DNA from: Ochrobactrum sp. Marseille-Q0166
GTDB lineage: Bacteria; Pseudomonadota; Alphaproteobacteria; Rhizobiales; Rhizobiaceae
DNA length: 64,000 nucleotides
Assembly: GCF_014397025.1 (NCBI RefSeq)
Contig: NZ_JACJUO010000001.1
Span: forward strand, 723,501 to 787,500
Direction: 5' to 3'
The translations under genes and the position numbers were made by a program. The notes below the pieces were generated by a model. That model was not told the DNA's origin. It searched no databases and saw only the letters and a program-made list of their open reading frames with translations. Of the stretch, positions 1 to 64,000 are shown one piece after another (the first letter of the stretch is position 1; every line of letters starts with the position of its first letter).

Positions 1-122
1 CTGATCTAATCAGATCACCGGCACTCAGAACTGAGCAAGCTGAGAAAGAACCGTCACGATCTTTCGAAGAAGACCGGACTGCGGCGCCAGACAGGCGGGC
101 GCCGCATCGTTTTAGAAAGATA

Positions 123-683
123 TTATGCGCGGCTGATGTAAGTCAGCTCACTGGTATCAACGATTACGCGTTCACCCGATTCGATGAATGGGGGAACCAG
201 GATACGGATACCGTTTTCCAGAACAGCCGGCTTGTAGGAAGAAGCAGCGGTCTGGCCCTTGACGACCGGATCGGCTTCAACGATTGCCAGTGTTACCTGT
301 TCTGGAAGACGAATGCCGATCGGCTTTTCTTCGTAGAGTTCGACAGTGACCATCATGCCGTCCTGAAGGAATGCAGCGCGGTCGCCAACGAAGTCTTTGA
401 GAAGTTCAAGCTGTTCGTAGGTTTCGGTATCCATGAAAACCAGAGCTTCGCCCTGTTCGTAAAGGAAAGAAAAGTCCTTCTGTTCCAGACGAACGCGCTC
501 GACGGTTTCTGCTGCGCGGAAACGTTCGTTGAGCTTGGTGCCATTAATAAGGTTCTTCAGTTCAACCTGATTATAAGCGCCGCCTTTGCCTGGCTTGACC
601 GCATTGGTCTTGACCGCAACCCAGAGGCCACCATCATGTTCGATGACATTGCCTGGGCGGATTTCGTTACCATTGATCTTCAT
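123..683 (-). CDS. efp: Elongation factor P
   Basis: EF-P binds between the P and E sites of the ribosome and relieves stalling at polyproline. The 186-residue product has the usual family length and the three-domain layout, beginning [12 protein letters not shown]. The tip loop reads KPGKGGAY, which places the conserved lysine at residue 33, the position modified in many bacteria. The open frame continues upstream to 746, but the family N-terminus and length support the ATG at 683. It is the last gene of a leftward group with the Sel1 and thiE-like genes. No lysine-modifying enzyme is in the window. Identity is secure; the upstream ribosome binding site is weak. Confidence 0.96.
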
Positions 684-884
684 GAGATTAATCCGGGAAT
701 AAATGTGAAAACTGTAGCGGCCCGGCGCATCACGACAGAAAGGCAATCACCGCCTCTCAACAGGGATTGCGTCCATCTTTAACTCGAACCACGATAATCG
801 GCGTTTCCAAGACCACAAATTGGGGTTTTGTGCAAGCCTGAGCCTCCAATCAGAGCGCCGGACAAGCAAAAAACCTCAGGGAAT

Positions 885-1925
885 TTACCTGACACGCATA
901 TTATTGGCCGTTTCGATTGCCTGTTTGATCTGGTCATCTGCCAGACCGTCCATCATATCATTGAGGTCCGGGGCCCGAAAACCTGCACGTTGCGCAATAA
1001 TATACCAGGCAGCAGATTTTACCGTGTCACCGTCTGTCCCGATACCATCACGATAAAGCCGGGCGAGCCATGCCTGCGCCATTACCATGCCGCGCTGCGC
1101 TGCAATCTGCATCCAGCCAAAGCCCTGCTCATAATTACGATCACCGCCACGACCTTCAACCAGCCATCTGGCAAGATCATATTGCGCGGTGTCATAGCCT
1201 TTGCGTGCCGCGCGCAGCAGATATTCGCGCGCTTTTTTGTCGTCACGCGGTATTTTGTCGGTACCGTTGGCGTATATTTGGCTCAAAGCATATTCGGCAT
1301 CAGCCAAGTTTGCCGTTGCAGCCTTTTCAAACCACGGGAAAGCCTCATCTATGCCGGCTGCACCTGATGTCTTCACCATAACCAGTTGCCCGTAATTGAA
1401 CTGCGCCATGGCGTTGCCGCTTTCGGCAGCCTTTTGCATCAGCTGTGTGGCTTTGGCGGTGTCCTTTTTGACATAACGACCTTGAAGCAACAGTGCTGCA
1501 TAGCGAAACTCTGCTTCATGAACGCCATGTTCTGCCGCCTTTGCGTACCATTCGGCAGCTTTTTTCTGATCGGCAGGAACACCAAGACCGCGTGCATAAA
1601 TTTCGGCAACCAATGTCTGTGATGCCGGGTCGCCTTGCTCGGCCTTTGGCTTGGCCAGATTAAAAGCTGTCAGATATAATCCGCGCTGATAAGCGCCGAA
1701 GGCTTCGTCAGCCGGCTTGTCACCAAATCTGCTGGGATCAATAGCGGGTAAAGCGCTTGTGGATGCCGGTTGCGGCAGCATCTTTGACTTTTCAGTGGGC
1801 TTGTCACCTTTGGCATGATGATTTTTTTGCACGCTTGCGGCTTCACCAGCCGTTCCGGCAGCGAAGGCCATCGGAAGAGGTGCCGCGAATATCAGAGTTA
1901 AGGCGAGAAGAATTTTGCTCTTCAT
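885..1925 (-). CDS. Exported Sel1-repeat (TPR-like) protein
   Basis: This 346-residue protein starts with a signal peptide (residues 1-22, ending PLPMAFA). About five Sel1-type repeats follow, recognisable by elements such as AEIYARGLGVPADQ, AEWYAKAAEHG and LARLYRDGIGTDGD. Sel1 repeats form alpha-helical solenoids that scaffold protein complexes, so a periplasmic role is inferred. The frame stays open to 2063, but the signal peptide begins at the ATG at 1925. That start lies 25 bp after the thiE-like stop, which suggests co-transcription. The specific partner is unknown. Confidence 0.85.
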   Translation of the reverse strand: MKSKILLALTLIFAAPLPMAFAAGTAGEAASVQKNHHAKGDKPTEKSKMLPQPASTSALPAIDPSRFGDKPADEAFGAYQRGLYLTAFNLAKPKAEQGDPASQTLVAEIYARGLGVPADQKKAAEWYAKAAEHGVHEAEFRYAALLLQGRYVKKDTAKATQLMQKAAESGNAMAQFNYGQLVMVKTSGAAGIDEAFPWFEKAATANLADAEYALSQIYANGTDKIPRDDKKAREYLLRAARKGYDTAQYDLARWLVEGRGGDRNYEQGFGWMQIAAQRGMVMAQAWLARLYRDGIGTDGDTVKSAAWYIIAQRAGFRAPDLNDMMDGLADDQIKQAIETANNMRVR

Positions 1926-1950
1926 TGGGGCGTACAAAACCTTGCCGGAT

Positions 1951-2616
1951 TTAATTTTCAAAACGCGGGGCATGTTCATCAAGAAGTCTGTTGGCTTCAG
2001 AGACTGCTTTTGCCGGATCATCTGCTTCAAAAACTGCGCGACCAAGGGCGACAAAATCGGCACCCGTCGCGGCTGCCGCTATGACGCTTTCCAATGTATT
2101 GCCGGCTTGTGCGACACTTGGAATTTCAACAAGCTCAGACCACCATTCAGCCAGTGACAGATTGCGTGGATGGGCATCTGGCTTATTATCTGCACCGATT
2201 TTTCCGAAGAAGACATAATCAGGCTGCAACTCGCCAATCTCCATCGCACTATGGCGATCACGCAGATTGCCCGTGCCGATGATGAATTTTGGTGTGTGCT
2301 TTTCGATGGCTTCGGCAAGCTCAGCAGCTTTACCTTCAATGTGAATGCCATCGGCGCCAACACGACCTGCAATGCGTGTATCATTGAGAATTATGGCTGC
2401 GGCACCTTTTTCCTGAATGACGGCAACAGCCTTTTGTGCGGAGGCTTGAAAGGCAGCTTCGTCAAGGTCTGTGCCATCAAGAATCACACTTGCCACATCA
2501 CCACCTGAAAGCGCCGCAGTCAGCAGTTTTGCCAGTGCTTCCCCATTGGCAATGGGTGGTGCAACCAGCAAGAGGCGGCAGCGATCATTGTTTTGTTGTG
2601 CAGTTGGCGCGTTCAT
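1951..2616 (-). CDS. Thiamine-phosphate synthase-like protein
   Basis: This 221-residue TIM-barrel protein belongs to the ThiE/TenI family, which joins the thiazole and pyrimidine halves of thiamine. Visible landmarks are ILNDTRIAGRVGADGIHIEG, matching the family's GADGVHLG region, then PDYVFFGKI, and VALGRAVFEADDP near the C-terminus. These motifs diverge from canonical ThiE, so it may be a paralogue with another role. It is the first gene of the leftward thiE-like, Sel1, efp group. No other thiamine genes are nearby to support the pathway assignment. Confidence 0.75.
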   Translation of the reverse strand: MNAPTAQQNNDRCRLLLVAPPIANGEALAKLLTAALSGGDVASVILDGTDLDEAAFQASAQKAVAVIQEKGAAAIILNDTRIAGRVGADGIHIEGKAAELAEAIEKHTPKFIIGTGNLRDRHSAMEIGELQPDYVFFGKIGADNKPDAHPRNLSLAEWWSELVEIPSVAQAGNTLESVIAAAATGADFVALGRAVFEADDPAKAVSEANRLLDEHAPRFEN

Positions 2617-2856
2617 AAACCAAACCTAGCGAAAAATGTTGATGGAATTCGGGCATAAAGTAAGAGGCGTTGCTTGAACAGCCCTTTTGCATTTCAGCGC
2701 ACGTGTTGGAGGCGAGGGCAACGCCTGCTGGCATTATGTTATCCACTGGAACGAAAGTTGATTGGAACCAACCGCGTTCTGCCGGAATTAACAGCTATAT
2801 AGGCGGCATGAAGTTGCTCAGCTATTGCAGAGAAAAACAAACGGCAGGCAGGCGAA

Positions 2857-4047
2857 ATGACGAATGAAACCGCGAAAATAGTGCCCAAAGTCCGCGACAC
2901 GCGTATTGATGTGTTTCGCGCGCTCGCACTGCTTACGATTTTCATCAATCATGTACCCGGAACGATTTTCGAACATTTCACGCATAAGAATCTGGGCTTC
3001 TCGGATTCGGCTGAAGCGTTTGTTCTGATTTCCGGTATGGCGATTGCGCTAGCCTATGGATCGAAGTTCGGTCCCGGTAATCGTTTGGTGTTGACGCTAA
3101 AAATGTGGCGCCGTGCCGGTGTGCTTTATACCGCGCACATTATGACGACGCTTGCGACCATCGGTATTTTCGCGTCCGCCGCAATTTTCCTTAAACATCG
3201 TGAGCTTCTGACCCAGATTAATATCGGACCGTTGGTTAAGCAGCCGGTTGAAGCGTTACTTGGATTGGTAACGCTTGGCCATCAGCTCGGCTATAACAAC
3301 ATTCTATCAATGTATGCTGTTGTGCTGCTTCTGACGCCGCTCCTACTCCTGCTTGCACGCATCAGTCTGTCGCTGATGGTCGCTGTGTCGGGAACAGTCT
3401 GGTTGCTGTCAGGTATTTATCATGTGGCTCCTGTGAATTATCCAACAGAAGGTGTTTGGTTCCTTAACCCGCTGTCTTGGCAGTTCCTGTTTGCGATCGG
3501 TATTGCCGGTGTCATGTATGTGCGTCGTGGCGATAAAATTCCTGCACATCCGGCTTTGATTGCTGCAGCTGTTGGTTATCTCGTGCTTTCACTTGCATGG
3601 GTGCGTATCCCACTGTGGGGCATTGATGCGTCGATGGGGATGCCTGCGGTTCTGACCGGCTTCGACAAGACGTTTCTTTCTGCTCCGCGTCTGCTGCATG
3701 TGCTGGCCATGGCTTATCTGATTGCAGTCGTTCCAACGCTTAACAGCATTGCCCGCACGTCGCCGGATAATCCGCTCGCCATCCTTGGTAAGCATTCGCT
3801 TCCTGTCTTTATTGCCGGAACGCTTCTGGCAATGGTTGCGCAGGTTATGAAGCTCGTTAATCCGGGTGGCCTGCCATATGACACATTGCTGATTGCAACC
3901 GGTGTCGTGATGCAATTCGCGCTGGCTTATTATCTTGAGTGGTTGCCAACCATTGGCTGGGGCAAGAAGCCTGCAAAACCCGCTGCGGCAGAGGGAGCGA
4001 AAGCATCTCTTGGTGCAAACCCCAAACCTGTATTGCAGCAGATGTGA
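2857..4047 (+). CDS. opgC: OpgC-type integral membrane protein
   Basis: The product (396 residues) matches the OpgC family, in which membrane acyltransferase-like proteins add succinyl groups to osmoregulated periplasmic glucans. It opens with RDTRIDVFRALALLTIFINHVPG, the typical start of OpgC and related acyltransferase-3-like proteins with an early histidine. About ten hydrophobic segments follow, and the tail is cytoplasmic and Lys/Ala-rich. It is a single gene, ended by a strong intrinsic terminator at 4052-4075. In Brucella, cyclic beta-glucan decoration by an OpgC homologue is known; the same role here is inferred. Confidence 0.88.
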   Translation: MTNETAKIVPKVRDTRIDVFRALALLTIFINHVPGTIFEHFTHKNLGFSDSAEAFVLISGMAIALAYGSKFGPGNRLVLTLKMWRRAGVLYTAHIMTTLATIGIFASAAIFLKHRELLTQINIGPLVKQPVEALLGLVTLGHQLGYNNILSMYAVVLLLTPLLLLLARISLSLMVAVSGTVWLLSGIYHVAPVNYPTEGVWFLNPLSWQFLFAIGIAGVMYVRRGDKIPAHPALIAAAVGYLVLSLAWVRIPLWGIDASMGMPAVLTGFDKTFLSAPRLLHVLAMAYLIAVVPTLNSIARTSPDNPLAILGKHSLPVFIAGTLLAMVAQVMKLVNPGGLPYDTLLIATGVVMQFALAYYLEWLPTIGWGKKPAKPAAAEGAKASLGANPKPVLQQM

Positions 4048-4051
4048 CCAG

Positions 4052-4075
4052 AAGCCGCCTTCAGGCGGCTTTTTG
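4052..4075 (+). terminator. Intrinsic terminator after opgC
   Basis: A 9-bp perfect stem (AAGCCGCCT / AGGCGGCTT) with a two-base gap lies 4 bp after the opgC stop and is followed by a T-run. Confidence 0.9.
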
Positions 4076-4129
4076 TTTGCGATTTCTTCCACAGGTTTGC
4101 CCGGGAATTAACCATTCATTAATCTTAAC

Positions 4130-4241
4130 GGCGTTAAATACTTTACATCCAGTTCGGCTGGATTCTTACCGAGTGGTGAAGCCACTCTGTTTGACGCCTC
4201 CCTGTTAAACTCCTGAGAGCCGCCTTTGCGGCTCTTTTTTT
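4130..4241 (+). ncRNA. Candidate terminated small RNA
   Basis: No open frame lies here, but three hairpins follow one another: ATCCAG/CTGGAT (4147-4163), GAGTGG/CCACTC (4171-4187) and GAGCCGC/GCGGCTC (4217-4234), the last ending in eight T. Between hairpins two and three lies an unpaired CCTCCC stretch (4197-4202), which resembles the anti-Shine-Dalgarno loops of alphaproteobacterial trans-acting RNAs. opgC already has its own terminator, so this second terminator implies a separate transcript. The 5' end is not defined and no promoter is certain. Confidence 0.55.
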
Positions 4242-4322
4242 ATGCTTTTCAGAGAATCGTCCTCTTTCTGGTGGAACCCGCGTCAATACTTTTCACAGTT
4301 CATTCAAAACCCCCTGAAAAAA

Positions 4323-4337
4323 TTAACCGAACATTAA
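4323..4337 (+). promoter_or_regulatory. CtrA-binding box upstream of rcdA
   Basis: TTAA at 4323-4326 and TTAA at 4334-4337 are separated by exactly 7 bases, the spacing of the CtrA consensus (TTAA-N7-TTAA). The box lies about 180 bp before rcdA in an otherwise gene-free stretch. Confidence 0.65.
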
Positions 4338-4515
4338 ACATAATCTTGCGCGACGGTGTATGAAGGTGCAGTTTATAGTGGACTTGCCCGGTCAAGCTGT
4401 TCCGTCACAGCTCTCCCCATGGTCGAACAGCGGTCCAATATATTCTTTCGCGCACATTTGACGGTGTGCGAGCAACAAAATGGACGTTTATGCGTTCATA
4501 TAAGGTGGCAGAGAA

Positions 4516-5043
4516 GTGATTAGCGAACAGGGACAGATGCCGGGCAATATGATCAGCCTCGCTGAACGCATGGTTTTCTCGGATTCCTTTAAGCCAATTT
4601 ACAGTGAAGGCATGGATATGGTTGAGGAAGCGGCGAGCTATCTTGACGGCGAGGGCCGTGAAGAAGCACGCAACCTCTCACGCGTTGCTGCTACCCTCTA
4701 TGCTGCCGAATCAATGCGCCTGACAACGCGCCTTATGCAGATTGCTTCATGGTTGCTGCTGCAGCGTGCAGCTCGCAACGGCGAGATGTCCCGCAAACAA
4801 ATTGAAGCAGAAAAAGCCAAGGTGCGTCTGGATACGCCATCCGCGGGCGATGTGGCGGCGGGTTGGAACGAGCTGCCACCTGCTTTCATAGATTTGATCG
4901 AACGGTCGCTCCGCCTTCAGGCGCGCGTTCGTCGGATGGATCGTAATGTGTATGGTGACGTTGTTTCGCTGCAATCTGCACCACACGGCAATCCGGTGTC
5001 TGATCAGATTGTGCTGCTCAAGACAGCTTTCGGCGCTTCCTAA
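4516..5043 (+). CDS. rcdA: RcdA / DUF1465 family cell-cycle protein
   Basis: The 175-residue protein fits the DUF1465 family, which includes RcdA. RcdA is the adaptor that helps ClpXP degrade the cell-cycle regulator CtrA and other substrates. Family features are the helical N-terminal half around MISLAERMVFSDSFKPIY, the segment ATLYAAESMRLTTRLMQIASWLL, and a variable tail. The start is GTG at 4516, supported by AAGGTGG at 4502-4508; internal ATGs at 4537 and 4549 are possible but lack a comparable site. A CtrA box upstream suggests feedback control. Confidence 0.85.
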   Translation: MISEQGQMPGNMISLAERMVFSDSFKPIYSEGMDMVEEAASYLDGEGREEARNLSRVAATLYAAESMRLTTRLMQIASWLLLQRAARNGEMSRKQIEAEKAKVRLDTPSAGDVAAGWNELPPAFIDLIERSLRLQARVRRMDRNVYGDVVSLQSAPHGNPVSDQIVLLKTAFGAS

Positions 5044-5227
5044 GATTTCGCTTTTGATGGCCTGCAAATGGCTTCTCTTGTGCTTGCCTAGGCTCACGCA
5101 CCTTTAAGTACACTTCGTACGGTTCACAAAGAGCACTATTTGGGACGCATCCAAACTATAATCCGCGCAGGCGATCTGCATCATCTGATGCATATGTTTC
5201 TCTTTTGTTCACATTTATGCTGTCAAG

Positions 5228-5252
5228 TGAACCCATCTGAGGATAGGGTTCA
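5228..5252 (+). promoter_or_regulatory. Inverted repeat around ruvC ribosome binding site
   Basis: TGAACCC (5228-5234) pairs with GGGTTCA (5246-5252). The intervening 11 bases contain the likely Shine-Dalgarno AGGATAGG, so the hairpin would hold the site in its loop directly before the ruvC ATG. No canonical alphaproteobacterial LexA box (GTTC-N7-GTTC) was found nearby. Confidence 0.4.
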
Positions 5253-5255
5253 TTT

Positions 5256-5777
5256 ATGAAAGAAACGATTCGCATCATTGGCATTGATCCGGGGCTCCGC
5301 CGTACTGGCTGGGGCATTGTCGAATCGCTTGGAAATTCCCTGCACTTTATCGGGTCGGGGACGGTGACGTCCAATGCCGAGATGGATCTCGCGTCACGGC
5401 TTTGCCAGTTGCACGAGGGACTTTCCAAGGTTCTGCATGATTTCATGCCGCAGGAAGCGGCGGTCGAGCATACCTTCGTCAACAAGGATGCGACCGCAAC
5501 GCTCAAGCTTGGTCAGGCGCGTGGCATTGCGCTTCTTGCTCCGGCTCAGGCTGGGCTTGCTGTTGCGGAATACGCGCCCAATGCGGTCAAGAAGGCGGTC
5601 ATCGGTGTTGGCCATGGCGAAAAGCAACAAATTCATATGATGGTGAAGGTTTTGATGCCGCGTGCAACGTTCGATACGAGCGATGCTGCCGATGCGCTCG
5701 CTATTGCCATTTGCCATGCACATCATCGACAAAGCATTGTCAGTGCGCGCAGAATGCAGGCTTTATTAGCAGGATAG
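5256..5777 (+). CDS. ruvC: Holliday junction endonuclease RuvC
   Basis: RuvC resolves Holliday junctions produced in recombination and works with RuvAB. The 173-residue protein has the RNase H-like fold residues: the first aspartate in [12 protein letters not shown], the glutamate in AVEHTFVN and the acidic pair in [12 protein letters not shown]. Length matches the family. It is the first gene of ruvC-ruvA-ruvB, with only 7 bp to ruvA, so co-transcription is expected. Confidence 0.97.
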
Positions 5778-5784
5778 GTATCAA

Positions 5785-6402
5785 ATGATCGGCAAGCTCA
5801 AGGGCGTGATCGATGAAATTGCTGACGATCATGCCGTGATCGATGTGCATGGCGTTGGCTATGTTGCTTTTTGTTCGGCTCGTACACTTGGTAATCTAGG
5901 CGGGGTAGGGGAAGCAGCGGTTCTGTTTATCGAGACCTATGTGCGCGAGGACATGATCCGCCTTTACGGTTTCGGGTCGCAGCTTGAACGCGAATGGTTC
6001 CGCCTGTTGCAGAATGTGCAGGGCGTGGGTGCCAAAGTAGCGCTTGCGGTGCTCGGAACACTGACGCCGTCGGAACTCGCCAATGCGATTGCTTTGAGAG
6101 ACATCGCGATGGTTTCGCGTGCGCCGGGCGTTGGCAAGAAAGTTGCCGAGCGCATCGTCACTGAGTTAAAGAACAAGGCGCCGGCTTTTGCTGGGGAAGC
6201 CAGTGGAACCATCGGGCTCAAACAGGAAATCGGCGCGGGCGCTGCTTCAGCACCGGTCAGCGATGCAGTTTCGGCGCTATCCAATCTTGGCTATTCACGC
6301 GATCAGGCGGCCAATGCGGTGGCCGCAGCTCTCAAGGAAGCCGGTGAAAGTGCTGATTCTGCCAAGCTCATTCGCCTTGGTTTGAAGGAGCTGTCGCGGT
6401 GA
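5785..6402 (+). CDS. ruvA: Holliday junction DNA helicase subunit RuvA
   Basis: RuvA (205 residues) binds four-way junctions as a tetramer and loads the RuvB motor. The N-terminal OB-fold begins [11 protein letters not shown]. Two helix-hairpin-helix segments follow ([18 protein letters not shown] and [16 protein letters not shown]), and the C-terminal domain that contacts RuvB contains [16 protein letters not shown]. It sits between ruvC and ruvB in the usual order. Confidence 0.97.
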
Positions 6403-6442
6403 GATACTTGTCTGAGATAAGTGTTCATGCGAGAGGACTGGC

Positions 6443-7486
6443 ATGAGTGACCGCAACCCATTGATCAACGCTGACCTGCGCAGTGAAGACGCCGACACAA
6501 CTTTACGTCCTCAAACGCTGGACGATTTTGTGGGCCAGGCAGCTGCACGCGCCAATCTTAAAGTGTTTATCGAAGCTGCAAAGGTACGCGGCGAAGCACT
6601 CGATCATGTACTTTTCGTCGGCCCTCCGGGACTGGGAAAAACCACGCTCGCGCAGATCATGGCCAAGGAGCTTGGTGTCAATTTCCGCTCGACATCTGGT
6701 CCGGTGATTGCCAAAGCGGGTGATCTCGCCGCACTTCTGACCAATCTCGAAGATCGCGATGTGTTGTTTATCGACGAGATTCATCGTCTCAGCCCTGCTG
6801 TCGAAGAAATACTCTATCCGGCGATGGAAGATTTTCAGCTTGATCTTATCATTGGTGAAGGTCCGGCAGCGCGTTCGGTGAAGATCGATCTTGCAAAATT
6901 TACGCTGGTTGCGGCAACGACGCGTCTTGGACTGCTGACGACGCCTTTACGTGATCGCTTCGGTATTCCGACGCGGCTCAATTTCTACACGGTCGAAGAG
7001 CTTGAATATATTGTGCGCCGTGGTGCGCGGATCATGCAGATGGGGATTTCGCCGGATGGTGCGCTGGAAGTCGCACGCCGTTCACGTGGGACACCGCGAA
7101 TTGCGGGACGTCTGTTACGCCGTGTGCGCGATTTTGCGTTGGTGGCCGGTGCCGATGTCATCGACAGCAAGATTGCCGATGAAGCGCTTTCGCGGCTTGA
7201 AGTCGATAATCGCGGGTTCGATCAGCTTGACCGCCGCTATCTCGATATGATCGCACGCAATTTTGGCGGAGGCCCTGTGGGTATCGAAACCATTGCAGCC
7301 GGTTTGTCTGAACCGCGTGATGCGATTGAAGACATTATTGAACCTTATATGATCCAACAGGGGTTTTTGCAGCGTACACCACGCGGGCGGGTTCTGACCA
7401 ATCTTGCCTGGCAACATCTGGGGCTTGCTGCGCCCGCTGAGGCCGCGCAGCAATCGCAGTTTGGCCTATTTATGGAAGACGAATAG
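6443..7486 (+). CDS. ruvB: Holliday junction branch-migration ATPase RuvB
   Basis: This 347-residue AAA+ motor drives branch migration. Walker A is [10 protein letters not shown], Walker B is LFIDEIHRL, and the sensor segment [19 protein letters not shown] is present. The C-terminal winged helix contains [14 protein letters not shown]. The start [18 protein letters not shown] is typical. The gap to ruvA is 40 bp, and ybgC begins 2 bp after the stop, joining the recombination genes to the Tol-Pal genes. Confidence 0.97.
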
Positions 7487-7488
7487 TT

Positions 7489-7938
7489 ATGGATCATGCG
7501 CAGGTTGCGGGCGAACTGAAAAACGGGACACATCATCTCTATGCCCGTATCTATTATGCTGATACGGATTTTTCGGGCTTCGTCTATCACGGTCGCTATC
7601 TCGAATTTTATGAGCGTGGCCGCACCGACTTCTTACGCCTTCAGGATGTTCACCATATTGAGCTTGCAGAAGGTTCGCTTGGCGAGGAAATGGTCTGGGT
7701 CGTTCGTCGCATGGAAATCGACTACAAGTCGCCTGCAAAAATGGACGATCTAATTCTGATCGAAACACGTGTCAGCGAAATCCGGGGTGCACGCGTGATC
7801 ATGGCGCAGAAGATCACGTGTGATGGACGATTGCTGTCAGAAGCCAAGGTCGAGGCCGTGATGATTACCAAGCAAGGCCAGCCACGCCGGATACCCGACG
7901 AATGGCGTGAAGCTTTTACGAAGGCTGAAGATGAGTGA
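7489..7938 (+). CDS. ybgC: Tol-Pal associated acyl-CoA thioesterase YbgC
   Basis: The 149-residue hot-dog fold thioesterase carries the family's active-site stretch YYADTDFSGFVYHGRYLEF with the catalytic aspartate. YbgC homologues hydrolyse acyl-CoA or acyl-ACP and are the usual first gene of the tol-pal cluster, where a role in membrane phospholipid metabolism has been proposed. It overlaps the next gene by 8 bp, an arrangement that suggests translational coupling. Confidence 0.93.
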   Translation: MDHAQVAGELKNGTHHLYARIYYADTDFSGFVYHGRYLEFYERGRTDFLRLQDVHHIELAEGSLGEEMVWVVRRMEIDYKSPAKMDDLILIETRVSEIRGARVIMAQKITCDGRLLSEAKVEAVMITKQGQPRRIPDEWREAFTKAEDE

Positions 7939-8560
7939 CCGTTTCCACTCTTTTGACGAGCTTTGCGATGTCTATATCGAGGGGACTGATTTTGCGGTTG
8001 TAACCCGCTTTGTTGCAGGTTCGGAAATTGTCATCCTCGCCCCGCATGGTGGTACAATCGAATATCAGACGACGGAACTCGCAGATGCAATTGCGGGTGG
8101 AAAATATAGTTTTTATTCGTTTATTGGTCTGCTTGATCGCAAGCGGGCAAGAGATCTTCACATAACATCGCACCGTTTTTTTGAAGTGAGGATGGATGAT
8201 CTGCTTTCCCGTTCCAGATATGCCCTCGCCATTCATGGCCGAAAAGACGTGCAGGACTTGAATGGTATTGGTCAGGTGGACGACAAGGACACGATTTATC
8301 TCGGTGGATTGGATACGAGGTTCACTGAGCTTCTTGACGACGAACTGAGAGGTGCAGGATTTTCCACACGTGTGTCCGGTCATGCATTTCCTGCTCGCAA
8401 TCCCGTCAATCTATGCAATCGCTGTCAGTCGGGCCGGGGCGCCCAGCTTGAACTGCCATTATCGCTTCGCCATGCATTTGCGAATTCCGCGTCAATGACG
8501 TCCCAATTTGTTGCTGCAACGCAAAAAGCCATAATTCGTCGCATTGGAAGCAAACAGTAA
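7931..8560 (+). CDS. Phage-type poly-gamma-glutamate hydrolase family protein
   Basis: This 209-residue protein matches the zinc-dependent poly-gamma-glutamate hydrolases best known from Bacillus phages. Recognisable blocks are APHGGTIE (metal-binding His and Glu), YSFYSFIGLL, ITSHRFFE, ALAIHGR, LGGLD and the late GRGAQLELPLSLR. No signal peptide is visible. The ATG at 7931 overlaps the ybgC stop by 8 bp (ATGAGTGA); an earlier in-frame ATG at 7907 is less likely. The substrate in a Gram-negative host is unknown. The position between ybgC and tolQ is not part of the standard tol-pal order, so acquisition is inferred. Confidence 0.8.
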   Translation: MSDRFHSFDELCDVYIEGTDFAVVTRFVAGSEIVILAPHGGTIEYQTTELADAIAGGKYSFYSFIGLLDRKRARDLHITSHRFFEVRMDDLLSRSRYALAIHGRKDVQDLNGIGQVDDKDTIYLGGLDTRFTELLDDELRGAGFSTRVSGHAFPARNPVNLCNRCQSGRGAQLELPLSLRHAFANSASMTSQFVAATQKAIIRRIGSKQ

Positions 8561-8743
8561 TTCTTTGTGCTTATTGATCATTTGCACATTAAGAGTAACT
8601 GAACTTTAACCATAATAATCCATTAATCATGGTGATGGAATCGGTTGAGAGGTTGGTTGTTAAGCAATGCCTTCCTTTCACCAAAATTAACCATGAAAAG
8701 CGCTGTGAGGATTTAAAGTTGAAATCCGGTTATGGCGGTGGGG

Positions 8744-8764
8744 CGTTCGGAAGCGAACGTTTTT
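8744..8764 (+). terminator. Terminator-like hairpin in tolQ leader
   Basis: CGTTCG / CGAACG with a GAAG tetraloop is followed by TTTTT. A second 7-bp stem (CGCCCGG / CCGGGCG, 8782-8803) follows before tolQ. It may end the ybgC-hydrolase transcript, end a short RNA, or attenuate tolQ. Confidence 0.55.
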
Positions 8765-8827
8765 CGAATAATTTGCGATGCCGCCCGGTCATGATGCCGG
8801 GCGTTTGGATTCGAGGACGGTAGATCG

Positions 8828-9538
8828 ATGGAAAATGTTGCGCTCGCGGCCCCAGCCGCCGATATTACCCTCTGGGGCCTGTTTATGCATGCGGGCTGGG
8901 TGGTTAAGCTGGTGATGCTTGGCCTTATAGGTGCATCGGTCTGGACCTGGGCAATCATCGTGGACAAGATTGTTTCTTATGGCCGCGCCCGTCGTGCGAT
9001 TGATCGATTTGAACAGGCCTTCTGGTCAGGACAATCTTTGGAAGAACTCTACCGCACACTCAATGAGCGACGCACCACGGGCATGGCGTCCATTTTCATT
9101 GCTGCGATGCGCGAATGGAAAAAGTCGTTTGAGAAAGGTGCGCGCTCGCCAATTGGCTTGCAGATGCGTATCGACAAGGCGATGGATGTGGCTCTGGCCC
9201 GTGAAGGCGAAAAACTCGATTCCCGCCTTGGCTTCCTTGCAACAACCGGGTCCGCGGCGCCTTTCGTTGGTCTGTTTGGTACGGTTGTCGGCATTATGAC
9301 ATCGTTCCAGGCTATTGCAGCATCCAAGAATACCAGTCTTGCTGTTGTGGCACCTGGTATTGCGGAAGCGCTTCTGGCGACTGCGATTGGTCTGCTCGCT
9401 GCTATCCCTGCGGTTATCGCTTACAACAAGCTTTCTGCCGATGCGGGCAAGATCAGCGGGCGTCTTGAAGGTTTTGCGGATGAGTTCTCCGCCATACTGT
9501 CGCGCCAAATTGATGAGAAGTTGACGCCGCGCAACTAA
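8828..9538 (+). CDS. tolQ: Tol-Pal inner-membrane protein TolQ
   Basis: TolQ (236 residues) forms, with TolR, the proton-driven motor of the Tol-Pal system that constricts the outer membrane at division. The first membrane segment is near residues 20-42 (VVKLVMLGLIGASVWTWAII). The conserved pair FLATTGSAAPFVGLFGTVVGIMTSF and APGIAEALLATAIGLLAAIPAV marks the channel helices. It is the first gene of the tolQRAB run and has its own leader of about 260 bp. Confidence 0.96.
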   Translation: MENVALAAPAADITLWGLFMHAGWVVKLVMLGLIGASVWTWAIIVDKIVSYGRARRAIDRFEQAFWSGQSLEELYRTLNERRTTGMASIFIAAMREWKKSFEKGARSPIGLQMRIDKAMDVALAREGEKLDSRLGFLATTGSAAPFVGLFGTVVGIMTSFQAIAASKNTSLAVVAPGIAEALLATAIGLLAAIPAVIAYNKLSADAGKISGRLEGFADEFSAILSRQIDEKLTPRN

Positions 9539-9584
9539 ACGCGTTCCAACCTCTAAGCGAAATCGAGCCTTCGGGAATATTCAA

Positions 9585-10037
9585 ATGGGCATGTCAGTTG
9601 GAAACCAGGGAATGCAGTCGGGTGGTCGCCGCAGGCGCGGCCGCAAGAAGGCATTGATGAGCGAAATCAACGTTACGCCCTTTGTGGACGTGATGCTGGT
9701 GCTGTTGATCATCTTCATGGTTTCTGCCCCACTTCTGACAGTTGGCGTGCCGATTGATCTGCCGGATACGCAGGCGAAGGCGATGAATGCAGATACGCAA
9801 CCGATCACTGTTTCGGTCAATAACGAAGGTCGGATTTTTATTCAGGAAACCGAAATTCCGATTGATGAGGTCGTTCCAAAGCTCCAGGCTATTGCCAAGA
9901 CCGGTTATGAGGAGCGTATTTTCGTACGTGGTGACAAGGCTGCCGATTATGGCACTGTCATGAAGGTCATGGCTCGCATTTCCGCCGCCGGTTTTAAGAA
10001 TATCGGCCTTGTTACACTCCAGGAGCAGGATAGCTGA
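9585..10037 (+). CDS. tolR: Tol-Pal motor protein TolR
   Basis: The 150-residue protein has the ExbD/TolR layout: short basic N-terminus ([14 protein letters not shown]), a single membrane helix with the essential aspartate in [17 protein letters not shown], and a periplasmic domain. It partners TolQ in using the proton gradient. It follows tolQ by 46 bp and precedes tolA by 7 bp. Confidence 0.96.
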
Positions 10038-10044
10038 CGGCATC

Positions 10045-11115
10045 ATGAAGGCTGGCCTGACATCTTCAGTTGCACTCCATGCCGTGGCGGTTGCGCTGGC
10101 AGTGGTTTCGTTCTCCTCGCCGAAGGCTTTCGACGTGCAGGATTCGGAGTCATTTCCGGTCGATATCGTTCCGATTGAATCGATTACTCAAATTCAGCAG
10201 GGCGACAAAAAGGCGCCGATGAAAGAGAAGTCGGCCCCGATACCGACGACAAAACCACAGACAGTGCCGGACGCGCAGGAGTTTGGTGATCAGAATGTTG
10301 ATAGCCAGACACCGCCGACCCCTGATACCAAAGCAAAGCCGCTTGAGGCAGCTCAGGAACCAAAAGCGCAGCCGGAACCGGTAAAAGAGCCAGTACCAAA
10401 GCCTGATCCGAAACCGGAGCCCAAGCCGCAGGAAAAACCGACGCCGGTTCCGGCGACGGAAGTGCAGACCAAGCCGGAACAAAAGCAGGAAGTGAAACCT
10501 GATCCGGTTGCAGAAGCGATTGAGAAGCAGGCTGAAGCGCCTGATCAAACCACGCCGAAGCTGCCTGATAATGTTCCTGCACCACAGCAAAAGCCAAAGC
10601 CTCCGCAGGCGCAGACGGCCAAAACGCCAGACCGCAAGCCCGTGGACGAGAAGAAGCCAACGCAATCGGCATCACAGACTTCGCAGTCGAAGAATGATGC
10701 TATTGCTGATGAAGTGGCAGCCCTTCTTAACAAGCAGAAGGCATCGGGCGGTGGGGCAAAGCGCTCGACCGATCAGGCATCGCTGGGTGGCAAAAAGAAT
10801 ACAGGCGGTTCAAAACTGAGCCAGAATGAAATGGATGCGCTTCGTGGAGCCATCTCAAAATGCTGGAATGTCCCAGCCGGTGTTGCGGATGCGCCCGGTC
10901 TTGTCGTGACCGTCAAGATGCATCTCAATCAAGATGGTTCCATTCAGGGTTCGCCTGAGGTGACCTCTGGCGGTGGTGCCGATGGTGTGGGCAGAGCGGC
11001 AGCTGAAAGTGCGCGACGCGCTGTGGCACGCTGTGCACCTTATAACCTGCCAGCAGACAAATATGACTCATGGTCGGAAGTGATCGTCAACTTCGACCCA
11101 AGTGAAATGTTCTGA
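10045..11115 (+). CDS. tolA: Tol-Pal periplasm-spanning protein TolA
   Basis: TolA links the TolQR motor to Pal and TolB. The 356-residue protein has a single N-terminal membrane helix (LTSSVALHAVAVALAVVSF). A long Pro/Lys/Glu-rich extended region (roughly residues 60-245) follows, rich in PKPEPKPQ-type repeats. The C-terminal TonB/TolA-like domain contains MDALRGAISKCWNVPAG and EVIVNFDPSEMF. The frame opens at 10009, but the ATG at 10045, just after tolR, directly precedes the membrane helix. The low-complexity middle is expected for this protein. Confidence 0.93.
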   Translation: MKAGLTSSVALHAVAVALAVVSFSSPKAFDVQDSESFPVDIVPIESITQIQQGDKKAPMKEKSAPIPTTKPQTVPDAQEFGDQNVDSQTPPTPDTKAKPLEAAQEPKAQPEPVKEPVPKPDPKPEPKPQEKPTPVPATEVQTKPEQKQEVKPDPVAEAIEKQAEAPDQTTPKLPDNVPAPQQKPKPPQAQTAKTPDRKPVDEKKPTQSASQTSQSKNDAIADEVAALLNKQKASGGGAKRSTDQASLGGKKNTGGSKLSQNEMDALRGAISKCWNVPAGVADAPGLVVTVKMHLNQDGSIQGSPEVTSGGGADGVGRAAAESARRAVARCAPYNLPADKYDSWSEVIVNFDPSEMF

Positions 11116-11171
11116 TCAGCATGGCTGGTCGCTCCTAACGAATGCCAAGGACAAAAGAGGTCCCAGAAGAT

Positions 11172-12503
11172 ATGAAAATAGGCATCATGAAAACAAAGAT
11201 CCGCGCAGCCTTATCGGCTTTTGCCTGTGTGATCGCTGCAAGTTTTGTTTCCACCATGCCGGCGCATGCGGTCGTGGAAATCAATATTAACAAGGGTGTG
11301 GTCGAGCCTTTGCCGATTGCTGTCACCGACTTCCTTTCAGGTGATCAGCTCGGCGCGAACATCACCTCGGTCATTGCAGCCGACCTTGAGCGGTCAGGTC
11401 TTTTTGCGCCGATCAACAAGGGTGCATTCATCGAGAAAATTTCTAATCCCGATGCTGCGCCTCGCTTTGAAGACTGGAAAGTCATCAATGCGCAAGCGCT
11501 CGTGACAGGTCGCATCACCAAGCAACCTGACGGTCGTTTGAAAGCTGAGTTTCGCCTCTGGGACACATTTGGTGGACAACAGCTTATTGGTCAGCAGTTT
11601 TTCACCACGCCCGACAACTGGCGTCGCGTCGCCCATATCATTGCCGATGCGATCTATGAGCGTCTGACAGGTGAAAAAGGCTATTTCGATACCCGCGTTG
11701 TTTTCGTTGACGAATCCGGTCCTGCTCAGAAGCGTGTCAAGCGTTTGGCTATCATGGATCAGGATGGCGCCAATATTCGTTATCTTTCCGATGGACGCTC
11801 TATCTCGCTGACGCCACGCTTCTCACCGAACCGCCAGGAAGTGACGTACATGTCGTTTGAAGGGGGGCAGCCGCGTGTCTATCTGTTGCAGCTTGAAACT
11901 GGACAGCGTGAACTGGTCGGCAATTTCCCCGGAATGACAATTGCACCGCGCTTTTCGCCCGATGGCCAGAAGGTTGTGATGAGCCTCCTTCAGGACGACG
12001 GCAGTGCAAATATCTACACGATGGACCTGCGTAATCGCACGACGACCCGTCTGACAAACAGTCAGGCTATCGATACCAGTGCGTCTTATTCGCCCGATGG
12101 TTCGCAGATCGTTTTCGCGTCTGATCGCGGGGGACGTCCACAGCTTTACGTGATGGGGGCTGACGGCTCCAATCCGCGTCGCATTTCGTCAGGTGATGGC
12201 AGCTATTCGACTCCGGTTTGGTCGCCACGCGGTGATCTCATCGCCTTCACCAAGCAGTCGCAAGGCCAGTTCTCCATTGGTGTTATGAAAACCGATGGTA
12301 CGGGTGAACGCCTTCTGACTTCTGGTTTCCACAATGAAGGCCCGACCTGGGCACCAAATGGTCGTGTTCTGATGTTCTTCCGCAAAGCATCGGGTGCTGC
12401 TGGTCCAAAGCTTTTCAGCATAGATTTGACCGGTCGCAACGAGCGTCAGATTCAGACACCGAACTTCGGTTCTGATCCGGCCTGGTCGCCATTGCTCGAG
12501 TAG
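11172..12503 (+). CDS. tolB: Tol-Pal periplasmic beta-propeller TolB
   Basis: TolB (443 residues) is the periplasmic shuttle that competes for Pal. A signal peptide ends at STMPAHA. An N-terminal domain ([20 protein letters not shown]) follows, and a C-terminal six-bladed propeller shows repeats of the form [24 protein letters not shown] and [13 protein letters not shown] at 11172 is preferred for the AGAAGA upstream; ATG at 11187 is an alternative. A strong terminator follows at 12530-12558. Confidence 0.95.
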
Positions 12504-12529
12504 CTTGCTTGGTGGATTTCATGATTGAA

Positions 12530-12558
12530 GGCGCGAAATCTCGGTTTCGCGCCTTTTT
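12530..12558 (+). terminator. Intrinsic terminator after tolB
   Basis: A 9-bp perfect stem GGCGCGAAA / TTTCGCGCC is followed by five T. It separates tolQRAB from pal, so pal probably has its own promoter. Confidence 0.88.
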
Positions 12559-12765
12559 CGTGGCAAAATGCCACAATTATAGCGTGAAAGCCGTGTTTCT
12601 GCCGCATTTAACTATCAAGTGCTAGAAACAGAATTGCTTCCGGATAAAAACCGGTTTGCATATGGTCGCAAGAAATTATTAACCATACTTCTTGAGCCTG
12701 TTTTAACCTAGATATGATTATTGGTTGGTTACGCAGGAACATCAAATCTTAAGGAGCTCCGGCCC

Positions 12766-13275
12766 ATGCGCCGTATCCAGTCGATTGCACGTAGCCCGAT
12801 CGCTATTGCCCTTTTCATGTCGCTCGCCGTTGTTGGTTGTGCGTCCAAGAAGAATAACCTCCCAAACAATGCCGGTGATCTTGGTCTGGCTGGTGGCGCT
12901 GCTACGCCCGGCTCTGCTCAGGATTTCACGGTGAATGTTGGTGACCGCATCCTCTTCGATCTCGATTCGTCGCTGATCCGCGCTGATGCGCAGCAGACGC
13001 TTTCGAAGCAGGCTCAATGGCTACAGCGTTATCCGCAGTATTCGATCACTGTTGAAGGTCATGCCGACGAACGTGGTACCCGTGAGTACAACCTGGCTCT
13101 TGGTCAGCGTCGTGCTGCTGCAACGCGTGACTTCCTTGCAGCGCGTGGCGTTCCAACCAGCCGTATGCGTACCGTTTCTTATGGTAATGAGCGTCCTATT
13201 GCTGTTTGCGATAACAACTCTTGCTGGTCGCAGAATCGTCGCGCGGTTACCGTCCTCAATGGTGCTGGCAGCTAA
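12766..13275 (+). CDS. pal: Peptidoglycan-associated lipoprotein Pal (Omp16-type)
   Basis: Pal tethers the outer membrane to peptidoglycan and is the outer partner of TolA and TolB. The 169-residue protein has a lipoprotein signal ending VVGC (Cys25) and an OmpA-like peptidoglycan-binding domain with FDLDSSLIRADAQ, VEGHADERGTREYNLALGQRRA and SYGNERPI. In Brucella this protein is known as Omp16. The ATG at 12766 is set by AAGGAG about 10 bases upstream, not the longer frame from 12721. Confidence 0.96.
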   Translation: MRRIQSIARSPIAIALFMSLAVVGCASKKNNLPNNAGDLGLAGGAATPGSAQDFTVNVGDRILFDLDSSLIRADAQQTLSKQAQWLQRYPQYSITVEGHADERGTREYNLALGQRRAAATRDFLAARGVPTSRMRTVSYGNERPIAVCDNNSCWSQNRRAVTVLNGAGS

Positions 13276-13303
13276 TTTTTAGGAAATCGTCCGAACCTAA
13301 TCA

Positions 13304-13333
13304 GAAAAAAGCGGCCCTAGGGTCGCTTTTTTT
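13304..13333 (+). terminator. Intrinsic terminator after pal
   Basis: A-rich flank, stem GCGgCCCTAGGGtCGC and a run of seven T form a hairpin 28 bp after the pal stop. Confidence 0.88.
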
Positions 13334-13414
13334 GTTTGAGAACGGAGCAATCAATCTCTTTGACAAATTTTAGCCGAACTCACCACTACATAATTCCTCA
13401 AAATCGAAAGAGTT

Positions 13415-13519
13415 TAGCGCGCGTTTCGATCTGACTGTTTTAGGTCGGCGCTCTAGCTTTTTGTTTTGTCGCGCATCTTTTTCCGAAAACCGTTTCACAC
13501 TTTTCGGGATGTATTCTAA
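13415..13519. repeat. Palindromic intergenic repeat, copy 1
   Basis: This 105-bp element lies in the 513-bp gap between pal and cpoB. Its left end has GCGCGTTTCGATCTGAC, its centre CCGAAAACCGTTTCACAC and its right end TTTTCGGGATG. Related copies are at 31926-32072, 48643-48736 and 50989-51058. Size and character recall the Bru-RS palindromic repeats described in Brucella, an inference from memory only. I see nothing else certain in 13520-13788 apart from the cpoB promoter region. Confidence 0.7.
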
Positions 13520-13788
13520 GGCCGGATTATATAGTAAAATTAAAAAGTTAGAGCATGCTCCAAGTGCCATGAGGCGAATGATGCTCTAATGTTACAGGGA
13601 AAGCATCTTTGCTTTTTATCGTTTTTCTCTAAAAGCTGAGAAGATCGCGAAAAATCAGGTGTTCAGAAAATGTTCAGGCATCATGTCTGATTGTTTATTC
13701 AGACCCTGGTGGTTGTGATTTATAGTTTCAGGGCACCGTCATTTTTCGACAAATGAACGATAGGGGCAAAAAGGGAATGAGGAAACCA

Positions 13789-15246
13789 ATGAGAAAAGTG
13801 ACACTGGCATTAGCCATGTTGCCGCTTTTGGCGAGTGCGCCGGTTCTGGCAGCATCGGGTTTTTCGCAGCAGGGAAATATTCAGCTGGCGCAGGCCGGAA
13901 ATCCCGGCGGCGATCAGTTTTCGCAGCAGGTCTGTAATCTGGCACATCAAAATGCGCAGTCATATGTGCGCATCATGCAGTTGCGCGACAATATGCTCAG
14001 AATTCAACGTGATAATGAAGCCCGTTTCAGAGCCCTGGAAAAGGGAAAGAGCGGTACGCAGAATCACGCGAATATCGGCTCGACAGCAATTCTTGATGAC
14101 GCAATGCGCGATAGTGGGGGAACCGGCGGGCAGGGTGGTTATCAGCAAAGCCCGGGTTTGCAACAAGAACTGATCCGCACCCTCACCGGCAAGGTTGAGG
14201 ACGTCGATGCGCAGATTTCGTTTACTAACGAGTTGTTGCAGAAGACGCAGGACGACAATGATTTCCGCTTTGAAGAACTGGAAAAGAAGCAGGGTGTGAC
14301 TGCTCCTGCAAAGTCCAGTGCCTCTCAGAATGCGCAGATTACTCCGCCTGCGGGCAGCGATCTATGTGCGCAGGGCATGCGCGATCCCGTCAGCACCGCC
14401 GATACACTCGGCAACCGTGCTGAAGCCATGAACTTCCAGGTCCTCGAATTGCAGGACCAGATGCAGAAAATGCAGGAAGAGAATGAACGCCGCTTCCAGA
14501 AGCTTGAGGGTGGTCGTGCAGATTCAGGTAATACACCCGGTGATACCTCGCTCGCAGATGCCACACCAGCTGGAAACCCCGATAGCGGGGTTTCCGGAGA
14601 CACTGCACAGGGTGGAAATTTCGGCTCCTCCGATATGCAGACGGCGACCAATGACACTTCGGGCGCCGATTCCATGGCTATTGGTTCAAGTGCTGCCGCT
14701 CAAGGCGGTCCACAGCGTGGAGAGCCGCCGCAGACGCTCGGCTCTATCCGTTTTGATAACAATGGCAATGTAATCGGCGAAACCATGAATGTTCAGCCAC
14801 GCCCGATAGAGCAGGGTGCTGCATTGCCTGCAGGGCAGGCGGTCGCGTCTTTGCCAACCGACGATAATCCGAATTCACTTTATCAGGCTTCATATCAATA
14901 TGTGATGTCAGGTGATTACAAAGCTGCCGAAACTGGCTTTCGCGAGCATATCAAGCGCTATCCAGCTGACCCGACAACCGCAGAAGCGCGTTATTGGCTG
15001 GGTGAATCGCTTTATGGCCAAGGCCGCTATCCAGAAGCTGCAACTGTATTCATCGATACGCAGCGGGATTACCCGGATTCCAAGCGGGCAGCAGAAAATA
15101 TGTTCAAGCTCGGCATGACGCTTGAAAAAATGGATAATCATGATGTTGCCTGTGCGACATTCAAGCAAATTCCAGAGCGCTATCCGAAGGCTGCACCTGC
15201 CGTTTTGAAGCGGGTGGCGGATGAGCGCACACGTATCAAATGTTAA
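13789..15246 (+). CDS. cpoB: Tol-Pal division coordinator CpoB (YbgF)
   Basis: CpoB coordinates peptidoglycan synthesis with outer-membrane constriction. The 485-residue protein starts with a signal peptide (MRKVTLALAMLPLLASAPVLA) and ends with TPR repeats (LYQASYQYVMSGDYKAAETG, ARYWLGESLYGQGRYPEAA). The middle is much longer than in E. coli CpoB and carries three similar coiled-coil stretches, each with a D/E-N-x-x-R-F-x-x-L-E core. I chose ATG 13789 for the AGGA upstream; ATGs at 13753 and 13777 are alternatives. Confidence 0.9.
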   Translation: MRKVTLALAMLPLLASAPVLAASGFSQQGNIQLAQAGNPGGDQFSQQVCNLAHQNAQSYVRIMQLRDNMLRIQRDNEARFRALEKGKSGTQNHANIGSTAILDDAMRDSGGTGGQGGYQQSPGLQQELIRTLTGKVEDVDAQISFTNELLQKTQDDNDFRFEELEKKQGVTAPAKSSASQNAQITPPAGSDLCAQGMRDPVSTADTLGNRAEAMNFQVLELQDQMQKMQEENERRFQKLEGGRADSGNTPGDTSLADATPAGNPDSGVSGDTAQGGNFGSSDMQTATNDTSGADSMAIGSSAAAQGGPQRGEPPQTLGSIRFDNNGNVIGETMNVQPRPIEQGAALPAGQAVASLPTDDNPNSLYQASYQYVMSGDYKAAETGFREHIKRYPADPTTAEARYWLGESLYGQGRYPEAATVFIDTQRDYPDSKRAAENMFKLGMTLEKMDNHDVACATFKQIPERYPKAAPAVLKRVADERTRIKC

Positions 15247-15261
15247 TTTTGGAGATTGTTT

Positions 15262-16617
15262 GTGGGGCTCTCCCCGACCGATATTTTTGAGCCTTTTAGA
15301 TTGGAACATGCAAAAGGAATCATTGCTGCCGTTTCTGGTGGCAGCGATTCTCTGGCTCTTCTTTTTCTTCTGAAAGACTTTCTTGCGACGCTGGATGATC
15401 CACCGCCGCTGACCGCGTTTACGATCGATCATCGTTTGCGCGAAGAATCGACGCGCGAGGCCGAAACTGTTGGGCAGCTTTGCAAACAACACGGCATTGC
15501 TCACCGTATTCTTGCATGGGAAGAAACAAAGCCCAAGACTGGTCTCGCCGCCGCCGCGCGTTCCGCGCGCTATCGGCTATTGGTGCAGGCTGCGCATCAG
15601 GCAGATGCTGATTTCATTGCGACAGGCCATACCCGAGACGATCAGATCGAAACATTTTTGATGCGAAAAGAGCGAAGTTCTCATTCCGAAGCCCGCGGGC
15701 TTGCCGCGATGGCATCTCGTTCGTGGCTGGAAAATTCTCTCGAACTGATCCGTCCGTTGCTAGATCAGTCGCGCATGACGTTGCGAGATGAATTGACTAG
15801 GAAGAGTATCCGCTGGATTGACGATCCGAGTAACGTCAACATCAACTATGAGCGCCCGCGTGTACGGCTTACATCGGCTGTGGAAGTCGATCCAGATTTT
15901 GTGATCGCACAGATTGCTTTGGCATCTGCGGCACGTAAACGCGATAATTCAGTTCTCATTACGGCGTTATCCGATCCTGCTTGTCTGCAGATGAATCCAT
16001 TGGGTACGATTCTTCTTGATGCATCCATTTACGCTAGGCTACCGGAAAATATTCGTTGCCTGTTTGGAGGTCTGCTCGCGTCCCTTGCCGGAGGAAGGCG
16101 CTTTCTTCCCGGTGATGCCGAGCGGTCTCGCATAGAGAAGCTCTTATCGGGCCAGGAGAAAGTGGGACGGCTTACAGTGTTTGGCGCACTTGTTGAGCGA
16201 GGCGAAAATGGCGAGCCCCATAAGTTCCGTCGCGAACGGCGCAACCTCTCCGCAATGCGACTTGAAGCAGGCCAGACTGGCATCTGGGATGGGCGATATC
16301 GGTTGAAGAACTCAACTGAAAAGACGTTTGATGTGGCCTCGCCCGATAGACAGGAACTGGCTGATTTTATCGCGGCGAACGAAATCGATGCCGATTTTGT
16401 CCAGCGTGAAAGCTTGCTGGTCCTGCCCGCCATCTATGAGAATGGCAAATTGCTTCAACTTCCTGCACTTAGCACCCCATACCATCTTGCAGGAATCAGT
16501 GTCGAAAAACACTTCGCAATCTTCGATCACGTGCTTCCCGGCTATGATTTTGGGCTGGCGAAGGCCATTGAAATGCGATTTGGTCGCGAATGTCCTAATT
16601 TTTATAAACCAGATTGA
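15262..16617 (+). CDS. tilS: tRNA(Ile)-lysidine synthetase TilS
   Basis: TilS converts C34 of the CAU-anticodon tRNA-Ile to lysidine, changing its reading from AUG to AUA. The PP-loop [13 protein letters not shown] is at residues 26-38 or so, with [11 protein letters not shown] and [15 protein letters not shown] downstream, all family hallmarks; C-terminal domains complete 451 residues. The start is GTG at 15262 behind GGAG (15251-15254); a TTG at 15256 is in frame but too close to that site. It follows cpoB by 15 bp and precedes ftsH. Confidence 0.93.
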
Positions 16618-16733
16618 GAAGAATCGAGGCTGAGGCGTGTCTCGCGCCTTGGCAAGGCCTTTCTTCGAACCTATGTTAAGTCGAAACATCGTACCGCCCT
16701 TTTCGGGTGGCCGTGGTATCGATTGGACCCGAT

Positions 16734-18668
16734 ATGAATCCGAACTATCGCAACTTCGCTCTCTGGGCGATCATTGCTCTACTTTTGATAGCGTTGTTCA
16801 ACCTGTTCCAGAGCCCTGGTCAGCGCTCCAATTCTCGTGAAGTTTCCTATTCCCAGTTTATCGACGACGTTTCCAATGGGCGCGTTAAGTCGGTAACCAT
16901 TACTGGTGAGCGGATCAGCGGCACGTTTGCTGATAATGGATCGACTTTCCAGACCTACTCTCCGGGTGACACCGGGCTGGTTTCGCGTCTTGAAGAGAAG
17001 GGCGTTGCAATCACCGCTCGTCCTGAAAGTGACGGCTCCAGTTCGCTCCTTGGGATTCTGCTTTCCTGGCTGCCTATGATCCTTATTCTTGGCGTGTGGA
17101 TTTTCTTCATGCGTCAGATGCAGGGTGGTTCGCGCGGCGCGATGGGCTTTGGCAAGTCGAAGGCGAAGCTTCTGACCGAAGCACATGGTCGCGTGACTTT
17201 TCAGGACGTTGCCGGCGTTGAGGAAGCCAAGCAGGATCTCGAAGAAATCGTTGAATTCCTGCGTGACCCGCAGAAGTTCCAGCGTCTGGGCGGCAAGATC
17301 CCACGCGGTGTTCTGCTTGTAGGCCCTCCCGGAACCGGTAAGACTTTGCTCGCGCGCTCCGTTGCAGGTGAAGCCAATGTGCCGTTCTTCACGATTTCTG
17401 GCTCTGACTTCGTTGAAATGTTTGTCGGTGTTGGTGCAAGCCGCGTCCGCGACATGTTCGAGCAGGCCAAGAAGAATGCGCCCTGCATTATCTTCATCGA
17501 CGAAATCGATGCTGTTGGTCGTCATCGTGGCGCCGGTCTTGGCGGTGGTAACGACGAACGCGAACAGACGCTCAACCAGCTTCTCGTGGAGATGGATGGT
17601 TTTGAAGCAAACGAATCGATCATTCTGATTGCTGCGACCAACCGTCCTGACGTTCTCGATCCCGCACTTCTGCGCCCGGGCCGTTTCGACCGTCAGGTCG
17701 TGGTTCCGAATCCGGATATCGTTGGTCGTGAACAGATCCTCAAAGTGCATGTGCGCAATGTGCCGCTTGCACCCAATGTCGATCTCAAGATTGTTGCACG
17801 TGGTACGCCGGGCTTCTCTGGTGCCGATCTTGCAAACCTCGTCAATGAATCTGCTCTTATGGCTGCGCGTCGCAACAAGCGCCTCGTGACCATGCAGGAA
17901 TTTGAAGACGCCAAGGACAAGATCATGATGGGGGCGGAACGCCGTTCCGCCATGACGCCGCAGGAAAAGGCCAATACGGCCTATCACGAAGCAGGCCATG
18001 CCATTGTAGCAATCAATGTGCCTGCGTCTGATCCGGTCCATAAGGCGACAATCATCCCGCGCGGTCGTGCGCTGGGTATGGTGATGCAGCTTCCTGAGGG
18101 CGACCGTTATTCGGCAACCTATACCTGGATGGTATCGCGCCTTGCGATCCTGATGGGTGGCCGCGTTGCGGAAGAGCTGAAATTCGGCAAGGAAAACATC
18201 ACGTCCGGTGCATCATCCGATATTCAGCAGGCAACCAAGCTTGCCCGCTCGATGGTGACGCAGTGGGGCTATTCCGACAAGCTTGGTCGTGTGGCCTATG
18301 GCGACAATCAGGAAGAAGTATTCCTTGGTCATTCGGTTTCGCGCACGCAGAATGTTTCGGAAGAAACAGCACAGATCATCGACGCAGAAGTGCGCCGACT
18401 GGTTGATGAAGCCTATGCCGAAGCAACCCGTATCCTGACTGAAAAGCGCGAGGACTGGATTGCACTTGCTGAAGGTCTGCTCGAATACGAAACCTTGAGC
18501 GGCGATGAAATCAAGGAACTGATTGCCGGCAACAAGCCATCGCGCGATCAGGGCAATGATACGCCGTCACGCGGTTCGGGCGTGCCAAAAGCCGGTAGCC
18601 CACGCAAACGTAAGGGCGAGGAGCCGGGTAATGAGCCTGGCATCGAACCAAACCCGCAGCCGCAATAA
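16734..18668 (+). CDS. ftsH: ATP-dependent zinc metalloprotease FtsH
   Basis: FtsH is a hexameric membrane-anchored AAA+ protease that degrades misfolded membrane proteins and regulators such as RpoH. The 644-residue protein has two N-terminal membrane helices (residues 5-23 and about 105-125). It also has Walker A GPPGTGKT, Walker [12 protein letters not shown], the SRH region [19 protein letters not shown], the zinc site HEAGH and a disordered tail ending in PNPQPQ. ATG 16734 ([11 protein letters not shown]) is the family start; the frame opens at 16707. rpoH is also in this window. Confidence 0.97.
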
Positions 18669-18687
18669 GCATCTGCAAAGTTTATGG

Positions 18688-18716
18688 AAAAGCCGGGCTG
18701 TCTGTCCGGCTTTTTT
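18688..18716 (+). terminator. Intrinsic terminator after ftsH
   Basis: The stem AAAGCCGG / CCGGCTTT is followed by a T-run, 20 bp after the ftsH stop. Confidence 0.85.
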
Positions 18717-18965
18717 GCTTTTGGTGGCAGATGTGATCAGAAAGGCTCGGTTAAGGATTTCGGCGCATCATGGGCCGGATTTGGAATTTGTAGTTTGTTT
18801 CTCCGAAAGGTGAAATTGCAATGACGGGTGGTTTTGCGCTAATAACGCAATTAATCGATTGCCGAGCTCAGTGATACTCGGATGCCATTGCTGCCTTAGG
18901 GATTAACAGCGACTGATATTTGATTGCTTCGAGACAGCTCTATGGCGCAACGCAAGGCTAAGAAT

Positions 18966-20318
18966 ATGACACGTAAATATTTTGGAACCGACGGCATTCG
19001 CGGTAAGGCCAACAGCTTTCCGATGACGCCTGATATCGCCATGAAAGTTGGTATGGCTGTCGGGCACATTTTCCGCCGCAAAGGCCAAGCCTCACGCGTT
19101 GTGATCGGCAAAGATACGCGTCGTTCCGGCTATATGCTGGAAAACGCATTGGTCGCCGGTTTCACTGCTGCGGGCATGGACGTGTTTCTCCTCGGACCAA
19201 TCCCAACACCTGCGGTCGCCATGCTCTGCCGTTCTTTGCGTGCAGATATCGGTGTGATGATCTCGGCCTCGCATAATCCTTTCTATGATAATGGCATCAA
19301 GCTGTTTGGTCCTGATGGCTTCAAACTCTCCGACGAGATTGAACTTCAGATTGAAAGCCTGATCGATAGCGATCTGTCCGCGCATCTCGCAACCCACGGT
19401 GACGTGGGCAAAGCCAAGCGCGTTGACGGTGATATCTATCGCTATATCGAATTTGCCAAGCGTACGTTGCCACGCAATATATCGCTTAATGGTTTGCGCG
19501 TTGTGGTCGATTGCGCCAATGGTGCGGGTTACAAGGTTGCACCTGCAGCGCTTTGGGAACTCGGCGCGGAAGTCATCACTATCAATGACGAGCCGAACGG
19601 TATTAATATCAATGAAGATTGCGGCTCGACGCATCCGATTGGCCTGATGAAGAAGGTGCATGAAGTGCGTGCTGATGTCGGTATTGCGCTTGATGGCGAT
19701 GCAGATCGTGTTCTGCTTGTCGATGAAAATGGCACCGTGATCGATGGTGATCAGCTTCTGGCGGTGATAGCCGAATCATGGGCAAAATCAGACCGTCTGC
19801 AAGGCGGTGGCATCGTTGCGACGATTATGTCCAATCTCGGCCTTGAGCGCTATTTGCACGACCATAACATGACGCTTGCGCGTACCAAGGTGGGTGACCG
19901 CTACGTCGTTGAACATATGCGAGAACATGGATTTAATGTCGGTGGCGAACAGTCCGGCCATATTGTTCTGTCGGATTTTGCCACCACAGGTGATGGACTG
20001 GTGTCGGCATTGCAGATTCTTGCCGTTGCGCAGGAAGAGAACAAACCTTTGAGCCAGCTTTGCCGCAAGTTTGAGCCGGTCCCACAGCTCCTCAAGAATG
20101 TCCGTACATCTGGCGGAAAGCCACTTGAAAACAAAAAGGTCAAAAGCGCCATTGATGAAGCGACCGATCGTCTGGGTTCGCAGGGCCGGCTGGTGATCCG
20201 TCCATCGGGAACTGAACCGCTTATTCGTGTGATGGCGGAAGGTGACGACCGCGCACTCGTTGAGAAGGTCGTCAATGATATCATCAGCGTAATTTCATCG
20301 GAAAGTGCGGCGGCCTGA
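18966..20318 (+). CDS. glmM: Phosphoglucosamine mutase
   Basis: GlmM interconverts glucosamine 6-phosphate and 1-phosphate on the way to UDP-GlcNAc, feeding peptidoglycan and lipid A. The 450-residue protein has the phosphoserine loop [17 protein letters not shown], the metal loop [16 protein letters not shown], the sugar-binding GGEQSGHI and the phosphate-binding [15 protein letters not shown] 18966 ([13 protein letters not shown]) is the family start. It is flanked by terminators on both sides, so it is probably a single-gene unit. Confidence 0.97.
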
Positions 20319-20340
20319 TTAATTAGAGAATAGTAGGACT

Positions 20341-20368
20341 AAAAGCGCGGGTTTCCCGCGCTTTTTTC
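20341..20368 (+). terminator. Intrinsic terminator after glmM
   Basis: The stem AAAGCGCGGG / CCCGCGCTTT is followed by a T-run. Confidence 0.88.
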
Positions 20369-20430
20369 GTTTCCAGGAAGCGCGTGCTTATACTTTAGAA
20401 TGTGTTAATAAATGAGGTTAAAAAACAAGG

Positions 20431-20446
20431 TTAAGTTGTATTTAAC
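20431..20446 (+). promoter_or_regulatory. Full CtrA box upstream of outer-membrane protein gene
   Basis: TTAA-GTTGTAT-TTAAC matches the complete CtrA consensus TTAA-N7-TTAAC. It lies 74 bp before the start codon of the outer-membrane protein gene. Further TTAA half-sites lie just upstream at 20405 and 20418. Confidence 0.7.
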
Positions 20447-20520
20447 TTTTGATCGTTAGCGTGGTCTTCAGAATTCAGTTCCGACGCAGTTGCGACGAGA
20501 CAGATTTATGGGACAGATAG

Positions 20521-21267
20521 ATGAACGGTCTTATTAAAACTTTTTGCGCAAGCCTTGCTGTATCGGCTGCAATGATGGCATTCGCTCCTGCGGGCTTTGC
20601 CGCAGACTATATTGAACCTGTACCGGAAGTGGTTGTCGCTCCGCCTGCTGTAGGTGGCTGGTATCTGCGTGGTGACGTAGGCTATTCAGCAGCTAAATTT
20701 CGTGGTGCGGATTATTCGCTAGGCGGCAGTGGATGTAACCCATGTGGCGAAGGTACCGGCGTATATAAGAAAAGCATAAAGGATGGGGATCTCAAGGGAT
20801 CGTTTCTGATTGGCGGTGGCGTCGGTTATCAGGTGACTGATTATTTCCGTACTGACTTGACCCTCGATTACATGACGCGTTCTAAATTCACCAGTGCTCG
20901 TGACGAAAGCCACATGTCTGCTTTGTCATTGCTTGCTAATGCGTATGTTGATCTTGGTAATTTTGGCGGTGTAACGCCTTACCTGGGTGCGGGTATTGGT
21001 GGAACGCAGGTAAAGTGGGCTGATCTGGTTGATACGCAAAATGGTGGTGTATTGCCGGGCGAATCCAACTGGCGTCTCACGTACGCATTGATGGCTGGTG
21101 CTTCAGTTGACCTGACTCACAATTTGAAGCTGGATGCCGGTTATCGCTACCGTCATATCAACGGTGGCAAGATGTTCGGCCCCAACTACGGTCTTGGCGA
21201 TGGTTACGACAAGGGTATGAACATCCATGACGTTCGTGTCGGTCTGCGCTACGCGTTTGGCGGCTAA
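20521..21267 (+). CDS. Outer-membrane beta-barrel protein (Omp25/31-like)
   Basis: This 248-residue protein has a clear signal peptide ending at PAGFAA. An eight-stranded porin-like barrel of the Omp25/Omp31 superfamily follows: GWYLRGDVGYS near the start, FLIGGGVGYQVTDYFRTDLTLDYM, VTPYLGAGIGGTQVKW and the terminal strand VRVGLRYAFGG ending with an aromatic near the C-terminus. A short Cys pair (GCNPCG) lies in the first outer loop. Related Brucella proteins affect membrane stability and host interaction. A CtrA box upstream suggests cell-cycle control. Confidence 0.88.
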   Translation: MNGLIKTFCASLAVSAAMMAFAPAGFAADYIEPVPEVVVAPPAVGGWYLRGDVGYSAAKFRGADYSLGGSGCNPCGEGTGVYKKSIKDGDLKGSFLIGGGVGYQVTDYFRTDLTLDYMTRSKFTSARDESHMSALSLLANAYVDLGNFGGVTPYLGAGIGGTQVKWADLVDTQNGGVLPGESNWRLTYALMAGASVDLTHNLKLDAGYRYRHINGGKMFGPNYGLGDGYDKGMNIHDVRVGLRYAFGG

Positions 21268-21289
21268 TCAGCACGAATAAGAGGATATT

Positions 21290-21313
21290 AAGGCCCGGTT
21301 TTCCGGGCCTTTT
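21290..21313 (+). terminator. Intrinsic terminator after outer-membrane protein gene
   Basis: AAGGCCCGG / CCGGGCCTT with a TTTT loop and a T-rich tail follows the stop codon by 23 bp. Confidence 0.88.
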
Positions 21314-21382
21314 CTTGCGGCAAATAATCTTTCCAGCCATCTTGTGAAATTTTTGATTTCCGATATTTTCACCAGCGGGCCA

Positions 21383-21420
21383 CGCCTCCCCAACGAGGCG
21401 CGTGCTATCTGTGAGGATAG
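21383..21420 (+). promoter_or_regulatory. serC-type RNA leader
   Basis: Two tandem hairpins, CGCCTC/GAGGCG (21383-21400) and CTATC/GATAG (21405-21420), lie immediately before serC. The second stem contains GAGGATAG, the only good Shine-Dalgarno for the ATG at 21429, so folding would hide it. A conserved serC RNA motif with two short stems is known upstream of serC in alphaproteobacteria; this matches in position and shape. Confidence 0.7.
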
Positions 21421-21428
21421 GAAACAAA

Positions 21429-22604
21429 ATGACGACGATTGCGAAGCCGGTAGTTCGCCCGGCTAACCCTAATTTTTCTTCAGGTCCCTGTGCAAAACGC
21501 CCCGGCTGGTCGCTTCAAGCGCTTGCCGATGCGCCGCTTGGCCGTTCGCATCGTGCGAAAATCGGCAAGAACAAGCTGAAAGAAGCCATCGACCTTACCC
21601 GCGAAATTCTCGGCGTTCCGGCTGATTACCGTATTGGCATCGTCCCTGCATCGGATACGGGTGCCATGGAAATGGTGCTTTGGTCGATGCTCGGTGAACG
21701 CGGCGTTGACATGGTCGCATGGGAAAGCTTCGGCTCCGGCTGGGTCACAGATGTGGTCAAACAGCTCAAGCTGGAAGACACCCGCACCTTTGTGGCGCCT
21801 TACGGTGATGTGGTTGACTTCGACCAGGTCGATTTCGACCGCGACGTCGTTTTCACCTGGAATGGAACCACATCAGGGGTCCGCATTCCAGATGCCGATT
21901 TTATTCCGGCAAACCGCAAGGGACTGGCGATCTGTGACGCCACGTCTGCCGCTTTTGCGCAGCGTCTTGATTTTGCGAAGCTCGATGTGGTCACATTCTC
22001 CTGGCAGAAAGTGCTGGGTGGTGAGGGCGCACATGGTATGCTCATCCTGTCTCCTCGTGCGGTTGCACGTCTGGAAAGCTATAAGCCAGCGTGGCCATTG
22101 CCTAAGATTTTCCGCATGACTTCCGGTGGCAAGCTGATTGAGGGTATCTTCGTTGGCGAAACCATCAATACGCCATCGATGCTTTGCGTTGAAGACTATC
22201 TGGATGGCTTGAGCTGGGCACGGTCTATCGGTGGGCTTGATGGCCTGGTGACGCGTGCAGACAATAATTTCGCCGTCCTTGATGCATTTGTCGAAAAGAC
22301 ACCGTGGGTCGCCAATCTTGCGAACAAGCCTGAAACGCGTTCCAATACATCGGTTTGCCTCAAGGTCGTGGACCCGGAAATTACCGCGCTACCGGCTGAC
22401 GAACAGGCAGCTTTTGCCAAAGCGATTGTCTCGGCTCTCGAAAAAGAAGGAGTCGCCTTTGATATCGGCTCCTATCGCGATGCGCCTGCGGGCCTGCGTA
22501 TCTGGACGGGTGCCACGGTGGAAACATCGGATCTTGAAGCGCTGACACCGTGGCTGGACTGGGCATTTGCTACGCAGAAAGCCGCTCTCAAAGCAGCGGC
22601 CTGA
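21429..22604 (+). CDS. serC: Phosphoserine aminotransferase
   Basis: SerC transaminates 3-phosphohydroxypyruvate to phosphoserine with pyridoxal phosphate. The 391-residue protein is of the alphaproteobacterial type, beginning [18 protein letters not shown] contacts are visible in [15 protein letters not shown], and the Schiff-base lysine lies in [17 protein letters not shown]. The start at 21429 is supported by GAGGATAGG upstream. It forms a pair with serA, 86 bp downstream. Confidence 0.95.
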
Positions 22605-22690
22605 TCGTCAGGAATGTTTGCATCACTGGCCGGAATAGACCCGGCCAGTCAACGACATTCTTCTTTGGTACACATTCGAAGGAGGCCCTT

Positions 22691-24292
22691 ATGGCACCTC
22701 GCGTACTCGTATCCGATAAATTGTCGCCGACCGCCATTCAGATTTTCAAAGATCGCGGTGTTGAAGTTGATTACCTGCCAGATCTTGGCAAGGACAAAGA
22801 AAAGCTGCTTGAAGTCATCGGCCAGTATGATGGTCTGGCTATCCGTTCCGCAACCAAGGTGACGGAAAAGCTGATTGCTGCAGCAAAGAAACTTAAGGTC
22901 ATTGGTCGCGCCGGGATTGGCGTGGACAATGTCGATATCCCGGCGGCGTCTCGCCGTGGTATCATTGTGATGAATACGCCTTTCGGTAATTCGATCACGA
23001 CTGCAGAACATGCAATTGCACTGATGTTTGCAGTTGCGCGTCAGCTCCCAGAAGCTGACGTTTCCACCCGTGCTGGAAAGTGGGAAAAGAACCGCTTCAT
23101 GGGCGTGGAAATTACTGGCAAGACATTGGGTGTTGTGGGCTGTGGGAATATCGGTGCTGTGGTTGCAGCGCGGGGTATCGGCCTCAAGATGCATGTTGTT
23201 GCGTTCGATCCGTTTCTATCGGAAGCGCGGGCGCAGGAGCTTGGTGTTGAAAAGCTCGAGCTTGATGAACTTCTGGCGCGCGCCGATTTCATCACGCTGC
23301 ACACGCCACTGACCGACAAGACACGCGGCATCATCAATGCCGACGCACTGGCTAAGACCAAGCCGGGCGTCCGCATTATCAACTGCGCACGCGGCGGTTT
23401 GATTGTTGAAAAGGATCTGGTTGCAGCATTGAAATCAGGTCATGTTGCCGGTGCCGGTATTGATGTTTTCGAGACCGAGCCTGCTACAGACAATGAATTG
23501 TTCAATCTGCCCAACGTGGTTTGCACACCGCATCTTGGTGCTTCGACTTCCGAAGCGCAGGAAAATGTGGCGATTCAGGTGGCCGAGCAAATGTCGGATT
23601 ATCTGGTCAAGGGTGCTGTTTCCAACGCGATCAACATGCCGTCGATCACTGCAGAGGAAGCGCCGCGCCTCAAGCCATTCGTCAAGCTCGCAGAAGTTCT
23701 GGGTGCTTTTGTTGGCCAGGTGACGGACGAGCCAATTCAGGAGGTCGAAGTACTTTTTGACGGTTCCACTGCGGGCATGAACACACGCGCTCTGGTCAGT
23801 GCAGCACTTGCCGGTCTGATTCGTCCGCAGGTTGCTGATGTGAACATGGTTTCTGCACCGATTATGGTGAAGGAACGTGGAATCATCGTCTCCGAGATCA
23901 AGCGCGACAAGTCTGGTATCTTCGACGGCTATATCAAGCTCACCGTGAAGACCACCGAACGTGAACGGTCAATTGCAGGAACGTGTTTCTCGGATGGCAA
24001 GGCTCGTTTCATTCAGATCAAGGGAATCAACCTTGATGCGGAAGTCGGTCCGCACATGCTTTACGTCACCAATGTCGACATTCCAGGCATGATCGGTCTG
24101 CTCGGAACGATTTGCGGCAAGCACAATATCAACATCGCAAACTTTGCTCTCGGACGTAATCATCCGGGCGGTGATGCCATCGCGATGCTCTATGTCGATG
24201 ACAGGATTCCACAGGCAGCACTTGACGAACTCATTGCTCAAGAGGCAATCAAGGCGGCAAGACCTTTGGAATTTAACATCGAGGAAGCTTGA
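22691..24292 (+). CDS. serA: D-3-phosphoglycerate dehydrogenase
   Basis: SerA makes 3-phosphohydroxypyruvate, the SerC substrate, from 3-phosphoglycerate with NAD. The 533-residue long form has the substrate domain (GRAGIGVDNVDIPAAS), the nucleotide-binding VVGCGNIGAVVA, the catalytic region LHTPLTDKTRGIIN, INCARGGLIVEKDLV and CTPHLGASTSEAQ, the intervening ASB domain and a C-terminal ACT domain that usually senses serine. The ATG at 22691 follows GGAGG; the longer frame from 22550 runs into serC and is not used. Confidence 0.96.
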   Translation: MAPRVLVSDKLSPTAIQIFKDRGVEVDYLPDLGKDKEKLLEVIGQYDGLAIRSATKVTEKLIAAAKKLKVIGRAGIGVDNVDIPAASRRGIIVMNTPFGNSITTAEHAIALMFAVARQLPEADVSTRAGKWEKNRFMGVEITGKTLGVVGCGNIGAVVAARGIGLKMHVVAFDPFLSEARAQELGVEKLELDELLARADFITLHTPLTDKTRGIINADALAKTKPGVRIINCARGGLIVEKDLVAALKSGHVAGAGIDVFETEPATDNELFNLPNVVCTPHLGASTSEAQENVAIQVAEQMSDYLVKGAVSNAINMPSITAEEAPRLKPFVKLAEVLGAFVGQVTDEPIQEVEVLFDGSTAGMNTRALVSAALAGLIRPQVADVNMVSAPIMVKERGIIVSEIKRDKSGIFDGYIKLTVKTTERERSIAGTCFSDGKARFIQIKGINLDAEVGPHMLYVTNVDIPGMIGLLGTICGKHNINIANFALGRNHPGGDAIAMLYVDDRIPQAALDELIAQEAIKAARPLEFNIEEA

Positions 24293-24297
24293 GCGAC

Positions 24298-24807
24298 ATG
24301 ACAGACGGGATTGAACAGGCAGAATGGCGGCGAATGCAAGCGCAGGACATAGCGCGCGTAACAGCCGTGGCCAATGTCGTTCACCCCGACTTCTTCGAGG
24401 ATGAGGCGGTCTTCCGGGACCGCTTCAAAGTCTATCCGGCCGGTTGTTTTGTGCTGGCCAATGGCAGCGAAATTCTCGGTTATGGCATCAGTCATCCATG
24501 GCAACTCGATAAGGTGCCTGCGTTGAATTCGATTCTCGGTGAGCTGCCGAAGGAAACGAGCACCTATTATATTCACGATATCGCACTTCTGCCGGTGGTT
24601 CGCTCAGGCGGGCAGGCTTCGCGTGTGGTCGAATTGATGGCCGCTCAGGCAGAGCGAGATGGTTTTGTCACCATGGCCCTTGTTGCGGTCAATGGCTCTC
24701 AGGGATTCTGGGAGAAAAAGGGCTTCGTTACCCGCGATGTGACCGCACTCGAAGAGAAGCTGAAAGGCTATTCGGACGAGGCGCTCTATATGGTCCGCGC
24801 CGGCTAA
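24298..24807 (+). CDS. GNAT family acetyltransferase
   Basis: This 169-residue GNAT-fold protein probably transfers an acetyl group from acetyl-CoA to a small molecule or protein. The core reads YYIHDIALLPVVRSGGQASRVVELM (strand plus acetyl-CoA loop, divergent from Q/R-x-x-G-x-A), then MALVAVNGSQGFWEKKGF. It starts 6 bp after the serA stop, which suggests co-transcription. An in-frame TTG at 24289 overlapping serA is possible. The substrate is unknown. Confidence 0.82.
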   Translation: MTDGIEQAEWRRMQAQDIARVTAVANVVHPDFFEDEAVFRDRFKVYPAGCFVLANGSEILGYGISHPWQLDKVPALNSILGELPKETSTYYIHDIALLPVVRSGGQASRVVELMAAQAERDGFVTMALVAVNGSQGFWEKKGFVTRDVTALEEKLKGYSDEALYMVRAG

Positions 24808-25050
24808 AAGGCACTTTGACACTGAATAGCCTTATTCTCGACACTGGTTTGCCACCAATTTTCGAGTTTTAAGAGCACGTTTTCCACGTTTTTGCGAAAA
24901 ATAATCATGTTTTGCGCATGAAAGAGTCGCGTAAGCAGGATTCAGTCTGTATAGAGACGAGGGATCAGCACCTCGCGTCAAACTGTCGGGGCTGCTTGCG
25001 ATCCTTGGGTTATATTGACGGCTGAGATGCCGTACCGAGGAGTTTTCTCA

Positions 25051-26340
25051 ATGGCGAATGTAGTTGTCGTCGGGTCGCAATGGGGCGACGAGGGCAAGGG
25101 AAAGATCGTGGACTGGTTGTCCGAGCGCGCCGATGTGATCGTGCGCTATCAGGGCGGTCATAACGCGGGTCATACGCTTGTCATCGATGGCGTCAGCTAC
25201 AAGCTTTCGCTTCTGCCATCCGGCCTTGTACGCGGCAAACTGAGCGTGATCGGCAATGGTGTTGTGGTTGACCCGCATCATTTCGTCATGGAAGTCGAAA
25301 AGCTGCGCGGCCAGGGCATCGAAATCACCCCTGAAGTTCTGCGCATCGCAGAAAATGCACCGCTTATTCTGTCCGTTCATCGCGAACTGGATGCAATGCG
25401 TGAAGGCGCTACCGAAGGTCTCAAGATCGGCACCACCAAGCGTGGTATCGGCCCTGCATATGAAGACAAGGTTGGCCGTCGCGCGATCCGGGTCATCGAT
25501 CTGACCGAGCCGGACACCTTAGAGCCAAAGGTTGAGCGCCTGCTTGCTCACCACAATCTGCTGCGTCGCGGCATGGGCCTTGAGGAAATCGCGGTTGCGA
25601 CCATTCTTGAAGAGCTGACCTCGGTTGCAGACAAGATTCTCCCTTATATCGATCAGGTCTGGCGCGTTCTCGACGAACGTCGCAAGGCTGGCGACCGCAT
25701 CCTTTTCGAAGGTGCGCAGGGCGCACTTCTTGATAACGACCACGGCACCTATCCGTTCGTCACCTCGTCCAACACTGTTGCCGGTCAGGCCGCTGCCGGT
25801 TCGGGCCTTGGTCCGACAGCAATCGGTTATGTTCTCGGCATTACCAAGGCTTATACCACCCGCGTTGGTGAAGGTCCGTTCCCGACCGAACTCAACGATG
25901 AAATCGGTGAATTCCTTGGTACCAAGGGCCATGAATTTGGCGTGGTAACAGGTCGTAAGCGTCGTTGTGGCTGGTTCGATGCCGTTATCGTTCGTCAGAC
26001 GGTTCGCACTTCCGGCATCACCGGTATTGCGCTGACCAAGCTCGATGTTCTCGACGGTCTTGAGGAAATCAAGATCTGCGTGGCCTACGAACTCGATGGC
26101 AAGCGTATCGACTATCTGCCATCTTCAATGGGTGCGCAGGCCCGCGTGAAGCCGATTTATGAAACGCTGCCGGGCTGGTCGGAAACGACAGCTGGTGCGC
26201 GTTCGTGGAACGATCTTCCAGCGCAGGCTGTCAAATATGTCCGCCACATCGAAGAGCTGATCGGCGCGCCGGTTGCAATGCTCTCGACGAGCCCGGAACG
26301 TGAAGACACGATCCTTGTCACCGATCCATTCCATGATTGA
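25051..26340 (+). CDS. purA: Adenylosuccinate synthetase
   Basis: PurA joins IMP and aspartate using GTP, the first committed step to AMP. The 429-residue protein carries the GTP loop QWGDEGKGK near the N-terminus, [26 protein letters not shown], the IMP region [22 protein letters not shown] and [14 protein letters not shown]. The frame opens at 25015, but [10 protein letters not shown] at 25051 is the family start. A strong terminator follows. Confidence 0.97.
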
Positions 26341-26370
26341 TTGATCGGGACTCCGGTTCTGATAACATAA

Positions 26371-26410
26371 AACACCCGGTTTGCCGTCATGGCGGACCGG
26401 GTGTTTTTTA
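26371..26410 (+). terminator. Intrinsic terminator after purA
   Basis: A 10-bp perfect stem (AACACCCGGT / ACCGGGTGTT) ends in a T-run about 30 bp after the stop. Confidence 0.88.
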
Positions 26411-26536
26411 AGATTTTTTCGCGATCATTTTGAAAGCGTTCACTTAATCGTTGCCGCAACCTTTGCTTTCCATCGATTATTGTGATTATTGAGATATTTA
26501 CTGCATTTCGAACTCGCGGAAACTGGGTAAAACGGC

Positions 26537-27949
26537 ATGGCGGATTTTGTAGCGGTTCTGAAAAAGACAATTGATGCGCAGGCAGACAAATCGCCTGAGC
26601 TGCGTCAGCGTGTCTATGCAAAAGCACGTGCGACGATTGAACAGAAGCTTGTGACGGCGAACGCCTCGCAAGTTGTGGCTGTTCGCCAGCGCAAAATCCT
26701 CGAGGATGCTATTGAAGAAGTTGAAGCCTTTTATGCGCCTCCAGCTTCCACGCCGCCCCTTGACGAGCCCCAGACTGATCCGCTCGAAGAGTTTCTGCAC
26801 GAATCAACGCGTGCGGCAAACATGCCTTCTCATGCAGACCGCGAACCGCAGATTGCGACTGAGCACCACTACTCTGACCGCGATTACGAGCGCGAAGAAG
26901 AAACATCGCAGGCTCAGCACGCTCGTCGCGATGATTGGGGTGTCGAGCGCGAGCCGGATCATACGGACGATAAGACTTTTTCACGCCGCAGCGAATATGT
27001 AGAACGCAGCAGCCCGAAACAAAAGCGTTCTTCTACAGGCCTGATTATTGGCCTAGTTGTTGTGCTTGCCCTTGGTGCTGGCGGTTATGTTGCTTGGAGT
27101 AACAAGGACAAACTTCAGGAACTGGCATCAAGTCTTGGCCGCAGCGATGCACCGGCCAGCGGTGACAGTGGTACGACGCAGCAGCCTGAACAGCAGGTGC
27201 CACCGGCCGGACAGACTGCGGGTGCTGACCAGCCACAGACGCCACCTGAAGAACAGAAGATGACTCAACGTCTGATGCCGGACGGCAGCGAGACAGACGA
27301 AGGTCCAGCCGGTGGACAGGCCAGCCTCGGTGAGGGGAAATCTACCGCTGCCTCAACGCCGGGTGCAGAACAGACCAATTCACCGAACCAGCCACAAAGT
27401 CAGCAGGCTGTTGCCGTTGGCCAACAGGCGCTTCTTTATGAGGAACGCGGTGGTACGGAAACGGGGTCGGTAGAGCGTGGAACCGTCGTCTGGTCGGAAA
27501 TTGAGGAAAGCCCAAGCGAGGGTGAACCTGCTGCGCCTGCAATTCGTGGTACGATCACGATGCCGGATACCAAGGCCGAGCTTAAGCTGACGATTCGCAA
27601 AAATACCGACCAGTCCATTCCCGCCAGCCATCTGATTGAGATGGTATTCACTGTGCCAGATGACTTTGCTGGAGGTGCCGTTGATAACGTCCAGCGTATC
27701 ACATTCAAAGATACGGAACAGGCAGCTGGTAATCCACTGATTGCTGTACCTTCCAAGATAGCGGACAACTTCTTCATTATCTGGCTAAATGACGCAAAGA
27801 CCGCACAGGATACCAATCTTTCTCTGATGCGCCGTTTGCAGTGGATCGATATTCCGATCTCTTATCGCAACGGGCGGCGCGCTCTGATCAGCCTTGAAAA
27901 GGGCATTCCGGGCGAGAAAGTCTTCAATGACGTTCTGGGTGCGAGCTAA
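26537..27949 (+). CDS. Single-pass membrane protein of unknown function
   Basis: I do not recognise a named family. The 470-residue product has a helical N-terminal domain (residues 1-65, FVAVLKKTIDAQADKSPELRQRVY), then a charged Asp/Glu/Arg-rich linker. A single membrane helix follows around residues 168-187 (GLIIGLVVVLALGAGGYVAW), then a Gln/Pro-rich linker and a globular periplasmic domain (about residues 295-470) containing ELKLTIRKNTDQSIPASHLIEMVF. Topology resembles proteins that sense or anchor in the envelope. It is flanked by terminators, so it is transcribed alone. Confidence 0.82.
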   Translation: MADFVAVLKKTIDAQADKSPELRQRVYAKARATIEQKLVTANASQVVAVRQRKILEDAIEEVEAFYAPPASTPPLDEPQTDPLEEFLHESTRAANMPSHADREPQIATEHHYSDRDYEREEETSQAQHARRDDWGVEREPDHTDDKTFSRRSEYVERSSPKQKRSSTGLIIGLVVVLALGAGGYVAWSNKDKLQELASSLGRSDAPASGDSGTTQQPEQQVPPAGQTAGADQPQTPPEEQKMTQRLMPDGSETDEGPAGGQASLGEGKSTAASTPGAEQTNSPNQPQSQQAVAVGQQALLYEERGGTETGSVERGTVVWSEIEESPSEGEPAAPAIRGTITMPDTKAELKLTIRKNTDQSIPASHLIEMVFTVPDDFAGGAVDNVQRITFKDTEQAAGNPLIAVPSKIADNFFIIWLNDAKTAQDTNLSLMRRLQWIDIPISYRNGRRALISLEKGIPGEKVFNDVLGAS

Positions 27950-27964
27950 ACGACACGAAATAGC

Positions 27965-27992
27965 AAAAAGGCCGCTTTGAGCGGCCTTTTTG
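27965..27992. terminator. Bidirectional terminator
   Basis: AAAAAGGCCGCT / AGCGGCCTTTTT with a three-base loop serves the gene ending at 27949 on the plus strand and the convergent pyrophosphatase gene. Confidence 0.88.
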
Positions 27993-28013
27993 TTTCAGCG
28001 ATATATAGCTTGA

Positions 28014-28616
28014 TTATTTCTTTTCAGAAAAAGCCTTGATGGCTTTGGCCACTTCGTTTGCTGCAGTTTCAGCAGTATCGAAGCCGCGGAGTTCGACCGC
28101 TTTCCGGCCTTCAGGCAATTGTTTGTAAACGCGGAAAAAAGCTTCAAGGCGCTGCTGCTCGATCTTTGGCAGATCAGCAATCTCCTTGATATTGTCGTAG
28201 GTTGGGTCGATTTTAGAGGTCGGGACAGCGACGATCTTGTCGTCCGTTTCACCACCGTCGATCATCTTGAGAACGCCGATTGGACGAACCTTGATGATTG
28301 CACCCGGAACGATTGGTTCGCGGGTGTAGACGAGCGCGTCAAGCGGATCGCCGTCGCCTGCCAGCGTGCTGGTTATGGAGCCGTAATTGGCTGGATAAAC
28401 GACCGGCATCGACTGATAGCGATCGACGATGATGTGGCCGGTCTTGTCGTTGATTTCGTACTTGGTGAAGCTGCCTTGTGGAATTTCAATGGCAGTGAAG
28501 AATTCTTTTCCGTCCTGCTCTTTCTGAGGGTAGTCCAGATAGGAGACATATTCAGACGCAGATACAGCGGTTGCAGCAGTCAGAGCGAGCATTGCAGCAA
28601 GCAGGAGCTTTTTCAT
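28014..28616 (-). CDS. ppa: Exported inorganic pyrophosphatase
   Basis: This 200-residue family I pyrophosphatase keeps the active-site pattern: TKYEINDKTG, YPANYGSI, DGDPLDALV, MIDGGETDDKIVAVP and FRVYKQLPEGRKAVELRGF. Unusually, it begins with a signal peptide (MKKLLLAAMLALTAATAVSA), so it should act in the periplasm and not in cytoplasmic biosynthesis. Metal-binding aspartates are conserved, so activity is expected. A cytoplasmic copy probably exists elsewhere. It is convergent with the unknown membrane protein and shares a terminator. Confidence 0.9.
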   Translation of the reverse strand: MKKLLLAAMLALTAATAVSASEYVSYLDYPQKEQDGKEFFTAIEIPQGSFTKYEINDKTGHIIVDRYQSMPVVYPANYGSITSTLAGDGDPLDALVYTREPIVPGAIIKVRPIGVLKMIDGGETDDKIVAVPTSKIDPTYDNIKEIADLPKIEQQRLEAFFRVYKQLPEGRKAVELRGFDTAETAANEVAKAIKAFSEKK

Positions 28617-28793
28617 GGGAGACCTTCAGGTTTCGGTGAAACACCTCACGTTGCCTAAAGCCATTCCATTACAGTTATTTGACGTTTTTTTATCGGTTGG
28701 ATGACAGGTTGCATCGGACGACGCTCCCGTGGATCAAAATGCGATTTCGTCTCAAAATCAGGCGATATCTTTCTTGAGACTCTTCAAAAGCAA

Positions 28794-28828
28794 ACTGCCG
28801 CAAAACGGTTTCCCACTTTGCGGCAGTA
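28794..28828 (-). terminator. Intrinsic terminator after rpoH
   Basis: ACTGCCGCAAA pairs with TTTGCGGCAGT across a 13-base loop, 24 bp past the rpoH stop. On the minus strand it is followed by TTTGCTTTT. Confidence 0.75.
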
Positions 28829-28851
28829 GATGGGGCTGAAGAACATCAGTT

Positions 28852-29763
28852 TCAGGCGTGAGCTTCTTCAACATGGTTCAAAGCCTTCTGCTGCTTGAAA
28901 GCTGCAGCCTTGACGGCAGCCTGTACTTTTTCAAAGGCCCGCACTTCGATCTGGCGCACGCGTTCACGGCTGATGCCAAATTCACCGGAAAGGTCTTCCA
29001 GCGTCATTGGATCTTCCGAAAGGCGGCGGGCTTCAAAGATGCGACGTTCACGCTCGTTGAGCGTGTCCATGGCCTGTTCAAGCAGCGAGCGGCGGCTTTC
29101 CAGTTCGTCCTGTTCAATTAGAATCTGTTCCTGACTGCTGCTGTCGTCCACGAGCCAATCCTGCCATTCGCCCGATTCACCTTCGGCTGCGCGCAGCGGC
29201 GCATTAAGCGAAGCGTCGCCCGACAGACGGCGGTTCATGGAGACCACTTCGTCTTCGCTAACCTTCAGCTTGGTCGCAATCTGCTTGACCTGATCCGGGT
29301 TGAGATCCCCATCGTCAAGCGCCTGAATTTTGCTCTTCATCTTGCGCAGATTGAAGAACAGGCGTTTCTGATTGGCAGTCGTACCCATCTTCACAAGGCT
29401 CCACGAGCGCAGGATATATTCCTGGATCGAAGCCTTGATCCACCACATTGCATATGTGGCCAGGCGGAAGCCGCGTTCCGGTTCAAAGCGCTTGACTGCC
29501 TGCATCAGGCCGACATTGCCTTCGGAGATGACCTCGCCTATTGGCAAGCCATAACCGCGATAGCCCATTGCAATCTTTGCGACGAGGCGAAGATGGCTAG
29601 TCACCAGCTTATGTGCAGCTTTCGGATCAGTATGTTCGTGATAGCGCTTCGCCAGCATGTATTCTTCCTGCGGCTGAAGCATTGGAAAGCGGCGAATTTC
29701 TTCCAGATAACGGGTTAGACCACCGTCACCAGATGTAATGCTAGGGAGATTAACCTGGGCCAT
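28852..29763 (-). CDS. rpoH: RNA polymerase sigma-32 (heat-shock) factor
   Basis: RpoH directs polymerase to heat-shock promoters. The 303-residue protein has region 1.2/2 (RYLEEIRRFPMLQPQEEY, YGLPIGEVISEGNVGLMQAVKRFEPERGFRLATYAMWWI), the RpoH-specific box QKRLFFNLRKMKSKI and region 4 (EDLSGEFGISRERVRQIEVRAFEKV). Alphaproteobacteria often carry two copies; I cannot tell which this is. The start ATG has AGGAGGGTG upstream. A perfect hairpin in the leader (29786-29808) may affect translation. FtsH, which degrades RpoH in E. coli, is also in this window. Confidence 0.95.
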   Translation of the reverse strand: MAQVNLPSITSGDGGLTRYLEEIRRFPMLQPQEEYMLAKRYHEHTDPKAAHKLVTSHLRLVAKIAMGYRGYGLPIGEVISEGNVGLMQAVKRFEPERGFRLATYAMWWIKASIQEYILRSWSLVKMGTTANQKRLFFNLRKMKSKIQALDDGDLNPDQVKQIATKLKVSEDEVVSMNRRLSGDASLNAPLRAAEGESGEWQDWLVDDSSSQEQILIEQDELESRRSLLEQAMDTLNERERRIFEARRLSEDPMTLEDLSGEFGISRERVRQIEVRAFEKVQAAVKAAAFKQQKALNHVEEAHA

Positions 29764-29785
29764 AAAGCACCCTCCTTTATAATTT

Positions 29786-29808
29786 CAGGTTCCCTTTTGG
29801 CGAACCTG
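29786..29808 (-). promoter_or_regulatory. Hairpin in rpoH 5' leader
   Basis: CAGGTTC and GAACCTG form 7-bp perfect arms with a 9-base loop, 23 bases before the rpoH start codon and next to its Shine-Dalgarno. rpoH translation is controlled by leader structure in several bacteria; that role here is inferred. Confidence 0.4.
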
Positions 29809-30042
29809 TCACGCTGGCTGCCTCCTGCACTTCCAACGTGAGCTTACATATATAGGGATGATTTTGGCGAAAACACGATCTCTGACCTCATGAAACAATG
29901 TGTCACTAGAATGTGAACATTTGTCCAATCCAGAGAAGATTCCCTGTAGGGCCGTGACCTGCTGGGAGATAGTGTTTCCGCCCCCTAAGCCTCGCTTTTA
30001 CAAGCTCATTCATGCTGTCTGAAACTGTTAGAACTTACATCA

Positions 30043-31047
30043 TTATATAGAGTGCTGGCGAAAATTTTCCAGAAGCTGCTCCATATCTTCGGGCACGTCT
30101 GCCTCAAAGCGCATAATTTCTTCCGTCGTTGGATGGGTGAATGCCAGCAAAAAGGCATGAAGCGCCTGACGATGGAAGCCTTGCACCGCGTTTTTCAGTG
30201 GCTCGGGCAGTTTGTTAGCCTTGGTTTTGTAAGCGCTGCCATAATCCATGTCGCCGACGAGCGGATGGCCGATATGCGCCATGTGGACACGGATCTGGTG
30301 CGTGCGCCCGGTCTCAAGCCGGCATTCGACGAGTGATGCCAAGGCCGTCGCATCTTCACGCGGTGCGAATTTTTCAATTGTCGAATAATGGGTGACGGCA
30401 TGGCGCGCATCGTCACGTTCTTCGTTGACGACAGCCTGTTTGGTGCGGTCGCGATGCGAACGGCCAAGATGGGCATCGATATAGCCTTGTGGGCGTTCGG
30501 TCATGCCCCAGACGAGCGCGAGATAGGCGCGTTCCAGATCGCCCGTCCGTCCATGATCTGCGAACTGCTCGCTTAGATGGCGATGGGAGTGATCATTTTT
30601 GGCGACTACCATGACACCGCTGGTATCCTTGTCGAGACGGTGAACGATACCGGGACGGCGGATTCCCCCGATGCCGGACAAGCTATCGCCACAATGATAT
30701 ATGAGGGCATTGACGAGCGTTCCCGTCCAGTTGCCGTTACCCGGATGGACAACAAGTCCTGCGGGCTTGTTGATGACGATGAGATCATCGTCTTCGTAGA
30801 GAATATCCAGCGGGATGTTCTCGCCTTGCGGTTCGGCTGGTTCAGGCTCTGGCAGCACGATGGTAATCTTCATACCTTCGCGCAGCTTTTGCTTTGCACC
30901 GCTGGCGGGAGCACCATCGAGGGTCACGTGACCTTCAGCAATCAGGGACTGGACGCGACTGCGGGAGAGTTCCGGCCCCAATGCTGCGGACAGCCACTGG
31001 TCTAATCTTTTGCCCGCAGCATCGAGATCGGCAATTAGTTCTTTCAA
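30043..31047 (-). CDS. rluD: Ribosomal large-subunit pseudouridine synthase D
   Basis: RluD makes pseudouridines in helix 69 of 23S rRNA. The protein has an S4 domain (RLDQWLSAALGPELSRSRVQSLI) and the catalytic motif HRLDKDTSG with its aspartate, plus RTHQIRVHMAHIGHPLVGD. The frame extends to ATG 31101, only 3 bp from the divergent start codon. TTG at 31047 has AAGGGAAGAGA just upstream, gives 334 residues, and leaves room for promoters; I prefer it. rpoH lies downstream in the same direction. Confidence 0.92.
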   Translation of the reverse strand: MKELIADLDAAGKRLDQWLSAALGPELSRSRVQSLIAEGHVTLDGAPASGAKQKLREGMKITIVLPEPEPAEPQGENIPLDILYEDDDLIVINKPAGLVVHPGNGNWTGTLVNALIYHCGDSLSGIGGIRRPGIVHRLDKDTSGVMVVAKNDHSHRHLSEQFADHGRTGDLERAYLALVWGMTERPQGYIDAHLGRSHRDRTKQAVVNEERDDARHAVTHYSTIEKFAPREDATALASLVECRLETGRTHQIRVHMAHIGHPLVGDMDYGSAYKTKANKLPEPLKNAVQGFHRQALHAFLLAFTHPTTEEIMRFEADVPEDMEQLLENFRQHSI

Positions 31048-31104
31048 TTGTCTCTTCCCTTCGTTATCACGCGCCCACGCGGGAGCATGAACCGGAGTCA
31101 TTTA

Positions 31105-31584
31105 ATGCAGGATCCACACTATCCGAGATATCAGAATCAACAAGATTCGGGATATCAGGACTATCAGCAGGGCTATTATCCGGAACAACAACAGCCCGAA
31201 CCCCCGCTTGATCCAGCGATGGAGAAAGTTCGTCGCAAGATGATCCGTCTGCTTGCGGTGTCCATCGGTGTCATGCTGATTGGTCTTATGGCTGTGCTTG
31301 TCGCCGTTGTCTACAAGATCAATCGTGCGCCTGATACCACCGAGACCGAAGTGGCACGATCAGACATTCCGGGACAGGTTGTTGCACCTGTTAAGCCTGA
31401 GCCTCCAAAACTGATTGAATCACAGATTGATCTGACGCCAGGCACGCGCCTGTTATCGCAGAGTCTGTCTGGTGATCAGCTTTCGCTTGAAACGCTTTTG
31501 CCGGATGGCGGCACGGAACTTATTATTTATGATTACCGTGAATCGCGCATTCTCGGGCGCATCAAGCTTGGTAATGTTGAATAG
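31105..31584 (+). CDS. DUF6476-like membrane protein
   Basis: The 159-residue protein has a Gln/Tyr/Pro-rich N-terminus (NQQDSGYQDYQQGYYPEQ), one membrane helix around residues 50-71 (LLAVSIGVMLIGLMAVLVAVV) and a small periplasmic domain. It resembles a rhizobial family sometimes labelled fimbrial, now DUF6476; function is unknown. GGAG at 31094-31097 sets the ATG at 31105. It is divergent from rluD and upstream of tRNA-Glu. Confidence 0.78.
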   Translation: MQDPHYPRYQNQQDSGYQDYQQGYYPEQQQPEPPLDPAMEKVRRKMIRLLAVSIGVMLIGLMAVLVAVVYKINRAPDTTETEVARSDIPGQVVAPVKPEPPKLIESQIDLTPGTRLLSQSLSGDQLSLETLLPDGGTELIIYDYRESRILGRIKLGNVE

Positions 31585-31594
31585 ATTTGAATGT

Positions 31595-31618
31595 GGGCGG
31601 CAGAAAAGCTGCCCTTTT
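31595..31618 (+). terminator. Terminator after DUF6476-like gene
   Basis: GGGCGGC / GCTGCCC (one mismatch) with an AGAAAA loop is followed by TTTT, 10 bp after the stop. Confidence 0.65.
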
Positions 31619-31656
31619 CATTTGGGGAATGGCACTTTATATTAAAAGCGCTTCAT

Positions 31657-31731
31657 GCGCCCATCGTCTAGCGGTCAGGACGGCGCCCTCTCACGGCGCA
31701 AACAGGGGTTCGATTCCCCTTGGGCGTACCA
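31657..31731 (+). tRNA. tRNA-Glu (CTC)
   Basis: This is a full cloverleaf with encoded CCA. Acceptor arms are GCGCCCA and TGGGCGT (G-U at the end), the anticodon stem is GCGCC/GGCGC around loop CTCTCAC with anticodon CTC, and the T arm is GGGGTTCGATTCCCC. It reads GAG codons. Confidence 0.96.
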
Positions 31732-31925
31732 ACATCTTGAATAGACGGGTTTTATCCACAAAAGCTGGCTTATGGCTGAGCGCACAGGCGACCTATCTGT
31801 CATCGCAATGCCGACGGATGGTAGGCTCGGGGCGAATATTTGATCCATTACCTGTCCCAATAATGGTATCCACATTGATTACCGGATGCCCAGTTGCCCT
31901 GTTTGCGGCTTGGCTCAGACGCTTT

Positions 31926-32072
31926 TAGAACGCGTTTCGATCTGACGGACCTAGATCGGCGACCTAAGTTTTTATTTATCGCGCATCGTTTTCTGATCGA
32001 AGCGCGGACAGAGAACAGTTCGGTGGCCTGGTTTCTCTGCAAGGGCGCCTCACCCTTTTCGGGATGCGCTCC
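31926..32072. repeat. Palindromic intergenic repeat, copy 2 (enlarged)
   Basis: The same left end (GCGTTTCGATCTGAC) and right end (TTTTCGGGATGCGCT) as copy 1 enclose about 40 additional bases in the middle, in place of the usual GAAAACCGTTT. It fills part of the 431-bp gap between tRNA-Glu and the next small gene; no other feature is visible there. Confidence 0.65.
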
Positions 32073-32162
32073 AATTCAAGCCCAGTTTTTGCTGATTGAT
32101 TCCAGAGTGCTCGTTCCAACAAGTCGCTTTGCTTCGCAGTTATCCCTTTCAGGAGTGATTGA

Positions 32163-32414
32163 ATGCGATTAAGCGTAGATGGCATATTGCCGAAATGGGG
32201 TCGGAGAATGATCGCAGCTTATATTGGATCTGCTTTGTTGAGTGCAGGTGTTTATTTCTCGTTGAGACGCAAATCGCCAAAGATACGCGTAAGGATCCCT
32301 CTAAGTATCTTCTTTTTGTTATGTGCGGTCTTTACGATCTGGTTTATCCAAACCGGCGGTGATTACGGTATTATGGGAAAGAACGGCATTGATCCGGATT
32401 GGGCGCATCAATAG
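32163..32414 (+). CDS. Small membrane protein, unknown
   Basis: This 83-residue protein has two predicted membrane helices (MIAAYIGSALLSAGVYF and LSIFFLLCAVFTIWFI) joined by a basic loop. The start ATG is preceded by AGGAGTG at 32151, a strong ribosome binding site that supports reality. I do not recognise the family. It precedes the choloylglycine hydrolase gene by 89 bp. Confidence 0.62.
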   Translation: MRLSVDGILPKWGRRMIAAYIGSALLSAGVYFSLRRKSPKIRVRIPLSIFFLLCAVFTIWFIQTGGDYGIMGKNGIDPDWAHQ

Positions 32415-32503
32415 AGTATAGCGACATATTTCGCTTAGCTCATGTGCCTGTAACAAAGCCCTGCCGATACGATATCCCGTTAATCGATGAATAGGTGTCC
32501 AAG

Positions 32504-33559
32504 ATGTCACGCTTCACACGTATCCTTGCCGTGCTCACCGCAGCGACTGCGCTAATGACGGCAGAAGTCCAGGCCTGCACGCGGATTGTCTATCATGGGG
32601 AGGCCGGGCGCATTCTTACTGGCCGCAATATGGATTTCAAAGATCCAATGGTAAGTAATTTCTGGGTTTTCCCGCGCGGAATGAAGCGTAATGGCGAAGC
32701 AGGCTCCCGCTCGATGGAGTGGACTTCGAAATACGGCAGCCTTGCCGTGTCGGGTTATGATATCTCGACGGTCGATGGCTTGAATGAAGCCGGCCTCAAT
32801 GCAAGCCTGTTATGGCTGAATGCAACGCAGTTTCCGAAAGACGATGATGCGACGCCGCGAATGTCGCTGGCAATATGGGCGCAATTCTATCTCGATCAGT
32901 TTCCAACTGTTGCTGAGGCAATAGAATATACACGCAGCCATCCGTTCCAGGTCGTGAGCGGCGAAGTTCCTGGTCGTCCGGGCAGTCTTGCTCCCCTCCA
33001 TCTCACACTTTCTGACGCTTCTGGCGACAGCGCTGTTTTGGAATGGATTGGCGGGGAATTGAAAATCTATCATGACCGCTCGTATCAGGTGGTTACAAAT
33101 GATCCGCCTTTTGATTTCCAGCTTTCCAATCAGAAATATTGGAGCGCTGTGGATTCCTTGAATTTTCTTCCAGGTAGCGGTCGCTCTGAAGACCGGTTTG
33201 TTCGTGCCGGTTTCTACGTCAACGCTGTGACGCAGACTGAAGATCCAAGAATTGCGGCTTCTGCTGTCTTTAGTGTGATCCGGAATGCATCGGTGCCTTA
33301 TGGCATTAGCCTGCCTGATGCGCCTAATCTTTCGACGACTCGCTGGCGTGTCGTTGCAGACCACAAGAGTTTGACCTTCCACGCGGAGTCTGCGACATCA
33401 CCGAATGTGTTCTGGGTCGATCTCAAGAAGCTCGATTTTTCGGAGGGCGCAAAAGTTCGTAAGCTGGATGTCGGCGTTGATATGAGCCGTGTGCTTGTCG
33501 GAGAAACCTCCGATGCATTTGTGGAAGAAAAACCTTTTGTTTTCCAGGCCGCGGAATAG
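32504..33559 (+). CDS. Exported choloylglycine hydrolase family protein
   Basis: This Ntn-hydrolase (351 residues) belongs to the family of bile salt hydrolases and penicillin V acylases. A signal peptide ends before the catalytic cysteine in ACTRIVYH, so cleavage exposes the nucleophile. Supporting residues lie in GRNMDFKDP (Arg, Asp), GLNEAGLNASL (Asn), VVTNDPPFDFQ (Asn) and SEDRFVRAGF (Arg). Bile salt hydrolysis helps some pathogens survive in the gut; substrate here is inferred only. ATG 32504 has AGGTG upstream; a GTG at 32495 is in frame. Confidence 0.9.
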   Translation: MSRFTRILAVLTAATALMTAEVQACTRIVYHGEAGRILTGRNMDFKDPMVSNFWVFPRGMKRNGEAGSRSMEWTSKYGSLAVSGYDISTVDGLNEAGLNASLLWLNATQFPKDDDATPRMSLAIWAQFYLDQFPTVAEAIEYTRSHPFQVVSGEVPGRPGSLAPLHLTLSDASGDSAVLEWIGGELKIYHDRSYQVVTNDPPFDFQLSNQKYWSAVDSLNFLPGSGRSEDRFVRAGFYVNAVTQTEDPRIAASAVFSVIRNASVPYGISLPDAPNLSTTRWRVVADHKSLTFHAESATSPNVFWVDLKKLDFSEGAKVRKLDVGVDMSRVLVGETSDAFVEEKPFVFQAAE

Positions 33560-33593
33560 CTTGGTCCAGACAAACGGTGAAAGGGTTGATGCT

Positions 33594-34253
33594 GTGAAAT
33601 ATTCTGCCGTTTTAAGTTTGGCGTTGGGGATCTCTGCATTGGCACCCATGACTGCGTTTGCTCAGGCTGGGTTTGATTGTGGTAAAGCTTCTACAAAAAC
33701 AGAGAAAGCGATTTGTTCACACAGCGAGATTGCAGAAGCTGATCGCGCAATGTCGATAGCTTATGCTGCCCTGATTGATCGGTCAGATTCCGGCCTGAAA
33801 GAAGCGCTCCGTGAAGATCAGACAGCTTTTCTAAAGCAACGTTCAGAGGCATTCGAAAGCCATTTATCTAACCCTGAAATGCGGCTTGAAGGTTTGCATT
33901 ATCGCACCGAGCAACGCGCGGAACTATTCAATTGGATTTCGGTCACCAACGGCTCCTCTCTTGAAGGCAACTGGCAAAATGCGTGGGGCAGCATCAAGGT
34001 TGAGAAGAAATCGCCCACTCAGCTCGCTGTGAATATTGATGTTGCAGATCAGGCCAATGGTAGCTGGGTCTGCAGCTTTGAAGGAACGGTTCAGCTAAAG
34101 AGCGCGGGTGAAGCGGTGTATCAAGGAGAGGGCGGACCACTGACCCTGAAACTTGATGGTGCTGTGCTCAAAGTTCCCACTCCTTTTTGTGATGCATCCA
34201 CCTCGGGGGGCTATGGATCAGCAGCCGGCACGTATTTTCGCGTTGGCGCATAG
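33594..34253 (+). CDS. LprI-like (DUF1311) exported protein
   Basis: The 219-residue product has a signal peptide ending AQA and then the Cys-rich DUF1311/LprI-type domain (FDCGKASTKTEKAICSHSEIAEADRAM). Some LprI relatives inhibit lysozyme. A C-terminal domain with Cys residues (SWVCSFEG, TPFCDAST) follows. The start is GTG at 33594 with AAGGG upstream; the longer frame from 33489 overlaps the preceding gene. It follows the hydrolase by 34 bp, so the two may be co-transcribed and both act at the cell surface. Confidence 0.8.
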   Translation: MKYSAVLSLALGISALAPMTAFAQAGFDCGKASTKTEKAICSHSEIAEADRAMSIAYAALIDRSDSGLKEALREDQTAFLKQRSEAFESHLSNPEMRLEGLHYRTEQRAELFNWISVTNGSSLEGNWQNAWGSIKVEKKSPTQLAVNIDVADQANGSWVCSFEGTVQLKSAGEAVYQGEGGPLTLKLDGAVLKVPTPFCDASTSGGYGSAAGTYFRVGA

Positions 34254-34280
34254 TGGGCGTTTGCGTGGCATAATTCGCTC

Positions 34281-34529
34281 ATGGAGAACACGATAAGGAA
34301 GGATTGGTGCATCTCGGCGATTATATCGCTGATTTTTGGATGTTTTACCGCGTTTCTCTTCTTTTACCTGGTGTTCTTTGGTGTGGGGAATGATGGATAC
34401 CTGATGATATTTTGCGTTTACACAGCACCTGTCGCACTCGTATCGGGCTTGTGGGGGCTGTTTTATTGGCGAAGCTTGCCAGCCGTTGTTGGAATATGCC
34501 TTGCTTTATCTCCATTGGTTTATTTGTGA
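34281..34529 (+). CDS. Possible small membrane protein
   Basis: This open frame of 82 codons encodes about three hydrophobic segments (ISAIISLIFGCFTAFLFFYLVFF, LMIFCVYTAPVALVSGLWGLFYW, AVVGICLALSPLVYL). It starts 28 bp after the LprI-like gene. There is no strong ribosome binding site and no recognised family, so it could be a chance frame. Confidence 0.45.
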   Translation: MENTIRKDWCISAIISLIFGCFTAFLFFYLVFFGVGNDGYLMIFCVYTAPVALVSGLWGLFYWRSLPAVVGICLALSPLVYL

Positions 34530-34618
34530 CGCGGTCTACATAGGAACGTGTCTTTGCGGGTTGTACAAAACTAAGGTCGCAGGCTTCGATAAAAGGCTTG
34601 GGGAGATGTTTGTCATTT

Positions 34619-34640
34619 CAGTTGCGAAAATTTGCAACTG
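34619..34640 (+). promoter_or_regulatory. Palindrome upstream of mur-like gene
   Basis: CAGTTGC (34619-34625) and GCAACTG (34634-34640) are perfect 7-bp arms, with an AT-rich centre that nearly extends the symmetry (TGCGAAAATTTGCA). The core resembles Mur-responsive sequences of rhizobia. It ends 26 bp before the ATG, so it could be an autoregulatory operator. Confidence 0.5.
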
Positions 34641-34666
34641 GCGTGTCCTGGGTGCATAATCAATGC

Positions 34667-35092
34667 ATGAATGAATCACACAAGAAACCCGATTATGAAC
34701 AGGAACTGCGGCAGGCAGGCGTAAGGATTACGCGACCTCGCCGGATTATCCTGAACATTTTGACAGAGACTGAGGATCATCCAGATGCGCTGGAGATTTT
34801 CAGGCGTGCTGTTGTGATTGATAGCAGTATTTCTTTGTCGACCGTCTATCGTACGATGAAGTTGCTTGAAGAACTGGGCGCCATCCATCGCCATGCATTT
34901 GCCGGTGGACCATCTCGTTTTGAGCAGGCAAGCGGCGCACATCACGATCATATTATCGATATGGACTCGGGTGATGTGGTCGAGTTTCGCTCAGATAAAA
35001 TTGAAAAGCTTCAGGAAGAGATAGCCCGCGAACTGGGCTACGAGATTGTGCATCACCGTCTCGAACTTTATTGCAAAAAAACTAAATCCTGA
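34667..35092 (+). CDS. mur: Fur-family regulator, probably Mur
   Basis: The 141-residue Fur-family protein has the winged helix ([39 protein letters not shown]) and the metal-binding [19 protein letters not shown], but no C-terminal CxxC zinc pairs. In Brucella and rhizobia, the Fur homologue with this pattern acts as Mur, the manganese-responsive repressor of Mn uptake. Adjacency to the stress locus matches my recollection of Brucella gene order. ATG 34667 is chosen over an upstream in-frame ATG at 34598. Fur itself is the alternative. Confidence 0.82.
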
Positions 35093-35247
35093 TGGAACCA
35101 ATCGGCGTGAGCGGCGTTTTTTAAAAAGAAGGTCGCAACCCGCCCCGCACGCGGCCTTCAAGTTCACTTCAACCTCCCCGTATGAAGTGAACAGCGAGAA
35201 TGCCGCGCAGACGCCCCCGTTATGCCGTCGGCGTTCCGCATAATCAA

Positions 35248-35290
35248 AGAAAAGCCGTTGTGTTTATTGAACACAACGGCTTTTCTTTTT
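35248..35290. terminator. Bidirectional terminator
   Basis: A 19-bp perfect stem (core AAAGCCGTTGTGTT / AACACAACGGCTTT) with T-runs on both strands separates convergent mur and the HWE kinase gene. Confidence 0.9.
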
Positions 35291-35305
35291 TTAATAACAA
35301 TATGG

Positions 35306-36313
35306 TTATGAATCGAATTGTTCGGCAGGGACGGTGAGAGAATAAACTGCACCATTGCCGTCAACGCGATAATCCGCGTGGCCGCCGACGGCTGCTGGCA
35401 CGATGCGCTGGAGAACAGCACTGCCAAAACGCGGATCATGTTTGACATCAGGCATGGCCGGATTTGTTTCGTCCCAATGGAAAGTCAGTTCTTCATCACC
35501 TTCATCATTGCGGTGAATCTTGGCCGAGATGACCACGCATCCATAGGGAATGGATAGGCCGCCAAAGGATGTCGCGTTTATAATCAGTTCGTGTAGTGCG
35601 AGGCCGATATGGAGTGCGGCACCCGGAAACAGATAAGGGTTGTTATCACTTTCTATTGTCAGGCGTTCATCGGTGATATCGATATATTTTTCAATCTGCG
35701 AATGCACGAGATCAAGAAAAAGCGCGCCATGCCAATTGGAATCCGTCACCAAATCCTGTGAGTAAGAAAGCGACTGGATGCGTCCACGGAACTTTAATAG
35801 AAAGTCGTCAACCGTATCGGTAAATCGAGCCGTTTGGCTCGCAATGCTTTGAACTATGGCAAGCAGATTTTTTGAACGGTGACTGACCTCTCGTAGCAGG
35901 GTCTTTAAAACCTGTTCACGACGTTTGAGTTCACTGATTTCAAGCGCTGTCGTTACCAGTCCGATTATAGTCCCATCCGAATTGCGATCGCAATCGATAT
36001 GGAATTCAATCCAGCGGAGCTTGTCACCATCGTTAATGGCAAGTTCAACATTTTGCGCCGTTCCTGTTTCCAAGGCAGTGCGTTTTGCGTGCTCCAGTCG
36101 CGGAGCCGACGTGGAAAAAATGAAATCGCAATCCCGTCCTCCAGCTTTCCACTTTTCCTTCCAGTAAGGCGGTATGTTTTCGCCCCAGATATAGCGGAGA
36201 TCAGGTGCCTGATAGAGAACACAAATATTACTGTTTCTGACTGCTCGCAAGAGTGCGCGCAAGCGTGATGTATCTGGCTCGATATCTTTGAGGGGAGTAT
36301 CTGGTGTCGTCAT
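35306..36313 (-). CDS. PAS-HWE family sensor histidine kinase
   Basis: This is a soluble 335-residue kinase. A PAS-like domain covers roughly residues 15-130 (CVLYQAPDLRYIWGENIPPYW, LVTTALEISELKRRE). The phosphoacceptor region EVSHRSKNLLAIVQSIA follows, then the HWE-type ATPase domain with ALHELIINATSFGGLS, HWDETNP and FGSAVLQRIVPAAVGG. HWE and HisKA_2 kinases control PhyR in alphaproteobacterial stress responses, and the phyR gene lies 600 bp away, so PhyR is the inferred partner. It has no membrane segment. Confidence 0.88.
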   Translation of the reverse strand: MTTPDTPLKDIEPDTSRLRALLRAVRNSNICVLYQAPDLRYIWGENIPPYWKEKWKAGGRDCDFIFSTSAPRLEHAKRTALETGTAQNVELAINDGDKLRWIEFHIDCDRNSDGTIIGLVTTALEISELKRREQVLKTLLREVSHRSKNLLAIVQSIASQTARFTDTVDDFLLKFRGRIQSLSYSQDLVTDSNWHGALFLDLVHSQIEKYIDITDERLTIESDNNPYLFPGAALHIGLALHELIINATSFGGLSIPYGCVVISAKIHRNDEGDEELTFHWDETNPAMPDVKHDPRFGSAVLQRIVPAAVGGHADYRVDGNGAVYSLTVPAEQFDS

Positions 36314-36548
36314 GAAAGCCTCAACTTCCGCCTGCTATCGAGTAAAATTGATTGAAGAAAAGATGAAAATATCGATTTTTGGATTACGTTTCGTTCAGAC
36401 GTTCGGATTGAAGAGCAAGCACTCAAAAATTTTTTGAATGAACTGGTGCGCTCTGCAATTTTGTGATTCGCGCCGTCCTCGTATGAGACGAGACGGCGCG
36501 AAATATTTAAAATCTGCAAGAGGCGAAAGCGCCTCCCGTTATGATGAC

Positions 36549-36713
36549 TTAGGCCTTTCGCACCACCGAAGCGATGAGGGAAATAACCAACAAAGCAAGA
36601 AATACGAAAAACAGTATCTGCGCTATACCGGCGGAAGCGCCAGCAATGCCGCCAAAGCCGAGCGCGCCTGCTACAAGAGCTACGACAAGAAATACCAGAG
36701 CGTAATAAAGCAT
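36549..36713 (-). CDS. DUF1328 small membrane protein
   Basis: This 54-residue protein, too short for many gene finders, reads [20 protein letters not shown], then [20 protein letters not shown] and [14 protein letters not shown]. That is the YtjA/DUF1328 family, two membrane helices, often stress-induced. AGGAGA lies 7 bases before the start, and an EcfG-type promoter is at 36745-36770. The combination places it in the general stress regulon. Confidence 0.9.
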
Positions 36714-36744
36714 TTTGGGTCTCCTCTTTTTTCAGTGATAGAGA

Positions 36745-36770
36745 AACGTCCCAACTATACTTTTGGTTCC
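36745..36770 (-). promoter_or_regulatory. EcfG-type promoter of the DUF1328 gene
   Basis: Read on the minus strand, GGAAC (36770-36766), 17 bases, then CGTT (36748-36745). This matches the EcfG consensus GGAAC-N16/17-CGTT and lies 32 bp before the start codon. Confidence 0.75.
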
Positions 36771-36901
36771 TTGAAATAGACAATTTGAAGGTCCAAACCT
36801 CAAAAAATCACAATTCTGGAGCAGGTGATTTTTGTTTAAAGTAGGTCCCTCTTTGAAGATAACTCTTCGCAGAGGGACATGCATACGAACATTATTGTTC
36901 T

Positions 36902-37696
36902 TTATGCAGCTGCTTCGGCGGCTTCCTCAAAAAACAAAGCCTGACTGATCAAAGCCTTGACCATGTCTGGATTGAAAGGCTTGGTCACAAGGAAGGTAGG
37001 TTCGGGACGCTCACCCGTCAAAAGGCGTTCTGGGAAAGCGGTTATGAAAATGACTGGAACCGTCGCATCGGTGAGAATTTCATTAACCGCATCAATGCCG
37101 GAACTGCCATCCGCAAGCTGGATATCTGCCAGAACCATGCGCGGTCTTTCTTTGTTGTATAGCGCGACAGCTTCATCTTTCGTACGGGCAATGCCGACGA
37201 CTTCATGGCCCAGACTTTCCACCATCTGTTCGATATCCATCGCGATCAACGGTTCATCTTCGATGATCATGATGCGGGTTGCGACCTGTCTGGAAATCTC
37301 GGTCGAAGCCGACGCAAGAATAGCACTGAATTCTTTTTCGCTTAGTTCGAGAATCTCGGCAGCTTCGCGCTCATTAAATCCTTCCACTGCAACCAACAGA
37401 AAAGCCTGTCGTGGCAATGGAGCAATATGCGACAGATTGCGCGCTGCCTGTTTTTCCCATGCGAATTGGGATGCTGGTTCGGGAACGTGCACCGATGCAG
37501 TCTTGTACAGATTGCAGAACAGGCGATAAACCGCAATTCTGTCTCCGGATGACTGCGGGAAGATGCTAACATCTGCAATCAATGCTTCCAGCGTTGCTGC
37601 AACATAGGCATCGCCCGAGGCTTGCGTTCCAGTCAAAGCGCGGGAAAAGCGGCGAAGATATGGAAGATGCGGCGCAATACGCGTCGATAACGTCAT
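36902..37696 (-). CDS. phyR: General stress response regulator PhyR
   Basis: PhyR releases EcfG by acting as a sigma-factor mimic: when phosphorylated it binds the anti-sigma NepR. The 264-residue protein has the N-terminal sigma-like domain (residues 1-125, PYLRRFSRALTGTQASGDAYV, LPRQAFLLVAVEGFNEREAAEIL). A C-terminal receiver follows (IMIIEDEPLIAMDIEQMVESLGH, phosphoacceptor Asp in MVLADIQLADGSSG, FITAFPERL, VTKPFNPDMV). Start ATG at 37696; the frame runs to 37714. It is divergent from nepR-ecfG with EcfG-type promoters between them. Confidence 0.96.
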   Translation of the reverse strand: MTLSTRIAPHLPYLRRFSRALTGTQASGDAYVAATLEALIADVSIFPQSSGDRIAVYRLFCNLYKTASVHVPEPASQFAWEKQAARNLSHIAPLPRQAFLLVAVEGFNEREAAEILELSEKEFSAILASASTEISRQVATRIMIIEDEPLIAMDIEQMVESLGHEVVGIARTKDEAVALYNKERPRMVLADIQLADGSSGIDAVNEILTDATVPVIFITAFPERLLTGERPEPTFLVTKPFNPDMVKALISQALFFEEAAEAAA

Positions 37697-37800
37697 GATT
37701 CTTAAGCTCCTCATTGCCGCTGTTTTCGTTCTTCCTACAAAAATCGTCCGGGCTGATCCCTTTAGAAGAATGTTAGAGAGCGCGGCATTATGCTATAAAA

Positions 37801-37825
37801 AACTACAGTCGGTGAAAAAAGTTCC
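37801..37825 (-). promoter_or_regulatory. EcfG-type promoter of phyR
   Basis: On the minus strand GGAAC (37825-37821) is followed by 17 bases and GTT (37803-37801). It points at phyR, whose start codon is about 105 bp away, which suggests positive autoregulation. Confidence 0.65.
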
Positions 37826-37845
37826 ATGAAAGAGGTTTATTTTGT

Positions 37846-37870
37846 GGAACTTTTTGAAAGGTCCCGCATT
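37846..37870 (+). promoter_or_regulatory. Candidate EcfG-type promoter of nepR-ecfG
   Basis: GGAAC (37846-37850), 16 bases, then CATT (37867-37870), one mismatch from the CGTT element. It runs divergently from the phyR promoter, with the two -35 elements only 20 bp apart. Confidence 0.5.
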
Positions 37871-37933
37871 TACCAATTCGAGTAAGGGCCGGGTCATTAC
37901 TAAACTTGGCGTCATGCCGGGATTGATTAAGAG

Positions 37934-38161
37934 ATGATGGATAAGAAAAACCTTCAAGCGAACGGAGCCGGTGTCCGGCTCAATGGGCGCGTCCAGAAGG
38001 ACATTTTAGGGCCGAATTGTGAAGTCGGTCTTAAGTTGAAAGCGCTTTACACCTCAATACAGGACGAGACCATTCCGGATCGTTTTCTCGACCTGCTGGA
38101 AAAACTTGATCAGGCTGAACAGGAGAGTACGCGTGAGCACAGAACGGGTTCTGTCGGCTGA
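37934..38161 (+). CDS. nepR: Anti-sigma factor NepR
   Basis: NepR holds EcfG inactive until PhyR titrates it. The 75-residue protein has the family pattern, with a variable N-terminus and then VGLKLKALYTSIQDETIPDRFLDLLEKLDQAE, the two helices that clasp the sigma factor. Two ATGs are adjacent at the start (37934 and 37937). It overlaps ecfG by 29 bp, so the two proteins are translationally linked. Confidence 0.94.
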   Translation: MMDKKNLQANGAGVRLNGRVQKDILGPNCEVGLKLKALYTSIQDETIPDRFLDLLEKLDQAEQESTREHRTGSVG

Positions 38162-38705
38162 GGAGATGGCGCAGTTCAAGCGCGAGCTTCTCGCGTCTTT
38201 GCCCAGCCTGCGCGCATTTGCGGTATCATTGATCGGTCAACATGATCGAGCGGATGATCTCGTCCAGGATACGATTATGAAAGCCTGGGCTAAACAAGAA
38301 TCGTTTGAGTTGGGCACGAATATCAAAGCCTGGCTTTTTACAATTCTAAGAAATGAATTTTACACGCAGATGCGTAAACGTGGTCGGGAAGTTCAAGATA
38401 CAGACGGAGTCTTTAGCGAGCAGTTGGCGGTCCATCCGTCGCAATATGGTACGCTCGATTTGCAGGACTTCAAGGTTGCACTCGATAAACTGCCCGATGA
38501 TCAGCGTGAAGCTATCATCCTGATCGGTGCTTCCGGCTTCGCCTACGAAGAGGCCGCCGAGATTTGCGGTTGTGCCGTCGGCACAATCAAGAGTCGTGTC
38601 AGTCGTGCTCGTACGCGCTTACAGGAATTATTGCAAATTGATGGCGAGGCTGATTATGGCCCTGATGCGAACTCTTCCCGCGCGACTTTGAGAAGTTTTG
38701 CCTGA
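38133..38705 (+). CDS. ecfG: General stress sigma factor EcfG (RpoE1)
   Basis: This 190-residue ECF sigma factor of the EcfG group controls the general stress regulon. Region 2 is visible as RAFAVSLIGQHDRADDLVQDTIMKAW and region 4 as LPDDQREAIILIGASGFAYEEAAEICGCAVGTIKSRVSRAR. The start is GTG 38133 with AGGAGAG at 38121-38127, inside nepR. The tail after region 4 (SSRATLRSFA) is typical. The frame extends upstream to 38106 but without a ribosome binding site. Confidence 0.95.
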   Translation: MSTERVLSAEEMAQFKRELLASLPSLRAFAVSLIGQHDRADDLVQDTIMKAWAKQESFELGTNIKAWLFTILRNEFYTQMRKRGREVQDTDGVFSEQLAVHPSQYGTLDLQDFKVALDKLPDDQREAIILIGASGFAYEEAAEICGCAVGTIKSRVSRARTRLQELLQIDGEADYGPDANSSRATLRSFA

Positions 38706-38837
38706 TCATCAGGCCTTGTAACTTGAACAAACCGTTCCATTCGTGTTTGCTTATTAATCTAGCGTCAGAAACCTAATGGATTGAATTTGATGTTTGAATC
38801 CCCGCTGACACATATGCTGCTTCAAACGTCAAATTCG

Positions 38838-38938
38838 AAAAAACCACTAGACACATATAGTTGCTAGTGGTTTTTTGATTCCAACATTTGCTTGGCGCGT
38901 GCACCGAGGGATGCAAATGTTGGAATCAGACCACTAGA
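38838..38938 (+). other. Switch-like double hairpin between ecfG and kinase gene
   Basis: AAACCACTAG (38841-38850) pairs with CTAGTGGTTT (38864-38873), followed by T-rich sequence: a terminator. The same CTAGTGG can instead pair with CCACTAG at 38931-38937, enclosing a perfect 16-bp stem (38876-38891 with 38913-38928). The two folds exclude each other. The rest of the 304-bp gap between ecfG and the kinase gene holds nothing else certain. Confidence 0.6.
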
Positions 38939-39009
38939 ATGGTTTTCGATGCTGGTTTGCAGGTTCTGAGCATAGCGTTACGCATAGTATTTTGACCATG
39001 GATTGACCT

Positions 39010-40431
39010 TTGCCTTCATCTTTTTCCAGTGGACTCTTAAAGCCCTCGATACGTCCGATCGCAGTGATTGTGTCGCTGAGCCTTGTATTGCTGTCCGCTT
39101 TGATCACCCTGTTCCTGTCTGCGGGCGTGAATAGCCAGATTGTTGATATTTCCAAGAATTTCGAGCTGCGAGAGCAGGTCGGTAAAGTGACGCGTATTGC
39201 ATATAATATTGAATTGAGCCGTCGGGGCTATTTGCTGACCTTAGATGACAGCTATCTTGATCTTTATCAGGACTCGATTGTCAATATCGACCGGACGCTG
39301 TCTGATCTCGCTGTTTTAACGAAAGACAATCCACAGCAGGACGGACGGCTGAAGACAATAAAAGCACTTACCGAACATGCGCATGAGGACGTGCGGCAGA
39401 CTATTGAACTTGCCAAGGCAGGAAATGTCCAAGAAGCGATAAAAAAAATGCGCAGCGATGAGGGGAAAATCCTCATGAATCAGCTTGCTGACACTGTAGC
39501 GCAATTCATACACACCGAAGAACAGGAACTCACTGCGCGTAACGCACATATAGACGCGATGCGCTATTGGATGACAGCAGCATCGGTGGTGGCGCTCATT
39601 TCCGGTGCAATTCTGGCATTCTTGCTCTTTTCCCGCTTTCAAAGGACTGTTCGTATGCTCTTTGAAGGACACTCAGTTCTTTTGTCTCAAAATGAACTGC
39701 TTGAGGAGCATGTCCGGGAGCGTACAGCGGAATTGGAACATGAACGCGCTATCGCTGAACGCGAACGCAAGCGTGTCGAAATATTGTTGCAGGATTCTAA
39801 TCATCGCATCGGGAACTCCCTTGCGACTGTTTCTTCATTGCTTGGGTTACAATTGCGACAAACACGGAGCGAAGAAGCGCGTGCGGCACTTTCCGCGGCA
39901 CGCGACCGTGTTCAGACGGTCTCGACCGCGCATCGTAGATTGCGTCTTGGCGAAGACATGGAAACGACCCGGGTTGATGAATTTTTGGAAACAGTGATTG
40001 AAGATATTCGTCATTCAATAGGTGAAGACCGTAAGATCAGTTTTGAGACGGATCTGGAGCCGCTTGATTTGAAAGCGCGGGACGTGACCACAATAGGTAT
40101 CATTCTTGGTGAGCTGGTCACAAATGCAATCAAGCACGCGTTTAAAGGACAGGCCGAAGGCATAATATCCGTCAGCTTCAAGCAAGATGCGGATATCGGC
40201 ATTCCCGTGCTGGTCGTTGAGGATAACGGAATAGGCCTACAGCATGACGATGCCGCAAGCGTCAAAGAGCAGGGCGGCTTGGGAACTCTGGTGGTTGAAC
40301 AGCTTTGTATGCAGTTTGGTGAAAAGCCCGATTATTCTGTTTGTGAAAATGGATCGGGTACAAAAGTTACCGTGCGCCTTTCGAGGCTTACAGCACATGA
40401 TGAAGACGATGGCGTCGATACATCGAAATAA
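39010..40431 (+). CDS. CHASE3-like membrane sensor histidine kinase (HisKA_2)
   Basis: This 473-residue kinase has two membrane helices (about residues 16-38 and 182-205) around a helical CHASE3-like periplasmic domain. A coiled linker follows (NELLEEHVRERTAELEHERAIAERERKR), then the HisKA_2 phosphoacceptor DSNHRIGNSLATVSSLLGLQLRQ and an ATPase domain (GELVTNAIKHAF, VVEDNGIGL, GGLGTLVVEQL). Its position beside ecfG matches RsiC of Sinorhizobium, which acts on PhyR-type regulators. The start TTG at 39010 has no clear ribosome binding site, so the N-terminus is uncertain. Confidence 0.88.
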   Translation: MPSSFSSGLLKPSIRPIAVIVSLSLVLLSALITLFLSAGVNSQIVDISKNFELREQVGKVTRIAYNIELSRRGYLLTLDDSYLDLYQDSIVNIDRTLSDLAVLTKDNPQQDGRLKTIKALTEHAHEDVRQTIELAKAGNVQEAIKKMRSDEGKILMNQLADTVAQFIHTEEQELTARNAHIDAMRYWMTAASVVALISGAILAFLLFSRFQRTVRMLFEGHSVLLSQNELLEEHVRERTAELEHERAIAERERKRVEILLQDSNHRIGNSLATVSSLLGLQLRQTRSEEARAALSAARDRVQTVSTAHRRLRLGEDMETTRVDEFLETVIEDIRHSIGEDRKISFETDLEPLDLKARDVTTIGIILGELVTNAIKHAFKGQAEGIISVSFKQDADIGIPVLVVEDNGIGLQHDDAASVKEQGGLGTLVVEQLCMQFGEKPDYSVCENGSGTKVTVRLSRLTAHDEDDGVDTSK

Positions 40432-40433
40432 AT

Positions 40434-40466
40434 AAGCTCCCGCCATTGTTCAGCGGGAGCTTTTGT
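40434..40466. terminator. Bidirectional terminator
   Basis: AAGCTCCCGC / GCGGGAGCTT with a nine-base loop and flanking T-run separates the convergent kinase and holin-like genes. Confidence 0.88.
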
Positions 40467-40469
40467 TTT

Positions 40470-40898
40470 TCACCGCTTCTTTTTGTCTGACAGCAGGCTA
40501 ACCAGCGCTATACCTGCCAGCGGCAAGGCGGCAGCCAAAATGGGTCGCTTGAGAATGGACGGCACCGTCGCAATTGCTGCGGTTGCCACCAAGGCAGACT
40601 TGTCAGCCTCGATACGCTGTTTACGCTTTTTTTCTTCCGCAGCTGCCTGAATCTTCATAACAGCCAAGATGAGCAGAGCGATAATCAGTGAAAGGCCTGC
40701 AAGAATAAGTGCTGCAATCGGTCCACCATAATTCTCGGCGAGAGCCAGAAAAGCCGCAACGCACAGGAACACCACGGCGATCAGGCCAAAGACTGCAATG
40801 ACAGCTCCGAAAAGAGCCGCCCGTTTCGCCCGTCCGGTGAGGAGTTTCAACTCATCCCCGGCAAGCGTTGCGACAACTGGTGCTAAAAGCTTCAGCAT
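40470..40898 (-). CDS. Phage holin superfamily-like membrane protein
   Basis: The 142-residue protein has an amphipathic start (LAPVVATLAGDELKLLTGRAKRAALF) and two membrane helices (AVIAVFGLIAVVFLCVAAFLAL, PIAALILAGLSLIIALLIL). A charged Lys/Glu segment and a third hydrophobic stretch follow. It resembles the YqjE/phage holin 3_6 family, found next to DUF883 proteins in many proteobacteria; the phage link is nominal only. It follows the DUF883 gene by 8 bp in the same operon. Confidence 0.75.
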   Translation of the reverse strand: MLKLLAPVVATLAGDELKLLTGRAKRAALFGAVIAVFGLIAVVFLCVAAFLALAENYGGPIAALILAGLSLIIALLILAVMKIQAAAEEKKRKQRIEADKSALVATAAIATVPSILKRPILAAALPLAGIALVSLLSDKKKR

Positions 40899-40906
40899 GA
40901 CATCAT

Positions 40907-41260
40907 TCAGCGACGTGAGAGCAGGGCGAGCAAATATCCAACGCCCACCGCCGTTGCAAGCGATGCAATCGGTCGTGCGCGCACAGTCTCTGTCAGCTGG
41001 GCTTCAACATCCTGTGCTTTGTTTTTCAGATCGCCAACGACATCTTCGCCCTGAATATATGCGCTATTATACGTTTCTTTTGCGGTGCGTTTGGCATCGC
41101 GAAGGGTCTGTGAGCCAAGATTGGAGAGGGTAGCTGCAATCGCAGCAATATCTTCCTTGAGCTGCTCAACTTGAGTTTGAAGGTCTTCTGTCGTCGAATC
41201 TGTCAGAGCATCTTCGATTTTTTCTTCGATCTTCCGCGTGCTGGTTGTTCCGCGCGCCAT
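40907..41260 (-). CDS. DUF883 (ElaB/YqjD-like) protein
   Basis: This 117-residue protein has a coiled N-terminal region (QTQVEQLKEDIAAIAATLSNLG) and a C-terminal membrane anchor (RPIASLATAVGVGYLLALLSRR), as in ElaB/YqjD. YqjD binds ribosomes at the inner membrane in E. coli stationary phase. Its neighbours are the holin-like gene and the stress sigma locus, which suggests a stress role; I found no EcfG promoter before it. A clear AGGAGG precedes the start. Confidence 0.85.
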   Translation of the reverse strand: MARGTTSTRKIEEKIEDALTDSTTEDLQTQVEQLKEDIAAIAATLSNLGSQTLRDAKRTAKETYNSAYIQGEDVVGDLKNKAQDVEAQLTETVRARPIASLATAVGVGYLLALLSRR

Positions 41261-41431
41261 GTCAGGCCTCCTGTTCGATTGCTTTTCTTCGATTGGATTG
41301 TTTGACCGATATAACGTTTATTGATGCCCAATGGTTGCATGCAAAGCAGCTAATCGGCAACTGAATGTGTTATGAACCGTCTGGCATGGTAAATGCGTGC
41401 GGGCGAACTGCTCCCTGAGAGCAGTTCGATC

Positions 41432-41590
41432 TCAAGCCAAGAGCAGGTAGGCCGCGCCGATTATCGCCACGAGGGCCAACCCATAATGTGAAGGCTTTAA
41501 CACTCGTTGCGGTGCGGGCAGGGGATCATCATTGCCTGCCATAGCGGTTCGAGCTGCGTTTTCGAGCGTCTGGATATCTTTCAACATCAT
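41432..41590 (-). CDS. Unannotated small membrane protein (52 residues)
   Basis: A short frame reads MMLKDIQTLENAARTAMAGN, DDPLPAPQRVLKPSHYG, then the hydrophobic tail LALVAIIGAAYLLLA. GGAGGG lies about 8 bases before the first ATG, a strong site. One C-terminal membrane helix with a soluble head is predicted. I do not recognise a family. It lies in the same direction as the DUF883 gene, 171 bp upstream of it. Confidence 0.65.
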   Translation of the reverse strand: MMLKDIQTLENAARTAMAGNDDPLPAPQRVLKPSHYGLALVAIIGAAYLLLA

Positions 41591-41875
41591 TGTTGTGCCC
41601 TCCACAAGCCTTCTGCAAATCCGTGCAATTCAACGCACTGCCGGTTTGTCTGTTGTGTTCTCATCAGGGCTGATTTGAACGCCTTGTGCAATAGCTATTT
41701 GTACCCGGTTTTACTTTGGAGATATCCAAAAATTGGGAAAATGCGGCATTTCATGAAACATGACTTGCATCATCATGTTAATGGGAGTTAAGAAAAGGCC
41801 GATCAAGCGCCTCGATGGTCTGCATGGATGATCTGTTAAGTGCGTTTGAACCTGAACAATCAAAAGGCGATCAAA

Positions 41876-42967
41876 ATGACGGGTTTTTGGCGAAAGAGCT
41901 TCACTGTTGCGGCGATGGGTGTGGGGCTGTTGGCATTTGTTGGTTCTGCGGCTGCGCAAACAGCGACTGAACCTGCCACAACCAACCCGGCCGCCACAAG
42001 CCCAACCCCTGCGCCAGCCGCTCCGGCACCTGTCGCGCCGGCCGCAAGTGAACCTGCTACACCTCCAGCAGGCAATCCTGCGACAGTCGCGCCTGAAAGC
42101 CAGAATCCGGTGGCACCGGCTCCCGTTGCTCCTAATGCTGATCAGCCAGCGGCAACAGCACCGGCAGGTGAAGCTGAGGCTCCACAAGTTGCACCTCAGT
42201 CTGCACAGCCTGTCACGACTGCCGAAGAAGCCGCAACAGCGCAGCCAGCTTTTGTCCTGCCACACGATCTTTCGCCTTGGGGCATGTTCATGGCTGCCGA
42301 CTGGGTGGTCAAGTCGGTTATGATCGGACTGGCTGTTGCATCAATTTTAACATGGACAATCTGGGTTGCGAAATCGCTTGAACTTGCTGGCGCACGCAGC
42401 CGTGCAAAGCGCGCTTTGAAAGTTATCGGTCATTCCGCAACACTTTCTGAAGCTGTTCGTTCGCTTGATGGTGTGAAAGGTCCGGCTACAATTCTTGTGC
42501 GCGCGGCTGACGATGAAGTGCGCCTTTCCGGTCCTGCATTGTCACGTGCTGGTGGTGATGGTCTTAAAGAGCGCGTGTCTTCGCGTCTGTCACGTATTGA
42601 AGCGAAAGCGGGACGTCGTCTGTCCAAGGGAACGGGCATCCTGGCAACAATCGGCTCCGTTGCGCCGTTCGTGGGCCTTTTTGGTACCGTTTGGGGGATT
42701 ATGAATTCGTTTATCGGCATCAGTCAGGCACAGACGACCAATCTTGCAGTTGTCGCTCCGGGTATTGCTGAAGCACTGCTCGCAACAGCTATCGGCCTTG
42801 TTGCTGCTATCCCGGCTGTTGTTATCTATAACGTATTCGCACGCTCGATCACTGGCTACCGTTCGCTCCTCGCTGATGCGAGTGCAGGCGTTGAGCGTCT
42901 CGTAAGCCGTGATTTCGACTTCAGGACCGCTGGTGTGTCTGAAGGCAAGCTGCACGCTGCGGAGTAA
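41876..42967 (+). CDS. exbB: TonB-system motor protein ExbB (with long N-terminal extension)
   Basis: ExbB with ExbD powers TonB-dependent uptake of iron complexes. The 363-residue protein has a hydrophobic start ending GSAAAQ and a Pro/Ala-rich stretch of about 100 residues. The conserved motor helices follow: DWVVKSVMIGLAVASILTWTI, GTGILATIGSVAPFVGLFGTVWGIMNSF and APGIAEALLATAIGLVAAIPAVVIY. The long extension distinguishes it from E. coli ExbB but is common in this order. ATG 41876 is chosen for AAAAGGCG upstream; the frame extends to 41840. Confidence 0.92.
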   Translation: MTGFWRKSFTVAAMGVGLLAFVGSAAAQTATEPATTNPAATSPTPAPAAPAPVAPAASEPATPPAGNPATVAPESQNPVAPAPVAPNADQPAATAPAGEAEAPQVAPQSAQPVTTAEEAATAQPAFVLPHDLSPWGMFMAADWVVKSVMIGLAVASILTWTIWVAKSLELAGARSRAKRALKVIGHSATLSEAVRSLDGVKGPATILVRAADDEVRLSGPALSRAGGDGLKERVSSRLSRIEAKAGRRLSKGTGILATIGSVAPFVGLFGTVWGIMNSFIGISQAQTTNLAVVAPGIAEALLATAIGLVAAIPAVVIYNVFARSITGYRSLLADASAGVERLVSRDFDFRTAGVSEGKLHAAE

Positions 42968-42972
42968 GCAAA

Positions 42973-43464
42973 ATGGCTGGCAAAATTCGCGACGGCGGTG
43001 GCGACGATCTCGAGCTCAATCACGAAATCAACGTGACGCCATTCATTGACGTTATGCTGGTTCTGCTGATTATCTTCATGGTTGCGGCACCCTTGGCCAC
43101 AGTTGATATCAATGTTGATCTTCCTGCATCGACTGCAACACCCGCGCCACGACCAGACAAGCCAATCTATGTGACGCTTAAGGACGATCTGACGATCAGT
43201 GTCGGCAACGATACGATTATGCGTGAGGCTCTCGGTGCGAAGCTTGATGGTGTGTCTGAAAACAACAAGGAAGCACGGGTCTTTCTTCGTGCCGACAAAG
43301 CTGTCGGCTATGGCGAATTGATGCGCGTGATGAATTTGTTGCGTGAAGCAGGCTATCTCAAGATCGCGTTGGTTGGGCTTGAAACCATTGGCGCAACCGA
43401 TGGCGCTGCTCCTGCCGGCGATCCGTCACCGGCCACTCAGCCCGCTGCACAGGGAGCCCAGTAA
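42973..43464 (+). CDS. exbD: TonB-system motor protein ExbD
   Basis: The 163-residue ExbD has the single helix with the key aspartate in [22 protein letters not shown] and a periplasmic domain ending in an Ala/Pro-rich tail. It lies 5 bp after exbB. Its stop codon overlaps the tonB start by one base (TAATG), showing tight coupling of the three genes. Confidence 0.95.
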   Translation: MAGKIRDGGGDDLELNHEINVTPFIDVMLVLLIIFMVAAPLATVDINVDLPASTATPAPRPDKPIYVTLKDDLTISVGNDTIMREALGAKLDGVSENNKEARVFLRADKAVGYGELMRVMNLLREAGYLKIALVGLETIGATDGAAPAGDPSPATQPAAQGAQ

Positions 43465-44384
43465 TGGACAGGCTTCCGCCCGAACATCCTCCTATTAAGA
43501 ACGTGGCATCATCTGATAGCCATCATCATTCCTTTTGGCGTGATGCAGGGCGATGGATCGGTGCGGGCGTGATCGTTTTGACTGTCCATGCCGCAGGTGC
43601 TTATGCTGTGAGTGTGAGCCAGGACGATGATCAGCCGGATGGTGCGCAAGTCGCCGCGATGGTGATTGAGCTTGCACCTGAGCCAGAAGCGCCGATGGAA
43701 GAGCAGGTATCGGAAGCACCGCAGCAAGAGACTGCTGTAGAGCCTGAAGAGCAGGTTGAGCCTGAGCCGGTTCCTGAAGAAATCAAGGAACCCGAACCGG
43801 AGCCTGAGCCAGAACCTGCCGAGGTGCCGGAAGAAGTGATCCCGGATGTCGTTGAAGCACCAAAGCCTGAAGTTGCCGTGCCGCTTCCCGTCAAAAAGCC
43901 GGAACCAAAGATCGAGAAGCCAAAGGTTGAAAAACCCAAGGTCGAGAAGCCGAAGCCGGTGAAGAAGGTTGAAAAGCCGAAGCCTAAGAAGGCTGAAAAG
44001 GCTGTGGAAACCCGTGAAGCCAGCGCACCGCGCATGGATGTTGATTCAGGTGCCAAGCCCGTTGCCAACCGCCGTGGCGACAACAATGCCTCAGCTGGTG
44101 TCAGCTCGAACAAGTGGCAGTCGAAGCTTTACGCTCATTTACTGCGTCGCACACGATCTTTGCAGCGTCAGGCTGGACGAGGTGTTAAGGGGACTGCACA
44201 GGTTGCGTTCGTGGTTGATCCATCCGGTAATATTCTGTCTGTGAGGCTGGCAAGCTCATCGGGCAATCCGGTGGTTGATGAACTTGCAGTACAAGCCACG
44301 CGTAATTCATCACCGGTGCCAGCGCCGCCTGCAGCAATTGCCAAGCCACGCATGCCCATTACGGTGCCAATCCAGTTTAAGTAA
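43464..44384 (+). CDS. tonB: Energy transducer TonB
   Basis: TonB spans the periplasm to energise outer-membrane transporters. The 306-residue protein has a membrane helix (WIGAGVIVLTVHAAGAYAVSV), a long Pro/Glu/Lys repeat region (PEPEPEPEPAEVPEE, KVEKPKVEKPKPVKKVEKP) and the C-terminal domain (YAHLLRRTRSLQRQAGRGVKGTAQVAFVV, PITVPIQF). The next genes run in the opposite direction, and no clear terminator is visible. Confidence 0.94.
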   Translation: MDRLPPEHPPIKNVASSDSHHHSFWRDAGRWIGAGVIVLTVHAAGAYAVSVSQDDDQPDGAQVAAMVIELAPEPEAPMEEQVSEAPQQETAVEPEEQVEPEPVPEEIKEPEPEPEPEPAEVPEEVIPDVVEAPKPEVAVPLPVKKPEPKIEKPKVEKPKVEKPKPVKKVEKPKPKKAEKAVETREASAPRMDVDSGAKPVANRRGDNNASAGVSSNKWQSKLYAHLLRRTRSLQRQAGRGVKGTAQVAFVVDPSGNILSVRLASSSGNPVVDELAVQATRNSSPVPAPPAAIAKPRMPITVPIQFK

Positions 44385-44547
44385 GTAGATCGCTTTTACC
44401 TATCACTTCGGGAAGGGTTTGATAGTATTATTATCGCTTATTTGGACCGCCAAACACTTCTGGATGCTCTTTAGAGTACCGATTAACACCTAAATGGTGT
44501 CTCAATGAAGTTGGTTGGCGGTCCAAAAATGCAGGATTTGCGAGTAT

Positions 44548-44772
44548 TTAATCCAACAGCAAATCGAACACATTGCATCGTGATGAAATCATTTGCATCG
44601 TTTGATGTGCTCCGGCCCTTATTTCAGGGTTTTTGTGATAAGCATCATTATGAGCTGCCCAATAAGCTGCATGTTCTGATGCAGTACATCCGCGTAATTG
44701 TCCTTCCGCTTGGCATGCGAACGTGGATAAAAAAGTAACTGCCGCAGCGGATAATATCGTAAATAATTTCAT
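44548..44772 (-). CDS. Small exported protein, paralogue A
   Basis: A 74-residue product with a signal peptide (MKLFTILSAAAVTFLSTFACQA) and a mature part of about 52 residues. Two conserved Cys are in LRGCTASEHAAYW and ISSRCNVF. It is related to the gene at 44886-45137 over its whole length. GAGGAGA precedes the ATG at 44772. No known family is recognised; a disulphide-stabilised periplasmic protein is inferred. Confidence 0.75.
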   Translation of the reverse strand: MKLFTILSAAAVTFLSTFACQAEGQLRGCTASEHAAYWAAHNDAYHKNPEIRAGAHQTMQMISSRCNVFDLLLD

Positions 44773-44885
44773 TACAATTTTCTCCTCATAATCGAATGAA
44801 AACACATCACAGAAGGATAGTTTACCAATTCCATTCAGCGGTTTCTGCTAAATATTCCATCTGGATTAATGCGTAGACTGAAATA

Positions 44886-45137
44886 TTAATAATTCCTGTC
44901 GCGCTGCTGCTGTTGTAGAGCTGCGGTGCTAAATAGGCTGCATTGAGAAGTTATCGTTTGCATTTGTTGCCGTGCTGCTTCAGCAATCTCGGGGTCTGAA
45001 TTTGTTGAAGCTTTATAAGCAAGCCAATATGCCTGCTGCTCGTTCGGGCTGCATGAGCGCAAAGACTTGCCAGCCTGCGATGGAAGTGTGCTGAGGACTG
45101 TCGCAACCGCTGCAGATAATATCGTAGCTAACTTCAC
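44886..45137 (-). CDS. Small exported protein, paralogue B
   Basis: This 83-residue paralogue of the adjacent gene has signal peptide VKLATILSAAVATVLSTLPSQA, conserved Cys in LRSCSPNEQQAYW and ITSQCSLF, and a Gln-rich tail (LQQQQRDRNY) that A lacks. The start is GTG at 45137, aligned with the MKL start of A and preceded by GAGGG. A second GTG at 45152 would place the coding start within the hairpin described next. Function unknown. Confidence 0.72.
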   Translation of the reverse strand: MKLATILSAAVATVLSTLPSQAGKSLRSCSPNEQQAYWLAYKASTNSDPEIAEAARQQMQTITSQCSLFSTAALQQQQRDRNY

Positions 45138-45146
45138 TATAAATTC

Positions 45147-45180
45147 CCTCACTAATTGTCGTGCGTGACAATTAGTGAGG
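45147..45180 (-). promoter_or_regulatory. Perfect hairpin sequestering a ribosome binding site
   Basis: Arms of 14 bp (CCTCACTAATTGTC / GACAATTAGTGAGG) with a six-base loop lie immediately before paralogue B. On the minus-strand transcript the right-hand arm ends in GTGAGG, the Shine-Dalgarno of the GTG start at 45137, so folding would block translation. There is no T-run on that strand, so it is not a terminator. Confidence 0.6.
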
Positions 45181-45250
45181 CTATATCTTTTTTTATGTTA
45201 TGAAATTCCTAATTATTTATAGGCACTTAGTGGGTATTTATTAGAGAATA

Positions 45251-47206
45251 CTACTCTGACGAAAGTGCCACGGCCGGTAATAGCCGTGAAGCCTTGCGGG
45301 CTGGCAGGAAACCAAACACAAGCCCGGTTGCGAAGGCGCAGGTGAATGCAAGCATTACGGGACCGGCACTGAAGGCAACCGATATTCCCGCAAGCGATAT
45401 GAGCATTGCTGCACCAATGCCCAATATGACACCGAATGCGCCGCCAATCGCGGAAACGGTCAGAGCTTCGGTGATGAATTGGAGGAGAATGTCGCGTCGG
45501 CGTGCGCCTGTCGCCATGCGGACACCGATCTCGCGTGTACGCTCGGTTACGCTGACGAGCATGATGTTCATCACACCGATTCCGCCGACCAGCAGCGAAA
45601 TAGCCGCAACCGATCCCAGAAACAGCGTCAGGGTTGAACCCATGGCTGCTGCGTCATCACGAATAGACGACATATTGGTGATCATCGTGTCGCGTTGCTT
45701 ATGGCGGTGATCAAGGAGCTCTTGAATCTGGTCCTGTGTAGTATCGATCAGATCAGCATCCTTGACCTGGACGGTGATCGTGCGAACATATTTTTGACCA
45801 AAAAGCCGCAGATTCCCCGTTGAGAGTGGAACAATCACGACGTCATCCTGATCGGAACCGCCGAAACCCGCACCCTTTGATTCCAAGGTGCCGATAACCT
45901 GAAACGGTATTTTCTGGATGAGAATATATTGCCCTATTGGATTGCTGCCATCCGGGAACAGGGTTTTTGCGACCGTTTGCCCGATTACCGCTACAGGGGC
46001 ATAGCTATCTATATCGTGCTGGGTAATAAAATCGCCGCTATCAATCTTCCATGATTTAGCAGTGGTGAAAGCTGGCACCGTGCCATTGGCTTGTGATTGA
46101 TAATCAACATTGCCGCGTCTCAACGTAACACTGCCGGTCACTTCCGGAACGGCAGTTCGTATGTTGGGCAATTGAAGAATGGCATCTGCATCCTCAGGAA
46201 CCAGTGTCGCTATTGAACCAGAACCGCGAAAGCCGGGCATAGAAGGTCGAATCAGCACCAAGTCGGTACCCATTGCGTTGATACGGTCCAGAATAGAGTT
46301 CTGTGCGCCTGTGCCAATCGCCAGCATTGTCACAACTGAACTTACGCCGATGATGATACCGAGCAAGGTCAGGATTGTACGGAAAATATTGGCACGCAAC
46401 GCGCGCATAGCCATTTTAACGGCTTCAGAAATATCGGCGATATGTGCACCGCCACTCTGGGTGATTTGCTGAAGGTTTTTGGGTGCGTCCTGGTCTGGTA
46501 TTTCGCGCTTTGTCGTATCCGACAGTATCTGGCCATCGCGAATTTCGATCAGCCGATCGGCGCGTTCCGCCACTTCGCGTGCGTGGGTAATGACAATGAT
46601 CGTATGGCCTTGCTCATGCATGGAGCGCAGCAGTGCCATGACGTCTTCGCCGCTTTGGCTGTCGAGAGCGCCGGTTGGTTCGTCTGCCAAGATGATACGT
46701 CCGCCATTCATCAGTGCGCGGGCGATGGACACGCGCTGCTGCTGGCCGCCGGAAAGCTGGTTGGGACGATGGTCAAGACGATCGCCCAGTTTGAGCGTAT
46801 CGAGAAGCGCTGCTGCCCGTTCATGACGCTCAGTGGCCGGCATGCCTGCATAGATGGCGGGGACTTCCACATTCTCAAGCGCGGTCGATGTAGCAATTAG
46901 ATTGTAGCTCTGGAAGACGAACCCGAACGTGCGTCGGCGTAGCGCTGCAAGCTCATCAGCATCAAGTGCCGATACATCTTCGCCATCCAGGAGATATTCA
47001 CCACCGCTGGGGCTATCGAGGCAGCCCAATATGTTCATCAACGTCGATTTACCCGACCCGGATGCTCCTTTGATCGCAACAAATTCACCGGCATGGATAT
47101 CGAGCGTTATCCCGTGCAGAACTTCAACCGCGAGATCGCCGTTGTGATAAGTCTTGCGAATATCCTGCAATCGGATGAGGGGGGCTTCGTTCATAGCTTG
47201 GCTCAT
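45251..47206 (-). CDS. macB: MacB-type macrolide/peptide exporter ABC transporter
   Basis: The 651-residue protein combines an ATPase (Walker [10 protein letters not shown], signature LSGGQQQR, Walker [12 protein letters not shown]) with a membrane part. The first membrane helix is near residues 277-298, followed by a large periplasmic domain and three C-terminal FtsX-like helices ([38 protein letters not shown]). MacB works with MacA and an outer-membrane TolC-type channel. No tolC is in the window. Its start overlaps the macA stop by one base. Confidence 0.93.
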
Positions 47207-48420
47207 CAGAAAAACATGCCGCCGGGTCTGCGGCCGCGTTGGCTGGATCCTGCGGTAGCCGATGCAGACGTGACAACCACCTTGTCGCCTTCTTCGAGAC
47301 CGCTTTTCACCTCTGCCTGGACGCGGTTGCGAACGCCAACATCGACGACGCGTTCTGTGGTTGCTCCGTTTTTATCCACGACCTGCACTGTCGTCTGCGG
47401 TTTGCCGCTATTGTCCGTTTTTGTATTCAACGCTGCTACCGGAACGGTGAGGACATTCTCGGCATTCGCGAGAACGAAATAGACCTGTGCACTCATGTTG
47501 ATCATGAGTTCGCCAGTTGGGTTAGGAACGTCGAATAGTGCGTAATAGAGCACGACGTTGTTGTCAGTCTGCGGTGTCGGCTTGATCTGGCGCAGCGTAC
47601 CAGCGAAGCGCTTGTCTGGTTGACCAAGAAGCGTGAAATAAACCGGCATGCCGGGCTTCAGCTTGCTGATGTCGGCTTCCGAAACCTGCGCTTCGACAGT
47701 CATAACTTTGAGATCAGCAACCGTGACCACCGTTGGTGCGCTCTGAACCGCGTTGAGCGTTTCGCCTTCTTTGGTAGTTTGGTCCACCACTGTGCCGACC
47801 ATCGGGCTATATATTTTGGTATAGCCAAGATCAACTTTGTCGCTGGCAAGCTGGGCTTCCTGCTGGCGAACTTGTGCGCTTAACGCTTTTACATCGGCTT
47901 CGGCCATTGCGAGATCAGCATCCGCCTGATCTATCGTTGATTGCGATACGGCACGAGTTGCGAGCAGCGAGCGCTGGCGCGTGGCATTCGATTTCTTGAG
48001 ATTTAATTGTGCTTGCTTGTTTAAAAGCTGCGCTCTCAGATTATCAAGCTGTGCGCTGGCAATTTCTAACTTTTTCTCAAAAGGAGAGGGATCAATTTCT
48101 GCAATCAGGTCGCCCTGCTTGACCTCATCGCCGATCTCCACCTTGACGCTTTTCAGCTGCCCTGAAACCTGTGCACCAACATTAATACTGCGTAGTGCAC
48201 TCAATGTGCCGACTGCTGTTATTGAATCTTCAATGTTGCCGCGCTGAACTGTTTCAGCGAGGTAGGTGTTTTTCTGGCTACCAGCGTCCTTGTTGTTCAG
48301 AAGATACCATCCCGCACCCAAAGCGACAGCAACAACAGCCAGGCCGATCCACAAACGATTGCGTTTACGCGTGAGAGTATTCTTCCGATTTGCGGCAAGT
48401 GAACCAGTGGACTTAAGCAC
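47206..48420 (-). CDS. macA: MacA-type periplasmic adaptor
   Basis: MacA links MacB to the outer-membrane channel. The 404-residue protein has an N-terminal membrane anchor ([22 protein letters not shown]). The lipoyl half-motifs ([41 protein letters not shown]) flank a long alpha-hairpin ([21 protein letters not shown]), and beta-barrel and membrane-proximal domains follow, with a short Gly/Arg tail. It is first in the macA-macB operon, separated from dut by a repeat. Confidence 0.92.
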
Positions 48421-48596
48421 CCGATAACCCCTGAGAAATCATTTTTACAAAAAATAGTGTTAGGCGGATATCTATGCGTCCGCAGTCAGGAATTCATCTA
48501 AATTATTTGTCATGCGCCCAATAGTCCAACTATGGAGACCGTTAAGTCGTTGTTTTATGCAACCTTTATATATTTTATCTAATATATAAGTGCGAA

Positions 48597-48625
48597 AGAA
48601 AAGCCGGGCTGGGCCCGGCTTTCTG
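48597..48625 (-). terminator. Terminator downstream of dut
   Basis: AAGCCGGGC / GCCCGGCTT with a three-base loop is followed on the minus strand by TTTTCTTTC. It would end dut transcripts after the repeat at 48643-48736. Confidence 0.75.
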
Positions 48626-48642
48626 TATGAAGTGAGATCAAT

Positions 48643-48736
48643 TAAAGCGCGTTTCGATCGGGTCAGATGGCGCTCCAAATAATTTGTTTTAACGCTTATC
48701 CCGAAAATTGCTCCACACTTTTCAAGATGCGCTCTA
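48643..48736. repeat. Palindromic intergenic repeat, copy 3
   Basis: TTAAAGCGCGTTTCGATCG at the left and TTTTCAAGATGCGCTCTA at the right, with TTGTTTTAACGCTTATCC in the middle. It ends 1 bp before the dut stop codon. In the 317-bp gap 48421-48737 this repeat and the terminator are the only features seen. Confidence 0.7.
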
Positions 48737-48737
48737 A

Positions 48738-49196
48738 TCAGGCTGTTCCGGTCGAACCGAAGCCGCCAGCGCCGCGCGCTGTTTCGCTGACCTGTGAGCG
48801 CTCTTCGATCTTCGGCTGGATAACCGGCGCGAAGACGGCCTGCGCAATGCGCATACCGCGTTCTATACGGAAATCTTCATCACCGAGATTGACCAGAAGC
48901 ACTTTCACTTCGCCTCGATAATCGGAATCGATTGTACCAGGTGTGTTGAGGCAGGTGATGCCGTTTTTGAAGGCGAGGCCCGAACGGGGGCGAATCTGCA
49001 CTTCATAGCCTTCCGGGATTTCAAAGATAAGACCAGTTGGAACCAGAGTGCGGCGACCCGGCAGAAGCACGATCTGGCGGTCTTCGGCAACGGCAGCGCG
49101 AAGATCCATGCCGGCAGAACCGGATGTTTCATAAGCGGGGAGTTCGAGGCCTTCCGCATGTTCAAGGCGAATGATGCCGAGCGTTGGTGCTGTCAT
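48738..49196 (-). CDS. dut: dUTP diphosphatase
   Basis: Dut hydrolyses dUTP to dUMP, keeping uracil out of DNA and feeding dTMP synthesis. The 152-residue protein has the five family motifs: [43 protein letters not shown] and the C-terminal [11 protein letters not shown]. The start is ATG at 49196; the frame runs to 49316 without support. The 3' end abuts a palindromic repeat. Confidence 0.95.
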
Positions 49197-49339
49197 GAGG
49201 GGGCCTTTCCTACGTGAAGTTAAATTGGCGACGCTCATACGTGAAAACACATAAAAGGTGTACCGCCTATTTTCAGTTTTGCAATGATAGTGCGGCACAG
49301 GATCATGCTTTTCCACGATGAGCCCCCTGCACAGGCGTT

Positions 49340-49810
49340 TTAATTCCGTTCAAGCGGCACGGAAGTGGTTTCCTTGATCTCTTCCATGACGAAGGAAGCC
49401 GAAACATCGGACAAGGGAACGCTGGCAATCAGGCGCTGATAGAGCCTGTCATAGGCCTTGACGTCAGAAACACGCGCTTTGAGCACATAGTCAAGATCGC
49501 CCGTCATGCGATAGACGCTAACGATTTCGGGAAAACGCTCCATGGCGCTGCGGAATTTGCCAAGCCAATCAGGGTCGTGGCTTGATGTGCGTACCAGAAT
49601 GAAGACGGATAGACCGCAGCCGGCCATTTCGGCGTCAATCAGAGCGACGCGCGCCTTGATAATCCCTTCGTCTTCCATGCGCTTGACCCGTCGCCAGCAG
49701 GCATTGCGGGAAAGATGCACGCGCTCAGAGAGAGAATCAACGGACAGAGTGCCGTCAATTTGCAGTTCATCCAAGATTTTTCGATCAATTTCATCGATAG
49801 ATGGTTTCAT
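49340..49810 (-). CDS. Lrp/AsnC family transcriptional regulator
   Basis: This 156-residue regulator has the N-terminal helix-turn-helix ([41 protein letters not shown]) and the C-terminal RAM ligand-binding domain ([31 protein letters not shown]). Lrp-type proteins sense amino acids and often control adjacent genes; the divergent DUF6356 gene is a candidate target. ATG 49810 ([13 protein letters not shown]) is used; the frame opens at 49846. Confidence 0.9.
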
Positions 49811-49955
49811 GATGGGATGATTGTCCCAAAAAATCGTATTTATCAAGGATAAATTGAGATTTCATCTCGTCTGCTTTTGCTAAAATGATTTTCTAGAAAG
49901 GTGCAATTTGCACCGTAAAACGGGAACAAACTACTCATTGACGGGAGTATTTCCA

Positions 49956-50171
49956 ATGACCACACGGATTACGCGTCTGTTTACCGAACATCCAGAGTCA
50001 GTTGACGAAACTTATTTTCAACACATGGCCTTTGCCGGTCGTTTTTCATTCAAGCTTTTTTGTGCAGCCTTTGCAGCACTCATCCATGCAATTTTGCCAT
50101 TTTTGTTCGAGAAGACTGCGAGCACAATTGTTCGCCAGCTTTATGAGCGGACTCATAACCGGGGCCGGTAA
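49956..50171 (+). CDS. DUF6356-like small membrane protein
   Basis: This 71-residue protein has the pattern ITRLFTEHPESVDETYFQHMAFAGRF, followed by one membrane segment (FCAAFAALIHAILPFLFEKTAS), as in proteins labelled DUF6356. Function is unknown. It precedes the amidotransferase by 14 bp and may share its transcript. GGGAG lies about 10 bases before the ATG. Confidence 0.75.
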   Translation: MTTRITRLFTEHPESVDETYFQHMAFAGRFSFKLFCAAFAALIHAILPFLFEKTASTIVRQLYERTHNRGR

Positions 50172-50185
50172 ACACCGGATCGAAA

Positions 50186-50995
50186 ATGTGTCGTTGGGCC
50201 GCCTATCTCGGACCTGAAACCTATCTGGAAGACATCATATCGTCTCCCTGCCATTCGCTTGTGGCGCAAAGCCACGATGCGCATGAGGCGAAAACACGTA
50301 CCAATGGCGATGGCTTTGGCGTTGCCTGGTATGGCAATCGAAGAGAGCCGGGGCTTTATCGGGATATTCTGCCCGCCTGGTCAGATCAGAATCTACACAG
50401 TCTTGCGCGGCAGATCCGGTCGCGCCTTTTTCTTGCGCATGTCCGCGCCTCTACCGGCGGGCTGACAAGCCGCTCCAACTGCCATCCGTTTGTTTCTGGG
50501 CGCTGGAGTTTCATGCATAATGGACAGATAGGTGATTTTGATCGCCTGCGGCGCAGACTTGAAAGCCACTTAAGCGATGAGATCTATGTTCAGAAGCATG
50601 GCGCAACAGATTCCGAGCTGATCTTCCTGCTATTGCTGGAATTTGGCCTCGAAAGCGATCCGGTTCTCGCCATGAAGCGCATGGTAGGGACAATCGTGGA
50701 AGAGGCTGTGCGCGCCGGGGTGCCACCATTCCTGCGGCTGACGGCAGCTTTCTCCGATGGCAATCAACTTTATGCAATCCGTTATGCCACCGATGCCTTT
50801 GCACCGACGCTTTATACGGCGACGCTCGGCAGTGCTTCCGGTATCTGTGTTGTATCCGAGCCGCTTGACGGCGAGGCTGCCAACTGGATGGCTGTGCCGG
50901 CAAACAGTTTTGTCACTGTTTCCCGGCAGGGCCGCATTGCCATTGATGAGTTTTCAGGCCCGGTTTCCCTGCCTCGGGATATGGTTGCGCTCTAA
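50186..50995 (+). CDS. Class II glutamine amidotransferase (EgtC/YafJ-like)
   Basis: The 269-residue protein exposes an N-terminal nucleophile after Met removal (MCRWAAYLGP), as in Ntn glutamine amidotransferases. Substrate residues are in TNGDGFGVAWYG, LAHVRASTGG, NCHPFVSGRWSFMHNGQIGDF and GATDSELIF. Single-domain members include YafJ and the ergothioneine enzyme EgtC. No other ergothioneine genes are here, so the substrate is open. Its stop codon lies inside the repeat at 50989-51058. Confidence 0.85.
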   Translation: MCRWAAYLGPETYLEDIISSPCHSLVAQSHDAHEAKTRTNGDGFGVAWYGNRREPGLYRDILPAWSDQNLHSLARQIRSRLFLAHVRASTGGLTSRSNCHPFVSGRWSFMHNGQIGDFDRLRRRLESHLSDEIYVQKHGATDSELIFLLLLEFGLESDPVLAMKRMVGTIVEEAVRAGVPPFLRLTAAFSDGNQLYAIRYATDAFAPTLYTATLGSASGICVVSEPLDGEAANWMAVPANSFVTVSRQGRIAIDEFSGPVSLPRDMVAL

Positions 50996-51058
50996 CCAGT
51001 TGTTTTAACGCCTATCTCAGCCGAAAACCGTTTCACCCGTTTCGGGATGCGCTTTAAG
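50989..51058. repeat. Palindromic intergenic repeat, copy 4 (partial)
   Basis: The element contains GCGCTCTAACC, TTGTTTTAACGCC, CCGAAAACCGTTTCACCC and TTTCGGGATGCGCTTTAAG. The TAA stops of the amidotransferase gene (50993-50995) and of convergent mbfA (51054-51056) both lie within it. Confidence 0.7.
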
Positions 51059-52037
51059 CGCTACCAATCAATATGCCTGCGGCCAGAACAAGTGCGCCGC
51101 CGAAGACAACCTGAAGGGCTGCGCGGAAGAACGGCGTTTCCATATAGCGATTCTGGATGAAGGCGATGGCCCATAGTTCGAAGAAAACCAGAATCGCTGC
51201 GATGCTTGTCGCTGTCCAGAAATCCTTGATAAGATAGGGCAAGGTGTGGCCAAGGCCACCGAGCGTCGTCATCACGCCACAGGAAATGCCGCGCTTGATC
51301 GGTGAACCGCGGCCGGAAAGCTTGCCATCATCATGGACGGCTTCCGTGAAACCCATTGAAATACCTGCACCGACCGAGGCTGAAAGGCCGACGAGGAATG
51401 TCTGCCATGTATCTTGGGTAGCAAAAGCTGCTGCGAAGATTGGCGCGAGGGTGGAAACAGAACCATCCATCAATCCGGCCAACCCCGGTTGCACATAGGT
51501 TAGGATAAACTGTTTGCGCTCCAGCGCACGTTCCTCGTCCTGTACGGTGTTGGGCGTTAATTCATTTTCCAGCGACTCTGCTTTTGCCTCGTGCTTCTTT
51601 TCCTGTTGTGCGAGATCACCCAGAAGTTTGCGGGTCTGTGCATCTGTTACGCGTTTCGCGGCCTCAATGTAAAAGCGATAAGCCTGCTCTTCCATTTGCG
51701 CTGCCGCATCACGCACCTTGTCAATGCCAAGCGGGCGTACCAGCCAGTCCGGCTTGCGCTCAAAATAGCCGCTGACATGTTCGCGACGAATAAGCGGAAT
51801 GCGGTCACCGAAGCGCGCACGGTGCCGCTCAATCAACGCATCGCGGTGTTCATGCTCTTCCGCCGCCATTTGCTCAAAGATTTTCGCCGATTGTGGAAAC
51901 TCGTCTCGCAGTCCATCCGCATAGGCGAGATAGATGCGGGCATCGTCTTCCTCGGACGAAATTGCGAGCGCTAAAATCTCCTGTTCGGAGAGTGAATCAA
52001 AGGGGCGACGACCATTGTTGAAGAACCGGCTGAGCAT
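51054..52037 (-). CDS. mbfA: Membrane-bound ferritin MbfA
   Basis: MbfA combines a ferritin-like di-iron domain with a VIT1-like membrane transporter and exports iron, protecting against iron and peroxide stress. The 327-residue protein has the ferritin part (residues 1-165) with Glu/His ligands in SSEEDDARIYLAYADGL, MAAEEHEHRDALIERH and QMEEQAYRFYIEAAK. The VIT1-like part follows (PGLAGLMDGSVSTLAPIFAAAFA, FWTATSIAAILVFFELWAIAF). Irr control is shown by the box upstream. The last codon and stop lie in a repeat. Confidence 0.93.
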   Translation of the reverse strand: MLSRFFNNGRRPFDSLSEQEILALAISSEEDDARIYLAYADGLRDEFPQSAKIFEQMAAEEHEHRDALIERHRARFGDRIPLIRREHVSGYFERKPDWLVRPLGIDKVRDAAAQMEEQAYRFYIEAAKRVTDAQTRKLLGDLAQQEKKHEAKAESLENELTPNTVQDEERALERKQFILTYVQPGLAGLMDGSVSTLAPIFAAAFATQDTWQTFLVGLSASVGAGISMGFTEAVHDDGKLSGRGSPIKRGISCGVMTTLGGLGHTLPYLIKDFWTATSIAAILVFFELWAIAFIQNRYMETPFFRAALQVVFGGALVLAAGILIGSA

Positions 52038-52050
52038 TTCTTAAATCCAA

Positions 52051-52071
52051 TTTTAGAATAGTTCTAAAATA
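52051..52071 (-). promoter_or_regulatory. Irr-binding iron control element upstream of mbfA
   Basis: ATTTTAGAA-TAG-TTCTAAAAT is a perfect 9-bp inverted repeat around three bases, matching the ICE consensus TTTAGAA-N3-TTCTAAA. It ends 13 bp before the mbfA start codon. Irr represses mbfA when iron is low in related species. Confidence 0.85.
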
Positions 52072-52285
52072 ATTTTTGCTGGCTGAAAGTCAAGCCTTGC
52101 AGCGAAGTCACAATTGGAGCATTAAACCGAAGCTCAATAACAGGGCTTCACATCTGAGCGTGTCGCGCTTAATCGCACCATAACGCTCGCTCTAAGTTTT
52201 TTAATTGCCGCATGTTCGCGGATGCTGGATGAAGCCATTTAGCTGCGACATGCTTTGGGATACCCGATCAGAAGAGAACGAATCG

Positions 52286-53638
52286 ATGGCATCGACAAAC
52301 TCCCCCACAAGCACCAATCCCCGGCCGCTAAACCGGCAGGATTTCCGAACCCTTGGCCTTTCGGCATTGGGCGGCGCACTGGAGTTTTATGATTTCATCA
52401 TCTTCGTATTTTTTGCGAGTGTTATCGGGCATCTTTTTTTTCCGCCTGACATGCCGGACTGGCTGGTGCTGATCCAGACTTTTGGGATTTTTGCAGCCGG
52501 TTATCTGGTGCGTCCTATTGGCGGCATCGTGCTTGCGCATTTTGGCGACAAGTTTGGCCGCAAGCGCGTCTTCGCTTTCTCGGTGTTTCTGATGTCCATC
52601 TCGACATTAGCCATGGCCTGCCTGCCCACCTACGCAACGCTTGGTGTTGGTGCGCCGATCCTGCTGATCATCTTCCGCATGCTGCAGGGCGCAGCCATCG
52701 GAGGTGAAGTTCCGGGGGCATGGACCTTTGTGGCGGAGCATGTTCCCGCCAATCGTGTTGGCATGGCATGTGGTTTCCTCTGCTCGGGCCTCACTCTCGG
52801 TATTATGATCGGCTCGTTGATCGCGACCGCCATCAACTGGATTTTCACGCCGGAAGAACTTGCTGCTTACGCATGGCGCATACCATTTTTCATTGGTGGT
52901 ATTTTCGGGCTGTTGGCCGTTTATCTGCGTCGCTGGCTGGCTGAGACGCCGATCTTCACCGAGATGAAGAACAGCCATCTTCTTAAGGACAAGCTGCCGC
53001 TCGGTACAGTACTGCGCAACCACATGCATGGTGTTATCATTTCCGTGCTGCTGACCTGGATTCTGTCAGCTGGCATTGTTGTTACCACATTGATGACAGC
53101 AACATTCCTGCAGAAGCTTTATCACTACACGCCTTTGCAGTCGCTTGCCGCCACAAGCTTCGGCACGCTGTTTCTGATGTTCGGCACGGTGAGCGCAGGC
53201 GCGATTGTCGATCGCATTGGCAGTGGGCGCTTCTTCGCAGTTGCAGGTATTTTCTTCGGTGTTGCGACTTTCGTTTTCTACACCTATGCGTCGGTTTCCC
53301 TGCCTGTTCTGTTTGGACTCTATGCGGTGATGGGCCTTTCGGTGGGCATGGTTGGTGCAGTCCCTTATGTGATGGTGCGCGCATTCCCGGCACCCGTTCG
53401 CTTCTCGGGCCTATCGTTTTCCTACAATGTTTCCTATGCGGTCTTTGGCGGCCTTACGCCGGTGATCGTAACGTCGCTTTTGGCGGTCAACCCTATGGCG
53501 CATGCCTGGTATCTGGTATTTATCGCGGTTCTGACCTCTGTGCTTGGTCTCTACCTTATCGCCCGCAGCGATCAGGTCGAAGGCGAGATTGGTCTCACTG
53601 ATCTGTCAGATGGGGCTGCTGTTCCACAGGCAAACTAA
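52286..53638 (+). CDS. MFS metabolite:proton symporter
   Basis: The 450-residue transporter has about twelve membrane helices and belongs to the metabolite:H+ symporter group (KgtP/ShiA/ProP-like). It begins LGLSALGGALEFYDFIIFVFFASVIG, with the family signature FGDKFGRKRVF in the first cytoplasmic loop and RWLAETPIF before the central loop. The substrate, probably an organic acid or osmolyte, cannot be read from sequence. It is divergent from mbfA, but the Irr box lies close to mbfA only. ATG 52286 is preferred to 52205. Confidence 0.88.
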   Translation: MASTNSPTSTNPRPLNRQDFRTLGLSALGGALEFYDFIIFVFFASVIGHLFFPPDMPDWLVLIQTFGIFAAGYLVRPIGGIVLAHFGDKFGRKRVFAFSVFLMSISTLAMACLPTYATLGVGAPILLIIFRMLQGAAIGGEVPGAWTFVAEHVPANRVGMACGFLCSGLTLGIMIGSLIATAINWIFTPEELAAYAWRIPFFIGGIFGLLAVYLRRWLAETPIFTEMKNSHLLKDKLPLGTVLRNHMHGVIISVLLTWILSAGIVVTTLMTATFLQKLYHYTPLQSLAATSFGTLFLMFGTVSAGAIVDRIGSGRFFAVAGIFFGVATFVFYTYASVSLPVLFGLYAVMGLSVGMVGAVPYVMVRAFPAPVRFSGLSFSYNVSYAVFGGLTPVIVTSLLAVNPMAHAWYLVFIAVLTSVLGLYLIARSDQVEGEIGLTDLSDGAAVPQAN

Positions 53639-53640
53639 TA

Positions 53641-53666
53641 AAAAGGGCCGCGAAAGCGGCCTTTTT
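53641..53666. terminator. Bidirectional terminator
   Basis: AAAAGGGCCGC / GCGGCCTTTTT with a GAAA loop ends the MFS gene and the convergent GNAT genes. Confidence 0.88.
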
Positions 53667-53671
53667 CTTGA

Positions 53672-54166
53672 TCAGAGTATCTTCTGCATGAAAGTCAGGT
53701 CGAGCCAGCGTCCGAATTTCTGGCCAACTTGTTTCAAGGTGCCGCAATCTGCAAAACCCTGTGATTTGTGTAGCGCGATGGATGCGGCATTGCCTGCTTC
53801 AATAGCTGCAACCAGCACATGGACTTTACGTTCGCGTGCTTCTTCCACAAGTTCCGCCAGAAGTGCGCGTCCGATACCGCCACCGCGCGCGTCGCTTGCC
53901 ACATAGACAGAGAGTTCCGATGAGTGGCGGAAACCTTCAAACGGGCGGAACGGGCCATAACTCGCATAGCCGACGACCTGTTCCTCGCGTTCGGCCACCA
54001 GAACCGGAAAGCCGTCTCGGTTGCGGGATTTAAGCCATTCGCGACGGTTTTCCAGATCGACGAGTGTTTCGTTCCAGATGGCAAGCGTGTTTTCGACTGC
54101 ATCATTGTAGATGGCAAGCAGAGCAGGGAGGTCAGCTTCGTTGGCAAAGCGAATGGTGAGGGACAT
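53672..54166 (-). CDS. GNAT acetyltransferase (phosphinothricin-acetyltransferase-like)
   Basis: A 164-residue GNAT protein with IRFANEADLPALLAIYNDAVENTLAIW at the start, as in the phosphinothricin/methionine sulfoximine acetyltransferase group. The acetyl-CoA site is SVYVASDARGGGIGRALLAEL. Substrates of such enzymes are amino-acid analogues; not demonstrated here. ATG 54166 is used; the frame from 54346 is spurious. It is one base from the adjacent GNAT gene and in the same operon as the XRE-cupin gene. Confidence 0.85.
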   Translation of the reverse strand: MSLTIRFANEADLPALLAIYNDAVENTLAIWNETLVDLENRREWLKSRNRDGFPVLVAEREEQVVGYASYGPFRPFEGFRHSSELSVYVASDARGGGIGRALLAELVEEARERKVHVLVAAIEAGNAASIALHKSQGFADCGTLKQVGQKFGRWLDLTFMQKIL

Positions 54167-54167
54167 T

Positions 54168-54677
54168 TCAGAGGCCTTTATAGAAAAGTGTAGTCGCGCA
54201 GGGGCTTCCGTCGGGATAAAGCGCATAATTTGGGATAACGCCCACCCGCTCCCATCCGAGATGGGTGTAAATTGCTTCTGCCGGACTGCCGGTTGCGGTG
54301 TCCAGACAGAGAAGTGTCTTGTGTCGGTTACGTGCTTCTTCTTCAACGGCTTCCATCAGCTTGCGCGCAAGGCCAAGGCCCCGCGCCTTACGATGGATCA
54401 GCAGTTTTTTAAGATCGGCGCGATGCGGCTGATTGGGCATCTGTGCGAGACCAAGCTGAACCGTACCGACGATTTCGCCGTTATGTTCGGCAACCAGAAG
54501 GGCCGTGTCTCCGCTTTCGACTTCGTTGGTGATACGATTCCAGTAGGGGATGAAATCATGCGCTTTGGATGGTGCCATAAAACCAACCGATGCGCCGCTA
54601 TTGACGCAGTCTGTCAGGATTTCGGCAAGTGCCGGGACGGCAGCTTTGGCTTCTTCGAAATTGAGAAGGCTGATCAT
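54168..54677 (-). CDS. GNAT acetyltransferase
   Basis: A 169-residue GNAT protein: GASVGFMAPSKAHDFIPYWNRI, VGTVQLGLAQMPNQPHRADLKKLLIHRKARGLGLARKLMEAVEEEA (acetyl-CoA loop), LLCLDTATGSPAEAIYTHLGWERVGVIPNYALYPDG. This resembles family members that acetylate small amines or protect against toxic analogues. ATG 54677 is chosen; an in-frame TTG at 54692 overlaps the regulator gene. It lies 11 bp after the regulator stop. Confidence 0.84.
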   Translation of the reverse strand: MISLLNFEEAKAAVPALAEILTDCVNSGASVGFMAPSKAHDFIPYWNRITNEVESGDTALLVAEHNGEIVGTVQLGLAQMPNQPHRADLKKLLIHRKARGLGLARKLMEAVEEEARNRHKTLLCLDTATGSPAEAIYTHLGWERVGVIPNYALYPDGSPCATTLFYKGL

Positions 54678-54688
54678 GTGTGTTGCTT

Positions 54689-55270
54689 TCAAAGGCTGCT
54701 GCGGCGTTCGAGCACGATTATATAACGTGCGTTCGAGTTGCCGGGATTATGAAAGGTGATGCCTTCAGCAAGCGGCATATAAAGACAGTCGCCGGTATGA
54801 AGATGATAGGGGATTGCTCCAACGGTGATTTCCATCTGCCCACTCAGGAGCCACAAATGCTGTGTGATGCCTGCATTGGCCGCTTGCGGTGCGAAGGTCA
54901 CTCTGGCGCCTGCGGGAAATTCGACTTCGATCATGTCGATATTTGACCCCGTAGCTGGTGGTGAAACAGACCGCCGGATATAGCCCGTATCCGGATCACG
55001 CCAAACTGGTTGGCGATCATGCGTGAGCAAGGGAGAGGCTGGGGCTTCAGCATCGGCAAAGAAGGCTGAGAGCGATGTGCCGAGCGCTGCACAAATGCGC
55101 GCCAGAAGCTGAGCGGTCGGGCTGGTTTCGCCGCGCTCGATCCGCGAGATCATGGCGCGGCTGACACCTGACGTGTCACCAAGCGCATCCAGCGTCATGC
55201 CTTGCGCAAGGCGCAGGCGGCGCAAATTTTCGCCAATGGCGTTGTCGAGCTGCTTATTATCATTTTCCAT
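54689..55270 (-). CDS. XRE-cupin transcriptional regulator
   Basis: This 193-residue protein has a helix-turn-helix (ENLRRLRLAQGMTLDALGDTSGVSRAMISRIERGETSPT) and a C-terminal cupin domain (GARVTFAPQAANAGITQHLWLLSGQMEITVGAIPYHLHTGDCLYMP) that likely binds a small ligand. It heads the operon with two GNAT genes, so it probably senses and controls their substrate. ATG 55270 is used; the frame extends to 55321. Confidence 0.88.
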   Translation of the reverse strand: MENDNKQLDNAIGENLRRLRLAQGMTLDALGDTSGVSRAMISRIERGETSPTAQLLARICAALGTSLSAFFADAEAPASPLLTHDRQPVWRDPDTGYIRRSVSPPATGSNIDMIEVEFPAGARVTFAPQAANAGITQHLWLLSGQMEITVGAIPYHLHTGDCLYMPLAEGITFHNPGNSNARYIIVLERRSSL

Positions 55271-55324
55271 TATGTTAGAATTAATATCTATTATAATGGA
55301 GTCAAGTGATTTCGAAAACAAAAA

Positions 55325-55344
55325 CGGCGGGATTTCTCCCGCCG
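55325..55344 (-). terminator. Intrinsic terminator after glcB
   Basis: CGGCGGG / CCCGCCG with a six-base loop is followed by TTTTTGTTTTC on the minus strand, 26 bp after the glcB stop. Confidence 0.85.
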
Positions 55345-55369
55345 CTTTGCGTCTGTCGCGTAATCCAGA

Positions 55370-57556
55370 TTAGCCTTGAGCTTTAAGTTCAAGTCTGCGG
55401 CGATGCAGAACTGGCTCGGTGTAGCCATTCGGCTGTTCGCGACCCTTGAAAACCAGATCGCAAGCGGCTTGGAAGGCAATCGACTTGTCGAAGTCCGGGG
55501 CCATGGGTCGATAAAGCGGATCGCCTTCATTCTGCTTGTCCACGACGGCTGCCATACGCTTCAGGGTTTCCATTACCTGCGTTTCTGATACCACGCCATG
55601 ATAGAGCCAGTTGGCGATGTGCTGGGCCGAGATACGCAGCGTGGCACGATCTTCCATCAGGCCGACATTGTTGATGTCCGGCACTTTCGAGCAGCCAACG
55701 CCCTGATCAACCCAGCGCACGACATAGCCCAGAATCCCTTGCGCATTGTTGTCGATTTCGTGCTGGATGTCTTCCGGCGTCCAGTTTGGACGGGTGGCGA
55801 CCGGCACAGATAGAATATCGTCGAGCTTGGCGCGCGGGCGGCTCTTCAGCTTTTCCTGAACGGCTGCCACATCAATCTGATGATAATGCGTTGCGTGGAG
55901 CGTTGCGGCGGTTGGCGATGGCACCCAGGCGGTGTTCGCACCAGCCTTCGGATGGGCGATTTTCTGTTCCAGCATCGCAGCCATCAGGTCCGGCATGGCC
56001 CACATGCCCTTGCCGATCTGCGCGTGGCCGGAAAGGCCGCATTCAAGACCGATATCGACATTCCACTGTTCATAAGCGCCGATCCAGGCGGCTTGCTTCA
56101 TGTCGCCCTTGCGGATCATCGGTCCAGCTTCCATCGAGGTATGGATTTCATCGCCAGTGCGGTCAAGGAAGCCGGTATTGATGAAAACGACGCGTTCCTT
56201 TGCGGCGCGGATCGCTTCCTTGAGGTTAACCGTGGTGCGGCGTTCCTCATCCATGATACCGATTTTCAGCGTGTTCGGCTTCATGCCAAGCAGTTCTTCG
56301 GTGCGGGTGAAGATTTCATTGGCGAATGCCACTTCTTCCGGCCCGTGCATCTTTGGCTTGACGATATAGACCGAGCCTTCGCGTGAATTCAGATGGCGAC
56401 CGTTCGGGCCAATATCATGCAGTGCAATCAGGCTGGTGAAGGCGGCATCCATGATGCCTTCCGGCACTTCATGGCCGTCGGCATCAATGATTGCCGGATT
56501 GGTCATCAGATGGCCGACATTGCGCACCAGCATCAGCGAACGGCCCTTGAGGGTAAGGTCGGAACCTTCAGGCGTTTTATAGCTGCGGTCACCATTGAGG
56601 CGGCGCGTCATCTGCTTGCCGTTCTTTTCGAACGTGTCTTCAAGCTTGCCATTCATCAGGCCGAGCCAGTTGCGATAAACCGCAACCTTGTCTTCCGCAT
56701 CGACGGCTGCAATCGAATCTTCGCAATCCTGAATGGTGCTGATAGCTGATTCCAGAACCATGTCTGCGATATGCGCCGGGTCAGTCTTGCCGATCGGGCT
56801 GTTCGCATTGATCACGATATCGACATGCATGTTGTTCTTGGCCAGCAGCACATTGGTCGGTGCCGCCGCATCGCCATTATAGCCCTTGAACTGGCTGCCG
56901 TCCTTCAAGGCGGTGCTCGAACCATTGGCAAGAGTTACAGCGAGTTTGCCGTCGGTAACGGAAAGGCCTGTGACGTCGGCCCACTTGCCGGCATTGAGCG
57001 GTGCGCTTTCATCGAGGAAATTCTTGGCCCATGCGATGACTTTTTCGCCGCGCTTCGGGTTGTAGCCTTTGCCTTTTTCAGCGCCACCATCTTCAGAAAT
57101 AGCATCGGTGCCGTAAAGCGCATCATAGAGCGAACCCCAGCGTGCATTGGCAGCATTGAGCGCATAGCGGGCATTCATGACCGGAACGACAAGCTGCGGT
57201 CCTGCAATATGCATGATTTCCGGATCGACATTGGCGGTTGAGACCTTGAACTCTCCGCCTTCAGGCAGGAGATAGCCGATATCTTTCAGGAATTGCTGAT
57301 AATCAGCCTGCGAATAGCCTTTGTCGCGATTGTCCTTGTACCAGGCATCAATCTTGGCCTGCAGGTCGTCGCGCTTTTTGAGGAGGGCGCGATTCTTCGG
57401 AGCGAGATCGCGGATGATGGCAGCGAAGCCCTTCCAGAAGGCTTCTGGTTCAATGCCAGTGCCGGGTGCGGCTTCGCTTTCCAGAAACTCCAACAGTTCA
57501 GGGGCAACGCGCAAGCCTTCTATCTCAACGTAGTTACCGGCTTTCTGAGAAACCAT
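55370..57556 (-). CDS. glcB: Malate synthase G
   Basis: GlcB condenses glyoxylate with acetyl-CoA to malate. The 728-residue length is typical of isoform G. Landmarks are [48 protein letters not shown], the catalytic-region segments [17 protein letters not shown] and [19 protein letters not shown], and the tail [19 protein letters not shown]. No isocitrate lyase is in the window. The ATG at 57556 has a GGAGG upstream. Confidence 0.96.
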
Positions 57557-57698
57557 GGCTCTGCCTCCTTCAAAATAAACAAAATCACCGCCAGCACTCT
57601 CCAGTGCCAGCTATCATGCTGTCTTTGAACCGCTTTAGTGCGCTTTCGTCAATCAGCGCACGGGCACATCATCTGTGACGCTGCGGCGAAAATGGTTT

Positions 57699-58574
57699 TT
57701 ATAGCGATAATCTTGCGCGGATATCGTCCGGCGTAAAGCCCTGTTCGCGCAAGCTGCTGAGTGCTGTATCCTTGCGGCTTTTGGATAGTTTCAAACCATC
57801 GTCGCCCAGCACCAGATCGTGATGATGATAAAGCGGTTCCGGCAGGCCCAGAAGCTTTTGCAGAAGCCGATGCACGGATGTTGCATGAAAAAGATCGCGT
57901 CCGCGGACAATATGGGTGATGCCTTGCAGCGCATCATCCACCACGACGGAAAGATGATAGCTGGTGGGGGTGTCCTTGCGGGCGATCACCACGTCGCCCC
58001 ATTGCGCGGGATCGGCGTTCACGCGACCGGTTTCGCCATTCGGGCCGTGGCCGCTTTCGTTCCAGAAAAGCGCTTCGCCAGCCACTTCCAGCGCCCTCTC
58101 CATATTGAGCCGCCACGCATAGGGCGCACCGGAGACGATGCGCTCCATCTGCTCTTTTTCGCTCAAGTTTCGTTCGCCCTGCGGATAAAGCGGTGTACCG
58201 TCAGGATCGGCATGCCATTCCCGGCCTTTGGCATGTGCTTCGCCGATGATCTCGCGCACCTCGGTGCGGCTGAGAAAGGCGGGATAGACGAGCCTCTGGT
58301 CGGCAAGCTTGGTCAGTGCATTGCGATATTCGCCGAAATGCTCTGACTGGCGGCGTACCGGCTGTTCCCATTCAAGGCCGAGCCAGTGGAGATCATCATA
58401 GATGCCCTGTTCGAGTTGAGGCGTGCATCGGGCGGTATCGATGTCTTCCATGCGAAGCAGAAAGCGTCCGTCGCTTGTCCGTGCCATGCTTGCATTGAGA
58501 AGTGCTGAATAGGCGTGGCCAAGATGCAATTGTCCATTGGGGCTTGGAGCGAAGCGGAAAACAGATTTTGTCAT
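57699..58574 (-). CDS. gluQ: Glutamyl-Q tRNA(Asp) synthetase
   Basis: GluQRS attaches glutamate to queuosine at position 34 of tRNA-Asp. The 291-residue protein is a truncated glutamyl-tRNA synthetase without the anticodon-binding domain. It has the HIGH-type motif (FAPSPNGQLHLGHAYSAL) and KMSKS-type LKLSKSRKDTALS. No Cys zinc cluster of the E. coli type is visible (RTEVREIIGEA region). It lies close to glcB, but no functional link is evident. Confidence 0.92.
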   Translation of the reverse strand: MTKSVFRFAPSPNGQLHLGHAYSALLNASMARTSDGRFLLRMEDIDTARCTPQLEQGIYDDLHWLGLEWEQPVRRQSEHFGEYRNALTKLADQRLVYPAFLSRTEVREIIGEAHAKGREWHADPDGTPLYPQGERNLSEKEQMERIVSGAPYAWRLNMERALEVAGEALFWNESGHGPNGETGRVNADPAQWGDVVIARKDTPTSYHLSVVVDDALQGITHIVRGRDLFHATSVHRLLQKLLGLPEPLYHHHDLVLGDDGLKLSKSRKDTALSSLREQGFTPDDIRARLSL

Positions 58575-58643
58575 GTTTATGTCAGTTGATTGTCATTTGA
58601 CGGTATTGGTACTTTGCGCGCGTGTGAAAAGAAAGGCCTGACG

Positions 58644-59288
58644 ATGCGGCGGATCGATACATTGGACGATATTGAAGCCGGGCTTGAAGCGTTGGGTTTC
58701 GCCGACGCACGGTTGCTCGATATCCGCAGCCGTTCTCATGCTGTGCCACTTCGCAGGTCTGAGCCGGGCTTTGAAAGTCTAGCCTCGATTATCGTTGCAC
58801 AACAGGTTTCGACGGCCAGTGCGAACGCAATATGGGCGCGGTTCAAGCAGGTGATCGATCCGATGACACCGGAGGCTTATATTGCAGGCGGGGAAGAGGC
58901 ATGGCGTTTTGCGGGGCTTTCACGACCAAAACAGAGAACGCTGTTTGCTTTGAGTGAAGCTTTGGCAGAAGAGGCAATCGACCTGCATGGGCTATGCGAT
59001 CTGCCGGCCGAAGAAGCGATCAAGACGCTGACCGCTATCAAGGGCATCGGCCCATGGACGGCTGAAGTCTATCTGCTGTTCGCCGCTGGTCATCCTGATG
59101 TGTTTCCGGCTGGGGATGTGGCGCTGCAAACGGCTGTTGGTCATGCTTTTGCGCATGAAACGAGACCCGATGCCGCCGCTCTTCGATTGCTTGCCGAAGG
59201 CTGGGCGCCATGGCGCGGCGTGGCGGCGCGGTTGTTCTGGGCATATTATGCTGCCATCAAGGGAAGGGAGGCTGCCCCCCTTCTGTAA
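58644..59288 (+). CDS. DNA-3-methyladenine glycosylase II (AlkA-like)
   Basis: This 214-residue base-excision glycosylase belongs to the HhH-GPD superfamily. The helix-hairpin-helix is LTAIKGIGPWTAEVYLLFA and the catalytic aspartate follows in FPAGDVALQ. Upstream, FESLASIIVAQQVSTASANAIWARF is typical. It removes alkylated purines from DNA. There is no fused Ada domain. ATG 58644 is used; the frame starts at 58590. Confidence 0.9.
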   Translation: MRRIDTLDDIEAGLEALGFADARLLDIRSRSHAVPLRRSEPGFESLASIIVAQQVSTASANAIWARFKQVIDPMTPEAYIAGGEEAWRFAGLSRPKQRTLFALSEALAEEAIDLHGLCDLPAEEAIKTLTAIKGIGPWTAEVYLLFAAGHPDVFPAGDVALQTAVGHAFAHETRPDAAALRLLAEGWAPWRGVAARLFWAYYAAIKGREAAPLL

Positions 59289-59551
59289 ATCTTGCGTGTT
59301 TCCGGGGACATACATGCGTTTCTGCTTCACAATGCTGTCACGTCGGGATTACATTATTTGCATCAGGTGAATGACGGTATTTCGATTCGCAGAAACTTGA
59401 TCTCCTGCCTATTGCGATGCCGCTTTCACAAAGTTGGAGCGTTGTAGGTTGTGCCCATAACGGGCGCAGGGCGCTTCGATGAAAAGCGCAATTCCGCATG
59501 GAAAGCCATTCGCACTTTTCCTTTTGGAGTTGCTCTGAAGGAGGTGTGCCC

Positions 59552-60124
59552 TTGAATGTAGCCGTCTCTCCCCGAACTGTTTCGAGCAGTGGTTTGCCTG
59601 CTCTGGTTCTCAATGCGGATTATCGACCGCTCAGCTATTATCCTTTGTCGCTCTGGTCCTGGCAGGATGCGATCAAGGCAGTCTTTCTCGAACGTGTGCA
59701 TATCGTGGCCGAATACGATCAGGTCGTATCCTCGCCATCCTTTTCCATGCGTTTGCCAAGCGTGATCTGTCTGAAGGATTATGTGAAGCCACCACGCTAT
59801 CCGGCATTTACGCGCTTCAATCTGTTTCTGCGTGATCGTTTTGAATGTCAGTATTGCGGTTCACCACATGATCTGACCTTTGATCACGTCACCCCGCGTT
59901 GTCATGGCGGCGAGACGACGTGGGAAAATGTGGTTGCCGCGTGCTCCCCTTGCAATCTGCGCAAAGGCGGCTTGATGCCGGCAAGCGCGCATATGTGGCC
60001 GCGTCAGAAGCCAGCGCAGCCAACGGTGCAGGATCTACACAAAAATGGCCGCCTCTTTCCCCCCAACCATCTTCATGAAAGTTGGCTCGATTTTCTGTAC
60101 TGGGATGTCGAACTGGAGCCTTAA
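59552..60124 (+). CDS. HNH endonuclease family protein
   Basis: The 190-residue protein has an N-terminal region common to alphaproteobacterial HNH proteins (ALVLNADYRPLSYYPLSLWSWQDAIKAV) and an HNH domain with a zinc site. The HNH residues lie in ECQYCGSPHDLTFDHVTPRCHGGETTWENVVAACSPCN. Function unproven; such proteins cut or nick DNA. The start is TTG at 59552 with AAGGAGGTG at 59538-59546, one of the best ribosome binding sites in the window; no in-frame ATG is better placed. Confidence 0.88.
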   Translation: MNVAVSPRTVSSSGLPALVLNADYRPLSYYPLSLWSWQDAIKAVFLERVHIVAEYDQVVSSPSFSMRLPSVICLKDYVKPPRYPAFTRFNLFLRDRFECQYCGSPHDLTFDHVTPRCHGGETTWENVVAACSPCNLRKGGLMPASAHMWPRQKPAQPTVQDLHKNGRLFPPNHLHESWLDFLYWDVELEP

Positions 60125-60141
60125 CTTCTCAGAATTCGCTG

Positions 60142-60666
60142 TTACTTCCCACCTTTTGCAAAAGCGCCGTAGTAGCCAATCGCTGCAAAGAGCAGGCTTG
60201 CGACGACGTTCCATCCGGCAAATGACAGGCCGAGGAAGAAGCCCGGAGCGCTGTCACATGCGGGCGGGCGGGTCGCGTTGAGATCGCTGAGCAGATTGCC
60301 TGCATCGAGTGTGATCTTCATGGTGGCCGCACTGCAATCAGCCGGACCCGGCCAGTATTTGAGTTCGACACCGGTATGATAGATGGCAAGCGCAAGTCCA
60401 AAGGTCATCAGCAGTGCGCCGATCAGGATGAGACCTCGTGTGAGAACCGGAGGCCATTTCAATCCGTAGGAAACCCAGGCCACAGCCAAAACCGGAACGC
60501 CAAAATAATAAGGCGTGCGCTCCTCAAGGCAAAGTTTGCAAGGCATAAATCCAGCCAGATGCTCAAAGCCTAGAGCCGTTCCAACAGTTGCGGCAAGCCC
60601 AACCGTCATGATGCCTGCGGTCCAGGCCTGTTTTTTGCCGACCGGTTTGTTAAGTGCGAATGCCAT
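60142..60666 (-). CDS. dsbB: Disulfide bond formation protein B
   Basis: DsbB re-oxidises DsbA using quinone. The 174-residue membrane protein has four helices, the CxxC pair in PCKLCLEERTPYYFG and a second periplasmic pair in PADCSAATM and RPPACDSAPGF. The sequence fits the DsbB family. The start ATG is at 60666. The convergent HNH gene ends 17 bp away. Confidence 0.9.
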   Translation of the reverse strand: MAFALNKPVGKKQAWTAGIMTVGLAATVGTALGFEHLAGFMPCKLCLEERTPYYFGVPVLAVAWVSYGLKWPPVLTRGLILIGALLMTFGLALAIYHTGVELKYWPGPADCSAATMKITLDAGNLLSDLNATRPPACDSAPGFFLGLSFAGWNVVASLLFAAIGYYGAFAKGGK

Positions 60667-60756
60667 CTGAAATTTCCTGAGCCTTATTGGCGTTATTCAT
60701 AGTCGAAAATATTGCTTCGTCTCCAAGCAATTAAATTTGACCGGCTTGAGGCAAAA

Positions 60757-61347
60757 TCAGGCGTGAAGATACTTAACTGCAAAAAACAGTGCAATGAGTG
60801 CTACGGCGACAAGGCCAGCCAGCATGCCGAGACGTTTTTCAATAAAGTGGCGTATCGGTTCTCCATAGCGCTTCAATAGCCATGCAAGGAAGAAGAAGCG
60901 TGCGCCGCGCGCAAAAATGGCCGACGCGATGAACAGCCAGATATTGATGCCCGCAGCACCAGACAAAATAGTGACAATCTTGATCGGTGGCAGATGTGCG
61001 AGGCCCGATGTGATAAGCATCAGCAGAATCATGTCGGCGCTGGTCGTTCCGCGCATTTGCTCGAATGTGTCGAGTTTGCCATACATTTCGAGTACTGGTT
61101 TTGCGACCTGCTCATAGGCATGATAGCCGAGAAACCAGCCAGCTATGCCGCCAAGAACCGAAAAGATGGTTGCAACGAGTGCATAGCGGTAGGCCCGTTC
61201 CGGGCGGGCCAGTGCCATTGGAAGAAAGAGCACATCAGCTGGTACGAGAAACACTGAGCTTTCTACAAAAGCGATGAAAGCGAGCCAATATTCGGCGGAC
61301 TTTCGGGCAGCAAGCGATATCGTCCAATCATAGAGTCGGCGCAGCAT
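60757..61347 (-). CDS. yqaA: YqaA/DedA-like membrane protein
   Basis: The 196-residue protein has four or five membrane helices and family features of YqaA (SNARE-associated/DedA superfamily): WLAFIAFVESSVFLVPADVLFLPMAL, GWFLGYHAYEQVAKPVL and HLPPIKIVTILSGAAGINIW. DedA-type proteins move lipids across membranes; the exact role is not known here. The start at 61347 gives the usual MLRRLYDW N-terminus; the frame opens at 61374. Confidence 0.88.
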   Translation of the reverse strand: MLRRLYDWTISLAARKSAEYWLAFIAFVESSVFLVPADVLFLPMALARPERAYRYALVATIFSVLGGIAGWFLGYHAYEQVAKPVLEMYGKLDTFEQMRGTTSADMILLMLITSGLAHLPPIKIVTILSGAAGINIWLFIASAIFARGARFFFLAWLLKRYGEPIRHFIEKRLGMLAGLVAVALIALFFAVKYLHA

Positions 61348-61409
61348 GAAGTTTTCCGAATTTTTTGTGGGCAAACACCCAAGGGTTGTCGGCGTCGTCT
61401 ATAAATAAA

Positions 61410-61442
61410 AAAAGTGGCACGAACAATGCGTGCCACCTTTTA
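61410..61442 (-). terminator. Intrinsic terminator after gabD
   Basis: GTGGCACG / CGTGCCAC with a seven-base loop ends on the minus strand in TTTTTTTATTT. Confidence 0.88.
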
Positions 61443-61460
61443 AAGTCGCTAAGCGTAATT

Positions 61461-62912
61461 TCAGCGCTTATAGGCGCTGCAGATGTACTTGGTTTCCAGA
61501 TATTCCTCGATGCCATATTTCGAGCCTTCGCGACCGAGGCCAGACTGCTTCACGCCACCGAAGGGTGCAACTTCGTTGGAGATCAGGCCGGTATTGTGTC
61601 CGACCATGCCGTATTCCAGGCCTTCGCTGACGCGGATCGCGCGGCTGAAGTTCTCCGTATAGAAGTAAGCAGCCAGACCGAAGATCGTGTCGTTGGCAGC
61701 AGCGATCACTTCTTCTTCGGTGTCGAAGGCAAAGAGTGGAGCAAGCGGGCCAAAGGTTTCTTCCTTGGCAACAAGCATATCCGAGGTAACGCCGGTCAGA
61801 ATGCCCGGTTCAAAGAACAGGCCACCCAGTTCCTTGCCGCCAGAGATGAGCTTGGCACCTTTTGAAACCGCATCTTCAATATGCGCTTTGACCTTGGTGA
61901 TGGCTTTTTCTTCGATCATCGGGCCGATGACGACGCCCGGCTCGGTGCCGTTGCCGACTTTCAGTTCTTTCACTTTCAGTGCCAGCTTTTCTGCAAACTT
62001 GTCGTAAACGCCGCGCTGAACATAGATGCGGTTGGCGCAAACACAGGTCTGACCGGCATTGCGATATTTGGAAAGCATAGCGCCGTCCACAGCGGCATCA
62101 ATGTCTGCATCGTCGAACACGATGAAAGGTGCATTGCCGCCAAGCTCAAGCGAGATACGCTTGATGGTCGGGGCGCACTGCGCCATCAGCAGGCGACCAA
62201 CTTCGGTCGAGCCGGTGAAGGAAAGCTTGCGGACAATGTCATTGCTGGTGAGCTCGGCGCCGATCTCGCGGGCTTTGCCGGTCACAATCTGCAGAACGCC
62301 TGCAGGAATGCCAGCCTTTTCAGCCAGAACACCGAGCGCAAGCGCGGTGAGCGGGGTGAGATCGGCAGGGCGGACAATCATCGTGCAGCCAGCAGCCAGT
62401 GCTGGCGCTGCCTTTCGCGTGATCATTGCCGCCGGGAAGTTCCATGGCGTGATTGCAGCGGTCACACCGACGGGCTGTCGGATGACGGTCAAACGCTGGC
62501 CGGGCTGTGTTGCCGGAATGGTGTCTCCATAGACTCGCTTGGCTTCTTCTGCGAACCATTCAATGAAAGATGCAGCATAAAGAACTTCACCGCGCGCCTC
62601 GGTGAGTGGTTTGCCCTGTTCCGATGTCATGATAAGGGCAATGTCGTCTGCATTGGCGACGATCAGATCAAACCATTTGCGCAGAATTCCGGCGCGTTCT
62701 TTGGCGGTCTTCGCAGCCCATGCCGGAAATGCCTTGTTCGAAGCGTTGATTGCCTCTTTAATAGTATCAACAGAGAGGGAAGGAACGGTGCCAATGACAG
62801 AACCATCTGCCGGATTGGTTACGTCAATGGTCTTGCCGTCTGCAGCGTCTATCCAGTTTCCATCCACAAGGCATTGCGATTTAAGCAATGAGGGGTCTTT
62901 TAAAGCGAGCAT
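61461..62912 (-). CDS. gabD: NAD(P)-dependent succinate-semialdehyde dehydrogenase
   Basis: This 483-residue aldehyde dehydrogenase has the catalytic Cys in NAGQTCVCANRIYV, the general-base Glu in LELGGNAPFIVFDDAD, the NAD region PWNFPAAMITRK and ATP-free folding motifs FTGSTEVGRLL. It resembles GabD, the last step of GABA breakdown, but related semialdehyde dehydrogenases are possible. The frame opens at 62969 with ATGs also at 62954; ATG 62912 (MLALKDPSLL) is preferred because the upstream palindrome would otherwise lie inside the gene. Confidence 0.88.
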   Translation of the reverse strand: MLALKDPSLLKSQCLVDGNWIDAADGKTIDVTNPADGSVIGTVPSLSVDTIKEAINASNKAFPAWAAKTAKERAGILRKWFDLIVANADDIALIMTSEQGKPLTEARGEVLYAASFIEWFAEEAKRVYGDTIPATQPGQRLTVIRQPVGVTAAITPWNFPAAMITRKAAPALAAGCTMIVRPADLTPLTALALGVLAEKAGIPAGVLQIVTGKAREIGAELTSNDIVRKLSFTGSTEVGRLLMAQCAPTIKRISLELGGNAPFIVFDDADIDAAVDGAMLSKYRNAGQTCVCANRIYVQRGVYDKFAEKLALKVKELKVGNGTEPGVVIGPMIEEKAITKVKAHIEDAVSKGAKLISGGKELGGLFFEPGILTGVTSDMLVAKEETFGPLAPLFAFDTEEEVIAAANDTIFGLAAYFYTENFSRAIRVSEGLEYGMVGHNTGLISNEVAPFGGVKQSGLGREGSKYGIEEYLETKYICSAYKR

Positions 62913-62945
62913 ATCTGATATTCCATCCCGATGTTGCGTCAGACG

Positions 62946-62967
62946 GTCGTTCATTATATTGAACGAC
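62946..62967. promoter_or_regulatory. Palindromic operator between gabD and iclR-type gene
   Basis: GTCGTTCA-TTATAT-TGAACGAC forms perfect 8-bp arms. It lies 34 bp before the gabD start and 72 bp before the IclR-type gene, a classic divergent operator position. Confidence 0.7.
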
Positions 62968-63038
62968 ATACGATATACTGAATAAATCAGCCGGCGGCGC
63001 TAAAGTCAATTCGTCTGTCGATTGGTCAAAGAGGGCAT

Positions 63039-63839
63039 ATGGACAAAACCGTACTCGATGAAGAAAGTTCCTTGAAGCTGGTTCCGGCGGTGGTCAGGGC
63101 GACGCAGATTCTTGATTGCGTCGCGCAGAGCCGGCAAGGGATCAAACTTTCTGATCTCGTTCGCCAGACCAGCCTGCCTAAAAGCAGTGTTCACGGTCTT
63201 TGTCAGACTCTCACACACTTAAAGTTATTGAAGCTTAATAGCGATGGAAGCTTTACAATGGGGCCGCAGTCAGTTCGCTGGGCCAATGTCTTTCTGGCAA
63301 GCAGCGATATTGTGGATGCATTTCATGAGGCGGTGGCAGAAGCGGAAGAGCTTGGCGCTTATACATTGACGCTTTCCCACCTTGAAGGTCCAGAAGTCAT
63401 CTATCTGTCCTGCCGCAACTCGTCGGCACCACTTGGTATAACGTTCCGTATTGGTATGCGCGTACCAGCTGTCTTTACTGCGACGGGCAAGGCGATGTTA
63501 GCGGCCATGTCTGAGCAGGAACTGGCTCGACACCTTCCTTCTGAGTGGCCGAAGCCTATTACGCCTTCAAGCGTTTTATCTTTTGAGCAGCTTGGATCTG
63601 AAATAGCGGACGTAAAGAAGAGGGGCTATTCGATTGATGACGGCCAGTTGCGAGAGGGGATGTTTTGTATTGGAGCATCGATCTGTGATCGATCAAATCA
63701 TCCTACGGCTGGGATTGCGTTATCGATGATGGCAGCGGAGGCGCGGCCGGAGATACTCGAGACGATGGGTGCACGGGTGCGTGCATTGGCGGATAATGTT
63801 GCGGAGCGGATGGGGTGGTTGAGCGCGCCTTCGTGCTGA
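63039..63839 (+). CDS. IclR family transcriptional regulator
   Basis: This 266-residue regulator has the N-terminal winged helix (VVRATQILDCVAQSRQGIKLSDLVRQTSLPKSSVHGLCQTL) and the C-terminal ligand-binding domain (LGITFRIGMRVPAVFTATGKAMLAAM, RGYSIDDGQLREGMFCIGASI). It is divergent from gabD across a palindrome, so gabD control is inferred. The ligand is unknown but may be a degradation intermediate. A terminator-like hairpin follows at 63873-63891. Confidence 0.9.
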   Translation: MDKTVLDEESSLKLVPAVVRATQILDCVAQSRQGIKLSDLVRQTSLPKSSVHGLCQTLTHLKLLKLNSDGSFTMGPQSVRWANVFLASSDIVDAFHEAVAEAEELGAYTLTLSHLEGPEVIYLSCRNSSAPLGITFRIGMRVPAVFTATGKAMLAAMSEQELARHLPSEWPKPITPSSVLSFEQLGSEIADVKKRGYSIDDGQLREGMFCIGASICDRSNHPTAGIALSMMAAEARPEILETMGARVRALADNVAERMGWLSAPSC

Positions 63840-63872
63840 TTGGTATTATATAGAGAGTTGAGCTGGGTGAGG

Positions 63873-63899
63873 GCGCGTTGAGCGCCCTTTGCGTTTTTG
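63873..63899 (+). terminator. Terminator after IclR-type gene
   Basis: AGGGCGC / GCGCCCT with a GTTGA loop is followed by TTGCGTTTTT. Beyond it, 63900-64000 is AT-rich with no gene seen. Confidence 0.75.
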
Positions 63900-64000
63900 G
63901 TTGGAATCGATCTGGTTTGGGTGCTTAATGTTTGGTAAAGTTTGCTGTTATTTTCTGTTGAAAGAAACTTTGTATTTTTTTGTGAAAGTTCGTTGACAGT

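What the first reader, a model, noticed from the sequence alone, without database searches (positions are those of the whole stretch)
38838..38938. Mutually exclusive terminator and long-stem fold between ecfG and the sensor kinase
One segment, CTAGTGG at 38864-38870, can pair with CCACTAG on either side. Upstream pairing (38844-38850) with the following T-run makes an intrinsic terminator. Downstream pairing (38931-38937) encloses a perfect 16-bp stem and would abolish that terminator. This is the architecture of a transcription attenuator, or a palindromic mobile element that doubles as one. It would set kinase levels relative to the stress sigma factor.
Basis: partly seen in the sequence, partly recalled or inferred. 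Interest (0 to 1): 0.7.

Follow-up and report, generated by a model that had tools for sequence, protein, structure and literature searches.

The report
Mobile double palindrome before stress kinase
The two competing folds between the stress sigma-factor gene and its sensor kinase belong to one copy of a 165-base jumping DNA repeat made of two back-to-back palindromes, so they are mainly a by-product of how the repeat is built, although the copy could still act as a weak transcription stop where it landed.

Summary
The reading as a dedicated attenuator is not supported. The segment is the right 60% of a 165-bp dispersed element (window 38773-38937) with four more near-full copies in this genome, matches in 30 of 35 genomes of the genus, and in 17 of 123 sampled genera of the order, own included. 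It consists of two tandem palindromes, A and B, each ended by CTAG-type arms. The "terminator" is the junction where A's right arm can pair with B's left arm; the "long stem" is palindrome B. In 36 copies from outside the genus the ends of A and of B stay paired over 10 bp by compensatory changes (94%, 98%); the junction stays paired only over the shared 7-bp ends (92%), and beyond them at shuffle level (26%). Filled and empty sites show insertion at CTAG. Of 23 relatives none was found to have it at this position; two carry copies elsewhere in the gap. It is a non-autonomous MITE/REPIN-like element; a weak terminator side effect remains possible and untested.

The parts
38773..38937 (+). complete 165-bp dispersed mobile element (two tandem palindromes, A then B, with a 13-nt linker)
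   Evidence: ends defined by aligned genus copies whose shown flanks differ; own-genome copies; profile hit 38774-38937
38773..38850 (+). palindrome A (78 bp): arm 1 CTAATGG 38773-38779, stem 38783-38798/38821-38836, arm 2 CCACTAG 38844-38850
   Evidence: arms 1-2 and stem A covary; A-only units at G000 C2:1006705 and in G029
   Evidence: sequence; the stretch from A's right arm through the linker to arm 3 is the only part matched in Roseibium/Labrenzia plasmids (query 57-110)
38838..38876 (.).
   Evidence: full hairpin -16.0 (+) and -16.4 (-) kcal/mol; in distant copies paired only over the shared 7-bp ends
   Evidence: arms 3-4 and stem B covary; B-only units occur
38773..38776 (+). left target-site copy (CTAA here; CTAG in most copies)
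   Evidence: empty/filled comparisons at other sites
38934..38937 (+). right target-site copy CTAG
   Evidence: empty/filled comparisons at other sites
38761..38773 (+). left arm AGCGTCAGAAACC of an older kinase-leader hairpin into whose loop the element appears to have inserted
   Evidence: inference from comparison by eye with the gaps of L010, L011, L013, L028
38941..38953 (+). right arm GGTTTTCGATGCT of that older hairpin
   Evidence: inference
38106..38705 (+). ecfG-like ECF sigma factor
39010..40431 (+). CHASE3-HisKA_2 sensor histidine kinase

Best explanation
The feature is one copy of a non-autonomous mobile repeat of about 165 bp made of two tandem palindromes (A and B), each closed by CTAG-type terminal arms and joined by a 13-nt linker. 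It inserts at CTAG sites and is then flanked by CTAG on both sides (shown by empty and filled sites elsewhere), presumably mobilised in trans by a transposase not identified here (inferred). Because all four arms share the CTAGTGG/CCACTAG end, A's right arm can pair with B's left arm; this looks like an intrinsic terminator and excludes B's own closure. In this window the element landed between ecfG and the kinase, probably inside the loop of an older leader hairpin (inferred). Its junction hairpin with A6/T6 may slightly lower read-through into the kinase (not shown); there is no evidence that a switch between the folds is regulated or selected.
For: Own genome: near-full copies at 5 places including the window's own (C1:762265, 77740, 1335096, 677004, 286992), plus one A-only and one B-only unit. 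30 of 35 genomes of the genus, own included, at E <= 1e-6; in G029 86 alignments, 30 of them full-length at 93-100% identity, with head-to-tail neighbours sharing a CTAG. 29 of 297 genomes and 17 of 123 genera in the order, own included, with only two candidates scored per genome; 17 plasmid records, among them Martelella, Rhizobium, Aminobacter, Agrobacterium, Roseibium, Labrenzia, Sphingobium. Flanks shown differ between copies, apart from a few copies at the same site in related genomes. 13 sites compared with an empty relative; at 6 an empty relative reads exactly CTAG where the filled site reads CTAG at the left end. Covariation in 36 copies outside the genus, 10 pairs per helix: arms 1-2 93.9% paired with 25 double-change cells (shuffle mean 5.1, max 11), arms 3-4 98.1% with 25 (5.9, max 11), junction arms 2-3 72.6% with 5 (1.4, max 4); stem A 98.5% with 31 (4.0, max 9), stem B 97.6% with 41 (6.2, max 12).
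Against: No transposase sharing these ends was found, so mobilisation in trans is inferred. At 7 of 13 sites no empty relative reads CTAG across the site (CAAG, CGAG, CCAG, CTTG, CTAA; L090 unclear), so the target may be looser or has drifted. The window's left end reads CTAA. The window site has no close empty relative. Within the genus the four 7-bp pairings are equal (92.0-93.3%). Several of the 36 copies come from one genome or are near-identical, and the shuffles ignore relatedness.
Confidence: 0.93

Rival explanations
1. The inserted element now works as a constitutive, partly bidirectional terminator or roadblock in the kinase leader and lowers kinase expression; no switching.
For: The junction hairpin with A6/T6 folds at about -16 kcal/mol on either strand; the window's T6 is among the three longest T runs of 105 genus copies, and 93 of 105 keep A5 or more before arm 2, so the opposite strand keeps a T run; a block conserved in relatives lies upstream, so the element may sit between the kinase promoter and the kinase (by eye).
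Against: 13-nt loop and weak core (-9.8 kcal/mol); not called by the terminator scan; T runs of 5 or more in 41 of 105 genus copies but in 0 of 36 copies outside the genus; copies face gene 3' ends only slightly more often than 5' ends (101 against 81 sides).
Confidence: 0.25
2. True attenuator: the terminator and the long-stem fold are selected alternatives that couple kinase level to sigma-factor transcription.
For: The two folds are mutually exclusive and close in energy (-66.8 against -63.4 kcal/mol); the 7-bp junction pairing is still formed in most distant copies (92.1%).
Against: The same architecture occurs in copies next to unrelated sequence; none of 23 relatives was found to have it at this position; beyond the ends shared by all four arms the junction pairs at shuffle level.
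Confidence: 0.05
3. The repeat is the Ochrobactrum version of the known Brucella Bru-RS1/Bru-RS2 palindromic repeats.
For: Same genus in the current taxonomy, palindromic, dispersed; Bru-RS1 is a target of an IS that duplicates TA at YTAR (passages of PMC10800456, PMC2266754, PMC3163539).
Against: Bru-RS are reported as 103-106 bp, this element is 165; a 3.3-Mb genome of the genus (G025, species unknown) has no match. No Bru-RS sequence was available, so identity was not tested.
Confidence: 0.35
4. REPIN-type element moved by a single-strand (Y1/RAYT) transposase rather than by a DDE transposase.
For: Two palindromes in inverted arrangement with alternative folds resemble REPINs, for which a stable hairpin and a 'clover' fold are described (passages of PMC3116915); tandem copies sharing one CTAG fit either mechanism.
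Against: A Y1_Tnp domain is found in 4 of 35 genomes of the genus, not in this genome nor in G029, which has the most matches listed.
Confidence: 0.15

Closest known systems
Bru-RS1 / Bru-RS2 (Brucella palindromic repeats; Halling and Bricker 1994, seen only as cited in passages of PMC10800456, PMC2266754, PMC2267715, PMC3163539)
   Same: dispersed palindromic repeats of the same genus; Bru-RS1 is an insertion site for an IS with a YTAR target
   Different: reported length 103-106 bp against 165; no sequence could be compared
REPINs (REP doublets; PMC3116915, passages)
   Same: two palindromic units forming one replicative unit, alternative hairpin and clover folds, tandem clusters, single units seen as remnants
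   Different: each unit is 74-78 bp here, longer than a REP (REP length recalled); CTAG on both sides; no RAYT in most host genomes searched
MITEs of bacteria (review PMC10969869, passages)
   Same: short, non-coding, inverted-repeat ends, target duplication, many copies; the review calls terminator formation conceivable and names SPRITE as terminator-like
   Different: internally two complete palindromes with a linker; parental IS not found
RIME / Rhizobium intergenic mosaic elements (Osteras 1995, seen only as a reference in PMC2873474)
   Same: mosaic palindromic intergenic repeats in rhizobia (recalled)
   Different: no Sinorhizobium plasmid record is among the matches; RIME sequences were not compared directly

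Membership tests
bacterial MITE | dispersed, short, multi-copy | tested here: met
   165 bp, 5 near-full copies here, matches in 30 of 35 genus genomes
bacterial MITE | precise ends and target-site duplication | tested here: met
   CTAG on both sides of most copies; an empty relative reads exactly CTAG at 6 of 13 sites, one-base variants or unclear at the rest
bacterial MITE | shares terminal inverted repeats with an autonomous IS | tested here: inconclusive
   in the own genome the only other long matches are one A-only and one B-only unit; other genomes not searched for it
Bru-RS1/Bru-RS2 | sequence identity to the published repeats | not testable with these tools
   no sequence in the passages seen; whether any held genome is a classical Brucella is unknown; the look beside zntA-like genes of G025 found no inverted repeat with arms over 11 bp
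Bru-RS1/Bru-RS2 | length 103-106 bp | tested here: not met
   165 bp here; aligned copies are of about the same length
REPIN | two inverted palindromic units forming one element | tested here: met
   palindromes A and B; arms and stems covary
REPIN | associated RAYT (Y1) transposase in the genome | tested here: not met
   4 of 35 genus genomes, absent here
intrinsic terminator | G+C-rich stem directly followed by a T run | tested here: inconclusive
   stem CCACTAG/CTAGTGG then T6, but 13-nt loop, core -9.8 kcal/mol, not called by the scan
transcription attenuator | alternative pairings kept at the same gene in relatives | tested here: not met
   no copy found at this position in 23 relatives
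transcription attenuator | terminator pairing maintained by compensatory change | tested here: inconclusive
   7-bp core 92.1% paired with 3 double changes in 36 distant copies, but all four arms share these ends; pairs 8-10 at shuffle level
transcription attenuator | regulated read-through | not testable with these tools
   needs RNA data
RIME | sequence similarity to RIME1/2 | not tested
   RIME sequences not at hand; only an indirect look (no Sinorhizobium plasmid match)

The most novel reading that the evidence does not exclude
A previously unrecognised family of double-palindrome mobile elements runs across the Hyphomicrobiales (17 sampled genera). Each palindrome evolves its own arm sequence by compensatory change while the CTAG ends stay nearly fixed; it is moved in trans by an unidentified transposase, and at some loci, such as the leader of the general-stress kinase here, insertions are co-opted as terminators or roadblocks.
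Probability: 0.3. Interest if true: 0.55.

Novelty: new member of a known kind. Interest (0 to 1): 0.35.

Why it matters
It corrects a tempting false positive: tandem palindromes with shared ends automatically produce "mutually exclusive terminator and antiterminator" folds, so such folds should be checked for repeats before being called attenuators. The element itself is widespread in Hyphomicrobiales and has clean empty sites and strong covariation in its stems, so its mobility and its missing transposase are directly testable. If copies act as weak terminators, their insertion is a simple way to retune genes such as the general-stress kinase.

Tried and rejected
Rfam: at an E-value limit of 1, five matches, none reaching its gathering score; the best (archaeal sRNA41, E 0.0078, 29.1 bits against a cut-off of 45) is taken as chance. 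Bru-RS identity through a 3.3-Mb genome of the genus: zntA-like loci were fetched and searched for palindromes, without result. Papers holding six short arm sequences as text: 3 hits, by their titles unrelated. Literature on Ochrobactrum or Rhizobiales MITEs: nothing matching among the listed titles (20 of 65 listed, 5 of 5, 15 of 1,409, 1 of 1), so absence from print is not claimed. Phage records: no match. Gene context as a test of terminator function: of 105 copies, 45 co-directional, 25 convergent, 15 divergent, 13 unclear, 7 duplicates; no strong bias (an earlier, stricter run left 60 unclear). The four-way-junction fold of the whole element, its minimum-energy fold, was considered as the functional form; its arm pairings (2-3 and 1-4) hold only over the shared 7-bp ends. 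A single-strand (RAYT) mobiliser is disfavoured. The older leader hairpin of relatives was checked for being a repeat: in G019 the next match after its own place has E 0.155.

Corrected on checking: searches counted two copies from Martelella and Rhizobium (L157, L158) in the genus set of 107; the recount uses 105 genus copies, and the figures given here are from it. One search stopped with an error after the genus part; one search completed it. Splitting the arm pairings at 7 bp weakened my first statement that the junction pairing is lost in distant copies; the odds of the attenuator rival were raised from 0.04 to 0.05 for that reason. Of 41 hits, 36 covering nearly the whole profile were kept and 5 partial ones dropped (L256, L239, L259, L260, the second of L231).

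Full report
Observation. The genes are as named: PhyR on the minus strand, NepR, an EcfG-like ECF sigma factor and a CHASE3-HisKA_2 kinase. The two folds are mutually exclusive and similar in energy.

It is a repeat. A search of the window's own genome with the 101-bp interval gave 9 alignments, 3 of them at the window's own place. The full-length copies share a further arm to the left, so the real unit is 165 bp, 38773-38937, and includes the upstream hairpin 38783-38836. The own genome has near-full copies at 5 places, one A-only and one B-only unit. Of 35 genomes of the genus, own included, 30 have matches at E <= 1e-6; the five without are G003, G005, G011, G025 and G027. Outside the genus 0 of 25 relatives matched the 101-bp query, but a near-consensus copy as query matched 29 of 297 genomes of the order in 17 of 123 genera, own included and only two candidates scored per genome, and 17 of 72,556 plasmid records. 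No phage record matched. The organism is an environmental Brucella/Ochrobactrum by inference: its kinase is 77-78% identical to those of B. rhizosphaerae, B. pseudogrignonensis, B. pituitosa and B. grignonensis (near-identical records may be left out there), and the genome is 4.44 Mb.

Anatomy. The aligned genus copies give a consensus of two palindromes, each running from CTAG to CTAG, with a 13-nt linker. A-only units ending at the same CTAG borders occur in G029; B-only and other partial units, some with decayed ends, occur elsewhere. G029 has head-to-tail arrays in which neighbours share one CTAG.

Mobility. The copies shown have differing flanks; five pairs in the genus set share flanks, that is, lie at the same site in two genomes. 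Filled and empty sites: L015 has CTAG-element-CTAG where L025 and L026 read CTTG and L016 CTGG. Of two further sites, L169 is empty in 20 of 35 genus genomes (full-length match to the joined flanks) and reads CAAG in the three nearest; L166 reads CTAA or CTGA in two relatives, and a third alignment ends at CTAG. Of 18 sites in a joint query searched in 10 genomes, 11 queries (10 distinct sites) met an empty relative among the 50 loci examined; 6 of these sites read exactly CTAG in an empty relative, the others CAAG/CCGT, CGAG, CCAG or unclear. Seven queries found none there. In all, 13 sites, 6 with exact CTAG.

Which fold is kept? In 105 genus copies the four 7-bp arm pairings are equally well kept (92.0-93.3%); three are at shuffle expectation and arms 3-4 slightly above it, while stem B (46 double-change cells, shuffle max 25) and stem A (4, max 2) covary. 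In 36 copies from outside the genus (19 genomes and 7 plasmid records) the ends of A and B hold over 10 pairs: arms 1-2 93.9% with 25 double-change cells (shuffle max 11), arms 3-4 98.1% with 25 (max 11). The junction arms 2-3 have 72.6% with 5 (max 4), arms 1-4 76.4% with 5 (max 4). Three copies (L257, L261, second of L247) changed all four arms to the CTAGTGT type and keep the junction. Two near-identical Roseibium/Labrenzia copies have A ends CTAGTGT/ACACTAG and B ends CTAGTCA/TGACTAG: each palindrome closes while the junction is cut to CTAGT/ACTAG. The simplest reading is that each palindrome is maintained for itself and the junction pairing follows from shared ends; separate selection on the 7-bp junction is not excluded. 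The shuffles ignore relatedness and several copies are related.

The locus. Among 23 relatives with ecfG next to the kinase (L009-L031), two carry a clear copy in the gap: L009, full length, reversed, and L010, B only, reversed, starting 6 nt after the ecfG stop. L027 has a weak remnant by the ecfG stop. Other copies lie after the kinase (L015, L029, L027; remnant in L024). None was seen at the window's position. The gap is thus repeatedly colonised; whether more often than chance was not tested. In L010, L011 and L013 a hairpin with differing pairs lies between a conserved block and the kinase; in the window its arms seem to flank the element (by eye, inference; the predicted folds of L028 and L012 do not show it clearly).

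Terminator potential. The junction hairpin has T6 on one strand and A6 on the other, -16 kcal/mol, core -9.8. T runs of 5 or more follow arm 3 in 41 of 105 genus copies (6 or more in 3, the window's among them) and in 0 of 36 others; A5 or more precedes arm 2 in 93 of 105 and 2 of 36. Copies show no strong bias to gene 3' ends (101 against 81 sides). A weak terminator effect at this copy is possible; a regulated switch has no support.

Comparison with the known. Papers were seen only as passages: PMC10800456, PMC2267715, PMC2266754, PMC3163539, PMC10969869, PMC3116915, PMC2873474. REPINs are the nearest by architecture, including alternative hairpin and clover folds, but a Y1 transposase was found in only 4 of 35 genus genomes. 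The element is best filed as a new member of the MITE/REPIN-like kind. That CTAG/YTAR targets fit IS5-family transposases is recalled, not tested.

Noticed in passing
L010 2233-2330, L011 2337-2420, L013 2295-2375 (gap before the kinase): A hairpin (for example AACCAGCGCCAGAG..CTCTGGCGCTGGTT in L010) with differing but pairing arms lies between a conserved block and the kinase start in some close relatives; in G019 the segment has no second strong match. It may be the real structured leader of this kinase.
   Followed up: partly
window 38721-38755; same place in relatives of L009-L031 shown: A block resembling ACTTGAAGATTTC..CTAATATTTGCTTG is seen upstream of the kinase in relatives and more weakly in the window; possibly its promoter.
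   Followed up: no
window 38700-38714: GCCTGATCATCAGGC, a perfect 7-bp inverted repeat with a 1-nt centre, overlaps the ecfG stop codon.
   Followed up: no
L160-L163 (G029): Head-to-tail arrays of two or three copies with a period of about 163 bp, sharing the CTAG between neighbours.
   Followed up: partly
L015 3870-4040, L029 3870-4045: In two relatives the same element is inserted near the 3' end of the kinase gene itself, where L025 reads on for some codons.
   Followed up: partly
query positions 2002-2080 (left flank of the L095 copy): This flank is itself another dispersed repeat, matching many places in the genomes searched.
   Followed up: no
L231 3101-3161: A hybrid palindrome joins an A-type left arm to a B-type right arm, suggesting recombination between A and B.
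   Followed up: no
L247 (second, reversed element next to the first): A divergent second element (CTAGTGTGGTGG.. type) lies back to back with a copy of the main type.
   Followed up: no
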